This document shows positions 1 through 36,111 of a stretch of DNA of 36,111 bases, piece after piece. Where the stretch lies: NCBI GenBank assembly GCA_002731375.1, contig PCBT01000090.1:1-36111 (forward strand), in the 5' to 3' direction. Positions within the stretch are counted from its first letter, which is position 1. Each line of letters starts with the position of its first letter. This stretch comes from Rhodospirillaceae bacterium. Its GTDB lineage: Bacteria; Pseudomonadota; Alphaproteobacteria; GCA-2731375. Position numbers and translations under genes: made by a program. The notes beneath the pieces were generated by a model. The model did not search any database. It was not told the origin of the DNA and was given only the letters and a program-made list of their open reading frames with translations.

Positions 1-180
1 TTTACCAACGAACGTTGTCAAATGGTGCTGCGCGAGGCCAACCAGATCCACGGCGGCTATGCCCAGGTTTATGAATTTGACCAACAACTCTGGTACCGCC
101 GGGCGGCGGCCTGGAGCATGCGCCTGGGCACCTCGGCGGAGCACCGCCGAACCGTAGCACGGGCGTTGGATTTACCGTGA
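1..180 (+). CDS. Acyl-CoA dehydrogenase, C-terminal end (partial)
   Basis: The reading frame is open from the left edge to a TGA at 178-180, giving 59 residues without a start. The peptide has the typical last helices of an acyl-CoA dehydrogenase: a REANQIHGGYAQ stretch (the conserved QxxGGxG-like segment near the flavin) and then a basic, Trp-rich tail. In this family the missing 5' part would carry the FAD-binding domains and the catalytic Glu. Such enzymes oxidise acyl-CoA thioesters to 2-enoyl-CoA. The next gene follows after about 20 bases, so the two could be co-transcribed. The exact substrate cannot be inferred from this piece. Confidence 0.8.
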   Translation, partial: FTNERCQMVLREANQIHGGYAQVYEFDQQLWYRRAAAWSMRLGTSAEHRRTVARALDLP

Positions 181-202
181 TCAATTGAGGGGGGAAAGAA
201 AC

Positions 203-1057
203 ATGATCAGGGGAAGCTGTCTTTGCGGATCGGTGCGTTGGGAAATCCATGGCACGGTTGAGAACATGAGCCACTGTCACTGCTCTATCTGCCGCAAGAC
301 GCATGGGGCACCATTCGCTACCTATGTCTCAGCCAAGCTGAATGATTACCGCTTGCTGGCGGGCGGCGAGACGATTAGACAGTACGAGTCTTCGCCCGGC
401 TTCAGCCGATCCTTTTGCGCCACCTGCGGAACGGTTGTGCCCATGGCGATCAACGGTCAGCGGCGCGTGGCGGCTCCCGCCGGCTGCCTTGATGATGACC
501 CCGATATTCGCCCTGACATGCACATCTTCGCCGCATCGAAGGCACCGTGGCACGCCATCACGGACAAGCTGCCGCGCCATGACACCTACCCTGCAGGCAG
601 CAGTCTGAGTGAAGTAGCGCCGCCAGTGGGTAGCAGCTCTGCACTGGGAGTTTTACATGGCTCCTGCCTTTGCGGCGGCGTTGCCTTCGAAGTCAACGAA
701 CCATTCAAGGTCGTGCACAATTGCCATTGCGGGCGCTGCCGCAAGGCGCGGGCCGCGGCGCATACCACCAATGGCTTTATCTCCATTGAAGGCATCCGGT
801 TTCTGAAAGGCGAAGATCTTCTAGCCAGCTATAAGGTGCCGGAAGCGAATACTTTTACCTCAACTTTCTGCCCTGTCTGCGGTGCCGCCATGCCGAGGCT
901 GCGTCCAGAAACCGGCAATGCCATCATTCCACTAGGCAGCCTTGATGATGATCCGGGCCGGGGCGCCGATGACCATATATTCACCGGCTCCAAGGCATCC
1001 TGGTACGAAATCACCGACGATTTGCCCCAGTTCGACGAGATGCCACCAGATACCTAG
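203..1057 (+). CDS. Tandem GFA/CENP-V-type zinc protein
   Basis: This 284-residue protein has two similar halves. Each has the Cys pattern of the glutathione-dependent formaldehyde-activating (GFA, CENP-V) fold. In the first, CLC is at residues 6-8, then CHCSIC, then a CATCG knuckle; in the second, CLCGG, CHCGRC and CPVCG. Both halves end in a similar acidic segment followed by 'W-x-E/A-I-T-D', so the gene arose by internal duplication. The ATG at 203 is preferred because a purine-rich GAGGGGGGAAAG lies just upstream; an in-frame TTG at 185 would sit on that ribosome site. Family members bind two zinc ions per domain; most have no proven substrate despite the name. Its role here is unknown. 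Confidence 0.85.
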   Translation: MIRGSCLCGSVRWEIHGTVENMSHCHCSICRKTHGAPFATYVSAKLNDYRLLAGGETIRQYESSPGFSRSFCATCGTVVPMAINGQRRVAAPAGCLDDDPDIRPDMHIFAASKAPWHAITDKLPRHDTYPAGSSLSEVAPPVGSSSALGVLHGSCLCGGVAFEVNEPFKVVHNCHCGRCRKARAAAHTTNGFISIEGIRFLKGEDLLASYKVPEANTFTSTFCPVCGAAMPRLRPETGNAIIPLGSLDDDPGRGADDHIFTGSKASWYEITDDLPQFDEMPPDT

Positions 1058-1108
1058 GGCTAGTTCAAATTTTCGTCGCCACGCTGCCCTTGTGCTATCC
1101 TGAGCACC

Positions 1109-2449
1109 ATGACCGTATCCGATTCAAACTCTTCCCCCACGCATCGCGACAAGCCTGGCTTGCCGTTCTTTTATGGCTGGGTGGTCATAGCGATTGCCTT
1201 TGTCACATTGGGCATTGGGGTGAATTCACGCACCGCATTCTCCTTGCTGTTTCCACCCATTCTAGACGAGTTCGGCTGGAGCCGGGGCAGCTTGGCGGCA
1301 ACCTTTTCCATTGGGTTTGTCGTCTCCGCCCTGATCACGCCATTGATCGGCATGATGATGGACCGGGTCGGCCCGCGCGTGGTCTTGCCCACCGGTGCGG
1401 TTTTGGTCAGCGCCGGCTTGATGGCTGCAACTCACGGCACCGAACCCTGGCATTTCTATCTGACCCTGGGCGTGCTGGTGGTCGGCGGCTCCATCTTCAT
1501 GAGCTATATCGGCCACACGCTTTTCCTGCCGAATTGGTTTAACCGGCAGCGGGGCCTAGCCCTCGGCTTGGCTTTCGCCGGTGTCGGCATCGGCTCGGTC
1601 ACCATATTGCCCTGGATGCAGCAATCCATCGACACCGCCGGCTGGCGGCAAAGCTGCTGGATCCTGGCCTTTATTATTCTTGCCGTGGTCGTGCCCTTGA
1701 ATGTGCTATTCCAACGTCACAGGCCAGAGGAAATGGACCTGCTGCCGGACGGTGCCGAAGCGCCCAGCGCCACGGCAGGGGACAATGGCGCGGCTGTGGT
1801 GGACCGCGCCATTGTCGACCATGCCTGGTGCGAAACCGAATGGACCTTGCCATTAGCTATTCGCACCGCACGGTTTTGGTGGATGATGGCCTCCTTCATC
1901 TGTGCGCTCTACGTCTGGTACGCGGTTCAGGTACATCAGACTCGCTATCTGATCGATGTGGGCATTTCGGCGGAAGCGGCCGCCCTGGCACTTGGCCTGG
2001 TCGGCCTGGCCGGCGTGGTAGGACAGATTTTGATCGGTCATCTGTCCGACCGCATGGGGCGGGAATGGGCCTTTACTCTGGCTCTGCTGGGTTTTCTGTT
2101 TACCTATGGCTGCCTATACGTATTGCGACAATGGCCCCAGGACTGGCTGATGTATCTGATGGTCGCCCTGCAGGGCTTTCTGGGTTACGGCACCTCGACC
2201 GTATTCGCAGCGACGCCCGCGGACCTGTTCGCGGGCAAACAATACGGCTTAATCTTTGGCACCATGGCCACCGCCGCCTCCACCGGCGCCGCATTGGGCC
2301 CATGGCTGACCGGGCTGTCTTTCGATATTCAGGGCAACTATGACCGGGCCTTCGTCCTGGCGATGGTGGTCTGCTTGATCTCTATCAGCGCCATGTGGAT
2401 AGCCGCCCCCCGAAAAGTCCGCATGGTGCCGGGACGAATTCCGGATTAA
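1109..2449 (+). CDS. MFS transporter, monocarboxylate-type
   Basis: The 446-residue product has about 12 hydrophobic segments in two groups of six, split by a charged loop around residues 200-240. A YGWVV start of TM1 and a DRVGPR motif-A loop between TM2 and TM3 are visible; a related SDRMGR loop occurs in the second half. This is the pattern of major facilitator carriers in the oxalate/formate and monocarboxylate-porter groups, which take up small organic acids across the inner membrane. It ends convergently with the flavin monooxygenase, the two coding ends overlapping by 4 bases. A role feeding the catabolic genes nearby is plausible but the substrate is not readable from sequence. Confidence 0.88.
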   Translation: MTVSDSNSSPTHRDKPGLPFFYGWVVIAIAFVTLGIGVNSRTAFSLLFPPILDEFGWSRGSLAATFSIGFVVSALITPLIGMMMDRVGPRVVLPTGAVLVSAGLMAATHGTEPWHFYLTLGVLVVGGSIFMSYIGHTLFLPNWFNRQRGLALGLAFAGVGIGSVTILPWMQQSIDTAGWRQSCWILAFIILAVVVPLNVLFQRHRPEEMDLLPDGAEAPSATAGDNGAAVVDRAIVDHAWCETEWTLPLAIRTARFWWMMASFICALYVWYAVQVHQTRYLIDVGISAEAAALALGLVGLAGVVGQILIGHLSDRMGREWAFTLALLGFLFTYGCLYVLRQWPQDWLMYLMVALQGFLGYGTSTVFAATPADLFAGKQYGLIFGTMATAASTGAALGPWLTGLSFDIQGNYDRAFVLAMVVCLISISAMWIAAPRKVRMVPGRIPD

Positions 2450-3462
2450 TTAGCGGCGGCGTCCTTCAGACGCGGGACGACCTCCATCGCAAATTGTTCC
2501 AGTGAGGCACGCATATCGCTCGGACGCAGACCCGGCGGCACCGCCCAGGTGACAAAATCCGTCACACGGTTCTTTTTGATGAATGCATTCAACTCCTCGA
2601 CACAGTGGTCAACATCGCCAACTACCCAGTTCTGCGAGATCCGCTCCTTGTCCTGGTCCGGTGGCGCGCCTCGGCCTGAGGCCTTGAAGGCATTGGCGTA
2701 ATATTCCATGCGAAAGCGTTCGGCGGCAAGCACCGCCGGCCAGTCGCGGTCCCTGTCATCGGTCACCATACATGGCTTGATGATGCCGACGCGGTAGCCG
2801 TCCGGATCCCTGCCATCGGCCCGCAACGCATCGAGCCAGACCTGGATGGTTGTCTCGTACGGGCCTTGGGGTAATAGATGGGCGTTGAACCTTGCCGCAC
2901 GCAGGGCGCCTTGCGCGGATGATGCCGCGACCCATAGGGGTGGGCCGCCCGGCTGGATATAATCTGGCTTGATGATAACGTTTTCAGCCGTGTACCGCTT
3001 GCCCTTGAAGCTGAAGCGTTCGCCGCTGAAACAACGGGTGAGAATTTCCAGGCTCTCGTCGGTGCGCGAGACCCGTTGTTTGACCTTCAGACCGTAGCCT
3101 TCGAAATCCTGCGGCACATAGCCCAGACCAACACCTAGTTCGACCCGACCGCCGCTAAGATTATCCAACACCGCCAGATCCTCGGCCATACGCACTGGTT
3201 GGTACAAGGGCAGGATGGATATGTCGGAGGAAAAACATACCGTCTTGGTACGCGCCGCCATTGCCGAGGCCACGGGGACCCAGGATGGCAGATAACCGTC
3301 ATCGACGAAATGATGCTCGGTGAACCAAATCAGATCAATGCCCATGCTTTCCAGCCACACCGCCTGATCCAATATCTCGGCATAAAAATCCTGATTGGAG
3401 ATGCCGGAATCGGGCGGATTGCGAAAATCATAAACGACGCCAATGCGCAGCCGCGGTTTCAT
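2446..3462 (-). CDS. LLM-class flavin-dependent oxidoreductase
   Basis: The 338-residue product shows the bacterial luciferase-like TIM-barrel hallmarks: a WFTEHHF segment near residue 46, a GGRVELGVGLGY turn near residue 104 that in this family contacts the flavin phosphate, and a late VGDVDHCVEEL segment typical of the C-terminal helix pair. Members use reduced FMN or F420 to oxygenate or reduce small substrates. A GGTCGAG ribosome site stands before the ATG. It is divergent from the alcohol dehydrogenase at 3553, sharing a 90-base upstream region, so the two may be co-regulated. Substrate unknown. Confidence 0.85.
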   Translation of the reverse strand: MKPRLRIGVVYDFRNPPDSGISNQDFYAEILDQAVWLESMGIDLIWFTEHHFVDDGYLPSWVPVASAMAARTKTVCFSSDISILPLYQPVRMAEDLAVLDNLSGGRVELGVGLGYVPQDFEGYGLKVKQRVSRTDESLEILTRCFSGERFSFKGKRYTAENVIIKPDYIQPGGPPLWVAASSAQGALRAARFNAHLLPQGPYETTIQVWLDALRADGRDPDGYRVGIIKPCMVTDDRDRDWPAVLAAERFRMEYYANAFKASGRGAPPDQDKERISQNWVVGDVDHCVEELNAFIKKNRVTDFVTWAVPPGLRPSDMRASLEQFAMEVVPRLKDAAAN

Positions 3463-3552
3463 TGTTCTCGACCCCCAATCACCATTGTTATCAGCACACC
3501 AACCGCGCTAGTCTCGGATCAATCACGCCATAAGACCAGAGGAGATTTCCCC

Positions 3553-4644
3553 ATGAAGGCAGCCGTCTTTTACGAACCCCACAAGCCATTGGTAATTGAA
3601 GAGATCAGCACCAAGAAACCCGGCCCTCACGAAGTCCTCCTCAATACGGCCTTTGCCGGGCTCTGCCATTCGGATCTGCATTTCATGGAAGGCCTTTACC
3701 CCCATCCAGCACCAGCGGTACTAGGCCACGAAAGCGCGGGCATCGTGGAGCAGGTCGGCTCAGAAGTGACCTATGTGAAGCCTGGCGATCACGTCATCAC
3801 CTGCCTGTCGGTATTCTGCGGCACATGTGAGCAATGCACCTCCGGCCGCCCGGTCATCTGCACCAACACGGACGTCAAGATGCTGCCCGGCGAAGCGCGG
3901 CGCCTGGAATGGGAAAAGCCCGATCAGCTTCACACCTTCGTCAATCTATCCTCCTTTGCCGAACAGATGTTGGTGCACGAAAACGCCCTGGTAAAGATCC
4001 AGAACGACATGCCCCTGGACCGCGCCGCCTTGATTGGTTGCGGTGTAATTACCGGCTTTGGCGCGGCGGTGAACACCGCCAACGTACGCTTTGGCGAGAC
4101 GGTTGCCGTGATTGGTTGCGGCGGTGTCGGCATGGCGGCCATCAACGGCGCCCACGTGGCGGGCGCAGGGCGGATCTTTGCCGTCGATACCAATCCGGTT
4201 AAATTGCAGCTGGCTACGAAGCTGGGCGCCACGGATCTGATCAACCCTAACGACGGCGATCCGGTGGAACGGATCATGGAATTGACCAAGGGCGGCGTCA
4301 ATCAGTCCATCGAATGCCTGGGCCTGAAGAAAACCGCCGAGCAGTCGTTCGAGATGCTGGCGGTTGGCGGCACTGCCACTATCGTGGGCATGGTGCCGAT
4401 CGATCAAAAAATCGAGATTTCCGGTTTCGCCTTTCTGCGTGAACGGCGCATCCAGGGTTCGTCCATGGGCTCCAACCGGTTCCGCACCGATATGCCGCGC
4501 CTAATCGATTTGTATCTGCAGGGCCGGCTGCATCTGGACGATTGGATCTCCGACAAGATCCAGCTGAGCGAAATCAATGAAGGCTTCACCGCCATGAAGG
4601 AAGGCCGCGCCGTCCGCTCGTTGATTGATTTCGGCATCGTCTAG
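3553..4644 (+). CDS. Zn-dependent alcohol dehydrogenase (MDR family)
   Basis: A 363-residue medium-chain dehydrogenase. Catalytic-zinc ligands are visible as C38 (GLCHSD) and H59-E60 (GHE). The structural-zinc loop has C89, C92, C95 and C103 with normal spacing. The Rossmann motif GCGGVG falls in the middle, as expected for NAD(P). The ATG at 3553 follows an AGGAGA ribosome site; the frame stays open further upstream, but that stretch is antisense to the neighbouring monooxygenase. Members oxidise primary or secondary alcohols, or aldehyde adducts in the class III branch; the wide insertion after the structural zinc suggests the class III/NDMA-like branch (inference). A strong hairpin follows the stop codon. 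Confidence 0.9.
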   Translation: MKAAVFYEPHKPLVIEEISTKKPGPHEVLLNTAFAGLCHSDLHFMEGLYPHPAPAVLGHESAGIVEQVGSEVTYVKPGDHVITCLSVFCGTCEQCTSGRPVICTNTDVKMLPGEARRLEWEKPDQLHTFVNLSSFAEQMLVHENALVKIQNDMPLDRAALIGCGVITGFGAAVNTANVRFGETVAVIGCGGVGMAAINGAHVAGAGRIFAVDTNPVKLQLATKLGATDLINPNDGDPVERIMELTKGGVNQSIECLGLKKTAEQSFEMLAVGGTATIVGMVPIDQKIEISGFAFLRERRIQGSSMGSNRFRTDMPRLIDLYLQGRLHLDDWISDKIQLSEINEGFTAMKEGRAVRSLIDFGIV

Positions 4645-4649
4645 AAATA

Positions 4650-4701
4650 CGGCCTGTTCGGCATCCGCATGTCCCATATTGATGCCGAACAGGCCGATTT
4701 T
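4650..4701 (+). terminator. Hairpin terminator between convergent genes
   Basis: A perfect 16-bp inverted repeat (4650-4665 with 4681-4696, arm CGGCCTGTTCGGCATC) encloses a 15-base loop and is followed by ATTTT. It lies 5 bases after the dehydrogenase stop and 12 bases before the end of the opposing transketolase gene. It fits an intrinsic terminator for the plus-strand gene. With AAAT on the other side it may also stop minus-strand transcripts. Confidence 0.75.
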
Positions 4702-4713
4702 CATGACGAATGC

Positions 4714-5682
4714 CTACTTCAAAAGATCCCGGCAAGCCTCGGCGATGGCGGCCTGGCTCATGCCGTAATGCTCCCGAACCGCGACCGTGGGGCCGATGAT
4801 ACAGAATTCGTCCGGCATGCCGATCATACGCATGGCGGTTGGTTTCTCCTGGGCTAGCAGCTCGGCCACGGCGCCGCCTAGGCCACCTGTCGTACGGTGT
4901 TCCTCCGCCGTGACAATGGCGCCGGTTTCCGCCGACGCCGCCAGTACCGCATCCCGGTCCAGGGGCTTGATGGTATGCATGTTTAAAACCCGCACGCCGA
5001 CGCCATCGCCCGCCAGGGCATCCGCCGCCGCCAAAGCCGGCGCGACCAGAGCACCGCAGGCAATGACCGTGACATCGTCGCCCGTACGCAGCTGATCCGC
5101 CTTGCCCAGCTTGAAATCGTTACCGGCGATATCGGCCACGTTGGTTTCCTCGAACTTGCCACCCAGGCGGATATAGCTGGGACCATACAGATCCTCGGTC
5201 GCCATGGCCGCATGCCAGGTCTGCCGGGCATCTGCCGGCACCACCACGGTCATGTTGGGCATGTTGCGCATAATTGCCAGATCCTCCACCGCATGATGGG
5301 TGCCCCCCGCCATACCGAGCACGATGCCGCTGCAGGCCGCGCCGATGACGACACGCTGGTTGGCATAGGAAACATCATTGCGCAGTTGCTCCAACGAACG
5401 CGTGGTAATGAACGGCGCATAACCGCACAGGATCGGGCGCATGCCCGTGGTCGCCAGGCCGGAGGCGATGCCCATGGCGCTTTGTTCGGCGATACCGGCC
5501 TCGATCAGGCGTTCCGGACTAGCTTCGAGAAAGCCGCGCAGGCCAAACAGATCTATGGTATCGGCAGAAATCGCCACCACTTTGTCATCCTTGCCGGCCA
5601 GCTCGCCAACCGCCTGGCCAAAGGCCAGGCGCGATTGGTTTTCCGCCTTGCTTACCCATTCGGGTTGTTGCACATCGTTCAT
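4714..5682 (-). CDS. Transketolase-like, C-terminal subunit (pyrimidine-binding half)
   Basis: A 322-residue protein that corresponds to the second half of a split transketolase. The PP/Pyr-type segment GIAEQSAMGIASGLA (residues about 41-55) contains the conserved Glu that in this family activates the thiamine pyrimidine ring. GGTHHAVEDLAIMRN follows, and then the C-terminal transketolase domain with TAEEHRTTGGLGGAVAE. The start overlaps the last 4 bases of the N-terminal subunit (ATGA), so the two are translationally coupled and should form a heteromer. Split transketolases of this type occur in archaea and in bacterial catabolic or secondary clusters, apart from the housekeeping enzyme. The acceptor and donor sugars, or a non-sugar ketol acceptor, are unknown. 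Confidence 0.9.
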   Translation of the reverse strand: MNDVQQPEWVSKAENQSRLAFGQAVGELAGKDDKVVAISADTIDLFGLRGFLEASPERLIEAGIAEQSAMGIASGLATTGMRPILCGYAPFITTRSLEQLRNDVSYANQRVVIGAACSGIVLGMAGGTHHAVEDLAIMRNMPNMTVVVPADARQTWHAAMATEDLYGPSYIRLGGKFEETNVADIAGNDFKLGKADQLRTGDDVTVIACGALVAPALAAADALAGDGVGVRVLNMHTIKPLDRDAVLAASAETGAIVTAEEHRTTGGLGGAVAELLAQEKPTAMRMIGMPDEFCIIGPTVAVREHYGMSQAAIAEACRDLLK

Positions 5683-6512
5683 GACGGCTCTCCCAACTCA
5701 GCCAAGGCCTTTTCGTAGACCTCATCCGTGACCATGTTGTTGTGCCATAGGAAGCTGTCTTCGGCGAAGCTGACGCCCTTGCCCTTGATGGTATGGGCGA
5801 TGATCATTGATGGTTCATCATTGGCGAAAGGCAGTGCGTCCAGGGCCTCGACCACGGCCGCCATGTCATGGCCATCGATCTCGCGCACGGCCCAACCGAA
5901 GGCTCGCCATTTATCAACCACCGGCTCCAAGCCCATCATTTGGCCCACCTCGCCGCTTTGCTGGATCTTGTTGTAGTCCAAGATCACCGTCAGGTTCGAC
6001 AGGTCCATATGGGCCGCCGCCATTGCCCCCTCCCAGTTTGAGCCTTCCTGCAACTCACCATCGCCGATCATCACGCAGGTACGGAAATCCTTGCCCTGCA
6101 TGCGGGCGCCCAAGGCCATGCCCATGGCGACGGACAGGCCATGGCCAAGACCACCCGTACTCATCTCCACGCCAGCCATCTTGATATCGGGATGCATGCC
6201 GAAGGGGGATTGATAGGCATAGAATTGATCCAGCACGCTATCATCGATAAAGCCGGCGCGGGCCAGCGTGGCGCCCAGGGCCGCGTTGGCATGCCCCTTC
6301 GACAGCACAAAGCGGTCACGGTCTGGCCAATCAGGTTCATCGGGGCGTAGGCGTAGGTGATGAAAATAGAGCGCGGCGAGAATATCCGCCGCCGAGGATG
6401 AGCCACCCATATGGCCTCCGCCGGCCCCATGCAGGGCGCGCCAGACATTGCGCCGGATATGCAAAGCGTCGTTCCGCAAGCCATCAATCTTGGCCTGATA
6501 GTTACTTGTCAT
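5679..6512 (-). CDS. Transketolase-like, N-terminal subunit (ThDP-binding half)
   Basis: A 277-residue protein matching the first half of transketolase. HMGGSSSAADILAALYFH near residue 35 is the usual N-terminal signature, SKGHANAALGATLA follows, and the ThDP motif starts with GDGELQEGSNWEGA near residue 150 and closes with DYNK. A CGAGGAAAA ribosome site precedes the ATG. It lies 32 bases after the phytanoyl-CoA-dioxygenase-like gene and overlaps the C-terminal subunit, so the three form one minus-strand operon. Acting together the two halves would move a two-carbon ketol unit using thiamine diphosphate in the cytoplasm. Confidence 0.9.
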   Translation of the reverse strand: MTSNYQAKIDGLRNDALHIRRNVWRALHGAGGGHMGGSSSAADILAALYFHHLRLRPDEPDWPDRDRFVLSKGHANAALGATLARAGFIDDSVLDQFYAYQSPFGMHPDIKMAGVEMSTGGLGHGLSVAMGMALGARMQGKDFRTCVMIGDGELQEGSNWEGAMAAAHMDLSNLTVILDYNKIQQSGEVGQMMGLEPVVDKWRAFGWAVREIDGHDMAAVVEALDALPFANDEPSMIIAHTIKGKGVSFAEDSFLWHNNMVTDEVYEKALAELGEPS

Positions 6513-6544
6513 AAAACATTTTCCTCGTTACGCAAAGCCGCCGG

Positions 6545-7387
6545 TCACGGTGTTGGCCGCAAGATTACCTCAAGTTGATCTTCAGGCACATAGACGTAGG
6601 AACCGGGCCGGAAGTCATAGCCCAGATCGCCTAACAGGCGCTGTTGCCGGAGCGTGCATTGGTCCGCCACATGCGATGCAACGGCATAGTCATAGGGGCG
6701 TATGAACATCTGGCAGTAATTGTACAACAGCGTCTTGCGCGCCTTGCCGGAGGTATTGATACCCGGCCCATGCCATAGGGAATGCGAGAAAATAATACAG
6801 TCTCCCGCCTTGCCCATCAGCGGCACCGCGCCCGGCGTCGTTGGCGTCACTACCGGCTCATCCAATTCCGGGAAGGGCCGCATGTGGCTGCCTGGAAAGA
6901 CCGTGAAATTGGCGCTCTCGGGCTCCAGTACGTCCGTCAGTAAATACAACGCCTTCATGGCCAGGGGCCGGCTGGTTTCCGTCACCCGGACCCGGCGCAG
7001 ACCTTCGCCACCATCGGTGTGGGTATAACCAAGAAAGCCGGGGTCCGAGGCACGCACGATGGCCTGTGACATGGAGAATGACAGGTAGGGCCCCATGATA
7101 TCGACGATCAGGTCGAACACCTCGGGCCGGTCGATCAGGTCCCTGAATGCCTGGTCATAGGGCAGGATATCCCGGCGGTCCATGAAGCTTTCCGGATCCG
7201 GATTGCCATGCTCCACCCAGCCATAATGGCCGCGCGGCAGGTTCGTCGGCTCCCAACCCGGCTCGGCCCGCATATTGTCGACGGCATCGCACAACGACGC
7301 CGCTTCGTCGGCGTTGAATACGCCCGGCAGATGGACATAACCGTCGATTTCCCAGGCGCGGCGTTGTTCCTTTGTTAAAGTCTGCAT
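6545..7387 (-). CDS. Phytanoyl-CoA dioxygenase (PhyH) family protein
   Basis: A 280-residue Fe(II)/2-oxoglutarate oxygenase candidate. The metal triad can be read as H123-x-D125 (THTDGG) and H206 (SLWHGPG), with R217 placed to hold 2-oxoglutarate; FPGSH near residue 164 is another family mark. The ATG at 7387 has a GGAGGG ribosome site. The frame runs about 120 codons further upstream, but that part is antisense to the next gene's leader and start. Family members hydroxylate a C-H bond in acyl-CoAs, amino acids or natural products. It is first in an operon with the split transketolase, hinting that its product or substrate is linked to a ketol transfer (inference). Confidence 0.87.
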   Translation of the reverse strand: MQTLTKEQRRAWEIDGYVHLPGVFNADEAASLCDAVDNMRAEPGWEPTNLPRGHYGWVEHGNPDPESFMDRRDILPYDQAFRDLIDRPEVFDLIVDIMGPYLSFSMSQAIVRASDPGFLGYTHTDGGEGLRRVRVTETSRPLAMKALYLLTDVLEPESANFTVFPGSHMRPFPELDEPVVTPTTPGAVPLMGKAGDCIIFSHSLWHGPGINTSGKARKTLLYNYCQMFIRPYDYAVASHVADQCTLRQQRLLGDLGYDFRPGSYVYVPEDQLEVILRPTP

Positions 7388-7517
7388 GATGGTCCCTCCC
7401 CTTTGCGGCCATGCTCCCAAATTGCCGGAGCGAACACAACCATGTTCGCGCCTTGTATTGCCGGGTAAATCTGGCAGTTTGGCTGCGCCGAGAGAGAAAC
7501 ATGCAGGAGGATACCCA
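7388..7517. promoter_or_regulatory. Divergent promoter region and start-deciding RBS
   Basis: This 130-base gap separates the minus-strand PhyH operon from the plus-strand citrate-synthase-like gene, so both promoters must lie here or overlap the genes. A strong AGGAGG at 7505-7510 is 7 bases before a GTG at 7518, which decides the start of the plus-strand gene. I see no clear operator. Confidence 0.5.
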
Positions 7518-8309
7518 GTGCCCACACAAGATATGTCGAGCTGGCGGACCAGCATTTCCCAGGTCATCAGCACTGAGGATGAAGAGGAGATCATGGTCCG
7601 GGGCCACCCGCTGAGCCAGCTGATCGGCAAGATTTCATTTGCCGAGATGATGTTCCTGATGTTGCGGGGCAGCCTGCCTACGCCGGAACAGGCGCATGTT
7701 CTGGACGCGCTTTTGGTTGCCTCAGTCGAGCATGGCATCACGCCGCCTTCCATGATCAGTCGCTGTTTTGCCTCCTACGGCACCACGATTCAGGCGGCGG
7801 TGGGCGGCGGTGTCTTGGCGTTCGGCGACCGTATGGGCGGCCTTGGTGAACAGTTGGGCCAGACGATGGCGGCACACTTGGCCGAACACGATCCCGCGAA
7901 CCAGACGATTGCCGACGAAGTTCTCGGCGAGGTAGCCGCCCAGATCGTCGAGGCAGCTGGAAGACGCGGTCAGCGCGTACCGGGCTATGGCATACCCTTG
8001 CACGGCGCCGATCCACGGGCGCCAGGGGTCCTGGCGGTGGCACGGGAAAAAGGCACGTTTGGCAACTATTGCCGTCTTGGCATGGCGATAGAGGCGGCAC
8101 TGGCCGCGCAACGTAGCGGCAAGACAGTACCCATGAACCTGGACGGCGTCGGAGCGGTAGTGATCCTTGACCTGGGCTTTAGCTGGCAGAGCACCCGGCT
8201 GTTTCTGTTGACGCCAAGGTCCGTTTCCATGGGCGCGCATTATTTGGAGGAACAAGAACAAGACAGCACCTGGCGCCATATACCAGCCAATCAAATCAGC
8301 TATGATTGA
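7518..8309 (+). CDS. Citrate synthase / citryl-CoA lyase-like protein, catalytic His missing
   Basis: A 263-residue protein with the small citrate-synthase fold of citryl-CoA lyases. Recognisable blocks are GGGVLAFGDRMGG (97-108), VPGYGIPLHGADPRAPG (154-170) and MNLDGVGAVVILDLG (206-220). In functional relatives the first block normally has GDHHGG and the second G(F/L/Y)GHPxHxxxDPR. Here the expected histidines are Met106 and Ile159, while the Asp-bearing NLDG block is kept. The protein may therefore carry out a different reaction or be non-catalytic. The GTG start is set by an AGGAGG 7 bases upstream. It is followed after 27 bases by a small protein and is divergent from the PhyH/transketolase operon. 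Confidence 0.75.
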   Translation: MPTQDMSSWRTSISQVISTEDEEEIMVRGHPLSQLIGKISFAEMMFLMLRGSLPTPEQAHVLDALLVASVEHGITPPSMISRCFASYGTTIQAAVGGGVLAFGDRMGGLGEQLGQTMAAHLAEHDPANQTIADEVLGEVAAQIVEAAGRRGQRVPGYGIPLHGADPRAPGVLAVAREKGTFGNYCRLGMAIEAALAAQRSGKTVPMNLDGVGAVVILDLGFSWQSTRLFLLTPRSVSMGAHYLEEQEQDSTWRHIPANQISYD

Positions 8310-8336
8310 TCATTGAATTTATTCAGGAGATGAGAG

Positions 8337-8687
8337 ATGCCTTTCAATGCCAAATACGCCTTCATGGTCAGCATGGATGTGGATGCCGACAAGGAAGCCT
8401 TGTTCAACGAAGTCTATGATGACGAACATATCCCTGCCCTGTTACAAGTCGACGGCGTGGTCGCGGTCTCCCGCCTAAAGACCGTGCCCGCCACACTGGC
8501 CATGGGCGGCGAAGAACATGCCGTAACAGGCGAAGGCCTGCCCCATTACATCGCCATCTACGAGATCGATAGCCCGGAGGTTCTGAATAGCGAGGCCTGG
8601 GCCGAAGCGGTGGAGGAAGGCCGCTGGGGCGGGCAGGTACGCCCCTATACCACCAATCGCCAGCACGTCTTGCGCAAACTGATCTGA
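8337..8687 (+). CDS. Small EthD/dimeric alpha-beta-barrel-like protein
   Basis: A 116-residue soluble protein with the layout of a ferredoxin-like dimeric alpha/beta barrel: strand (KYAFMVSMDVD), helix (KEALFNEVYDDEHIPALLQ), strand (VVAVSRLKT), a YIAIYEIDS strand and a final helix. The EVYDDEHIPALL helix is typical of EthD/ABM-like proteins, which often bind or degrade small aromatic or ring compounds. An AGGAGATGAGAG ribosome site precedes the ATG. It lies 27 bases downstream of the citrate-synthase-like gene and probably shares its transcript. Function unassigned; the family placement is by fold pattern only. Confidence 0.7.
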   Translation: MPFNAKYAFMVSMDVDADKEALFNEVYDDEHIPALLQVDGVVAVSRLKTVPATLAMGGEEHAVTGEGLPHYIAIYEIDSPEVLNSEAWAEAVEEGRWGGQVRPYTTNRQHVLRKLI

Positions 8688-9007
8688 GTCGCGCCTCAAA
8701 AAAAGCATGCCATCAACTGGATATTCCATTTGGAGATCTACCTTGGCAAGCGGGAGGAGATTTATTCTAACGTATGAGTTTGCCGCATAGATAAATTTAC
8801 TGATGAATTTGACGCCCTCGAATTCGACGAGGCTACCGATGATCGCTCATCACAATGCGATCCGGGCCGGCGCAATCTTGAACAATCGTCGCTGAAGATT
8901 GCTGAATTAGAGGCGAAACTGGTATCCATCTCACGCCCCAGCACGGATAATGCCGGACAGCGGCTGCAGGATTTCGCCACCGTATAGGTGGCTGGTTCTG
9001 GGAAACC
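8688..9007. other. Gap with an unrecognised decayed reading frame
   Basis: No convincing gene. A plus-strand frame at about 8786-8987 encodes an acidic stretch followed by an AELEAKL-type coiled-coil segment, but it has no start with a ribosome site and a stop codon lies just before it. I do not recognise it; it could be a gene remnant. The right-hand end abuts the decayed acyl-CoA dehydrogenase. Confidence 0.4.
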
Positions 9008-9400
9008 TATGCGGAGCCGGCGCCGGTTCGCTCATGGCCAGGATACCCACATGTTCGCCCCTAATCAGTTTCGGTAGATAGCGGCTTTTCTGCGCCGCGT
9101 GGCCCTGGCGGAAGATCTGGTTGACGCACAGGTTTGAATGCGCGCCATTGCTGAGCCCGACAGAGGCGGAGGCGCGGCGGATCTCCTCCATGGCGACGCA
9201 ATGTTCCAGATAACCCAGGTCCGCGTCGCCATATTCCTCCTCCACCGTTACGCCCAGCACACCGACATCATCCACCTGGGACAAGAGATCCCGGGGGAAC
9301 CGGTTGGGGGCATGGATTTCGCCCGCGCGCGGGCTGATCTTGTCGACGGCAAAGCCGGCCACGCTGTCGCGGATCATCGCGGCATCCTCAGGTCAGGCAA
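9008..9400 (-). pseudogene. Isovaleryl-CoA-type acyl-CoA dehydrogenase, N-terminal remnant
   Basis: A minus-strand frame matches the first about 120 residues of isovaleryl-CoA dehydrogenase-like enzymes: MIRDSVAGFA, then GVTVEEEYGDADLGYLEH, MEEIRRASASVGLSNGAHSN, LCVNQI and a KLIRGEHVGILAMSEP block. At the next motif the frame breaks: adding one base would restore GAGS after SEP, but a TAG follows at 9010-9008. The flavin domain beyond and the C-terminal half are absent. Just upstream of the ATG the reading frame also appears shifted. This is a dead gene piece. It lacks the region represented by the partial acyl-CoA dehydrogenase at 1-180, but nothing links the two directly. Confidence 0.8.
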
Positions 9401-9456
9401 AATAACGGAAGCCATTGATATCGCCAGACAAGGCAAAAATCTACAACTTGATCTTG

Positions 9457-10779
9457 CTATAATTTGATTTGGGTCCAGCCCCGCCGCCGCCACAGAATGA
9501 CAAATATCACCGCCTGCAGGATGCGATAGGCCGCCTGCGTCGCCCAGACCGCAAACAGGCCAAGGCCGAAATAGGGCCCCGCCAGCCAGGCCAGCGGCAG
9601 GCCCAACAGCCATTGTGTGCCCACCGCCACGCCCATGACCTGCCGCACCGCGCCGGCGCCAAGCAGCGCATGCAGCAGAACCAGCCCCACGCCGTCAATG
9701 GCGATCGCCACGCCCATCAGCTGCATGGAGCTCCGCGCCACATCGATCACCGCCTGGTCACTGGTAAAGCCCATGACGATCTGGTCAGGGACAAGCAGCG
9801 CCGGCAGACCCAGCAAAGCCTGGATCAAAGCGGTCACCTTGACCACATCCCATGCCCAGCGGGAGGCCTCGTCCGGGTCACCGCGCCCCAGGGCCTCCCC
9901 CACCAAGGTCAAGGCGGCCAGGCCAAAACCTACCGCCGGCAAAAAGGCGACCAGGACCAGATTGATCAGAATATTGGTGGCCGCGACCTCCACCGTGCCC
10001 ATCAGGCCGACGATCCAGAAAATCGCCGTGAAGCCGGCGGCGAACAGAAACTCCTGGATCGCCGCCGGCACCGATAAGCGTAGCATGGTCACCATGGTTT
10101 CACGGCGCGGAATTCGGCTGAGGAAGCCATTTTTCCGCGCCTCTTTCCAGCCAAGGACAAAAAAGGCCGCTGTGCCCAGATACAATGAAATGGTGGTACC
10201 CAGGCCCGAACCTTCGGTACCTAATTCGGGGAAGCCGAACTTGCCAAATATCAACACATAGCTGATCACGACGTTCGACACATGGATAACGAGAAGAGTG
10301 TGCAGATAGCGCCGGCTCTGGGAGACACCGGTCCAGTAGCCACGGAAGGCAAAATTCATTCCAACGGCGATAACGCCCAGCAGACGTGCGTCAAAATAGG
10401 GCAGTCCCGCCTCTATAACCCCCTGGTCGCCGTTGATGTAGGGAAACAACGCGGACGAATAGATTAGCAGGATAATGCTTATGGGCAGACCTATCACCAG
10501 GGCGAGAAGCAAACCGCCCGTCAAAGGCACAGCGGCTTCATCGCCGCGGCCTTCGCCGACGCGCCTAGCCGCCATGGCCTGCACGCCGGACGACAGGCCC
10601 ATGACCAGGGCCGTCGCCATGAAGGCGGCAAAGCTGGCGGTGCCAACGCCCGCCAGGGCATCTTTGCCCAGGACGCCGACCATGGCGGTATCGACCAGGT
10701 TCAGAACAACCTGAGAGACCATGCCGCCGACGATGGGCAGGGCCAACTGACCAATCCGCTCTAGACGCTCGCGTCGCAT
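9457..10779 (-). CDS. MATE-family multidrug/toxin exporter
   Basis: A 440-residue membrane protein with about 12 hydrophobic spans and the MATE layout. TM1 contains LPIVGGMVSQVVLNLVDTAMVG, the loop after it has LGKDALAGVG, and the midpoint repeats the pattern with LRLSVPAAIQEFLF. MATE carriers exchange Na+ or H+ for organic cations and metabolites across the inner membrane. The gene starts 28 bases after the end of the class III aminotransferase, in the same direction, so the pair is probably one operon; the exporter may remove the product of that enzyme or a toxic analogue (inference). Confidence 0.9.
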   Translation of the reverse strand: MRRERLERIGQLALPIVGGMVSQVVLNLVDTAMVGVLGKDALAGVGTASFAAFMATALVMGLSSGVQAMAARRVGEGRGDEAAVPLTGGLLLALVIGLPISIILLIYSSALFPYINGDQGVIEAGLPYFDARLLGVIAVGMNFAFRGYWTGVSQSRRYLHTLLVIHVSNVVISYVLIFGKFGFPELGTEGSGLGTTISLYLGTAAFFVLGWKEARKNGFLSRIPRRETMVTMLRLSVPAAIQEFLFAAGFTAIFWIVGLMGTVEVAATNILINLVLVAFLPAVGFGLAALTLVGEALGRGDPDEASRWAWDVVKVTALIQALLGLPALLVPDQIVMGFTSDQAVIDVARSSMQLMGVAIAIDGVGLVLLHALLGAGAVRQVMGVAVGTQWLLGLPLAWLAGPYFGLGLFAVWATQAAYRILQAVIFVILWRRRGWTQIKL

Positions 10780-10807
10780 AGACCTGCTAATTCAAGGCGC
10801 CCGCGTT

Positions 10808-12181
10808 TTATATACTCGGCAGACTTTCCTCCGCCGCCAGCATGGCGACCGCCGCCTCGAACGCTGCCACGGTCTGATCCATATCGTCCGCGCCATGGGT
10901 GGCCGAGATGACACCGGCACCGGCACCATTGATATCGACGCCGCCGATCAGTAGCGCCAGGCGCAGCTTGTTCATCAGGCCTGGCGGCTTGGCCTTCAGG
11001 TCCTGATAGGGCACGGAGAGAGGATCAAAGTCATTGGGATCGATGGCCAGCCCAGTGCCATTCATAAAGACGAAGAAATTCGCCTGCTGGCCATAAGCGG
11101 CCCAGGCCACGCCGGCGCGCTTGAAGCCTTCATTCAGTTTTACCCGCAACTCCCGCCCAAAAGCATCGGCTTTCGCGCAGGCATCACTGTTGGCGATGAT
11201 CTCCAAGGTCTTGGTGCCCGCCGCCGCCGAAAGGGGATTGCCATTAAAGGTGCCGGGATGGTGAATTTTCTCGAAATCTTTATCCGCCGCCGCCTTGAAA
11301 TCCAGATGCGCGAGGATATCGGCCCGGCCAACCACGGCACCACCGGGCAGGCCGCCGGCCAGAATCTTGGCCAGGGTCGTCAAATCAGGCTTCACATCCA
11401 GCAAACCCTGGGCCCCGCCCGGATGCACGCGAAAACCGGTCACCACCTCGTCCATGATCAACAATACGCCATGCTGTTCCGTCAATTCTCGCAACTGCAC
11501 AACAAAGCCGGGTGCCAGCGGCATCATGCCGCCGCTGCCCCCCGTGGGTTCCAGGATCAGGGCGGCGATATCACTGTCCGCCTCCAGTGCCTGGGCGACG
11601 CCATCAATATCGTCGGGGTCGAGGAGAACCACCTGGGCCGCCACCTCCGGTAATACGCCCGGAGTTGCCGTGCCGTCGAAGTGACCAGCCACGCCAAAGG
11701 CCATGTGATCATGCCAGCCGTGAAAATGCGTACGAAACCGCGCCAGCTTGTTCTTGCTCGTGAAGGCACGGGCCAGGCGCATGGCCATCAAGGTGGCCTC
11801 GGTACCGGACGAGGTGAAGCGGATACGCTCGGCCGAGGGCACCAGTTTTTTCACCGCCTCGGCCCAGGCCACCTCGAAACGGTGGGATGATCCGAAATGG
11901 GTACCCGCCGCCAGGGCCTCTTGGATGCATACCTCGACCTCGTCATTGCGATGGCCCAGCATCAGAGCCCCATGGCCGCCGAAATAATCTACATAGTCAT
12001 TGCCATCCAAATCCCATTTGCGCGGGCCCTTAGCTGACTCGATATAGATGCCATAGGGCGTAGTGTGGCGGGAGTCATGCGTGATGGCGGAAGGAAATTG
12101 CTCCAGGGCGCGTTCCGCCAAGGCCTGGCTGGACGGCGTCCGGTCCACATAACGATTGACGATTGGGGAATTGCTTAACAT
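10808..12181 (-). CDS. Class III aminotransferase, glutamate-1-semialdehyde aminomutase-like
   Basis: A 457-residue PLP enzyme of fold type I. Visible marks are FGGHGALMLGH (early substrate loop), the SSGTEATLMAMRLARAFT phosphate-binding helix, HFHGWHD, the DEVVTGFR aspartate block, and TTLAKILAGGLPGG with the Schiff-base lysine. The order and loop sequences match glutamate-1-semialdehyde-2,1-aminomutase-like proteins outside heme synthesis, often annotated only as aspartate aminotransferase family. The ATG at 12181 is preferred over a GTG at 12193 because AGGTGAG lies upstream. An FNR-type box stands about 60 bases before the start. It leads an operon with the MATE exporter. Confidence 0.87.
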   Translation of the reverse strand: MLSNSPIVNRYVDRTPSSQALAERALEQFPSAITHDSRHTTPYGIYIESAKGPRKWDLDGNDYVDYFGGHGALMLGHRNDEVEVCIQEALAAGTHFGSSHRFEVAWAEAVKKLVPSAERIRFTSSGTEATLMAMRLARAFTSKNKLARFRTHFHGWHDHMAFGVAGHFDGTATPGVLPEVAAQVVLLDPDDIDGVAQALEADSDIAALILEPTGGSGGMMPLAPGFVVQLRELTEQHGVLLIMDEVVTGFRVHPGGAQGLLDVKPDLTTLAKILAGGLPGGAVVGRADILAHLDFKAAADKDFEKIHHPGTFNGNPLSAAAGTKTLEIIANSDACAKADAFGRELRVKLNEGFKRAGVAWAAYGQQANFFVFMNGTGLAIDPNDFDPLSVPYQDLKAKPPGLMNKLRLALLIGGVDINGAGAGVISATHGADDMDQTVAAFEAAVAMLAAEESLPSI

Positions 12182-12231
12182 TTCACCACTCACCTGCTGT
12201 TCGATCCAGAGCCACTGTTATAGCAAAGCAA

Positions 12232-12253
12232 AGTCTTGATGGATATCAAGACT
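12232..12253 (-). promoter_or_regulatory. FNR/CRP-type box upstream of the aminotransferase operon
   Basis: A perfect 9-bp inverted repeat with a 4-base centre: AGTCTTGAT, GGAT, ATCAAGACT. The core TTGAT-N4-ATCAA is the textbook FNR/Anr half-site pair. Its centre is about 61 bases upstream of the aminotransferase ATG. A class II promoter (site near -41.5) would start transcription around 12201. This suggests oxygen control of the operon. A simple hairpin is the other reading. Confidence 0.55.
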
Positions 12254-12288
12254 GAAGCGCGATATCGTGCTAGCCTGCTGGTACGGAA

Positions 12289-12488
12289 ATCATCTTATTC
12301 ACCATCGCCACGATCGTGCTATACATCGTTGCTGGTCGCGCCTTGAATTATGCTGAGATGCGACGGGGCGAGCGGTTTGAACACCGCAGCTTCATTTTCT
12401 TCACCATCCTGTTGGCTTTTGCCGTGCTGAGCTTCGGCTTTATCCAAAAGGTTGCGGTCTCTGATTTCGAAGTCCGCCGAAAGAATTA
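12289..12488 (+). pseudogene. Remnant of a membrane protein (two TM spans)
   Basis: The plus-strand frame encodes a hydrophobic segment (IILFTIATIVLYIVAG), a short basic loop with EMRRGERFEHRS, and a second hydrophobic span ending FGFIQKVAVSDFEV. Beyond about 12480 the sequence turns strongly AT-rich and the peptide loses any family look. No ribosome site or start is convincing. It resembles the N-terminal part of a membrane protein that has been cut off. A histidine kinase tail lies 190 bases downstream in the same direction, and the two could derive from one gene (inference). Confidence 0.45.
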
Positions 12489-12674
12489 TATCCATATAAA
12501 GATTGCAAAAACCGGCAAGTTTAATTTATCAATAATAAAACGGCTCTATTTATTATATCAATATTGTCGCGATTTTCTATTACTTGAGGTCCCGGGGCCC
12601 CTTTATTGAATGGTAATTGAAAATACTGACAAAAATAGCAACAAAAACTCCACTATTAATTACAACGAGTCACT

Positions 12675-12803
12675 GGCGGTAGCCTCGACACCAAAAGCAC
12701 GGTTGGCATGGGCACGACCGTCACCGTAAAACTGCCCAAGACACGTCTCGGCGATGAAGCAGGCAAGCACGGTTCCAGGCAATATCGTTGTCGCCACCTA
12801 TAG
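12675..12803 (+). pseudogene. Histidine kinase C-terminal remnant
   Basis: Forty-two in-frame codons encode GGSLDTKSTVGMGTTVTVKLP, which is the conserved end of a HATPase_c domain (the G2-box region and last strand), followed by a short tail to TAG. The rest of the kinase is missing upstream, where the sequence is AT-rich and full of stops. This is the tail of a deleted sensor kinase gene. Confidence 0.7.
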
Positions 12804-12850
12804 CTTGCCGTAAAGTGCATTTTTTCACAGCCGCACGTGCGTACCAATAG

Positions 12851-13348
12851 ATGTCAATTCAAACACCTTTCGATCAGTTTCGCGCCACCGTCAAACCAGA
12901 ATGGATCGACAATAACAAACATCTGAACATGGGCTACTATATGGTGGTCTTTGATCTGGCAACGGACGAGTTCATGAAATTCGTCCATCTGACTCGGAAC
13001 CACCGCAAGAAACATCGGGTCACCACGTTTTCCCTAGAAGGTCATATCACCTATAACCGGGAAATTGGCGAGGGGGAGCCCATGCGCTTCACCACCCAGC
13101 TGCTGGCCTTCGATGAGAAACGCTTCCACTATATCCATCACATGTATCACGAGACCGAAGGCTACCTGGCCTCAACCAACGAGTTGATGAGCATACATAT
13201 CTCGTTGGAAACGCGGCGCGCCACGCCCATGCAGCCAGCCATTCTGGAACGCCTGGGCACAATCAAGGCGGCCCATGCCGGTTTGCCGCAAAATCCCTAT
13301 ATCGGACGGCAAATCGGCCTGCGCGCGAAAGCGACCACCAATACCTGA
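12851..13348 (+). CDS. Hotdog-fold thioesterase
   Basis: A 165-residue single-domain 4HBT/hotdog protein. The active-site strip reads WIDNNKHLNMGYYMVVFD, matching the D-x-x-x-H-x-N pattern of acyl-CoA thioesterases; the long beta strands with KHRVTTFSLEGHITY and EGEPMRFTTQLLAF follow. It resembles the thioesterase (betainyl-CoA hydrolase) domain found with L-carnitine dehydrogenase in alphaproteobacteria, though no carnitine dehydrogenase is present here. No strong ribosome site is visible before the ATG. It is followed by an SDR and a carboxymuconolactone-decarboxylase-like gene on the same strand, probably in one unit. Confidence 0.8.
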   Translation: MSIQTPFDQFRATVKPEWIDNNKHLNMGYYMVVFDLATDEFMKFVHLTRNHRKKHRVTTFSLEGHITYNREIGEGEPMRFTTQLLAFDEKRFHYIHHMYHETEGYLASTNELMSIHISLETRRATPMQPAILERLGTIKAAHAGLPQNPYIGRQIGLRAKATTNT

Positions 13349-13404
13349 CACCGGCTGCTGACCACGGCCGCTGACAGCCGAAAATTTCTGACACGGAGGA
13401 CGAC

Positions 13405-14175
13405 ATGACAAATCCCATGAACCTGAAAGGGCGCGCTATCCTGGTCACCGGCGCGGGCCAAGGCATAGGCAAGGCGACGGCGGAACTAGCCGTGGAACTG
13501 GGCGCCAAGGTGGCGTTAGTTGACGTCAACGGTGACACCTTGGGCGCGGTCGCAGACGCCTTGGGCGATAACGCCAAGGCCTATGTGGGCAGCGTGGCCG
13601 AACCCGGCTTTGTCCAGGGCATGGTGGCGGACGTGGTGCGTGACCTCGGCGCCGTCCACGGCCTGATGAACAACGCCGGCATCGTCCGCGCGGCGATGAT
13701 CCACAAGATGCCCGTGGAAACCTGGCAGCAGGTCATTGATGTCAATCTAACTGGCGTCTTCCTCTGCCTGCAAGAAGTTGGCCGGCATTACATGGAACGC
13801 GCCAGGGATGGCGACGAGGCGCCTGGCGCCATTGTTAATGTCTCGTCCATCGCGGGACGGCGGGGCACCATCGGGCAGATCAATTATGGTGCCGCCAAGT
13901 CCGGCGTTCTGGGTATAACCATGAGCGCAGCGCGGGAGTGGGGCCGCCATGGTATCCGGGTCAATTCTGTGTGTTTCGGCCTGGTGGAGACCCCGATGAC
14001 GGAAACCGTGCGGGGCGAGAAATTCCGCGACCAGTACATGGCAATGATCCCTATGGGGCGCTTCTCGGCCCCGGAGGAAGTCGCCAAGCCAGTCTGCTTC
14101 CTACTATCCGATGGCGCCAGTTATGTTACCGGCCAGCACCTGAACATTGACGGCGGCGCCTGTATCGGCATGTAG
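13405..14175 (+). CDS. Short-chain dehydrogenase/reductase
   Basis: A 256-residue classical SDR. The cofactor motif TGAGQGIG is at residues 15-22, D40 at the end of strand 2 points to NAD(H), NNAG is at 89-92, and the catalytic set is N114, S147/S148, Y161 and K165 (YGAAK). The C-terminal end has the usual G-x-Y-V-T-G-Q-x-L-x-x-D-G-G. A GGAGGACG ribosome site precedes the ATG. It probably oxidises a hydroxyl group or reduces a keto group on the substrate of the neighbouring thioesterase; the substrate is unknown. Confidence 0.92.
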   Translation: MTNPMNLKGRAILVTGAGQGIGKATAELAVELGAKVALVDVNGDTLGAVADALGDNAKAYVGSVAEPGFVQGMVADVVRDLGAVHGLMNNAGIVRAAMIHKMPVETWQQVIDVNLTGVFLCLQEVGRHYMERARDGDEAPGAIVNVSSIAGRRGTIGQINYGAAKSGVLGITMSAAREWGRHGIRVNSVCFGLVETPMTETVRGEKFRDQYMAMIPMGRFSAPEEVAKPVCFLLSDGASYVTGQHLNIDGGACIGM

Positions 14176-14220
14176 CCGCCTAACCTACGTCTTGCAGTAA
14201 TCACTATCGGAGAGTCAGCC

Positions 14221-14772
14221 ATGCCCCGTATCAAGCCGCTCGCAACCACCGAGATGGATGCCGCCCAACGTGAATTTTATGACAATATCATGGCCGGCCC
14301 TCGCGACAGCATGGGCGGGCCTTTCCAAGCCTGGATACACAGTCCTAAATTCGCCGACCGGGCGCAAAAGGTCGGCGAATACTGCCGCTTCAACAGCGTC
14401 TTGGAGCCGCGCCTGTCAGAACTGGCCATATTGATAACCGCGCGCCAGTGGACGGCGCAGTTCGAATGGTTCGCCCATGCGCCCATGGCACTGGAGGGCG
14501 GCTTGTCCGCTGAAATAGTTGAGGCCCTGTGCCAGCGCCAAATACCTGTATTCGCCTATGCGGACGAAGCCGCGATCTATAGTTTTTGCACCGAATTGTA
14601 TCTGGAAAGCCGCGTGTCGGATGCCACCTATGAGGAGGCCAAAACACATCTGGGGGAACAGGGCGTGGTCGATCTGGTCGGCATCTTGGGCTATTACGCG
14701 ATGGTCTCAATGACACTCAATGTCTTCGAGATGCCATTGCCTGACGGCGTGGAACCACCGCTGGATCCGTAG
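14221..14772 (+). CDS. Carboxymuconolactone decarboxylase family protein
   Basis: A 183-residue all-helical protein of the CMD/AhpD superfamily. The core segment LEPRLSELAILITARQWTAQFEWFAHAPMAL matches the family helix, including the E...H arrangement, but has no CxxC, so a peroxiredoxin-recycling AhpD role is unlikely. Good GGAGAG ribosome site. It lies 45 bases behind the SDR and ends convergently, 26 bases short of the acylphosphatase end. Such members often accompany catabolic dehydrogenases; the reaction is not known. Confidence 0.85.
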   Translation: MPRIKPLATTEMDAAQREFYDNIMAGPRDSMGGPFQAWIHSPKFADRAQKVGEYCRFNSVLEPRLSELAILITARQWTAQFEWFAHAPMALEGGLSAEIVEALCQRQIPVFAYADEAAIYSFCTELYLESRVSDATYEEAKTHLGEQGVVDLVGILGYYAMVSMTLNVFEMPLPDGVEPPLDP

Positions 14773-14798
14773 CCGCCATCCCATTTTACACTATTGCA

Positions 14799-15089
14799 TT
14801 ACCGCATTTGATGGAAACCCGGCGTAATGGGGCCGCGCCAACTTTCTACCGTCACCGACCGCACCCGAGCCGCCGGTGGGCCCTGATGACAGCGGACCAG
14901 CATGTCGTCCATGGCCTGCTCCGGTCCTGAGAAAACCACCTCGACATTGCCGTCGGCAAGATTACGCACCCAGCCGTTCAGGCCCAGGGCCCGCGCCGTC
15001 TCCACTGTCCAACCGCGATACCAGACACCCTGGACACGGCCCTCGATGATCACCCGAACCCCGTGGCCTGAGTAATCCGGGGCGCACAC
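14799..15089 (-). CDS. Acylphosphatase
   Basis: The protein has the complete acylphosphatase fold signature: GRVQGVWYRGWT, with the catalytic Arg, and LGLNGWVRNLADGNVEVVF, with the catalytic Asn. The family is about 90-100 residues and hydrolyses acyl-phosphates such as carbamoyl- or acetyl-phosphate. The start is uncertain: a GTG at 15089, 5 bases after the pccA stop, gives 96 residues of normal family length, whereas the ATG at 15119 would overlap pccA by 26 bases and add 10 residues. Translational coupling to pccA is likely either way. Confidence 0.88.
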   Translation of the reverse strand: MCAPDYSGHGVRVIIEGRVQGVWYRGWTVETARALGLNGWVRNLADGNVEVVFSGPEQAMDDMLVRCHQGPPAARVRSVTVESWRGPITPGFHQMR

Positions 15090-15093
15090 GGGC

Positions 15094-17079
15094 CTATTCA
15101 AATTCCAGGATAACGTCATCCACCGCCAGGCTGTCCCCAGAGCCCGCCTTTAGGGCGGCAACGGTACCGTCGCGCTCGGCGCGCAGGATATTCTCCATCT
15201 TCATGGCCTCGACCACCGCCAGGGCCTGCCCGGCCTTGACCTCCTCGCCCTCAGTCACGGCCAGGGAAATGATCAGACCGGGCATGGGGCAGAGCAAATA
15301 TTTCGAGGTATCGGGCGGGGCCTTGTGCGGCATCAAGGCCGCCAGTTCTGCGGCCCGGGGCCGGCGGATGGTAACGTTCGCCTCAACGCCACCGTGACGC
15401 AGCTGGAAACCGGCCGCCGACATATCTGCCTGCACCGCCACATGACGCCCATTGATCGTGCCCGTGAACAGATGTTCACCCGGCCGCCAATAACTGCGCA
15501 CGGCGACCAAACGGCCATCGAAATCCACATCGAAGCCGTCTTCCACCGAGGTGACGGTCACCACGTAGTATTCGTCATCCAGGCCCACCACCCAATCCGT
15601 ACCGAGGGTGGGTCGATAATGCGCCAACTGCCCATCGATCGAGCCCGCCCGTGCCGCCCGGCGCTGATGCATTAGCACACCGGCAGCCAACAGCGTATCA
15701 AGCACCGCGCCGTCGCGGGGCGCACCAGTGAAACCATCGGGATATTCTTCATCGATAAAGGCAGTGGTCAGCCGGCCTTCGAGGAAGCGGGGATGGCTGA
15801 TCAGCGCGGTCAGAAAGCTCATGTTGTGATTGATGCCGCGCACGTAATAGCTGTCCAGGGCAGACTGCATGGCGGCGATCGCTCCGGCCCGATCTTGGCC
15901 CTTGGTGACCAGCTTGGCGATCATGGGATCATAATACATGGTGATCTCGGAACCCTCGACCACGCCGGTATCAACCCGCACGGTGTCATCTTCGGCGGGC
16001 GGCTTGCAACGCACCAAACGGCCGATGGACGGCATGAAATTGCGAAACGGATCTTCGGCATACAGGCGGCATTCAATGGCCCAGCCATCGGCCCGGACAT
16101 CATCCTGGTCTAGGCTCATGGGTTCATCGGCGGCGATGCGGATCATTTCCTCGACCAAATCGACGCCATAGACCATTTCCGTGACGGGATGTTCCACCTG
16201 CAGACGGGTGTTCATCTCTAGGAAATAAAAATTCCGATCCTTATCAACAATGAATTCCACGGTTCCCGCGGAGCGGTAATCAACGGCACAGGCCAAGGCC
16301 ACCGCCTGTTCACCCATGGCCTGGCGCGTAGCCTCATCCAAAAACGGACTGGGTGTCTCCTCGATGACCTTTTGATGGCGCCGCTGGATGGAACATTCAC
16401 GCTCGCCCAGATAGATGCAATTACCGTGGCCATCGGCCAGCACCTGAATTTCGATATGACGGGGTTGCTCGATGAATTTCTCGGCAAAGACCCGGTCATC
16501 GGCAAAGCTGGAGCGCGCTTCGTTCTGGGCTGAGGTGAAGCCCTCCCGCGCCTCGGCCTCCGTATAGGCCACGCGCATACCCTTGCCACCGCCACCGGCG
16601 GAGGCCTTCAATATCACCGGATAACCCAATTGCCCCGCGACCGCCGCCGCATCGTCTTCACCCTTCAGTACTTCCAAATGGCCCGGCACGGAATTGACGC
16701 CGGCCTCTTGCGCCAGTTTCTTCGACGCGATTTTGTCGCCCATGGCCTCGATAGCGCCCACTGGCGGCCCGATAAACGCGACACCCATATCCGCCAATGC
16801 CAGGGCAAAGGCCGGGTTCTCTGAGAGGAAACCATAGCCCGGATGCACCGCTTCGGCACCGCAATGCTTGATGGCATCCAGGATGCGCTCGGTAACCAGA
16901 TAGCTTTCCGCCGCCGGCGCTGGACCGATGGCGATGGCTTCATCTGCCATTTCCACATGCAGGGCATTGGCGTCGGCCTCGGAATAGACCGCCACGGTGG
17001 CGATCCCCATAGCGCGGGCGCTGCGGATAACCCGGCAGGCGATTTCGCCGCGATTGGCGATAAGAATTTTAGAGAACAT
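15094..17079 (-). CDS. pccA: Propionyl/acetyl-CoA carboxylase alpha subunit (biotin carboxylase)
   Basis: A 661-residue biotin-dependent carboxylase subunit. It opens with FSKILIANRGEIACRVIRSA, carries the glycine-rich ATP-grasp loop (KASAGGGGKGMR) and the EMNTRLQVEHPVTE block of biotin carboxylase. It ends in a biotinyl domain with EAMKMEN, the biotinylated lysine being about K627. The ATG at 17079 fits the family start; a TTG 24 bases upstream is also in frame. With pccB, 33 bases upstream, it forms the enzyme that converts propionyl-CoA to methylmalonyl-CoA. The length matches PccA rather than the larger geranyl- or methylcrotonyl-CoA subunits, though these cannot be excluded from sequence alone. 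Confidence 0.93.
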   Translation of the reverse strand: MFSKILIANRGEIACRVIRSARAMGIATVAVYSEADANALHVEMADEAIAIGPAPAAESYLVTERILDAIKHCGAEAVHPGYGFLSENPAFALALADMGVAFIGPPVGAIEAMGDKIASKKLAQEAGVNSVPGHLEVLKGEDDAAAVAGQLGYPVILKASAGGGGKGMRVAYTEAEAREGFTSAQNEARSSFADDRVFAEKFIEQPRHIEIQVLADGHGNCIYLGERECSIQRRHQKVIEETPSPFLDEATRQAMGEQAVALACAVDYRSAGTVEFIVDKDRNFYFLEMNTRLQVEHPVTEMVYGVDLVEEMIRIAADEPMSLDQDDVRADGWAIECRLYAEDPFRNFMPSIGRLVRCKPPAEDDTVRVDTGVVEGSEITMYYDPMIAKLVTKGQDRAGAIAAMQSALDSYYVRGINHNMSFLTALISHPRFLEGRLTTAFIDEEYPDGFTGAPRDGAVLDTLLAAGVLMHQRRAARAGSIDGQLAHYRPTLGTDWVVGLDDEYYVVTVTSVEDGFDVDFDGRLVAVRSYWRPGEHLFTGTINGRHVAVQADMSAAGFQLRHGGVEANVTIRRPRAAELAALMPHKAPPDTSKYLLCPMPGLIISLAVTEGEEVKAGQALAVVEAMKMENILRAERDGTVAALKAGSGDSLAVDDVILEFE

Positions 17080-17112
17080 CAATACGGTACTTTCGTCTTC
17101 CAAAGTCCTGAA

Positions 17113-18645
17113 TTAAAGCGGAATGTTGCCGTGCTTTTTCCAGGGGTTTTCCAACTTTTTGTTCTTCAGCATGGTCAGCGCCCTGGCTATGCGCCGGCGG
17201 GTGTTATGGGGCATGATCACATCGTCGATATAGCCGCGTTTACCCGCAATGAAAGGATTGGCGAAAGTATCGCCATATTCCTGGGTCAACTGCTCTATAC
17301 GTTCGGGGTTATCCAGCTCCGAGCGGAAGATGATCTCCACCGCGCCCTTAGCGCCCATCACGGCGATCTCGGCCCCTGGCCAGGCGAAGTTGACATCGCC
17401 ACGCAAATGCTTCGAGGCCATGACGTCATAAGCGCCACCATAGGCCTTGCGCGTAATCACCGTGACCTTAGGCACTGTGGCCTCGGCATAGGCATAGAGC
17501 AACTTGGCGCCGTGGGTGATGATGGCGCCATATTCCTGTGCCGTGCCGGGCAGGAAGCCGGGCACATCGACAAAGGTCACGATGGGGATCTCAAAACAGT
17601 CGCAGAAACGCACGAAACGTGCACCCTTGCGGGCCGAATCAATATCCAGACAACCGGCCAGGACCATTGGCTGGTTCGCAACAAAACCCACCGTGGCGCC
17701 GTCAATACGGCCAAAGCCAATTACGATATTGCCGGCGAATTCTGGCTGAATTTCATAGAAATCGCCATCATCGACGACTTTTTCCAACAGCTCCTTGATA
17801 TCATAGGGCTTGTTCGGATTAGCCGGCACCAGGGTATTGAGGGATTGTTCCGCCCGATCAATCGGATCATCGGTAGGCCGCTGCGGCACCCCGCTGCGAT
17901 TGGACAGGGGCAGAAAATTAAATAGCCGCCGAATTTCGGCTAGCGCCTCCACATCATTTTCAAAGGCCAGGTCGGCAACACCAGATTTCCGGCTATGGGT
18001 CGAGGCGCCGCCTAGTTCCTCGTGGGTCACTTCTTCCTGGGTCACCGTCTTCACCACATCCGGACCGGTAACATACATGTACGAGCTATCCTTGACCATG
18101 CAGATGAAGTCCGTCATCGCCGGTGAATAGACCGCACCGCCGGCGCTGGGTCCCATGATGACCGAGATCTGCGGTATCACTCCCGAAGCCATGACATTGC
18201 GCTGAAACACTTCCGCGTAGCCGCCCAGCGAAGCGACGCCTTCCTGGATACGGGCCCCGCCTGAATCGTTCAAGCCAATGACCGGCGCACCGGCCTTCAT
18301 GGCCTGATCCATGATCTTGCAGATTTTCTCCGCATGGGCCTCGGACAGGGAACCGCCGAAGACGGTGAAATCCTGGCTGAAAACAAAAACCAAACGGCCA
18401 TTGATGGTGCCCCAACCGGTGACCACGCCATCGCCCGGAATGCGCTGTTCAGCCATGCCGAAATCTTCACAGCGATGCTCGACGAACATGTCATATTCCT
18501 CGAACGAATCAGGATCGAGCAGCATTTCCAGCCTCTCCCGCGCCGTCAATTTGCCTTTTGCATGTTGCGCCTGAATTCGCTTTTCGCCGCCACCGACCCG
18601 GGCTGCTGCGCGCTTCGCCTCAAGCTGACGCAGGATGTCCTGCAT
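17113..18645 (-). CDS. pccB: Propionyl-CoA carboxylase beta subunit (carboxyltransferase)
   Basis: A 510-residue carboxyltransferase. The N-terminal [21 protein letters not shown], the acyl-CoA pocket with [20 protein letters not shown] and [16 protein letters not shown], and the C-terminal [31 protein letters not shown] segment are the PccB/AccD-like hallmarks. It transfers the carboxyl from biotin (on PccA) to propionyl-CoA in the cytoplasm. The length and the partner gene immediately downstream support PccB. GGTAGG lies close upstream of the ATG as a weak ribosome site. Confidence 0.94.
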
Positions 18646-18726
18646 GAACCTACCACCTTCCCAACGAAATATTTTTTACACTGCCCGTTTGATAGCACGA
18701 TACGGGCCCCAATGGGCAGCCCGATC

Positions 18727-19425
18727 TCAGCCTGCCCGGTGCAATTCCATGAAACGTGCGGCGAATTCAATTTCGCCGCGTAGCCGGGCCGCATGGGCCT
18801 CAGCCTCGGCATCCAGACCCCAACGCTCCGCCTGATAGTCATTATCCAGGCGCACGGCGGCCCAGGCCATGGCGACGTCCAGGGCACCCGCGCTAACCGC
18901 CAGGGCCAAGACCAGGGACCCGGCAATCGTAACCAGGTCATTCATCGCGGCCAATTCCATGACGTCGTGGCTGTCCACGGCCCTGTGCAGGGAGGCCAAG
19001 GCGGCCTCATCCTGAGCGATGTGGCCGATCCCGTCCGTGGTGACAAGGCGCGCGCCATGCTCCGTATCGGCCCAGTCCAGCCAAGGGGACCAAAGCTGTT
19101 CCTGGCGCTGCACCAGATCTTCAGGCTCCCCGGCCCGATAGCACAAAAGATCGGTGCCGCCGTAACCGGCCAGATTATCCACCACCGCGCCGCGCTGCCC
19201 GGCAACCAAATCGATAGCGGTATTGGCCAGGCGAGAAAGAGGCATACTTTCGGGCTCAATATCCTCATCCTGCCGCCGCCACTCCCCAGCAATGGCTTCA
19301 GCCAATGCCACCGCCGGCACAGCAAAAACAGCTTTTTTTGGTGTCCGGACGGGTCGGCCATCCAGTTCGATTGTCATTCCATTGGCCGCCGCAACGACAG
19401 TGACATCCTTGTAAAACCGCTTCAT
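18727..19425 (-). CDS. ATP12-family F1-ATPase assembly chaperone
   Basis: A 232-residue protein with the ATP12 signature: N-terminal MKRFYKDV, a DGRPVRTPKK block near residue 23, MPLSRLANTAIDLV, GTDLLCYRA, and W-x-P-W-L-D-W. ATP12 binds the F1 alpha subunit and helps build ATP synthase; the family is confined to alphaproteobacteria and mitochondria, which supports the taxonomic call. Its ATG overlaps the TGA of the short frame upstream (ATGA), showing that it was translationally coupled to a gene that is now mostly gone. pccB follows 81 bases downstream. Confidence 0.93.
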   Translation of the reverse strand: MKRFYKDVTVVAAANGMTIELDGRPVRTPKKAVFAVPAVALAEAIAGEWRRQDEDIEPESMPLSRLANTAIDLVAGQRGAVVDNLAGYGGTDLLCYRAGEPEDLVQRQEQLWSPWLDWADTEHGARLVTTDGIGHIAQDEAALASLHRAVDSHDVMELAAMNDLVTIAGSLVLALAVSAGALDVAMAWAAVRLDNDYQAERWGLDAEAEAHAARLRGEIEFAARFMELHRAG

Positions 19426-19790
19426 TCCGACCCCAGAATTCTGCCTGGAAATTTTAATAGATCGCCAGCGCCTTTTCTAACCGCACCGCCGACCCGGTCC
19501 AAGATACGGGCTGCGCCTTTTCCCGCCTCCGGCTTAGCCGGCGCAGGCTCCACCTTGCCGCCTTGTAACACATTCATACAAGAATGCGCCTCACCAGTAC
19601 CCGTGTTCAACAATGGCAGTAACAGCCCGACGCCCGGCAGCAGCAGATGTCGGGCGGTTTCCTCCAACGACAGGCCGATCAGGGCGCGAAAGGCATCGGG
19701 CACGGGCGGCGGCAGGCCTATTTCCGCAAAAGGCCGCCGTCCCGATCGCCACAATGGCGCCCTGGCTGTCCACCAGGGTTCTTAGATGCC
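19422..19790 (-). pseudogene. Scar of HAD phosphatase N-terminus joined to another C-terminus
   Basis: A minus-strand frame of 110 residues (19422-19754) starts inside a HAD-family region: AEIGLPPPVPDAFRALIGLSLEETARHLL is the cap start of Gph-like phosphatases. Just upstream in another frame, TLVDSQGAIVAIGTAAF (the first HAD motif region) is readable, so a frameshift splits it and the catalytic DxDGT is destroyed. After about residue 40 the peptide turns into LLPLLNTGTGEAHSC and an Ala/Pro linker with a short amphipathic end, which resembles an AsmA-family C-terminus (weak). The frame ends coupled to ATP12 by ATGA. The piece looks like a deletion junction of two former operon genes. Confidence 0.6.
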
Positions 19791-19835
19791 ATTTTTCCCA
19801 GTTATGCACGACTTAGTGAGAATGATTGGCATTTC

Positions 19836-19859
19836 GGGTAGCGAATGGGGTAGCGTTTG
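19836..19859 (+). repeat. Island edge repeat, left copy
   Basis: A 24-base sequence that reappears inverted at 33217-33241, with one extra base as the only difference over the match. It contains an internal direct repeat of GGTAGCG (GGGTAGCG, AAT, GGGGTAGCG, TTTG). The two copies bracket the accessory genes of 20.2-33.2 kb and may be the remains of recombination or transposon ends. Confidence 0.6.
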
Positions 19860-20216
19860 ATGAGCGCCCGTCGCAAAACACCCCCTCCCGCGCCCAGGAG
19901 CGCCACACAGGCGAAAATTAGGCGTTTGGATAGGCCCGCTAGCCTCCCCGGGCCGAATTGGCGCTGTGAGCGACTTTCCACCGGGCGGCGCGTTCTAAGC
20001 TTTGATGTAGAAGCCTCCAGTGGGCGTTTCGAATGTGCCGACACGCAACTCACCTGGAAGTGCCCGTTAGGATTCTTCGCGGTCAACCTGAGGGCCTAGA
20101 CCCGATCGGCAGTATATGGCCGTCCGGCAGAGATATGGGTTGGGAGCCTTCACAAAACATATCCTCAGAGACACATGGTCGCCCGGCGTTTATTCTGGTC
20201 GCCGGAGGATAGGATC
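19860..20216. other. Non-coding gap at the left island edge
   Basis: No convincing gene on either strand. A minus-strand frame carries one hydrophobic stretch (RLIFACVALLGAG) without a usable ribosome site or family resemblance. The last bases hold the strong GGAGG (20204-20208) of the next gene. Confidence 0.4.
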
Positions 20217-20477
20217 ATGACACCAGCAGATTTCACCAGTGAGAGAACTGCCGCTGGACAGCAGTACGTCATTCCCGGGACAGAGCGGACGGTGAAGCCG
20301 AGACCGCGCAGGTTCAAGATTGAGAGAACACCTGGCGGCGATCAATTTGTGATCCCTGGGACTGAGCCAATATCGACGAAGGAGTATTTGATGCGGTTGG
20401 CGGAGAGGCCATTGACGCCGCGTCGCGGTCAGATCTCTATGCGGGGCGCAGGGCTATATATGTATTTGATGCGCTGA
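20217..20477 (+). CDS. Small protein with duplicated VIPGTE motif
   Basis: An 86-residue basic protein. The stretch ERT-x-x-G-x-Q-(Y/F)-VIPGTE occurs twice, starting at residues 9 and 36, a period of 27. A GGAGG ribosome site lies 9 bases before the ATG at 20217, which favours this start over an in-frame ATG at 20175. There are no cysteines, signal peptide or membrane spans. The C-terminus is Arg-rich (RRGQISMRGAG). I do not recognise a function. The good ribosome site and the repeat argue that it is real. Confidence 0.6.
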   Translation: MTPADFTSERTAAGQQYVIPGTERTVKPRPRRFKIERTPGGDQFVIPGTEPISTKEYLMRLAERPLTPRRGQISMRGAGLYMYLMR

Positions 20478-20816
20478 TATCTGCCATTAGGGTGCACCCC
20501 GACATTATCTCCAATGTCAAAAATGTGAAATCGTAGTAGCTGCGGACAAATATTGGGTCGGGGGGCACCCGCCAGCGCCAGGGGGTGCGCCCTGGGGTCG
20601 CGGTCAGGATGAGCCGAACGGAACCCCTTTCGGAAGTCCCACCCGATGACCGCATGGCCCTGCCATCGCTCAAAGTCAAGCGGACCGAGTAATGCCGTCG
20701 GCTGTGCGGCGGGATTAATGTCTCCGACCGTCATCCCAGCGCAGTCAGCGGCTCAAAGGCGGCTGGCATGATGCTCGAAGCTAAGGCCATAGCCGACATC
20801 GGCTTGATGCCGTCTG

Positions 20817-20867
20817 ATGCTTGAAGTGTGCCAAAAGCGCCCTGTTAGGTTTTTCTAATACATAGCG
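20817..20867 (+). repeat. Interspersed ~50-bp element, copy 1
   Basis: Shares about 50 bases with copy 3 (32444-32490) and the last 28 with copy 2 (30171-30208). The common core is CTGTTAGG-N4-CTAAT, a short inverted repeat (TTAGG with CTAA). In frame, it reads KSALLGFSN followed by a stop, parallel to KTRLLGFPN in copy 2 and KTRLLALPN in copy 3. Confidence 0.5.
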
Positions 20868-20904
20868 CTTAGATGCCGTGGGGAGAGAGCCGTCCGCAGC
20901 ATCA

Positions 20905-20973
20905 GGAATGGTCCTTGGTCTCGTCACCCTGGCATACAATTGCAAGCGCCTGTGCAACCTCAAGGCCGCATAG
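20905..20973 (+). mobile_element. DDE transposase C-terminal remnant
   Basis: Twenty-two codons read GMVLGLVTLAYNCKRLCNLKAA and stop. The LAYN-x-K/R-R pattern followed by a hydrophobic end is the usual last helix of IS5/IS1182-type transposases. No catalytic part or matching terminal repeats are found next to it, so this is only debris of an insertion sequence. Confidence 0.5.
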
Positions 20974-21174
20974 GACAAGCCGACGACGTGAACTATGATC
21001 TCCAAGAACTCAAATCCGAAAGATTGCTAGCGCACATGGATTCTCAGGGGCCCGGCGGCTACACTCCGCCACATGTCGCAAAGGTCTCCACATGGCCGGC
21101 TGCCGGCCGGAAAGTACGGCGGATGGCTGGTTCATCGACGCGGCCGTGCAGGCGTTGTTGGATAGCGAAATTCC

Positions 21175-21732
21175 ATGATTGTGAAACGGCTTAGGCCCGT
21201 CATTTCCCTTGTCGCCCTAATCTGGGCGGTTGAGGTGGTGAATTTTTTTCTCGGCCATAGCCTCGTGTCCTGGGGGATATTACCCCGAAGTGTTGGTGGC
21301 CTGGCGGGGATACCGCTCGCGCCCATGCTGCATGGCGGCATTTGGCACACTATATCGAATACGGTTCCCTTGCTTATCCTCGGTAGCCTTACCCTTGCTA
21401 GAGGTCAGGCAAAGTTTTTGGAAACGACTGTGAATATCGTCCTTTTGTCCGGCGTGTTGGTTTGGCTGTTCGCGCGCGGCAGCTATCATGTTGGCGCTTC
21501 GGGATTGGTGTTCGGCTTATTTGGGGCCATATTGGCTCGCGCCGTTATGGAACGCAGCCTATCGTCCATGATTATCGGGATCATAACGGTCATGCTCTAT
21601 GGCGGATTGATATGGGGCATTCTGCCCCTGCGCAACCATGTTTCCTTCGAGAGCCATTTGTTCGGCCTGATCGCCGGTATATTTGTGGTCTGGCTCGAAG
21701 CGAAACTCAACAGATCGAAGCCTGCGTCTTAA
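21175..21732 (+). CDS. Rhomboid-family intramembrane serine protease
   Basis: A 185-residue polytopic membrane protein with about six hydrophobic spans. The catalytic serine motif GASG is at 107-110 (S109), and the partner histidine is H161 in SHLFGLIAG. H58 and N62 (HTISN) match the H-x-x-x-N of the second membrane helix that forms the oxyanion hole. Rhomboids cut transmembrane substrates inside the bilayer. The gene is compact, with only the core domain. It ends exactly where the convergent DUF1190 lipoprotein gene ends (stops at 21732 and 21733). The start ATG has only a weak ribosome site. Confidence 0.88.
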   Translation: MIVKRLRPVISLVALIWAVEVVNFFLGHSLVSWGILPRSVGGLAGIPLAPMLHGGIWHTISNTVPLLILGSLTLARGQAKFLETTVNIVLLSGVLVWLFARGSYHVGASGLVFGLFGAILARAVMERSLSSMIIGIITVMLYGGLIWGILPLRNHVSFESHLFGLIAGIFVVWLEAKLNRSKPAS

Positions 21733-22254
21733 TCAACCCCCGGCACTTCTGCCCGCCGCGCGGGCGCCGAAACCACCGCGCGAGACCGTGCGGGTCCGCG
21801 CGGCTGGGCGTTGGATGGCTGATTTCGCAACCTGGCTCCGTCCGTTTGCAGAGACCGTGCCGATCTGCTGGTTTGACGCCGTATAAAATCTGTTGGGCTG
21901 CGCGCTGGAGCGGTAAAGCGGTTGGCTTGCGATGTAGCCGGCTCCGCCACGCGGCGCTAACATATACCCCATCATGAAAGGCAGCCACACGGAACCGCCT
22001 GATTGGTAACAGCGGTTATATCCGAAATCCGAAAAGCATTGATTTGCCCTGGAATAACGGGGCGCGACTTCGGTATGCAGCTTCTCGGCCTTGGCAAATT
22101 CCGAGCGGCAAACAGTTTCGTCCACCTGGCCGGCTACAATGCAGGCCTCAACGTTGTCGTAGGCCAAAACATCGTCTTCAGCCTCAGCACAGGCAACCAG
22201 GGTCAACGCGGTGACACCGAGGAGGGCAAACTTAAAGGCGTTTGGTCGCTTCAT
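21733..22254 (-). CDS. DUF1190 lipoprotein (YjfM/YgiB-like)
   Basis: A 173-residue protein with a lipoprotein signal: basic MKRPNAFKF, a hydrophobic core and the lipobox LVAC at about residue 22. The mature part has four further Cys and the DNVEACIVAGQVDETVC...AEKLHTEVAPRYS...C segment of DUF1190, the E. coli YgiB/YjfM family, followed by a Tyr/Gly/Arg-rich low-complexity tail. The ATG at 22254 follows GAGGTG; the frame continues 26 codons upstream into the DUF350 gene end. It is the last gene of the minus-strand unit. In E. coli the family is encoded beside a GSP-synthase-like ligase, as in this island. Confidence 0.88.
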   Translation of the reverse strand: MKRPNAFKFALLGVTALTLVACAEAEDDVLAYDNVEACIVAGQVDETVCRSEFAKAEKLHTEVAPRYSRANQCFSDFGYNRCYQSGGSVWLPFMMGYMLAPRGGAGYIASQPLYRSSAQPNRFYTASNQQIGTVSANGRSQVAKSAIQRPAARTRTVSRGGFGARAAGRSAGG

Positions 22255-22271
22255 GCGCGGCACCTCATTCT

Positions 22272-22685
22272 TCAGGTTGTCATGGCGGCGGCATTCAAAA
22301 TACCCCCGACGATCGAACAGGAACCAAGCCAAATCCCCGCAGCCACCTCGCCTTTGTCAATGCGCTCGGAGAGCCGTGGCATGGGCAGGCGAAGAATTAG
22401 ATAGACCAGCACCTGAACGACAAGGGCGACCAATCCCCAAAGCATCATTTCCACAACCGTGACAGAATGGATCATGGTGGAGGCCAGAGGCAAGGCAAAC
22501 CCGACCAGACTGCCGGAAAAAGCCAGTGCGGCGGCTGTCGAGTTTTGCTTGATAAGGGTCAGTTCATTGTGCCGTGTGATACGGGTATAGACGACCACGA
22601 AGATTAGTGTCAGCACCGCTGCGGCAACGAAGAATAGCAAGAACTCAGTCAGGCTCGGCCAAAAAAGGTCAAATTGCGCGTTCAT
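22272..22685 (-). CDS. yjfL: DUF350 membrane protein (YjfL-like)
   Basis: A 137-residue inner-membrane protein with four hydrophobic spans: about 10-31, a second at 45-67 with STAAALAFSGSLVGFALPLAS, a third at 76-97, and one at the C-terminus (GIWLGSCSIVGGILNAAAMT). The AAAxAxxGxxxGFALPLxS segment is the DUF350 core. In E. coli YjfL sits in the yjfIJKLMC cluster. The ribosome site AGGGAGA lies before the ATG and the DUF1190 gene follows 17 bases later. No biochemical role is established for DUF350. Confidence 0.88.
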   Translation of the reverse strand: MNAQFDLFWPSLTEFLLFFVAAAVLTLIFVVVYTRITRHNELTLIKQNSTAAALAFSGSLVGFALPLASTMIHSVTVVEMMLWGLVALVVQVLVYLILRLPMPRLSERIDKGEVAAGIWLGSCSIVGGILNAAAMTT

Positions 22686-22717
22686 TCGAGTCTCCCTATC
22701 AACGGCATGATAACACC

Positions 22718-22734
22718 CGCGCGCATGGCGCGCG
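22718..22734 (-). other. Intercistronic GC hairpin
   Basis: CGCGCGC and GCGCGCG arms enclose an ATG loop between the DUF2491 and DUF350 genes. On the minus strand, the transcript direction, no T-run follows, so read-through with RNA processing or attenuation is more likely than full termination. Confidence 0.4.
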
Positions 22735-22755
22735 ATTTTGTTTCAAATAAATGGT

Positions 22756-23448
22756 TTATATCACGTTTAGGTTTGCAGTTTCGATGTCTACCCCGACCAT
22801 AAGCTCAATGGTGCGTTCCCCTTCGTAGTCTTCGGCGGAAACCAACAGATATTCGTTCTTCTTGTCCGGGCCCAAATTGCGCCCATACAACATGACGGTA
22901 TGGACGATATCGCTGCATTCATCGGATTCGGGGTCTTCATAGACCGATTCTGTAAATATGACCGGTTTCACATTTGAAACGGCGTCGTCGAACCATATAC
23001 GGTCATATTCCGTGCCGTCATCAAGGCGAAAACTCGCCGCGCCAAGTTTACCACCGTCCGATGTCCATTGCGCCCAGGCGCCCTCGCTATCAGGGTAGTA
23101 GCTTTTGTGAGGCACAAACAGAGTTAGCTCTTCAACATGTTCGTCCGACACGCCGCCCACAGTTAAAACCTGGATCACGGCGTCATCACTATTGTAAAAA
23201 CGATGGGCATAAGTGCCGTCGCCCAGATCGATATAACCTTGAGCGACGATCATCATCGTCGTCTCGGGCAGTTCGACGTGAAGGTCGGCCGCGTGCATGC
23301 GCAACGGCAGGGTGTCAATGTCCACGGCGGCGCCGATACGCAGGCGAAACGGAGTTGGAAATTCATCTGCCTCGTCATCATCGGAGAATCTTTCCTTTAG
23401 GTCGCGGACGCCGCTCTTAACCAGAGATTTTATCGTTCTGCCAAACAT
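22756..23448 (-). CDS. yjfK: DUF2491 protein (YjfK-like)
   Basis: A 230-residue soluble acidic protein. It has the DUF2491 pattern: an N-terminal helix, then LPLRMHAADLHVELPETTMMIVAQGYIDLGDGTYAHRFYNSDDAVIQV, and a later EYDRIWFDD block. YjfK is the middle gene of E. coli yjfIJKLMC. Its function is unknown. A GGAGAGG ribosome site precedes the ATG, and the ion channel gene ends 25 bases upstream, so these genes are co-transcribed. No transmembrane span or signal peptide is visible, so it should be cytoplasmic, possibly at the membrane with the PspA homologue. Confidence 0.88.
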   Translation of the reverse strand: MFGRTIKSLVKSGVRDLKERFSDDDEADEFPTPFRLRIGAAVDIDTLPLRMHAADLHVELPETTMMIVAQGYIDLGDGTYAHRFYNSDDAVIQVLTVGGVSDEHVEELTLFVPHKSYYPDSEGAWAQWTSDGGKLGAASFRLDDGTEYDRIWFDDAVSNVKPVIFTESVYEDPESDECSDIVHTVMLYGRNLGPDKKNEYLLVSAEDYEGERTIELMVGVDIETANLNVI

Positions 23449-23472
23449 GTAACCTCTCCAACAACAATTACT

Positions 23473-24537
23473 TCAGGCCAATGCGGGCCAATCAATACGC
23501 GCCGGATCGATACGCTGGGGCGCCATAAAATATAAGGTCATTCCCGGACCGACAGATGCATCCAACGACGCGTTCAATATTAGATCGTCCCCCAAGGTAC
23601 TATTTGCAACGCCAAACAACGTAGCTTCGTGTTTGCTCTTCAACTCCGTGAAGAGCGCCCCATAGGTGACCGGGACGGCATCGTGGGGTACTTGCAGGCT
23701 GAATTGGGTCGGGCCTTCCAAGGTCGATAACAGTTGGCGTTGGACCCGGCTTGACCCAGGATCCTGTGCCGAGCGGACCATCATCTCGATGGAAAGCGAA
23801 ACATTGGCTTCAGCGCGGGAGCAGTGGGCCTTTAGCAGATCGGCAAAACTCTGCTGGTCGAAATACGCAACGATATGAGCCCCCCCATTGACCGCCGCCG
23901 CGCCCAAGGCTGCCGCTAGGGTTTCGTTGTCATCACGTCCAAAGGCGATGACAAATACCGCATTTGCCACGGCGGCGCGTTTTAAAAGATCCGGAGTGTT
24001 TAGGGCAGCAGCGCGCACGAAACGGACCTGATCGGGCATAGGGTTTTCCATGGTTTCGGCGCAGCAAAGGACAATCTCGCGTTTATCGTCGCCCTGTCCG
24101 CCGAGGATATGATCGACCATCCGCTGGGTGCGCACATCATGCCAACCCAGAATGACAACGTGTCCCGACAAATTTTCGTAATTCGCTAATCCACGCAATC
24201 TTTTCCTCCACTTCTCGGAAAACTGCTGCACGATCTTCGCAATGATCGTTGTGAAAAGGGCGATACCGCCGGGCATGACCCAGATTGTTGCGACGACGCG
24301 CCCGGCAGCGGTGGTTGGTGAATAGTCGCCGTATCCGACCGTCGTTGCCGTAGTGGCATAGAAGTACCAAAAAATTTCACCGCTGGCGATTTTCTCACCA
24401 CCGACAAACGCGATCAGGCCCCATGAAGTGGCAAAATGAATAAACGTCATCGTCAGGACCGTGTCCCAACTAAGGCTTGAAATCCGGTTGTATAAACGTC
24501 TTGCGACGCGCGACAATATTAAGTGCATGGCCGGCAT
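23473..24537 (-). CDS. Two-TM potassium channel with RCK/TrkA domain
   Basis: A 354-residue protein. Two membrane helices (about 25-46 and 82-103) flank a pore loop with TVGYGD at residues 66-71, the K+ selectivity filter. From about residue 124 (SGHVVILGWHDVRTQRMVDHIL) it continues as a Rossmann-like RCK/TrkA-N gating domain, and a C-terminal TrkA-C-like part follows. It is the first gene of the minus-strand unit with DUF2491, DUF350 and DUF1190. Such channels with yjf/pspA clusters suggest ion flux across a stressed membrane. The ATG at 24537 or 24528 could be used; both lack a strong ribosome site. Confidence 0.9.
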   Translation of the reverse strand: MPAMHLILSRVARRLYNRISSLSWDTVLTMTFIHFATSWGLIAFVGGEKIASGEIFWYFYATTATTVGYGDYSPTTAAGRVVATIWVMPGGIALFTTIIAKIVQQFSEKWRKRLRGLANYENLSGHVVILGWHDVRTQRMVDHILGGQGDDKREIVLCCAETMENPMPDQVRFVRAAALNTPDLLKRAAVANAVFVIAFGRDDNETLAAALGAAAVNGGAHIVAYFDQQSFADLLKAHCSRAEANVSLSIEMMVRSAQDPGSSRVQRQLLSTLEGPTQFSLQVPHDAVPVTYGALFTELKSKHEATLFGVANSTLGDDLILNASLDASVGPGMTLYFMAPQRIDPARIDWPALA

Positions 24538-24579
24538 CCAACCGCATGTGCCAGTTTTTGCAAATTGCCTCTCAATTCA

Positions 24580-24688
24580 CCAGTCACTGGATTTTCGTTA
24601 ACCTAGTGAGCAGAGCATAGGTCATACTTCTTAGCAAACAAGCGTTTCGGCTATTGCAATTAGTTTTACATGTAACATATTACATGTA
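24580..24688. promoter_or_regulatory. Divergent operator/promoter region of the yjf-like units
   Basis: The gap between the channel gene and yjfI has a perfect inverted repeat with arms TACATGTAA and TTACATGTA around CATA (24667-24688). It lies 23 bases upstream of the yjfI ATG. A TTGCAA (24654-24659) and ATATTA (24677-24682), 17 bases apart, could be -35 and -10 hexamers, which puts the -10 inside the palindrome, a position for repression. A second short palindrome, CCAGT-C-ACTGG, is at 24580-24590, nearer the channel gene. The YjfI-like N-terminus is a candidate binder (inference). Confidence 0.6.
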
Positions 24689-24710
24689 TAGAAACGAGCG
24701 GTGTTGTTTT

Positions 24711-25343
24711 ATGCCAACGAAATCGTCCTATTATCAATCCCGGTACCGCGCCCGTTTGCGGGAAAAAGGCTATGTAAAACGGGAAATTTGGATACCGCCG
24801 GAATATACCAAAGCACTGAAAGACTGTGAAAAGGCGCTACGCATGGGCGTTTCACCTATCATATCGACACCCCCACCGATGACTGCAGCGGAGAGCGAAA
24901 TGAGCAACGACGAAATCTGGACCACGGAAACATTGCATGGGGCGCTGGCGCAATCGGATGCCGCCGCCGAGGATGCAATTAAGGTGGAATTGGTCGCGGG
25001 CATCGACCCCGGGATTCTCATTACCATGACGGAATTCGGCGACCTGCCGCTTCTGATGAGCGTGAGCGGCAGTCAAATCCTGGTCGAAACCTTGCTTTGG
25101 CCCGTTGATGAGGTTGTCGATACGGCGGCTTTCAACGACTTGATCTTGAGGACGCACATGCTGCTGCCATTATCGACATTTGGCATTGGCCAGGGACCCG
25201 ATGGCAAGGACTACTACGAAATGTTCGGCTCGTTAAGTGCCAGTTCGAAATTGACATCCGTCCTATTTGAGATCGAGACCTTGGCCGACAACGCCATGCA
25301 GACGGCCGAGGCCTATCAAACAGAGCTGAAGGTTTCCGCGTGA
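24711..25343 (+). CDS. yjfI: YjfI-like DUF2170 protein with RHH-like N-terminus
   Basis: A 210-residue protein. Residues about 70-205 match DUF2170: KVELVAGIDPGILITMTEFGDLPLLMSVSGSQILVETLLWPVDEV and the LLPLSTFGI segment. Residues 1-46 are extra compared with E. coli YjfI (DUF2170 only, about 130 aa). The pattern SRYRARLREKGYVKREIWIPPEY resembles the basic ribbon-helix-helix-type N-terminus of MazE-like antitoxins (DUF3018: R-RxRLRxxGxRPxxIWVPD). A linker of Pro/Thr joins them. The palindrome just upstream is a natural target, so the protein may be the local regulator (inference). The ATG at 24711 has no strong ribosome site; 24684 is an alternative, but it lies inside the palindrome. Confidence 0.8.
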   Translation: MPTKSSYYQSRYRARLREKGYVKREIWIPPEYTKALKDCEKALRMGVSPIISTPPPMTAAESEMSNDEIWTTETLHGALAQSDAAAEDAIKVELVAGIDPGILITMTEFGDLPLLMSVSGSQILVETLLWPVDEVVDTAAFNDLILRTHMLLPLSTFGIGQGPDGKDYYEMFGSLSASSKLTSVLFEIETLADNAMQTAEAYQTELKVSA

Positions 25344-25394
25344 CCGCCAGCCAGCCAGGCTACATCTGATGCATATGAAAAAGGAGACATCATC

Positions 25395-26087
25395 ATGAGT
25401 ATTTGGGCAAAAGTCGCCACCGCCATCCGGGGTGGGGCCAGCGAAGCCGGCGAGGCGATTGTCGACAATCAGGCCTTGCGCATCCTGGACCAGGAAATCC
25501 GGGACGCCGACAATGGGTTGAGTAAATCAAAAGGCGCGCTGACAGGCATCATCGCCAAGCGAAAATTGGCCGACAAGAAAGTCGGCAGCCTGAAATCGTC
25601 ACTGACGGAATATGATGGCTATGCCATGCAGGCACTGGACAAGGGCGACGATAGTTTGGCCGTGGAAATCGCTGAGAAAATTGCCGGCCTTGAAACAGAA
25701 CTACTAGGCGAGGAAGGCTTGGCAAAGTCCTTTGCCGACAGCGAAGGACAGCTCCGCAAGACGGTCGCACAAACCGAAGCGAACCTGAAACGCCTGAAAC
25801 AACAGGTTGATACGGTCAAGGCGACCGAGGTCGTGCAGAAGTCCCAGGCTGCGGTGGCCGCCCGGCATTCAGGCGTGGGTTCAAGCATGGGCAGCGCGCT
25901 GGAAAGCTTGGAAAGATTAAAGACCAAACAGGCCGAGCGGGCGGCTAAATTCGAAGCGGCCAGTGAACTGGCGGAATCTACCGAGGAAGTCAGCCTGGAC
26001 GCCAAACTGAAAGCCGCCGGCATCGTTGACGGTGGCGCCAGCGGCGGAGATGTGTTGGCCCGATTAAAGGCGAAGCGTGGCGGTTAG
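25395..26087 (+). CDS. yjfJ: PspA/IM30-family protein (YjfJ-like)
   Basis: A 230-residue, almost all-helical protein with long coiled-coil heptads (about 25-150) and the PspA-like AIRGGASEAGEAIVDNQALRILDQEIRDADNGL start. The C-terminal ESLERLKTKQAERAAKFEAASEL and the ending DVLARLKAKRGG match E. coli YjfJ closely. PspA/IM30 proteins oligomerise on the inner face of the cytoplasmic membrane and protect it from leakage. An AAGGAG ribosome site precedes the ATG. It is the second gene after yjfI and the key evidence that this cluster acts at the membrane. Confidence 0.9.
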   Translation: MSIWAKVATAIRGGASEAGEAIVDNQALRILDQEIRDADNGLSKSKGALTGIIAKRKLADKKVGSLKSSLTEYDGYAMQALDKGDDSLAVEIAEKIAGLETELLGEEGLAKSFADSEGQLRKTVAQTEANLKRLKQQVDTVKATEVVQKSQAAVAARHSGVGSSMGSALESLERLKTKQAERAAKFEAASELAESTEEVSLDAKLKAAGIVDGGASGGDVLARLKAKRGG

Positions 26088-26145
26088 AGAACCCGGGATC
26101 GGCGGGCCAGCCCCGCTTCGCCCTGACACCGAAAAAGATCGCAGA

Positions 26146-27321
26146 ATGCATCGTGTCCCAGTCATGCAACGGCCCGGTCTGGCGGAAACAGCCCGAGCCC
26201 ATGGTTATGAGCACCATACCCACGGCGGGGTGCCCTATTGGGAAGAAACCGCATACTATCGCTTCACCCTGAAGCAAATCGAGGACGACTTTGAAAGGCC
26301 GGCGACAGAAATCGACGGCATGTGCTTCGAACTGCTAGACCAATCCCTCCGCGACGAAACGGTCTATCAACGATTGTGCATTCCCGAGGCCTATTGGGAC
26401 TATGTCGCCAACAGTTGGCGGCAGCGGGACAAGGATCTCTATGGCCGGATGGATTTTTCCTATGACGGGACCGCCCCCGCCAAACTGTTGGAATACAACG
26501 CCGATACCCCCACCACCCTATACGAATCGTCGGTCTTTCAATGGCTCTGGCTTGAAGACGCCAAGGCGGCCGGCCTCATACCTCAGAGCAGCGATCAAGC
26601 CGCGGAAATCCATGAGCACCTGGTCTCGGCCTTCGAGAATACGAGGACCGAAGGGTTATTGCACCTCGCCTGTATGCGCGACATGGAAGATGACCGCGAA
26701 ACCGTCAAATATTTGGAGGAATGCGCCCAGGAGGCCGGCCTGAAAACGGATTTTCTGGCCATGCGCGACATTGGTATTGATAAGGACGGCCTTTTTACGG
26801 ACCTGGAAGACCGGGTCATCGCTGATCTATTCAAACTCTACCCCTGGGAATGGATCATGGCGGAGGAGTTCGGCCGTTATCTGACGACCTCGGGTGTGCG
26901 GTTTCTTGAACCACCCTGGAAGGCGGTGCTGTCCAATAAAGGCCTGCTGCCGCTGTTGTGGGAGAAATTTGAAGGTCATCCATATTTATTACCAGCCTAT
27001 TTCGAGGGTGATGCCAAGGTGGCCAATCTTACCGGCGACTACGTCCGAAAGCCCCTATTGTCGCGCCAGGGTGCCAATATCGAAATTGTGCGGCGCGGGA
27101 AAACGGCGGACCGCACCAAACATGTCCATAGCGAGGGAGACTATGGCGGCGAGGGTCATATCGTGCAGGCCTTTCATCCACTACCCGCCTTCGATGGAAA
27201 ATATCCCGTAATGGGATGCTGGATGGTTGCGGGGCAACCCGCCGGCATTTCTATTCGAGAGGGCGAAACTTTGATTACGAACGGCGAGGCAAATTCTATC
27301 CCACATGTTATTCTGGACTAG
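26146..27321 (+). CDS. Glutathionylspermidine synthase-like ATP-grasp ligase (YgiC/YjfC-like)
   Basis: A 391-residue protein that aligns by eye along its whole length with the C-terminal synthetase half of glutathionylspermidine synthase and with E. coli YgiC/YjfC. Marks are SLYGRMDFSYDG, KLLEYNADTPTTLYESSVFQW (substrate and metal loop), KLYPWEW, WKAVLSNKGLLPLLWE, YVRKPLLSRQGANI (ATP lysine) and the end GISIREGETLITN. The amidase half of the bifunctional enzyme is absent, as in YgiC/YjfC. The ATG at 26146 matches the family start; the frame continues upstream into the yjfJ end. In E. coli these genes are suspected ligases joining an amine to a peptide or protein, with the substrate unknown. 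The decarboxylase gene follows after 27 bases. Confidence 0.88.
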   Translation: MHRVPVMQRPGLAETARAHGYEHHTHGGVPYWEETAYYRFTLKQIEDDFERPATEIDGMCFELLDQSLRDETVYQRLCIPEAYWDYVANSWRQRDKDLYGRMDFSYDGTAPAKLLEYNADTPTTLYESSVFQWLWLEDAKAAGLIPQSSDQAAEIHEHLVSAFENTRTEGLLHLACMRDMEDDRETVKYLEECAQEAGLKTDFLAMRDIGIDKDGLFTDLEDRVIADLFKLYPWEWIMAEEFGRYLTTSGVRFLEPPWKAVLSNKGLLPLLWEKFEGHPYLLPAYFEGDAKVANLTGDYVRKPLLSRQGANIEIVRRGKTADRTKHVHSEGDYGGEGHIVQAFHPLPAFDGKYPVMGCWMVAGQPAGISIREGETLITNGEANSIPHVILD

Positions 27322-27348
27322 TGATGAATTCTGCAAGGGGCGGGAAAT

Positions 27349-28512
27349 ATGACCGGGGCCAATGAACTTGAAACGCCGGCTTTCGTGACTGACGAGAAGG
27401 TTTTGCAAAAAGACCTAGCATTGCTGCGCGATGTGGCGGATCAAGCATCATGTAAACTGCTCTATTCGCCCAAAGCCAGTGTCCTTTCGACGGTCCTGCA
27501 AAATATTGCGGGACAGGTGGATGGGTTCGCCTGCAGCTCACCCTATGAACTTCGGCTACTGGACCAGCTACGCAACGGCAGGCAGTCATTGCATTTGGTC
27601 AGTCCGTTGATCAAGTTGGAAACATTGGCGGCATTCGGTGGGCGTCTCGACTATCTCACCGTAAATTCTTTGTCCCAATGGGAATTCGTGCGCGCCTCCG
27701 TTTCGCCCAACACCCATGTCGGTCTCCGGGTGAACCCACAGCTTTCCTTCATCCGCGATGCCCGCTACGATCCCTGCCGGCACCAATCAAAGCTGGGGGT
27801 GCCCGCAAGCAAATTGGCCGGTCTCGCAGCCACGGGCAGGACGGTACTGCGCGGTATCACGGGCCTTCATTTTCATAACAATTGTGAAGGCACGGACTTC
27901 GCCAATCTTCTTGCCACCGCTCGACATATCGAAAATGTCATCCCGGAACTTTTACATCAGGTCGAGTGGATCAATATTGGCGGCGGCTATCTGTTTGACC
28001 AGACAAGCAACTACACTGATTTCCAAGCGGCCGTGGCCATCTTCCGCGAAGTCTTCGGTCTTGAGGTGTTCATGGAGCCGGGTGCGGCGGCGGTGCGCCG
28101 CAGCGGCACTATCGAAGCGACGGTGCATGATATTTTCAACAGCGACAATAGCCAGATAGCCATCCTGGACACCACGGTCAATCACATGCCGGAAGTCTTT
28201 GAGTTCCAGTTCGAACCCGATGTCCTGGGGCACATTGACGGCGGCCTCCATTCCTACACATTGGCGGGATGCACATGTATGGCAGGCGATGTGTTCGGCC
28301 AGTATTCATTCGACAAGCCTTTGACGATTGGCGCGCGGCTTAAATTCCTCAACATGGGCGCCTATACTATGTCAAAGGCCCACAGGTTCAATGGCGTTGC
28401 CTTGCCGACCGTCTACGGCTGTCAGCCGAATGGTTCGCTGGAGAAAGTCGAGGCCGATAGCTTCGATGAATTCGTCCGGCATAAGGGGAGTTTCCACGTT
28501 GCAGTTGCATGA
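27349..28512 (+). CDS. nspC: Carboxynorspermidine-decarboxylase-like PLP enzyme
   Basis: A 387-residue fold-III PLP decarboxylase. CKLLYSPKAS places the Schiff-base lysine at K42; GLHFHNNCE (172-180) holds the ring-stacking His; GGGYL (211-215) and EPGAA (243-247) bind phosphate and PLP. GCTCMAGDVFGQYSF supplies the catalytic cysteine C310 on the other subunit, and GAYTMSKAHRFNG closes the site. These are the marks of carboxynorspermidine/carboxyspermidine decarboxylase, which makes norspermidine or spermidine. A carboxy(nor)spermidine dehydrogenase, its usual partner, is not in the window. The substrate could therefore be imported or made elsewhere, or differ. The ligase precedes it and DUF3326 follows. 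Confidence 0.85.
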   Translation: MTGANELETPAFVTDEKVLQKDLALLRDVADQASCKLLYSPKASVLSTVLQNIAGQVDGFACSSPYELRLLDQLRNGRQSLHLVSPLIKLETLAAFGGRLDYLTVNSLSQWEFVRASVSPNTHVGLRVNPQLSFIRDARYDPCRHQSKLGVPASKLAGLAATGRTVLRGITGLHFHNNCEGTDFANLLATARHIENVIPELLHQVEWINIGGGYLFDQTSNYTDFQAAVAIFREVFGLEVFMEPGAAAVRRSGTIEATVHDIFNSDNSQIAILDTTVNHMPEVFEFQFEPDVLGHIDGGLHSYTLAGCTCMAGDVFGQYSFDKPLTIGARLKFLNMGAYTMSKAHRFNGVALPTVYGCQPNGSLEKVEADSFDEFVRHKGSFHVAVA

Positions 28513-29884
28513 AAAGTCAATCACCCTTCCCAGCTCACCCAATCATCGTGGGCTCATTCAGCACTTCGAATCTGCCCTGCGCCATGGCTACGCCGCTGGC
28601 GCAACGCCGCTTTACCCCGGCGCAGCAGACATCCCTGTACGGTTGGCCGTAACCTCGTTTGATGGCAGCGCATACTCCTGCGAGATCGGTTATCTGACCG
28701 GCGCGGATCATAGCCTCGCCGAGGGCCTTCAATCCATATTCGCATTCAAACAAAGAAATGGCATAAACGCTGAAGAATTCAACGCGGTCTATATCGTACC
28801 TACCGGGATCGGCGCCGAGGTTGGCGGCCATGCGGGCGATGCCAGCCCGGCGGCGCAGCTATTGGCGTCTTGCTGTGATCGTCTGATTACCCACCCAAAC
28901 GTGGTCAACGCATCCGACATGAACGAGATGCCGGCCAACGCCGAATATGTGGAAGGCAGCGTTCTCTGCCGCCTGTTGATGGGCACCGCCGGACTGGACG
29001 CGGTGCGGGCCAACCGTGTTCTGGTGGTGTTTGATAGCCAGACGGACGGGATGATTGAAAACCTGGTCTTGAACACGGTGGAATCCGCCCGCAGCACATA
29101 TGGGCTTGATTGTGCTGGTATCTATAAAATGGCCCCCCCGCTTGAGCTAACGGCCTTATCCTCGCCGGCCGGGAGGGCCGTCGGTTCGGGGCGGAATATC
29201 CATAAACTTTTTGATTTGCTCAGAGAGACGGCTGGCGACTATGACGCAGTTGCCATCTCCAGCCTCATTGGAGTGCCCGACGGCTTTCACGAAAAATATT
29301 TCAACAGTGCGGGCAGCATGATCAATCCCTGGGGCGGCGTCGAAGCCATGTTGACCCATGCCGTTTCCCATTATTTCAACGTGCCATCAGCCCATGCACC
29401 GATGATAGAATCCCGTGAGATCTTGAACGAAGACTCCGGCCGGGTCGATCCGCGCATGGCAGCGGAGGCCATTTCATCATCGTTTTTTCAATGCGTCCTG
29501 AAAGGCTTGAAACAGTCCCCTCGAATAGTAACGGATCCGAACCAGATGACCGCAGGCGGCGTCCTAACCGCCCGGGATATATCTTGCCTGATAATACCGG
29601 AGGGATGTATCGGCTTGCCCACCCTCGGTGCCCTTGAGCAGGGAATCACGGTCATAGCGGTGCGCGAGGGCAGCGGCCTTACGGCGGGGGAGTTGAGCCA
29701 CTTGCCGTGGCGGGACAATCAGTTTTTCGTTGCTGAAAACTATTGGGAGGCAGCCGGTGTATTGAGCGCGCTACGGGCCGGCATCGCGCCAAACTCAATC
29801 CGGCGTCCATTTCCGAAGCTAGAGGTCAAAACCTGGCGAGATGCCGACCCGCTGAATGCAACCATTCCCCGCCGCCGGCAATAG
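28499..29884 (+). CDS. DUF3326 protein with N-terminal extension
   Basis: A 461-residue protein. From about residue 97 it matches DUF3326: VYIVPTGIGAEVGGHAGDASPAAQLLASCCDRLITHPNVVN, then EYVEGSVLCRLLMG, GVEAMLTHAVSHYFNVPSAHAPM and AEAISSSFFQCVLKGL, ending VIPEGCIGLPTLGALEQGITVIAV. DUF3326 proteins are widespread in cyanobacteria and plants with no known reaction. Here about 95 residues precede the domain. The frame starts inside the decarboxylase gene; a TTG at 28499 with AAGGGGAG 9 bases upstream is the best start and overlaps the decarboxylase by 14 bases, so the two are translationally coupled. The fixed order suggests it acts next in the pathway. Confidence 0.82.
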   Translation: MQLHEKSITLPSSPNHRGLIQHFESALRHGYAAGATPLYPGAADIPVRLAVTSFDGSAYSCEIGYLTGADHSLAEGLQSIFAFKQRNGINAEEFNAVYIVPTGIGAEVGGHAGDASPAAQLLASCCDRLITHPNVVNASDMNEMPANAEYVEGSVLCRLLMGTAGLDAVRANRVLVVFDSQTDGMIENLVLNTVESARSTYGLDCAGIYKMAPPLELTALSSPAGRAVGSGRNIHKLFDLLRETAGDYDAVAISSLIGVPDGFHEKYFNSAGSMINPWGGVEAMLTHAVSHYFNVPSAHAPMIESREILNEDSGRVDPRMAAEAISSSFFQCVLKGLKQSPRIVTDPNQMTAGGVLTARDISCLIIPEGCIGLPTLGALEQGITVIAVREGSGLTAGELSHLPWRDNQFFVAENYWEAAGVLSALRAGIAPNSIRRPFPKLEVKTWRDADPLNATIPRRRQ

Positions 29885-29891
29885 CACCTAG

Positions 29892-29951
29892 CAGGCTGCT
29901 GAAAAACCGTTTTGGCGACTGAATTGGCGCCATTCCCGCGAAAGCGAGAAC
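29892..29951 (+). repeat. IS-end-like sequence and REP-like palindrome
   Basis: Just after the DUF3326 stop, CAGGCTGCTGAAAAACCG (29892-29909) looks like a terminal inverted repeat of IS5/IS1182-type elements. At 29932-29951, ATTCCCGCGAAAGCGAGAAC is the well-known proteobacterial intergenic palindrome (usually TTCCCGC-GAAA-GCGGGAA), with one mismatch in the stem. Together they mark insertion debris. Confidence 0.5.
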
Positions 29952-29966
29952 CCAGATTTGGTGCGA

Positions 29967-30104
29967 GTTACCAAGGAGGACACCACAATCGTCGGCGGTG
30001 CCGGCGACAAGGCGGGCGTCGAAGGCCGCTGCCGCCAGGGTCGGGCCCAAATCGAGGAAACGTCTTCTGACTATGATCGCGAAAAGATGCAAGACCGCCT
30101 GGCG
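29967..30104 (+). pseudogene. groEL internal fragment
   Basis: Forty-six codons read [17 protein letters not shown], then a segment with RAQIEET, and [14 protein letters not shown]. This is the intermediate-to-equatorial region of GroEL (about residues 324-370 in E. coli numbering). The start and the rest of the chaperonin are absent; the frame runs on for some codons into unrelated sequence. It sits between IS-like debris and another copy of the interspersed repeat, so it probably came in by recombination or transposition. Confidence 0.75.
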
Positions 30105-30170
30105 CTTTTCCGATGCCAACCGACAGTGCAGGTGGAAATATCACGGCGGAAGGGCGTCCGAAAACCTCTA

Positions 30171-30208
30171 CAAAACCAGACTGTTAGGATTCCCTAATCT
30201 ATAGCGCC
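30171..30208 (+). repeat. Interspersed element, copy 2
   Basis: AAAACCAGACTGTTAGG followed by ATTCCCTAATCTATAGCGCC is about 80% identical over 27 bases with copy 1 and similar to copy 3. TTAGG-N4-CCTAA is an internal inverted repeat. In frame it reads KTRLLGFPN and stops soon after. Confidence 0.5.
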
Positions 30209-30239
30209 TCGCCAACGCGTCATGGCACCCGAGTGCCAC

Positions 30240-30260
30240 GGGGTGGGTGCCACCCACCCC
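30240..30260. other. GC-rich hairpin between convergent genes
   Basis: Arms GGGGTGGGT and ACCCACCCC with a GCC loop form a 9-bp perfect stem, just beyond the 3' end of the aminotransferase (stop at 30292) and 355 bases after DUF3326. No T-run follows on either strand, so it is at best a weak or factor-assisted terminator. Confidence 0.4.
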
Positions 30261-30291
30261 ATCATGATCGGCATGTCATGAGCAGAAGTGA

Positions 30292-31497
30292 TCAGGATTC
30301 AGACGCCGACCCCGGCGCAAATGCCTCGTTCGAGGAGGAGAAATAGTCATATAATCGGTCAATCCCCTCATCATACCGAGCGTTGCAAAAGGCCAGCCGC
30401 AGGTCTTGTGGAACGCCAAAGTCGGTCCCCGGAACGACGGCAACGTGGGCTTTTTCGAGGATGTCCCGGGCGAGTTCCTTGGAAGATGCAAAACCCATTG
30501 CCTTGTTCCAGTCTTCGCATCGCAGTATCGCGTAGAACCCGCCTTCGGCGGCGATTGGCGTACACCGCGTGCCAGTCAGGCGTTTCGTGGTGTATTCAGC
30601 ACGCGCTTTATAGACACTCGTGAGTTCCCGAGGACTTTCCTCGTCGGCGAGTGCGGCGATCATGCCGTATTGATAACAGGGGTCAGTGCAAAGCAAGGTG
30701 TGCTGTTGGATGACACGCAAATTGGTCTGCAAATCCGTTGGCAGGATGGCGAAACCAATGCGCTTGGTATACATCCGAAACCCCTTGGAAAAACTATTCG
30801 TGACAATTGTCATATCTTTATGTTCGGGGAATAACGCCAAGGGCGAGTGGAATTCATCGTAGAACATCGTGTTGTTATAGATTTCATCATTCAAAACGTA
30901 GGCCTGACGATCGACGATCTGGTAGATTTCGCGCATTTCGTCGGGCGTGACGATGTTGCCGACCGGGTTGCCGGGAGAATTGATGACGACCAGCGATGTG
31001 CGCTCGGGCGAGAAGTTGCGGCGGAACGACTCCATGTCGACGCGCTTGGTATCGATGTCGATGTCATAGAACTTGACCGTGGCGCCGGCCAACTTCGCGC
31101 AATACAGATAGAGGGCGTAGTAGGGCCTCGGAATCATGATTTCGTATTCAGGACCCGATAGAAGTTGAAATATGTTTCGAAAAATCGGCGAGGTACCCGT
31201 GTTGACGATGACATTTTCGACCGAGGTGTCCGCCTGGTATCGCCGATTATAGAATTGCACGATCGCTTGGCGTAGTTCGGGAAGCCCTTCGGGATAGACG
31301 CGCCGGACAAAATCCCGATCCCGAAGCTTTTCGATCATCCCATCGAGCGCGGCATCGGGCATGAATAATTCAGGCACGCCTATTGTTAGCTTCAAGACGT
31401 CGGCACCTTTTGCGCTGAGCTCATCCGCGAGTTCGTCAAGAACGAACATCTGAAATTCCAGATCACCCGGCATTAGGTCCTTTATCACTTGTGGCAT
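30292..31497 (-). CDS. Class I/II aminotransferase
   Basis: A 401-residue fold-I PLP enzyme. YPEGLPELRQAIVQFY, the NTGTSPIF helix start, INSPGNPVG with the PLP-contact Asn, DEIY, and SFSKGFRMYTKRIGF with the Schiff-base lysine at K238 are the class I marks. The last is close to aspartate/tyrosine/valine-pyruvate-type aminotransferases; the usual NPTG Thr is Val here. An AGGAGA ribosome site precedes the ATG at 31497; an upstream in-frame start at 31557 lacks one. It is convergent with the DUF3326 gene. Its donor and acceptor are not predictable; it may not belong to the yjf-like unit. Confidence 0.88.
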   Translation of the reverse strand: MPQVIKDLMPGDLEFQMFVLDELADELSAKGADVLKLTIGVPELFMPDAALDGMIEKLRDRDFVRRVYPEGLPELRQAIVQFYNRRYQADTSVENVIVNTGTSPIFRNIFQLLSGPEYEIMIPRPYYALYLYCAKLAGATVKFYDIDIDTKRVDMESFRRNFSPERTSLVVINSPGNPVGNIVTPDEMREIYQIVDRQAYVLNDEIYNNTMFYDEFHSPLALFPEHKDMTIVTNSFSKGFRMYTKRIGFAILPTDLQTNLRVIQQHTLLCTDPCYQYGMIAALADEESPRELTSVYKARAEYTTKRLTGTRCTPIAAEGGFYAILRCEDWNKAMGFASSKELARDILEKAHVAVVPGTDFGVPQDLRLAFCNARYDEGIDRLYDYFSSSNEAFAPGSASES

Positions 31498-31932
31498 TCT
31501 ATCTCCTGCGGCTCGGTTGGGTTTGATTGATATTGAAGCATACGGCGGCTGCGACACAGACAGCGGCTCACGCGCAGCAATGTCCCGCCGCCAGTCTCAC
31601 CAGTATTATGAAGTTGCGAGGTTGCCCTAATGGTACAGCACAAGGTCGAGAACACTCAACCTTAGTAACAGCCAATTTCTAGAATGGATCATTCTCGATG
31701 TTCGCCGTTTGGAGTCGCAAGGCTCGATGCTTGGGCAAAACCTGATCGCCGACATAATGCGAGGTGGCAAGCAAGGTCAGAAGGGCCGCGACGCACCAAA
31801 GCACTTGGCGCACCGGCTGGAACATCAGCGCGCATATCCGCTCCAGTCATAGCTATTTCGCTATCCGCTGCGGCAAAGGCTGCTAAGGCGATCAATATTT
31901 CATCCGGTTTCTTTCTATGCTACGCTTCCGCC
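31498..31932. other. Gap with a possible decayed reading frame
   Basis: No intact gene. Plus-strand codons at about 31679-31840 encode an unbroken stretch containing EWIILDVRRLESQGSMLGQN and more, without a start or ribosome site. I do not recognise it; it may be a remnant. The part nearest 31497 must contain the aminotransferase promoter. Confidence 0.35.
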
Positions 31933-32154
31933 ATGGCAACAGGCTATTTTACCCTCACCGAACTCCCCCGCGAACTGGTTGAAATCGCCTGTGATAAATG
32001 CGTTTGGAAAGGCCGCTACAGCAAAGCCCGGTTAATGGCCAAGCATGGGCGGGATATCAGGTTGCCGGATTTGCTCCTTGAGATATCGAAGGACTGCCCG
32101 AAGGTGGACGAGCTGGGCAATGATATGTGTGGGGCGCGGTACGAGGGGCTTTAG
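31933..32154 (+). CDS. Small putative zinc-binding protein
   Basis: A 73-residue protein with the pattern C-x2-C (CDKC at residues 20-23) and later single cysteines (CPK and MCGARY), spaced like a degenerate zinc ribbon. The type ELPRELVEIACDKCVWKGRYSKARLMAKHG is common among small hypothetical proteins in alphaproteobacterial genomes and prophages. The frame is open further upstream, but the family length and the start after CCGCC favour ATG 31933. Function unknown. A hairpin with a T-run follows 88 bases later. Confidence 0.65.
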   Translation: MATGYFTLTELPRELVEIACDKCVWKGRYSKARLMAKHGRDIRLPDLLLEISKDCPKVDELGNDMCGARYEGL

Positions 32155-32242
32155 GGGCCGCGCCCAGGTAGCAATCGACCGCCTTTTCTAAGCGTGCAGA
32201 CCGGCCTGTATTCTGCAGTACGTTCGACCACTTAAACTTTAG

Positions 32243-32288
32243 CCCACGGACCACAAATCGCCCCTGAGGCTTGGCCGTGGGTTTTTTT
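32243..32288 (+). terminator. Rho-independent terminator
   Basis: CCCACGG (32243-32249) and CCGTGGG (32275-32281) pair across a 25-base loop, and seven Ts follow immediately. It is in the right place to end the transcript of the small zinc protein at 31933-32154. Confidence 0.6.
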
Positions 32289-32711
32289 GTCCAAAGGCGT
32301 CTCCATAAGTCGCCCTTCCATCTCGTACCTTTCTCAATGTCATGCTCTATAATGAGGCACGGCGAGATTATGGTTTCGGGGCGGAAAGTGAAATTTGGGC
32401 CCCGTCATCGGGCCGCCGATTTCATTTGAGAGGTAGAGGCGCAATGCTTGAGATGGGTCAAAACCCGACTCTTAGCATTACCTAATATGCTGTCCGCTGT
32501 TGGGGGTGGAGCGTCCATCGGCTGGCCGACATTAAGCCGACATTATCACCTGACCGCCGAAAAAATTCCGGTAGTTAGTGATGGCAACAGCGTGGGAGCG
32601 GGGGCGTCCCCTCGTGGCGTTGGGGAGCTATCCCCCCTTGCGATCTAGGCGGAGACTGGCGGGTCCCTTTCCAAATCCCCCACCGCCTTGCGTCGGGACT
32701 GCCATATCATC
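32289..32711. other. Gap; contains the third interspersed element
   Basis: No intact gene. At 32444-32490 a third copy of the element at 20817 occurs. The rest has no recognisable coding similarity. Its right end leads into the metallophosphoesterase remnant; codons from about 32647 in that frame look like decayed coding sequence. Confidence 0.4.
32444..32490 (+). repeat. Interspersed ~50-bp element, copy 3
   Basis: ATGCTTGAGATGGGTCAAAA and the following CTTAGCATTACCTAATATG align with 20817-20867 and with the end of 30171-30208. One frame reads WVKTRLLALPN, parallel to the peptides of the other copies. Confidence 0.5.
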
Positions 32712-33194
32712 AAGGCCAGTCATGGAGCCGATGATTGGATTGCCGCCTTTCACGACCTGGGCCTGCAGCCCTTAATGAACGAGCATGTGGTTCTTGAACA
32801 CGACGGCGGCGAATTTGTCATTGCCGGCATAAATGACTTCAGCACCAACAGTTCGGCCCATAGCCATGTCAGTGACTCCCAGCCCGCGTTACTTGATCGC
32901 CCAGGCGGCATGCCCAAGATTATGCTGGCGCACCAACCACCTTCAGCTCGGGCAGTTGAGGCGGCAGGATCGGACCTGCAGCTATCAGGACATACCCATG
33001 GGGGCCAGTTCTGGCCATGGAACTATTTCGCACGTATTCAACAACCCTATGTCGCCGGCCTCCACCGTCACGAACGCATGTGGATTTATGCGAGCAGGGG
33101 GACTGGACACTGGGGTCCGCCAAAGCGATTTGGGGCCCGTCTGAGATCCCCCTCATTACGCTTTCGCCCTCAGGGTGACCCGGCCAGATACTGA
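32712..33194 (+). pseudogene. Metallophosphoesterase, truncated and frameshifted
   Basis: The frame encodes the C-terminal half of a YkuE/YaeI-type membrane metallophosphoesterase: GADDWIAAFHDLGLQPLMNEHVVLEH, IMLAHQPPSA, QLSGHTHGGQFWPWNYF (metal-binding GHTH) and MWIYASRGTGHWGPPKRFGA. The N-terminal metal motifs (DxH, GD, GNHE) are absent; a decayed trace of the GNH region is just upstream. Near 33140 a one-base insertion shifts the frame: removing it would give SEIPLITLSPSG and a stop, the normal end. The gene is dead. It lies inside the right edge of the island. Confidence 0.75.
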
Positions 33195-33216
33195 CGAAAT
33201 TGTGCGTTGAAGGCAG

Positions 33217-33241
33217 CAAACGCTACCCCATTTCGCTACCC
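33217..33241 (-). repeat. Island edge repeat, right copy (inverted)
   Basis: Inverse complement of 19836-19859 with one extra A (CGAAATGG instead of CGAATGG). It has the same internal GGTAGCG duplication. It is 128 bases from the end of the alpha/beta hydrolase gene. Confidence 0.6.
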
Positions 33242-33262
33242 TGATCATATCAGGCGCTGGTC

Positions 33263-33282
33263 AATGGCTAATAACAGCCATT
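33263..33282. repeat. Short inverted repeat
   Basis: AATGGCT and AGCCATT arms around AATAAC form a perfect 7-bp inverted repeat next to the right edge repeat. ATCAGGCGCTGG occurs twice nearby (from about 33249 and 33338). It may be a recombination or regulatory site, or a hairpin. Confidence 0.35.
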
Positions 33283-33368
33283 TACACCGGCAACATCATC
33301 TGACCAATGACCAGGGGCCATCACAGTTGAATACAATCAGGCGCTGGGGCGTGTTGGCCTCCTTCAAT

Positions 33369-34256
33369 CTACTTATCGGGCCCGGCCACCAGCGCGGAGT
33401 CGGATACCGATCGCGGGTCACGCAGGGTCCAGCGATCCTGCTCCACCGTCGAGAGAAATTCCGCGACCGATTGGTTGAAGGAAGCAGGTTCCTCAAGATT
33501 GGCGGCATGGCCCGTGCGCGGCAGCATCACCAGGCCCGACGACGGAATGGTGCGCTTGAGGTAAAGATTGGCGTCAAGGCACGGCTCGTCCTCGTCCCCG
33601 GTCATCAACAGGGTAGGCACCGTCAGTTGCCGCAAGCCGTCTTCGAGATCATAGAGCGAAGGCCGCTTGGCCTGGACATTGCCCATGGTCAGGCCGGAAC
33701 CTTCCGCTGAATGGCTCAGGAAACGTTCCTGAAATTCGACGAAGCCGCGCGGGTCCTTATTCTGGAACTGCACCCGCGTCGGACCCAGGGAGTAGGGTGT
33801 ACCGACGGCGACCATGCCTTTTTCGGCAAATGACGCAGCGAATTGTTCCACCTCCGAAGTAAAATCGCCACGAGTATCCTTCTTGGCGCCGTAGCCGCAG
33901 CCGACGACCACCAGGCTGCGCGCCATATCCGCGTAGCGCATGCCGAAATGCAAGGTGGCGAAGGCACCCATGGAACAGCCGACCACATGGGCTTTGTCGA
34001 TATCCAGACCACGCATCACGGCGGCAATGTCATCCGCAGCCATGTCCTGGGAATACATCGCGGCATCGGCGGGCACGTCCGAGGGCGGATAGCCACGGGC
34101 GTTGTAGCTGACACAGCGGTAGCGCCGTGAAAAAAAGCGCACCTGGGGTTCCCAGCTACGGAAATCATCGGCGAATTCATGCACGAAGATGATGGCATCA
34201 CCGCTGCCAGCTTCCTCATAATACAGTTTGGCGCATTCGGCCTGGATGTGTGGCAT
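33369..34256 (-). CDS. Alpha/beta hydrolase
   Basis: A 295-residue alpha/beta hydrolase. The nucleophile elbow is GCSMGA (S95), the HEFADDFRSW segment forms the HG-type oxyanion loop, TGDEDEPC holds the likely acid, and RTGHAANLEEP has the catalytic His near 256. The length and motif order fit 3-oxoadipate-enol-lactonase or haloperoxidase-like esterases. It lies 61 bases downstream of rluC on the same strand, probably outside the island. The substrate is unknown. Confidence 0.88.
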   Translation of the reverse strand: MPHIQAECAKLYYEEAGSGDAIIFVHEFADDFRSWEPQVRFFSRRYRCVSYNARGYPPSDVPADAAMYSQDMAADDIAAVMRGLDIDKAHVVGCSMGAFATLHFGMRYADMARSLVVVGCGYGAKKDTRGDFTSEVEQFAASFAEKGMVAVGTPYSLGPTRVQFQNKDPRGFVEFQERFLSHSAEGSGLTMGNVQAKRPSLYDLEDGLRQLTVPTLLMTGDEDEPCLDANLYLKRTIPSSGLVMLPRTGHAANLEEPASFNQSVAEFLSTVEQDRWTLRDPRSVSDSALVAGPDK

Positions 34257-34317
34257 ACGGGTTTTCCTTATGAAATACTCTGGCGAAAAATAACAATAGA
34301 GCTGTCGCTAGGCGGTT

Positions 34318-35331
34318 TCACCATTCTTCTTTAGCAGCCAACTCGGCCATGCGTTCGGTTGCGGCCTCGGGGTTGAAGCCCAAGGTGCGCAAGGTGGTAC
34401 GAAACTGCTGAGGCAGAGGTGCTTCAACAGACAGGGTACCGCCATCGGGGTGCGGCAGTTTGATGGAACGGGCGTGCAGATGCAGGCCCTTGCCCAGATC
34501 CATGCCGGGTAAGCTGGCGTCGATGCCGCCATACTTGCTATCGCCCAGGATCGGCGTACCTATGGCGGCACAATGGGTGCGCAATTGATGGGTCCGTCCC
34601 GTGCGCGGCCACATGGCCAGCCAGGCCGCCTGATCGCCGATCTGTTCAATGACCACGAAATCGGTGATAGCCTGCTTGCCCAGCTTGCGGTCAACCCGCA
34701 CACGCTCCCCATCCGGTCCCGGGGTCTTGGCCAGGGGCAGATTGATCTGGCCTCGCAGTTCCGACGGCACGCCGGAGACGATAGCCCAATAAAGCTTTTC
34801 CGTATTCCGATCACGAAAAGCGCCGGTCAGGGCGGTGGCGGCGCGGGCATGCCGGGCCAGGACCAAAACACCGGAGGTATCCCGGTCCAGGCGGTGTACC
34901 AGACGAGGGCGCTCCTTGGCGTCAAACTGAAGCACGTCCAGCATGCCATCAATATGACGTTTGGTACCGCTGCCACCTTGAACCGCCAGGCCGGCCGGCT
35001 TGTCCAGCACCAAGACAGAGGTGTCTTGGTGCAGAATACGTTGGCGCAATTCCTTGGTATCCTGTTCGGAAACCGCCTGTGGAGGGCGCTTTTTCCTGGG
35101 CGCTGGCGCGTCCAGGGGCGGCACGCGCACCTCCTGCCCCGGTTGCAGGCGGTGGCTCGCCTTGACCTTGGCGCCATCGACACGTACCTGTCCCTTGCGC
35201 AGCATCTTTTCCAGCCGGCCATGGCTAAGTTCGGGGAAATGACGCTTGAACCAGCGGTCCAGGCGGACCTCGCCCTCGTCCGGCCCTACCGCCAGCATTT
35301 GCAAGGCGCTCATAGGGCTCGTGGTACTCAT
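34318..35331 (-). CDS. rluC: RluA/RluC-family 23S rRNA pseudouridine synthase
   Basis: A 337-residue enzyme. The N-terminal S4 RNA-binding domain is readable as VRLDRWFKRHFPELSHGRLEKMLRKGQVRVDG. The synthase domain has HRLDRDTSGVLVLA with the catalytic Asp, then GRTHQLRTH and ILGDSKYGG. RluC modifies 955/2504/2580 of 23S rRNA in E. coli; RluA/RluD cannot be ruled out. Its ATG at 35331 overlaps the crcB stop by 4 bases (ATGA); a start further upstream would overlap crcB more. In related genomes HAD and ATP12 genes follow it; here an alpha/beta hydrolase does. Confidence 0.92.
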   Translation of the reverse strand: MSTTSPMSALQMLAVGPDEGEVRLDRWFKRHFPELSHGRLEKMLRKGQVRVDGAKVKASHRLQPGQEVRVPPLDAPAPRKKRPPQAVSEQDTKELRQRILHQDTSVLVLDKPAGLAVQGGSGTKRHIDGMLDVLQFDAKERPRLVHRLDRDTSGVLVLARHARAATALTGAFRDRNTEKLYWAIVSGVPSELRGQINLPLAKTPGPDGERVRVDRKLGKQAITDFVVIEQIGDQAAWLAMWPRTGRTHQLRTHCAAIGTPILGDSKYGGIDASLPGMDLGKGLHLHARSIKLPHPDGGTLSVEAPLPQQFRTTLRTLGFNPEAATERMAELAAKEEW

Positions 35332-35708
35332 GCCAGTACCTGACGGAATATCACCAGACCGGCGAACAGGCCGCAAATGGACAACAAAAGGTTGCCGGCG
35401 ATATAGGCAAAGGCAGGTCCCAGGCTGCCGCGCTCCAGCAACAGCACCACATCCATGGAAAAAGCCGAAAACGTGGTGAAGCCGCCCAGCAACCCGACCA
35501 CCAGGAAACCACGCATCTCCTGGGTCGCCGACCAGCGCAACGCCAGATATTCCATCAGCACCCCAAGAATGAACGAGCCCAGGACATTCACGGTCAAGGT
35601 ACCCCAGGGAAAGGCGGTGCCCGCCCAGCGCATGACTTGGCCCGAAATCAGATGACGCCCCATGGCGCCCAAGGCACCACCACAGGCGACCGCCAACAGC
35701 ATATTCAT
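35328..35708 (-). CDS. crcB: Fluoride channel CrcB/Fluc
   Basis: A 126-residue membrane protein with four hydrophobic helices. The GALGAMGRHLISG start, GTLTVNVLGSFILG with the pore Asn, and GGFTTFSAFSMD with the phenylalanine/serine track are the Fluc signature. It exports fluoride as a dual-topology dimer. It overlaps rarA upstream and rluC downstream by 4 bases each, so it is translated as part of one operon. No fluoride riboswitch can be seen, as its start is inside rarA. Confidence 0.95.
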   Translation of the reverse strand: MNMLLAVACGGALGAMGRHLISGQVMRWAGTAFPWGTLTVNVLGSFILGVLMEYLALRWSATQEMRGFLVVGLLGGFTTFSAFSMDVVLLLERGSLGPAFAYIAGNLLLSICGLFAGLVIFRQVLA

Positions 35709-36111
35709 GTCTCTGGCTCCTCCTTGGGTTCAGCCCGCAGCTTAGCCCAATATGCCATACGTTTGCCTACCTCGCGCTCAAAACCGCGTTCAGCCGGGCG
35801 ATAAAAATTCTGCCGGGGCATCTGTTCGGGGAAATAATCCTGGCCGGAAAAGCCCTCCTCTGTGCCGTGATCATAGACATAGCCGTCGCCGTAGCCTAGA
35901 TCCTTCATCAGGCCCGTGGGTGCGTTCAGAATATGTTTTGGCGGCATCAGGGAGCCGGTCTCCCGCGCCGCGCGGTTGGCCTGGCTTAGCGCCTCGTAGG
36001 CGGCGTTGGATTTGGGCGCGGTGGCCAGGTAAATCACCGCCTGGGCAATGGCCAACTCGCCTTCCGGGCTGCCCAGAAAATCGTAGGCATCCTTGGCGCC
36101 ATTAGCCTGGA
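35705..36111 (-). CDS. rarA: Replication-associated recombination protein A, C-terminal part
   Basis: Open from the right edge to the stop at 35705; 135 residues. The segment QANGAKDAYDFLGSPEGEL, AIAQAVIYLATAPKSNAAYEA, and PPKHILNAPTGLMKDLGYGDGY up to GFSGQDYFPE is the conserved MgsA C-terminal (tetramerisation) domain of RarA/MgsA, an AAA+ protein acting at stalled replication forks. The AAA+ half lies beyond the window. The stop overlaps the crcB start (ATGA). Confidence 0.93.
   Translation of the reverse strand, partial: QANGAKDAYDFLGSPEGELAIAQAVIYLATAPKSNAAYEALSQANRAARETGSLMPPKHILNAPTGLMKDLGYGDGYVYDHGTEEGFSGQDYFPEQMPRQNFYRPAERGFEREVGKRMAYWAKLRAEPKEEPET

Follow-up and report, generated by a model that had tools for sequence, protein, structure and literature searches.

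A recurrent decarboxylase-DUF3326 gene pair beside a PspA-DUF2170 module with a YjfC/YgiC-type ligase

In the window, a stretch of 36,111 nucleotides from a Rhodospirillaceae bacterium, the genes of a putative PspA-type stress module and an acid-amine ligase are followed by a decarboxylase gene and a gene for a DUF3326 protein. This raises the question of what the last two genes contribute. The preliminary description had listed nine genes in two divergent units, and this order was confirmed: all nine genes lie at the claimed positions and on the claimed strands, each with a match to its own Pfam family. The minus strand carries the genes of a DUF1190 lipoprotein (YjfM-like; 21733..22254, PF06693 E 5e-34, lipobox LVAC seen in the sequence), a DUF350 membrane protein (YjfL-like; 22272..22685, PF03994 E 1e-36), a DUF2491 protein (YjfK-like; 22756..23448, PF10679 E 1e-50) and a K+ channel (23473..24537, PF07885 E 1.5e-11). 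The channel sequence shows the filter TVGYGD and an RCK-like C-terminal domain with a weak TrkA_N match (PF02254 E 2e-4). On the plus strand, a DUF2170 protein (YjfI/BacA-like; 24711..25343, PF09938 E 2e-47), for whose family a CesT/Tir fold is reported, precedes a PspA/IM30 protein (YjfJ/BacB-like; 25395..26087, PF04012 E 4e-47), which was the single PspA match of a profile search in its genome. The ligase, the decarboxylase and DUF3326 follow. Revised likely starts are 24711 for DUF2170, 26146 for the ligase, 28466 for DUF3326 and, as the lipobox suggests, 22254 for DUF1190. An Rfam search of the window gave no match.

A tenth member had not been listed. The gene at 21175..21732 on the plus strand encodes a rhomboid intramembrane protease with the GxSG motif (PF01694 E 4e-22), and it keeps the same neighbourhood by DUF1190 in about ten related loci (L017, L020, L021, L022, L024, L026, L030, L032, L062 and L079). 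Judged by this conserved position, it is part of the locus. The entire locus was found again in several other alphaproteobacterial MAG genomes and is thus not a local accident.

Upstream of the DUF2170 start lies an operator-like palindrome, TACATGTAACATATTACATGTA (24667..24688), which is the sole match in the window, with 0 expected, and the sole site in the genome. The same or a degenerate palindrome stands 5' of DUF2170 in related loci, including L020 to L023 and L062, where the decarboxylase is of the SpeD type. A conserved palindrome with the look of an operator therefore precedes the plus-strand operon, and DUF2170 probably represses the operon through it. A sigma-54 site of the kind proposed for the bac operon was also considered and rejected; matches were not above chance frequency and none lay upstream of DUF2170.

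The ligase (26146..27321, plus strand; PF03738 E 2e-135) consists of a full-length ATP-grasp GSP_synth domain and has no amidase domain. Its best solved relatives in a phmmer search were YjfC (7uk6, E 2e-119) and YgiC (7uk8). According to its title, a study by Pederick et al. (2023; cited in PMC12568646) reports these as peptide-spermidine ligases, and PMC12568646 itself terms them peptidylpolyamine synthetases. By homology, the window protein is assigned to the YjfC/YgiC acid-amine type, and peptide-polyamine ligation is its predicted reaction.

The decarboxylase gene (27349..28512, plus strand; Orn_Arg_deC, TIGR01047 E 4e-77) encodes an NspC-like PLP enzyme of the alanine-racemase fold. The protein matches solved decarboxylases, with the PLP lysine, the GGG loop and the CxxxD motif intact. 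An alignment of 23 family members showed that Lys42, His176, GGG 211-213, Glu243 and CxxxD (Cys310/Asp314) are invariant, and by these features the protein is classed in the wider family of alanine-racemase-fold basic amino-acid decarboxylases. In polyamine synthesis, carboxynorspermidine dehydrogenase makes a carboxylated polyamine that NspC then decarboxylates. A true NspC in a norspermidine/spermidine pathway was rejected, since neither the dehydrogenase (PF03435) nor a spermidine synthase was found in the genome, a draft of 115 contigs; its sole PF03435 match is an NDUFA9-like protein of 332 residues. Against TIGR01047 the protein scored 259 bits, 150 bits short of the cut-off of 409. This shortfall and the missing dehydrogenase partner mean that it is probably not a carboxynorspermidine decarboxylase. 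For both reasons, and because an unrelated SpeD-like decarboxylase fills the slot elsewhere, the strict name NspC given earlier was abandoned. The accompanying proposal that the decarboxylase supplies a possible amine donor for the ligase fits, because the nearest solved relatives of the ligase are reported peptide-spermidine ligases.

DUF3326 (28466..29884, plus strand; PF11805 E 2e-85) starts, by comparison with L016 and L017, at an ATG within the end of the NspC-like gene, an overlap of 47 nt. Such tight pairing is the rule. At 77 of 84 cellular DUF3326 loci a decarboxylase lies adjacent on the same strand (76 by script, L095 by eye), with a median spacing of -13 nt, that is, with overlapping genes. 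Four of the remaining seven loci are cut by a contig end, and at L018, L019 and L093 no decarboxylase was seen. None of the decarboxylases was present at 20 control GSP-ligase loci without a linked DUF3326. To our knowledge, no such pair has been reported beside E. coli yjfC or ygiC.

The preliminary description had named chance from island assembly as the probable explanation in case no other genome held the NspC-like and DUF3326 genes next to yjfJ and ygiC homologues. The cluster is indeed patchy, and three sampled genomes of the same genus gave no DUF3326 match. However, the neighbourhood search found NspC-like and DUF3326 genes beside yjfJ/yjfC homologues elsewhere, and the unit is conserved in other MAG genomes across families. 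In L022 the gene order is rearranged and the locus genes are still together. DUF3326 occurs in only 10 of 385 genomes of the class and 2 of 398 of the phylum, so chance adjacency is negligible. The association is real and the earlier doubt is thereby answered; the recurrent linkage, arising repeatedly and independently, and the decarboxylase-free control loci make a chance neighbourhood extremely improbable.

The decarboxylases beside DUF3326 are of unrelated kinds: NspC-like PLP enzymes, SpeD-like pyruvoyl enzymes and, in phages, relatives of PS decarboxylase. In the slot beside DUF3326 they are interchangeable. L062 has a SpeD-like gene in place of the NspC-like gene in an otherwise identical ten-gene locus, and L084 has an NspC-like gene with the short DUF350-DUF1190-ligase module, which usually has a SpeD-like one. 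The tree of cellular DUF3326 proteins requires at least 8 partner changes, and a single clade of NspC-type loci was rejected on it (AU p = 0.0025). That one decarboxylase fold can take the place of another beside DUF3326 argues with unusual strength, as comparative evidence goes, for a shared reaction, and the near-constant teaming of a decarboxylase with DUF3326 suggests an unrecognised metabolic step.

What kind of protein DUF3326 is was approached by sequence and by structure. A sequence profile and two AlphaFold models (pLDDT 84.5 and 92.6) gave no match in the PDB at E <= 1e-3, nor did the first model among viral structures; weak matches to lumazine synthase, HAD phosphatase and transcarbamylase lay above this value and were set aside. 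By model and profile, no solved fold can thus be matched to DUF3326 with confidence. It was absent from the plasmid and named-phage collections searched. In a full-text search only two papers named it, one with a listing in a cyanobacterial ferredoxin cluster and one on a plant transcriptome. A role in sensing or regulating the decarboxylase or its amine would suit a protein that stays constant beside several unrelated decarboxylase folds and shows no known enzyme fold. We consider such a non-enzymatic role very unlikely. In 58 DUF3326 sequences of about 50% identity, some 60 columns are invariant, among them residues of PTGIGxxxGGHxGDA and HPNVVNASDxNE, and the many polar or charged ones look like an active site; a protein that regulates unrelated enzymes should, moreover, have changed with the surface of each.

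The pair was found in GSP-ligase/DUF350 loci, in operons with the anti-phage defence genes PtuA/PtuB (Septu), alone and in phages. PtuA1 (E 1e-61) and PtuB1 (E 1e-45) matches of these values or better lie side by side in L043 and L057, and L038 has PtuB (E 6e-52); the remaining Septu loci were assigned by clustering. The phage locus L116 combines a PS-decarboxylase-like gene, DUF3326 and an agmatinase-family gene. In three phage loci, representing two distinct sequences, the partner is an OCD-family protein and not a decarboxylase. Many pairs stand without a ligase nearby, namely those in phages, in Septu-type operons and on their own. Genome G378 has both the ligase module and an NspC-DUF3326 pair, but at separate places, so feeding a ligase would not be the sole role of the pair. 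It might even be an independent unit for polyamine supply or ornithine consumption, placed beside the ligase for use under the same stress and sharing no product with it. In the genome, neither a spermidine synthase nor a further ornithine decarboxylase, of either the alanine-racemase or the aminotransferase fold, was found; L231 is LysA-like and adjoins argH. The pair could therefore be the putrescine source. Against this, the pair joined GSP-ligase loci several times: the cellular tree shows 11 changes of GSP context, and the window clade, L062, L079, L084, L036 and the SpeD/short-module clade sit at separate places on the DUF3326 tree. A GSP ligase is also enriched in DUF3326 genomes (7/10 versus 64/375 others; Fisher p 4e-4), and we regard full independence as improbable.

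The substrate was approached through the SpeD-like partners, which retain the pyruvoyl triad Ser63/His68/Cys83. True AdoMet decarboxylases are set apart by an invariant Pro, and Gln, Thr, Phe and Tyr form the signature of the ornithine decarboxylase SpeDC (PMC10407285). Unlike true AdoMet decarboxylases, all 43 cellular SpeD-like proteins have Asp or Glu in place of the Pro, and the two proteins scanned fell below the TIGR03330 cut-off. Three of the four signature residues could be placed, not Phe: Gln in 36/43, Thr in 43/43 and Tyr in 43/43. Against the PDB, a single-sequence search gave only spurious antibody matches and a profile search none.

The order of the two steps can be formulated either way. 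DUF3326 might act first and produce an unusual amino acid (a modified ornithine or a carboxylated polyamine, for instance), which the decarboxylase would convert to the amine for the ligase. The known substrate of the NspC family is a carboxylated polyamine and its usual dehydrogenase was not found in the genome. A special substrate would also explain why the decarboxylases are tied to DUF3326 and why their subfamilies are divergent, scoring under the cut-offs of TIGR01047 and TIGR03330. However, phage SpeD homologues were assayed as decarboxylases of plain ornithine or arginine (PMC9992855), and the DUF3326 fold gives no hint of a dehydrogenase or ligase. We hold this order to be unlikely, though a serious alternative. 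The earlier suggestion of DUF3326 as a possible next step thus survives as one of two possible orders.

The reading we prefer, at roughly even confidence, is that a portable cassette of two genes, the amino-acid decarboxylase and DUF3326, was added as the amine source to a PspA-DUF2170 membrane-stress module with a YjfC/YgiC-type ligase. The decarboxylase would act on a basic amino acid and take off its carboxyl group; ornithine, arginine or a near derivative of one of them is the most likely substrate. In favour of amine chemistry are the residues of the SpeD-like partners, the assayed phage SpeD homologues and the agmatinase-family gene of L116. DUF3326, as an enzyme of undescribed fold, would act on the same metabolite, most simply the amine product. 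The amine would then pass to the ligase and be joined to a peptide or another acid under the control of the envelope-stress genes. More broadly, and a shade more tentatively, the pair may be a metabolic system that moves horizontally and has so far gone unrecognised. DUF3326, its constant member, would then have a new enzyme fold, the decarboxylase would be swappable (PLP alanine-racemase, SpeD or PS-decarboxylase fold), and one specific amine-containing product would be used by the acid-amine ligase in PspA envelope-stress loci, in PtuAB (Septu-type) operons and by phages. The tie to a decarboxylase gives a first testable hypothesis for DUF3326 and for the amine source of PspA-ligase modules, and the occurrence in Septu-type operons and phages suggests an amine chemistry in bacteria-phage conflict that is not yet described.

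The core of the locus is known. In the available part of Ravi et al. 2024 (PMC11237479), a 'third group' comprises CesT/Tir(DUF2170)-PspA operons with a GSP-like ATP-grasp ligase, K+ channel, DUF350, DUF1190 and DUF2491, and a link to polyamines is already suspected. All defining genes stand in one locus here, and apart from the TrkA_N end of the channel all exceed the Pfam cut-offs. This module accounts for seven of the nine genes, among them the channel/DUF2491/DUF350/DUF1190 half, in agreement with the earlier comparison to E. coli yjfIJKLMC. That part of the paper mentions no NspC-like decarboxylase, DUF3326 or rhomboid, and its polyamine variants have an AdoMet decarboxylase and a polyamine oxidase, unlike the window locus. 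The bac operon (bacA-F) of Pseudomonas aeruginosa likewise begins with DUF2170 (BacA) and a PspA-like protein (BacB), and BacA is reported to act negatively on it (PMC10948618, available part); the window DUF2170 protein reached 243 bits against NF050185 BacA, with a cut-off of 300. A sigma-54 site is proposed there, whereas none stands out here, and that text does not describe the decarboxylase-DUF3326 pair. The new part of the locus is the NspC-like decarboxylase with DUF3326.

For the single enzymes, YjfC and YgiC (7uk6, 7uk8) match the window ligase over the full length and belong to the same ATP-grasp family without an amidase domain. The carboxynorspermidine/carboxyspermidine decarboxylase NspC (9eaf, 3n29, 36gy) shares the alanine-racemase fold, PLP lysine and CxxxD with the window protein, which differs as a separate subfamily under the curated cut-off, with no dehydrogenase and with DUF3326 as its partner. 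SpeDC and SpeDA (PMC10407285, PMC9992855) resemble the SpeD-like partners in the pyruvoyl triad and, in part, in the ornithine-type signature, and a DUF3326 association is not mentioned in the available text of these papers. What is new is that SpeD-type and PLP decarboxylases replace each other at one position.

The nine genes of the preliminary description were all confirmed by ORF calling and Pfam/NCBIfam scans of the window. Comparison with homologues shifted the starts of DUF1190 (to 22254), DUF2170 (24711), the GSP-synthetase-like ATP-grasp ligase (26146) and DUF3326 (28466). DUF3326 thereby shares 47 nt with the 3' end of the NspC-like gene, similar to what is seen in the related loci L016 and L017. 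A rhomboid protease gene at 21175-21732 should be counted as a further member, because its place beside DUF1190 is kept in about ten related loci. The PspA of the locus was the only one found in the source genome, a draft of 115 contigs that is 96% complete. A DUF3326 profile scan of genome contigs gave 407 relatives, and the best 80 were kept with their flanks. Among these, the closest locus was L020 from an alphaproteobacterial MAG (91% DUF3326 identity).

It had been asked whether the NspC-like and DUF3326 genes recur beside yjfJ/ygiC homologues elsewhere. DUF3326 was rare, occurring in 10 of 385 genomes of the class and in 2 of 398 of the phylum, one of the latter being a fragment. The same locus was kept in G027 and, on a short contig, in G372. 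The order DUF350-DUF1190-ligase-small gene-DUF3326 was found in G210, G300 and G104, the small gene followed by DUF3326 in G208, and an NspC-like gene followed by DUF3326 in G378. The small gene encodes a SpeD-like pyruvoyl decarboxylase (PF02675). For G079 and G087, which have the most divergent DUF3326, a decarboxylase partner was not found in the stretch around DUF3326. In G378, the pair lies on L014 (G378:C14) and the ligase module on a separate contig, L253 (G378:C18).

A same-strand decarboxylase touching DUF3326 was detected by script in 76 of 84 cellular loci, a set built on the best-scoring 80 relatives that includes near-duplicates. L095 is added to these, since there an over-long ORF had masked the decarboxylase, and four of the remaining seven loci are truncated by the contig end. 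According to their titles, the loci come from Alphaproteobacteria, Chloroflexi, Planctomycetota, Bacteroidetes, Neomarinimicrobiota, Dadabacteria, Nitrospinae, Verrucomicrobia and Chlamydiae, although many are MAGs and the names may be wrong. The functional pairing of the decarboxylase with DUF3326 is near certain, and the association first noticed in the window is real and more general than it had seemed.

As a control, 20 GSP-ligase loci were inspected, 19 of them from genomes of the class without DUF3326. All had DUF350 and/or DUF1190 and none had any of the decarboxylases paired with DUF3326; therefore, the decarboxylase travels with DUF3326 and not with the ligase. The ligase was present in 7 of the 10 DUF3326 genomes versus 64 of the 375 others (Fisher p 4e-4), and on the cellular DUF3326 tree its association was gained or lost several times (11 changes).

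The decarboxylases were exchanged within otherwise similar loci. In L062 the ten-gene locus is complete, with a SpeD-like gene where the NspC-like gene stands elsewhere, and L084 has the short DUF350-DUF1190-ligase module with an NspC-like gene in the place of the SpeD-like one. At least 13 partner changes were counted on the DUF3326 tree of 109 rows. On the cellular tree (82 rows) there were at least 8, compared to 22-32 with shuffled labels, and constraining the NspC-type loci to one group was rejected (p-AU 0.0025, from quick trees and with the group defined after a tree had been seen). Therefore, the partner type partly tracks lineage, yet was switched repeatedly.

Two scans of IMG/VR (L102-L165 and L166-L229) retrieved slightly more than 70 different viral contigs that carry DUF3326, most of them with a SpeD-like gene adjoining or close. 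Since portal or terminase genes lie nearby, several of these are real phages. Large contigs include L105 (241 kb) and L109 (362 kb), the latter with a phosphatidylserine-decarboxylase-like gene. The viral DUF3326 of L119, the one scanned, matched no PHROGs family. In seven viral loci, the partner of DUF3326 is of a third decarboxylase fold, encoded by an adjacent phosphatidylserine-decarboxylase-family gene (L104:7178-7897, L107:11195-11989, L108:11163-11948, L109:11219-12037, L114:11184-11978, L115:11173-11973 and L116:9000-9860, L116 also having an agmatinase-family gene). In three others the partner slot holds an ornithine cyclodeaminase/mu-crystallin-family gene (L106:3939-4865, L159:4859-5788, L164:3911-4840; the L159 and L164 proteins are near-identical). 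No recognised partner was found for the viral DUF3326 of L134 (350 kb), L163 (548 kb) and L113 (143 kb). In L160, a 617-residue protein (5467-7320) ending in a SpeD-like domain directly precedes DUF3326.

In about 14 cellular loci of distant phyla, Septu-type PtuA-like and/or PtuB-like genes lie directly upstream of the pair with operon-like spacing (L038, L043, L053, L057, L060, L066, L067, L069, L070, L077, L078, L085, L086, L096), and the decarboxylase is either SpeD-like or NspC-like. L043 and L057 match the PADLOC profiles for both PtuA1 and PtuB1, and L038 matches that for PtuB1; L053 has the ATPase only, and L038, on a short contig, PtuB only. It is possible that PtuA, PtuB, the decarboxylase and DUF3326 form a four-gene defence operon. 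In the full-text library that was searched, no paper names Septu, PtuA and decarboxylase together.

Other neighbours were also seen. In Chloroflexi (L074, L058, L075, L082, L098), a SecA-like protein and a protein of about 470 residues without Pfam match are encoded near the NspC-like/DUF3326 pair, in some with a double-domain DUF350. In four loci of different phyla, a protein of about 400 residues without significant Pfam match is encoded just upstream of the decarboxylase (L055:58-1284, L059:8179-9402, L068:7712-8794, L090:3-1193).

The NspC-like protein has an intact PLP lysine and CxxxD motif and scores well under the NspC cut-off. In the draft source genome, carboxynorspermidine dehydrogenase, spermidine synthase and a further ornithine decarboxylase with either of the usual PLP folds were not found; its second alanine-racemase-fold gene (L231) is LysA-like and adjoins argH. 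In the SpeD-like proteins the pyruvoyl triad is conserved, and the proline described as invariant in true AdoMet decarboxylases (PMC10407285) is missing. Of the ornithine-decarboxylase signature given there, which includes Gln, Thr, Phe and Tyr, they have the Gln, Thr and Tyr; the Phe position could not be placed. Passages of PMC9992855 report that phage SpeD homologues act as ornithine or arginine decarboxylases in assays. Thus, a basic amino acid would be the most parsimonious shared substrate. With about 60 columns invariant in its alignment, DUF3326 is probably an enzyme. Its core model (pLDDT 92.6) had no match in the PDB at E <= 1e-3. The mechanism proposed for the cassette is the best-supported one.

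A 22-bp palindrome with 9-bp arms, TACATGTAACATATTACATGTA, is located at 24667-24688, some 22 nt upstream of the DUF2170 start. It is the single site in the window (0 expected) and in the source genome, and recurs exactly or in degenerate form before DUF2170 in related loci, including L062 with its SpeD-like gene. Because the DUF2170 protein BacA is reported to have a negative effect on its own operon (PMC10948618), DUF2170 may reasonably be taken as a putative autorepressor of its operon.

The base module is already known, and the decarboxylase-DUF3326 cassette appears to be undescribed. A full-text search for DUF3326 gave two papers, one of which has it in a list for a cyanobacterial ferredoxin cluster. 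The window ligase is nearest to E. coli YjfC and YgiC (7uk6, 7uk8), termed peptidylpolyamine synthetases in a passage of PMC12568646, which cites Pederick et al. 2023. Ravi et al. 2024 (PMC11237479) distinguish a third class of operons with DUF2170 and PspA, in which an ATP-grasp ligase resembling GSP synthetase, a K+ channel, DUF350, DUF1190 and DUF2491 are also present, and mention variants with an AdoMet decarboxylase and a polyamine oxidase. Since these operons hold the same families, seven of the nine window genes belong to the known module.

Follow-up and report, generated by a model that had tools for sequence, protein, structure and literature searches.

A candidate two-step amine module of DUF3326 and interchangeable decarboxylases, found next to a PspA envelope operon in an alphaproteobacterium

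A third group of CesT/Tir-PspA operons has been described that contains a GSPS-like ATP-grasp ligase (Ravi et al. 2024, PMC11237479), and polyamine genes, namely those for AdoMet decarboxylase and polyamine oxidase, occur in operon variants. DUF3326 goes unmentioned in that work. Among polyamine enzymes, the carboxy(nor)spermidine decarboxylases (CASDCs) have a specificity helix that is thought to select substrate length (PMC11866407). For the pyruvoyl enzymes of the SpeD fold, related phage homologues have been shown to decarboxylate ornithine (PMC9992855), and PMC10407285 gives Gln, Thr, Phe, and Tyr as diagnostic of the pyruvoyl ornithine decarboxylase SpeDC and a Pro as conserved in true AdoMetDCs and not conserved in arginine decarboxylases; in a full-text search, neither of these two papers mentions DUF3326. 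Several alanine-racemase-fold enzymes, FigC, SbnH, AcsE, MccE, and BtrK, decarboxylate conjugates (PMC7857480). DUF3326 itself has been reported in cyanobacteria, where it clusters with fed3 and DUF650 (PMC4284462), and no account of its function was found in a full-text search of a limited literature collection.

The window analysed here is the whole stretch of 36,111 nucleotides of contig PCBT01000090.1 from a Rhodospirillaceae bacterium (assembly GCA_002731375.1). It contains a decarboxylase gene overlapping a DUF3326 gene, which are read below as a candidate two-step amine module, and the genes that precede them:

21733-22332, minus strand: DUF1190 lipoprotein, YjfM type
22272-22685, minus strand: DUF350 membrane protein, YjfL type
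22756-23448, minus strand: DUF2491 protein, YjfK type
23473-24537, minus strand: potassium-channel-like protein (Ion_trans_2, weak TrkA_N)
24711-25343, plus strand: DUF2170 protein, YjfI/BacA, CesT/Tir-like
25395-26087, plus strand: PspA/IM30 protein, YjfJ/BacB type
26077-27321, plus strand: GSP_synth, glutathionylspermidine-synthase-like ATP-grasp ligase, YjfC type (ORF-finder call; the start may be downstream, given that alignments with homologues begin at residue 24)
27349-28512, plus strand: NspC-like PLP-dependent decarboxylase, alanine racemase fold, 387 aa (K42 and C310 intact, specificity helix changed)
28499-28512, plus strand: 14-nt overlap TTGCAGTTGCATGA of the decarboxylase and DUF3326 genes
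28499-29884, plus strand: DUF3326 protein, 461 aa, TTG start (PF11805 match)
28499-28783, plus strand: DUF3326 N-terminal region, residues 1-95, common to the long-form branch
28784-29800, plus strand: DUF3326 core, residues 96-434, two alpha/beta domains predicted (Pfam match)

The true unit is the nine-gene block at 21733-29884 and not the pair alone. All seven families that accompany the pair (DUF2170, PspA, GSP_synth, the K channel, DUF350, DUF1190, and DUF2491) score above their Pfam cut-offs and lie in one block of two divergent runs, and the decarboxylase and DUF3326 genes close the PspA/YjfI (BacA)-GSP_synth run. The same gene families, likewise in one block, make up the third operon group of PMC11237479, whereas the window operon ends with a PLP-dependent NspC-like decarboxylase and DUF3326; part of the block also resembles the P. 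aeruginosa bac operon (PMC10948618). Within the genus, the ligase occurs together with the pair only in G000 and G002, and G010 has the ligase and the lipoprotein without decarboxylase or DUF3326, indicating that the pair is an addition to the operon. The decarboxylase and DUF3326 are also found with no ligase nearby in G747 and G593. Scans for sigma70 promoters and terminators returned fewer sites than in shuffled sequences.

The sequence-only reading had placed the start of DUF3326 at the TTG at 28499, 14 bases within the decarboxylase gene, and had proposed a search for the same fusion-like spacing in other genomes. Both proved well founded, as each of the seven genomes having an NspC-like/DUF3326 pair (the window, G002 (= L014), G041 (L009), L015, L016, L017, and G747 (L044)) shows a TTG start and an overlap of exactly 14 nt. 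Since the proteins of these pairs are 64-91% identical to those of the window, the overlap is neither chance nor an annotation error. In SpeD-type relatives, in-frame stops just 5′ of the gene fix the DUF3326 start and the N-terminal residues align; L008 has such a stop a short way 5′ of its aligned ATG, and the long forms share conserved first residues, M-x-L-x-E-K. This rules out a chance overlap or a wrong start; the long N-terminus is genuine, as are the start and the overlap. The 95 N-terminal residues had also been called an extra part of this protein. They are real but not peculiar to it: the long forms, 28 of the 73 DUF3326 rows of the tree, all fall on one branch with support 100, so that a fusion or a peculiarity of this gene can be dismissed. 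Judged from the sequences gathered, the long N-terminus marks one of the two main branches of DUF3326.

The core of the protein matches PF11805 over residues 96-434 (E 1.6e-85; 287.5 bits against a cut-off of 25; profile positions 2-336 of 337). Residues that are invariant among phage and bacterial members cluster in PTGxGxxxGGHxGD, HPNVxNxxDxNEM, YVEGS, and related motifs, a pattern that looks catalytic, as would be expected of an enzyme. A structure model built from 66 sequences reached a pLDDT of 90.1 and a pTM of 0.90, compared with a pLDDT of 34 for an earlier model from six close sequences. Foldseek gave no match at E ≤ 1e-3 to the PDB, nor did a fold search of BFVD at the same threshold; a DUF3326 profile searched against PDB sequences and Pfam scans of the 66 members returned nothing except DUF3326. 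With a second aligner, about 135-140 residues at both ends of the core match chains of GT-B glycosyltransferases (Z 8-9.8, 3.2-3.9 Å, 7-16% identity; best Z 9.8, 3.4 Å, 11% identity), and residues ~168-345 match lumazine synthase (Z ~9, 4 Å). These weak Z values may reflect a common arrangement only, making nucleotide binding a lead. The GT-B resemblance, being weak, also speaks against the module proposed below.

DUF3326 is rare in the genomes sampled: it is present in 7 of 191 relatives, in 10 of the 385 genomes sampled from the class, and in 2 of the 398 from the phylum, where one copy is a relic. The samples overlap with each other. Synechococcus elongatus was the only control genome to match. 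Its cyanobacterial protein family is that of the window protein (PF11805), while the published cyanobacterial context has no decarboxylase (PMC4284462). Two alphaproteobacteria, G092 and G100, likewise have DUF3326 without an adjacent decarboxylase, which together with the cyanobacterial context counts against a decarboxylase-linked module. No DUF3326 was detected by tblastn in isolated phages (50,697 records) or plasmids, and no PHROGs family matches it. Its absence from the isolated phages searched, whatever their DNA modifications, lends no support to a role in DNA modification.

Viral contigs provide a wider view of the genes that stand beside DUF3326. A search with a DUF3326 alignment gave 67 loci. 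DUF3326 had a SpeD-like neighbour at 52 of them, a PSD-like (phosphatidylserine decarboxylase) neighbour at 8, and an OCD-like (ornithine cyclodeaminase) neighbour at 3, the other 4 having no partner from these families; after removal of near-copies, the corresponding numbers were 47, 8, 2, and 4 of 61 loci. Representatives of the three partner families were confirmed by Pfam, including the OCD/mu-crystallin partner (PF02423, E 9.3e-53), which is not a decarboxylase and in this respect is at odds with the module. Terminase or portal genes lie beside the pair on several contigs, showing that at least those contigs are real phages. The SpeD-like pairing is also that of other alphaproteobacteria: the gene lies directly 5′ of DUF3326 in four cellular relatives (G117, G595, G677, and G593). 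A single-sequence search found no NspC-like enzyme in viral contigs. Collectively, DUF3326 pairs with at least three unrelated decarboxylase families, the PLP-dependent NspC-like, the pyruvoyl SpeD-like, and the pyruvoyl PSD-like enzymes. Phage contigs usually carry the pair by itself, and the recurrent neighbours of the viral loci are mostly homing-endonuclease-like and terminase genes, with no third pathway gene among them.

The pairing is not symmetrical. Of the 78 viral SpeD-like loci, 28 have no DUF3326 within 3 kb, an upper figure in which contig-end cuts and near-copies are counted, and the same is true of 4 of 12 viral PSD-like loci, while only 4 of the 67 viral DUF3326 loci lack a partner. 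No gene substituting for DUF3326 was seen in the SpeD-only viral loci. DUF3326 thus appears to depend more on the decarboxylase than the decarboxylase on DUF3326, suggesting that DUF3326 probably acts after decarboxylation. Other roles of some phage SpeD-like proteins could also give rise to the asymmetry.

The SpeD-like partners keep Ser63, His68, and Cys83 in all 54 readable rows, with Gln58 in 52 of the 54 and Thr62 in 48, and Pro71 is mostly missing; the numbering is that of the T. maritima protein, which we take to be the reference and use as a ruler only. Gln58 and Thr62 are two of the four SpeDC diagnostic residues, the Phe and Tyr lying outside the comparison. The phage and bacterial partners of DUF3326 have the fold of SpeDC/SpeDA (PMC9992855, PMC10407285) and carry Gln58/Thr62, whereas the window has an unrelated PLP enzyme in that role. 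On the tree, the NspC-paired DUF3326 proteins form one clade of seven (support 100) inside the SpeD-paired region, so that a single replacement of a SpeD-like enzyme by an NspC-like one is the simplest explanation; for the PSD pairing, at least two changes are needed. Retention of DUF3326 through this replacement suggests that both decarboxylases would supply the same or a similar amine.

The NspC-like enzyme has domains PF02784 and PF00278 (Pfam), and the solved structures closest to it are those of carboxy(nor)spermidine decarboxylases (ClCASDC 9eaf at the top, E 5.5e-66). Among families it matches nspC best (TIGR01047, E 3.6e-77), at 259.4 bits and below the equivalog cut-off of 409. The PLP lysine K42 and the catalytic cysteine C310, which the sequence-only reading had listed as kept, were confirmed, as were H176, C179, E243, D314, and Y339; K42, H176, E243, C310, and Y339 are kept in all seven NspC-like proteins of the DUF3326 group. 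In the same seven, Asp276 of the specificity helix (ClCASDC numbering), an Asp in all six CASDCs compared, has become Glu after a one-residue deletion. In addition, His207 is replaced by Tyr and Glu240 by Ala, the latter position varying among the compared CASDCs too. The absence of the partner dehydrogenase, reported earlier for the window, extends to the genome: no carboxy(nor)spermidine dehydrogenase matched at E ≤ 1e-3 in six DUF3326-bearing genomes, G000 (96% complete), G002, G041, G747, G741, and G117, and the control search gave E < 1e-136 in each of three genomes that have a canonical NspC. In G000, G002, G041, and G741, the sole other PF02784 protein is of 424-439 aa, a size suggesting diaminopimelate decarboxylase.

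The window enzyme therefore shares with NspC (TIGR01047) the fold, the PLP lysine, the catalytic cysteine, and most of the pocket, and differs in its score, in the helix, and in a genome that lacks the dehydrogenase. On these sequence criteria it is not a true NspC, and the canonical norspermidine pathway was rejected; carboxynorspermidine, the assay substrate proposed before, is probably the wrong one. The changed helix and the missing dehydrogenase, taken with the SpeD-like residues and the phage ornithine decarboxylase precedent, point with moderate confidence to a shorter basic amino acid, of which ornithine is the first candidate.

The decarboxylase and DUF3326 very probably serve one pathway, as the link between them survives the exchange of unrelated decarboxylase families, so that both very probably make or use the same small amine. 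The functional link that had been drawn from the gene overlap is in this way strongly supported by the conserved coupling and by the repeated pairing. In the preferred reading, the decarboxylase would remove CO2 from a short basic amino acid, likeliest L-ornithine or a close relative, and yield putrescine or a similar amine; DUF3326 would then use this amine and probably link it to a second molecule, part of its predicted fold bearing a weak similarity to the nucleotide-binding half of GT-B glycosyltransferases. Here the module is appended to the PspA/YjfI-GSP_synth envelope operon, and either the amine or the product of DUF3326 may serve the ATP-grasp ligase as a substrate. A short basic amino acid as the substrate of the first step is somewhat better than an even bet, action of DUF3326 after decarboxylation falls a little short of one, and for the statement as a whole, both steps and the possible use by the ligase included, we estimate a probability of roughly 0.4. 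The SpeD/DUF3326 asymmetry favours the earlier proposal that the decarboxylated amine is the substrate of DUF3326, yet an amino-acid substrate made before decarboxylation is also compatible with the data.

The order of the two steps is where the alternatives diverge. DUF3326 could first couple an amino acid to a second molecule, leaving the conjugate as the substrate of the decarboxylase; we consider this rather unlikely, though it has precedents in rhizoferrin (FigA/FigC), in microcin C (MccE), and in the conversion of phosphatidylserine to phosphatidylethanolamine. Large-side-group amino acids are among the substrates of all three recruited decarboxylase families (carboxynorspermidine, AdoMet, and phosphatidylserine). 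The NspC-like protein also shows a weak match to the model of FslC, an N-citrylornithine decarboxylase, and alanine-racemase-fold decarboxylases of conjugates do exist (PMC7857480). FigA/FigC from the same source follows a similar two-gene logic of conjugation and alanine-racemase-fold decarboxylation; however, none of the searches made found DUF3326 to resemble NIS synthetases. Moreover, the SpeD-like partners carry two residues reported for decarboxylases of free ornithine, they occur without DUF3326 in the 28 of 78 viral loci noted above, and the Asp to Glu change in the helix would suggest a shorter rather than a longer substrate. Alternatively, DUF3326 may act before the decarboxylase by making or releasing a free amino acid such as ornithine. 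This would explain the three viral loci with an OCD/mu-crystallin partner as well, the usual OCD substrate being ornithine, but it is improbable given that SpeD-like genes often occur without DUF3326 and the reverse is rare, and that ornithine is already a normal host metabolite.

Two further explanations take DUF3326 out of the pathway altogether. That it serves to assemble, stabilise, or regulate the decarboxylase would be compatible with the translational coupling and the co-occurrence, which are what a physical complex could produce; we regard it as still less probable, because at least three unrelated decarboxylase folds would hardly be recognised by one binding surface and the many invariant polar residues of phage and bacterial members look catalytic. 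Least credible of all is a true carboxynorspermidine/carboxyspermidine decarboxylase with DUF3326 as an unrelated passenger: nspC as the best family match and a CASDC as the best solved relative are set against a score of 259 bits for a cut-off of 409, the lack of a dehydrogenase in the genome, the replaced specificity Asp, and a coupling that is conserved and a partner that is exchanged.

DUF3326, for which no reaction is known, is present in cyanobacteria, alphaproteobacteria, and many viral contigs. That its link to amino-acid decarboxylases persists when the decarboxylase is exchanged for one of an unrelated family reduces the question of its function to a few assays with defined substrates. 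We tentatively propose that DUF3326, for which the PDB offers no clear match, may be a new kind of amine- (or amino-acid-) using enzyme in a mobile, phage-spread module with interchangeable decarboxylases, and that in alphaproteobacteria this module may be wired into a PspA envelope-stress operon, where it would make an undescribed polyamine conjugate. Such a module would add a DUF3326 step to phage-carried polyamine metabolism, where accounts of the SpeD-like genes have to date left this partner out, and it connects polyamine chemistry with the PspA/YjfI/YjfC envelope operons, which are themselves poorly understood.

The decarboxylase position beside DUF3326 is filled by an ornithine-cyclodeaminase/mu-crystallin-like protein (PF02423) in three viral loci, L068, L126 and L130, the last two being near-copies. 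Viral contigs also encode soluble phosphatidylserine-decarboxylase-like proteins with the cleavage motif WGSQT or YGSQV, and DUF3326 adjoins these in eight loci.

Partner genes beside DUF3326 in viral loci

L068 3939-4865, ornithine-cyclodeaminase/mu-crystallin-like protein (PF02423)
L126 4859-5788, ornithine-cyclodeaminase/mu-crystallin-like protein (PF02423)
L069-L071 and L076-L079, phosphatidylserine-decarboxylase-like gene 3′ of DUF3326
L066 7178-7900, phosphatidylserine-decarboxylase-like

The operon has its smallest form, just a lipoprotein and a GSP_synth ligase, in G010, a genome of the window's genus (locus L139, 8491-10223, minus strand), and no PspA, decarboxylase or DUF3326 was found near this pair. 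In the window itself, a class I/II aminotransferase gene (30292-31557, minus strand) converges on the operon; among its NCBIfam matches GntC, a guanitoxin-synthesis family, ranks second and scores far under the GntC cut-off.

DUF3326 without a decarboxylase is encoded in genome G092 (L011, 5878-8060, minus strand), immediately 3′ of a family-3 amino-acid solute-binding protein (PF00497). In another genome of the phylum, G496, what is left of DUF3326 is a short, broken stretch that contains in-frame stops (L235, 4656-5009, minus strand). Contig ends truncate DUF3326 at two further loci (L018, 3-791; L013, 11474-12052); these fragments share 80-86% identity with the window and are probably additional copies of its block.
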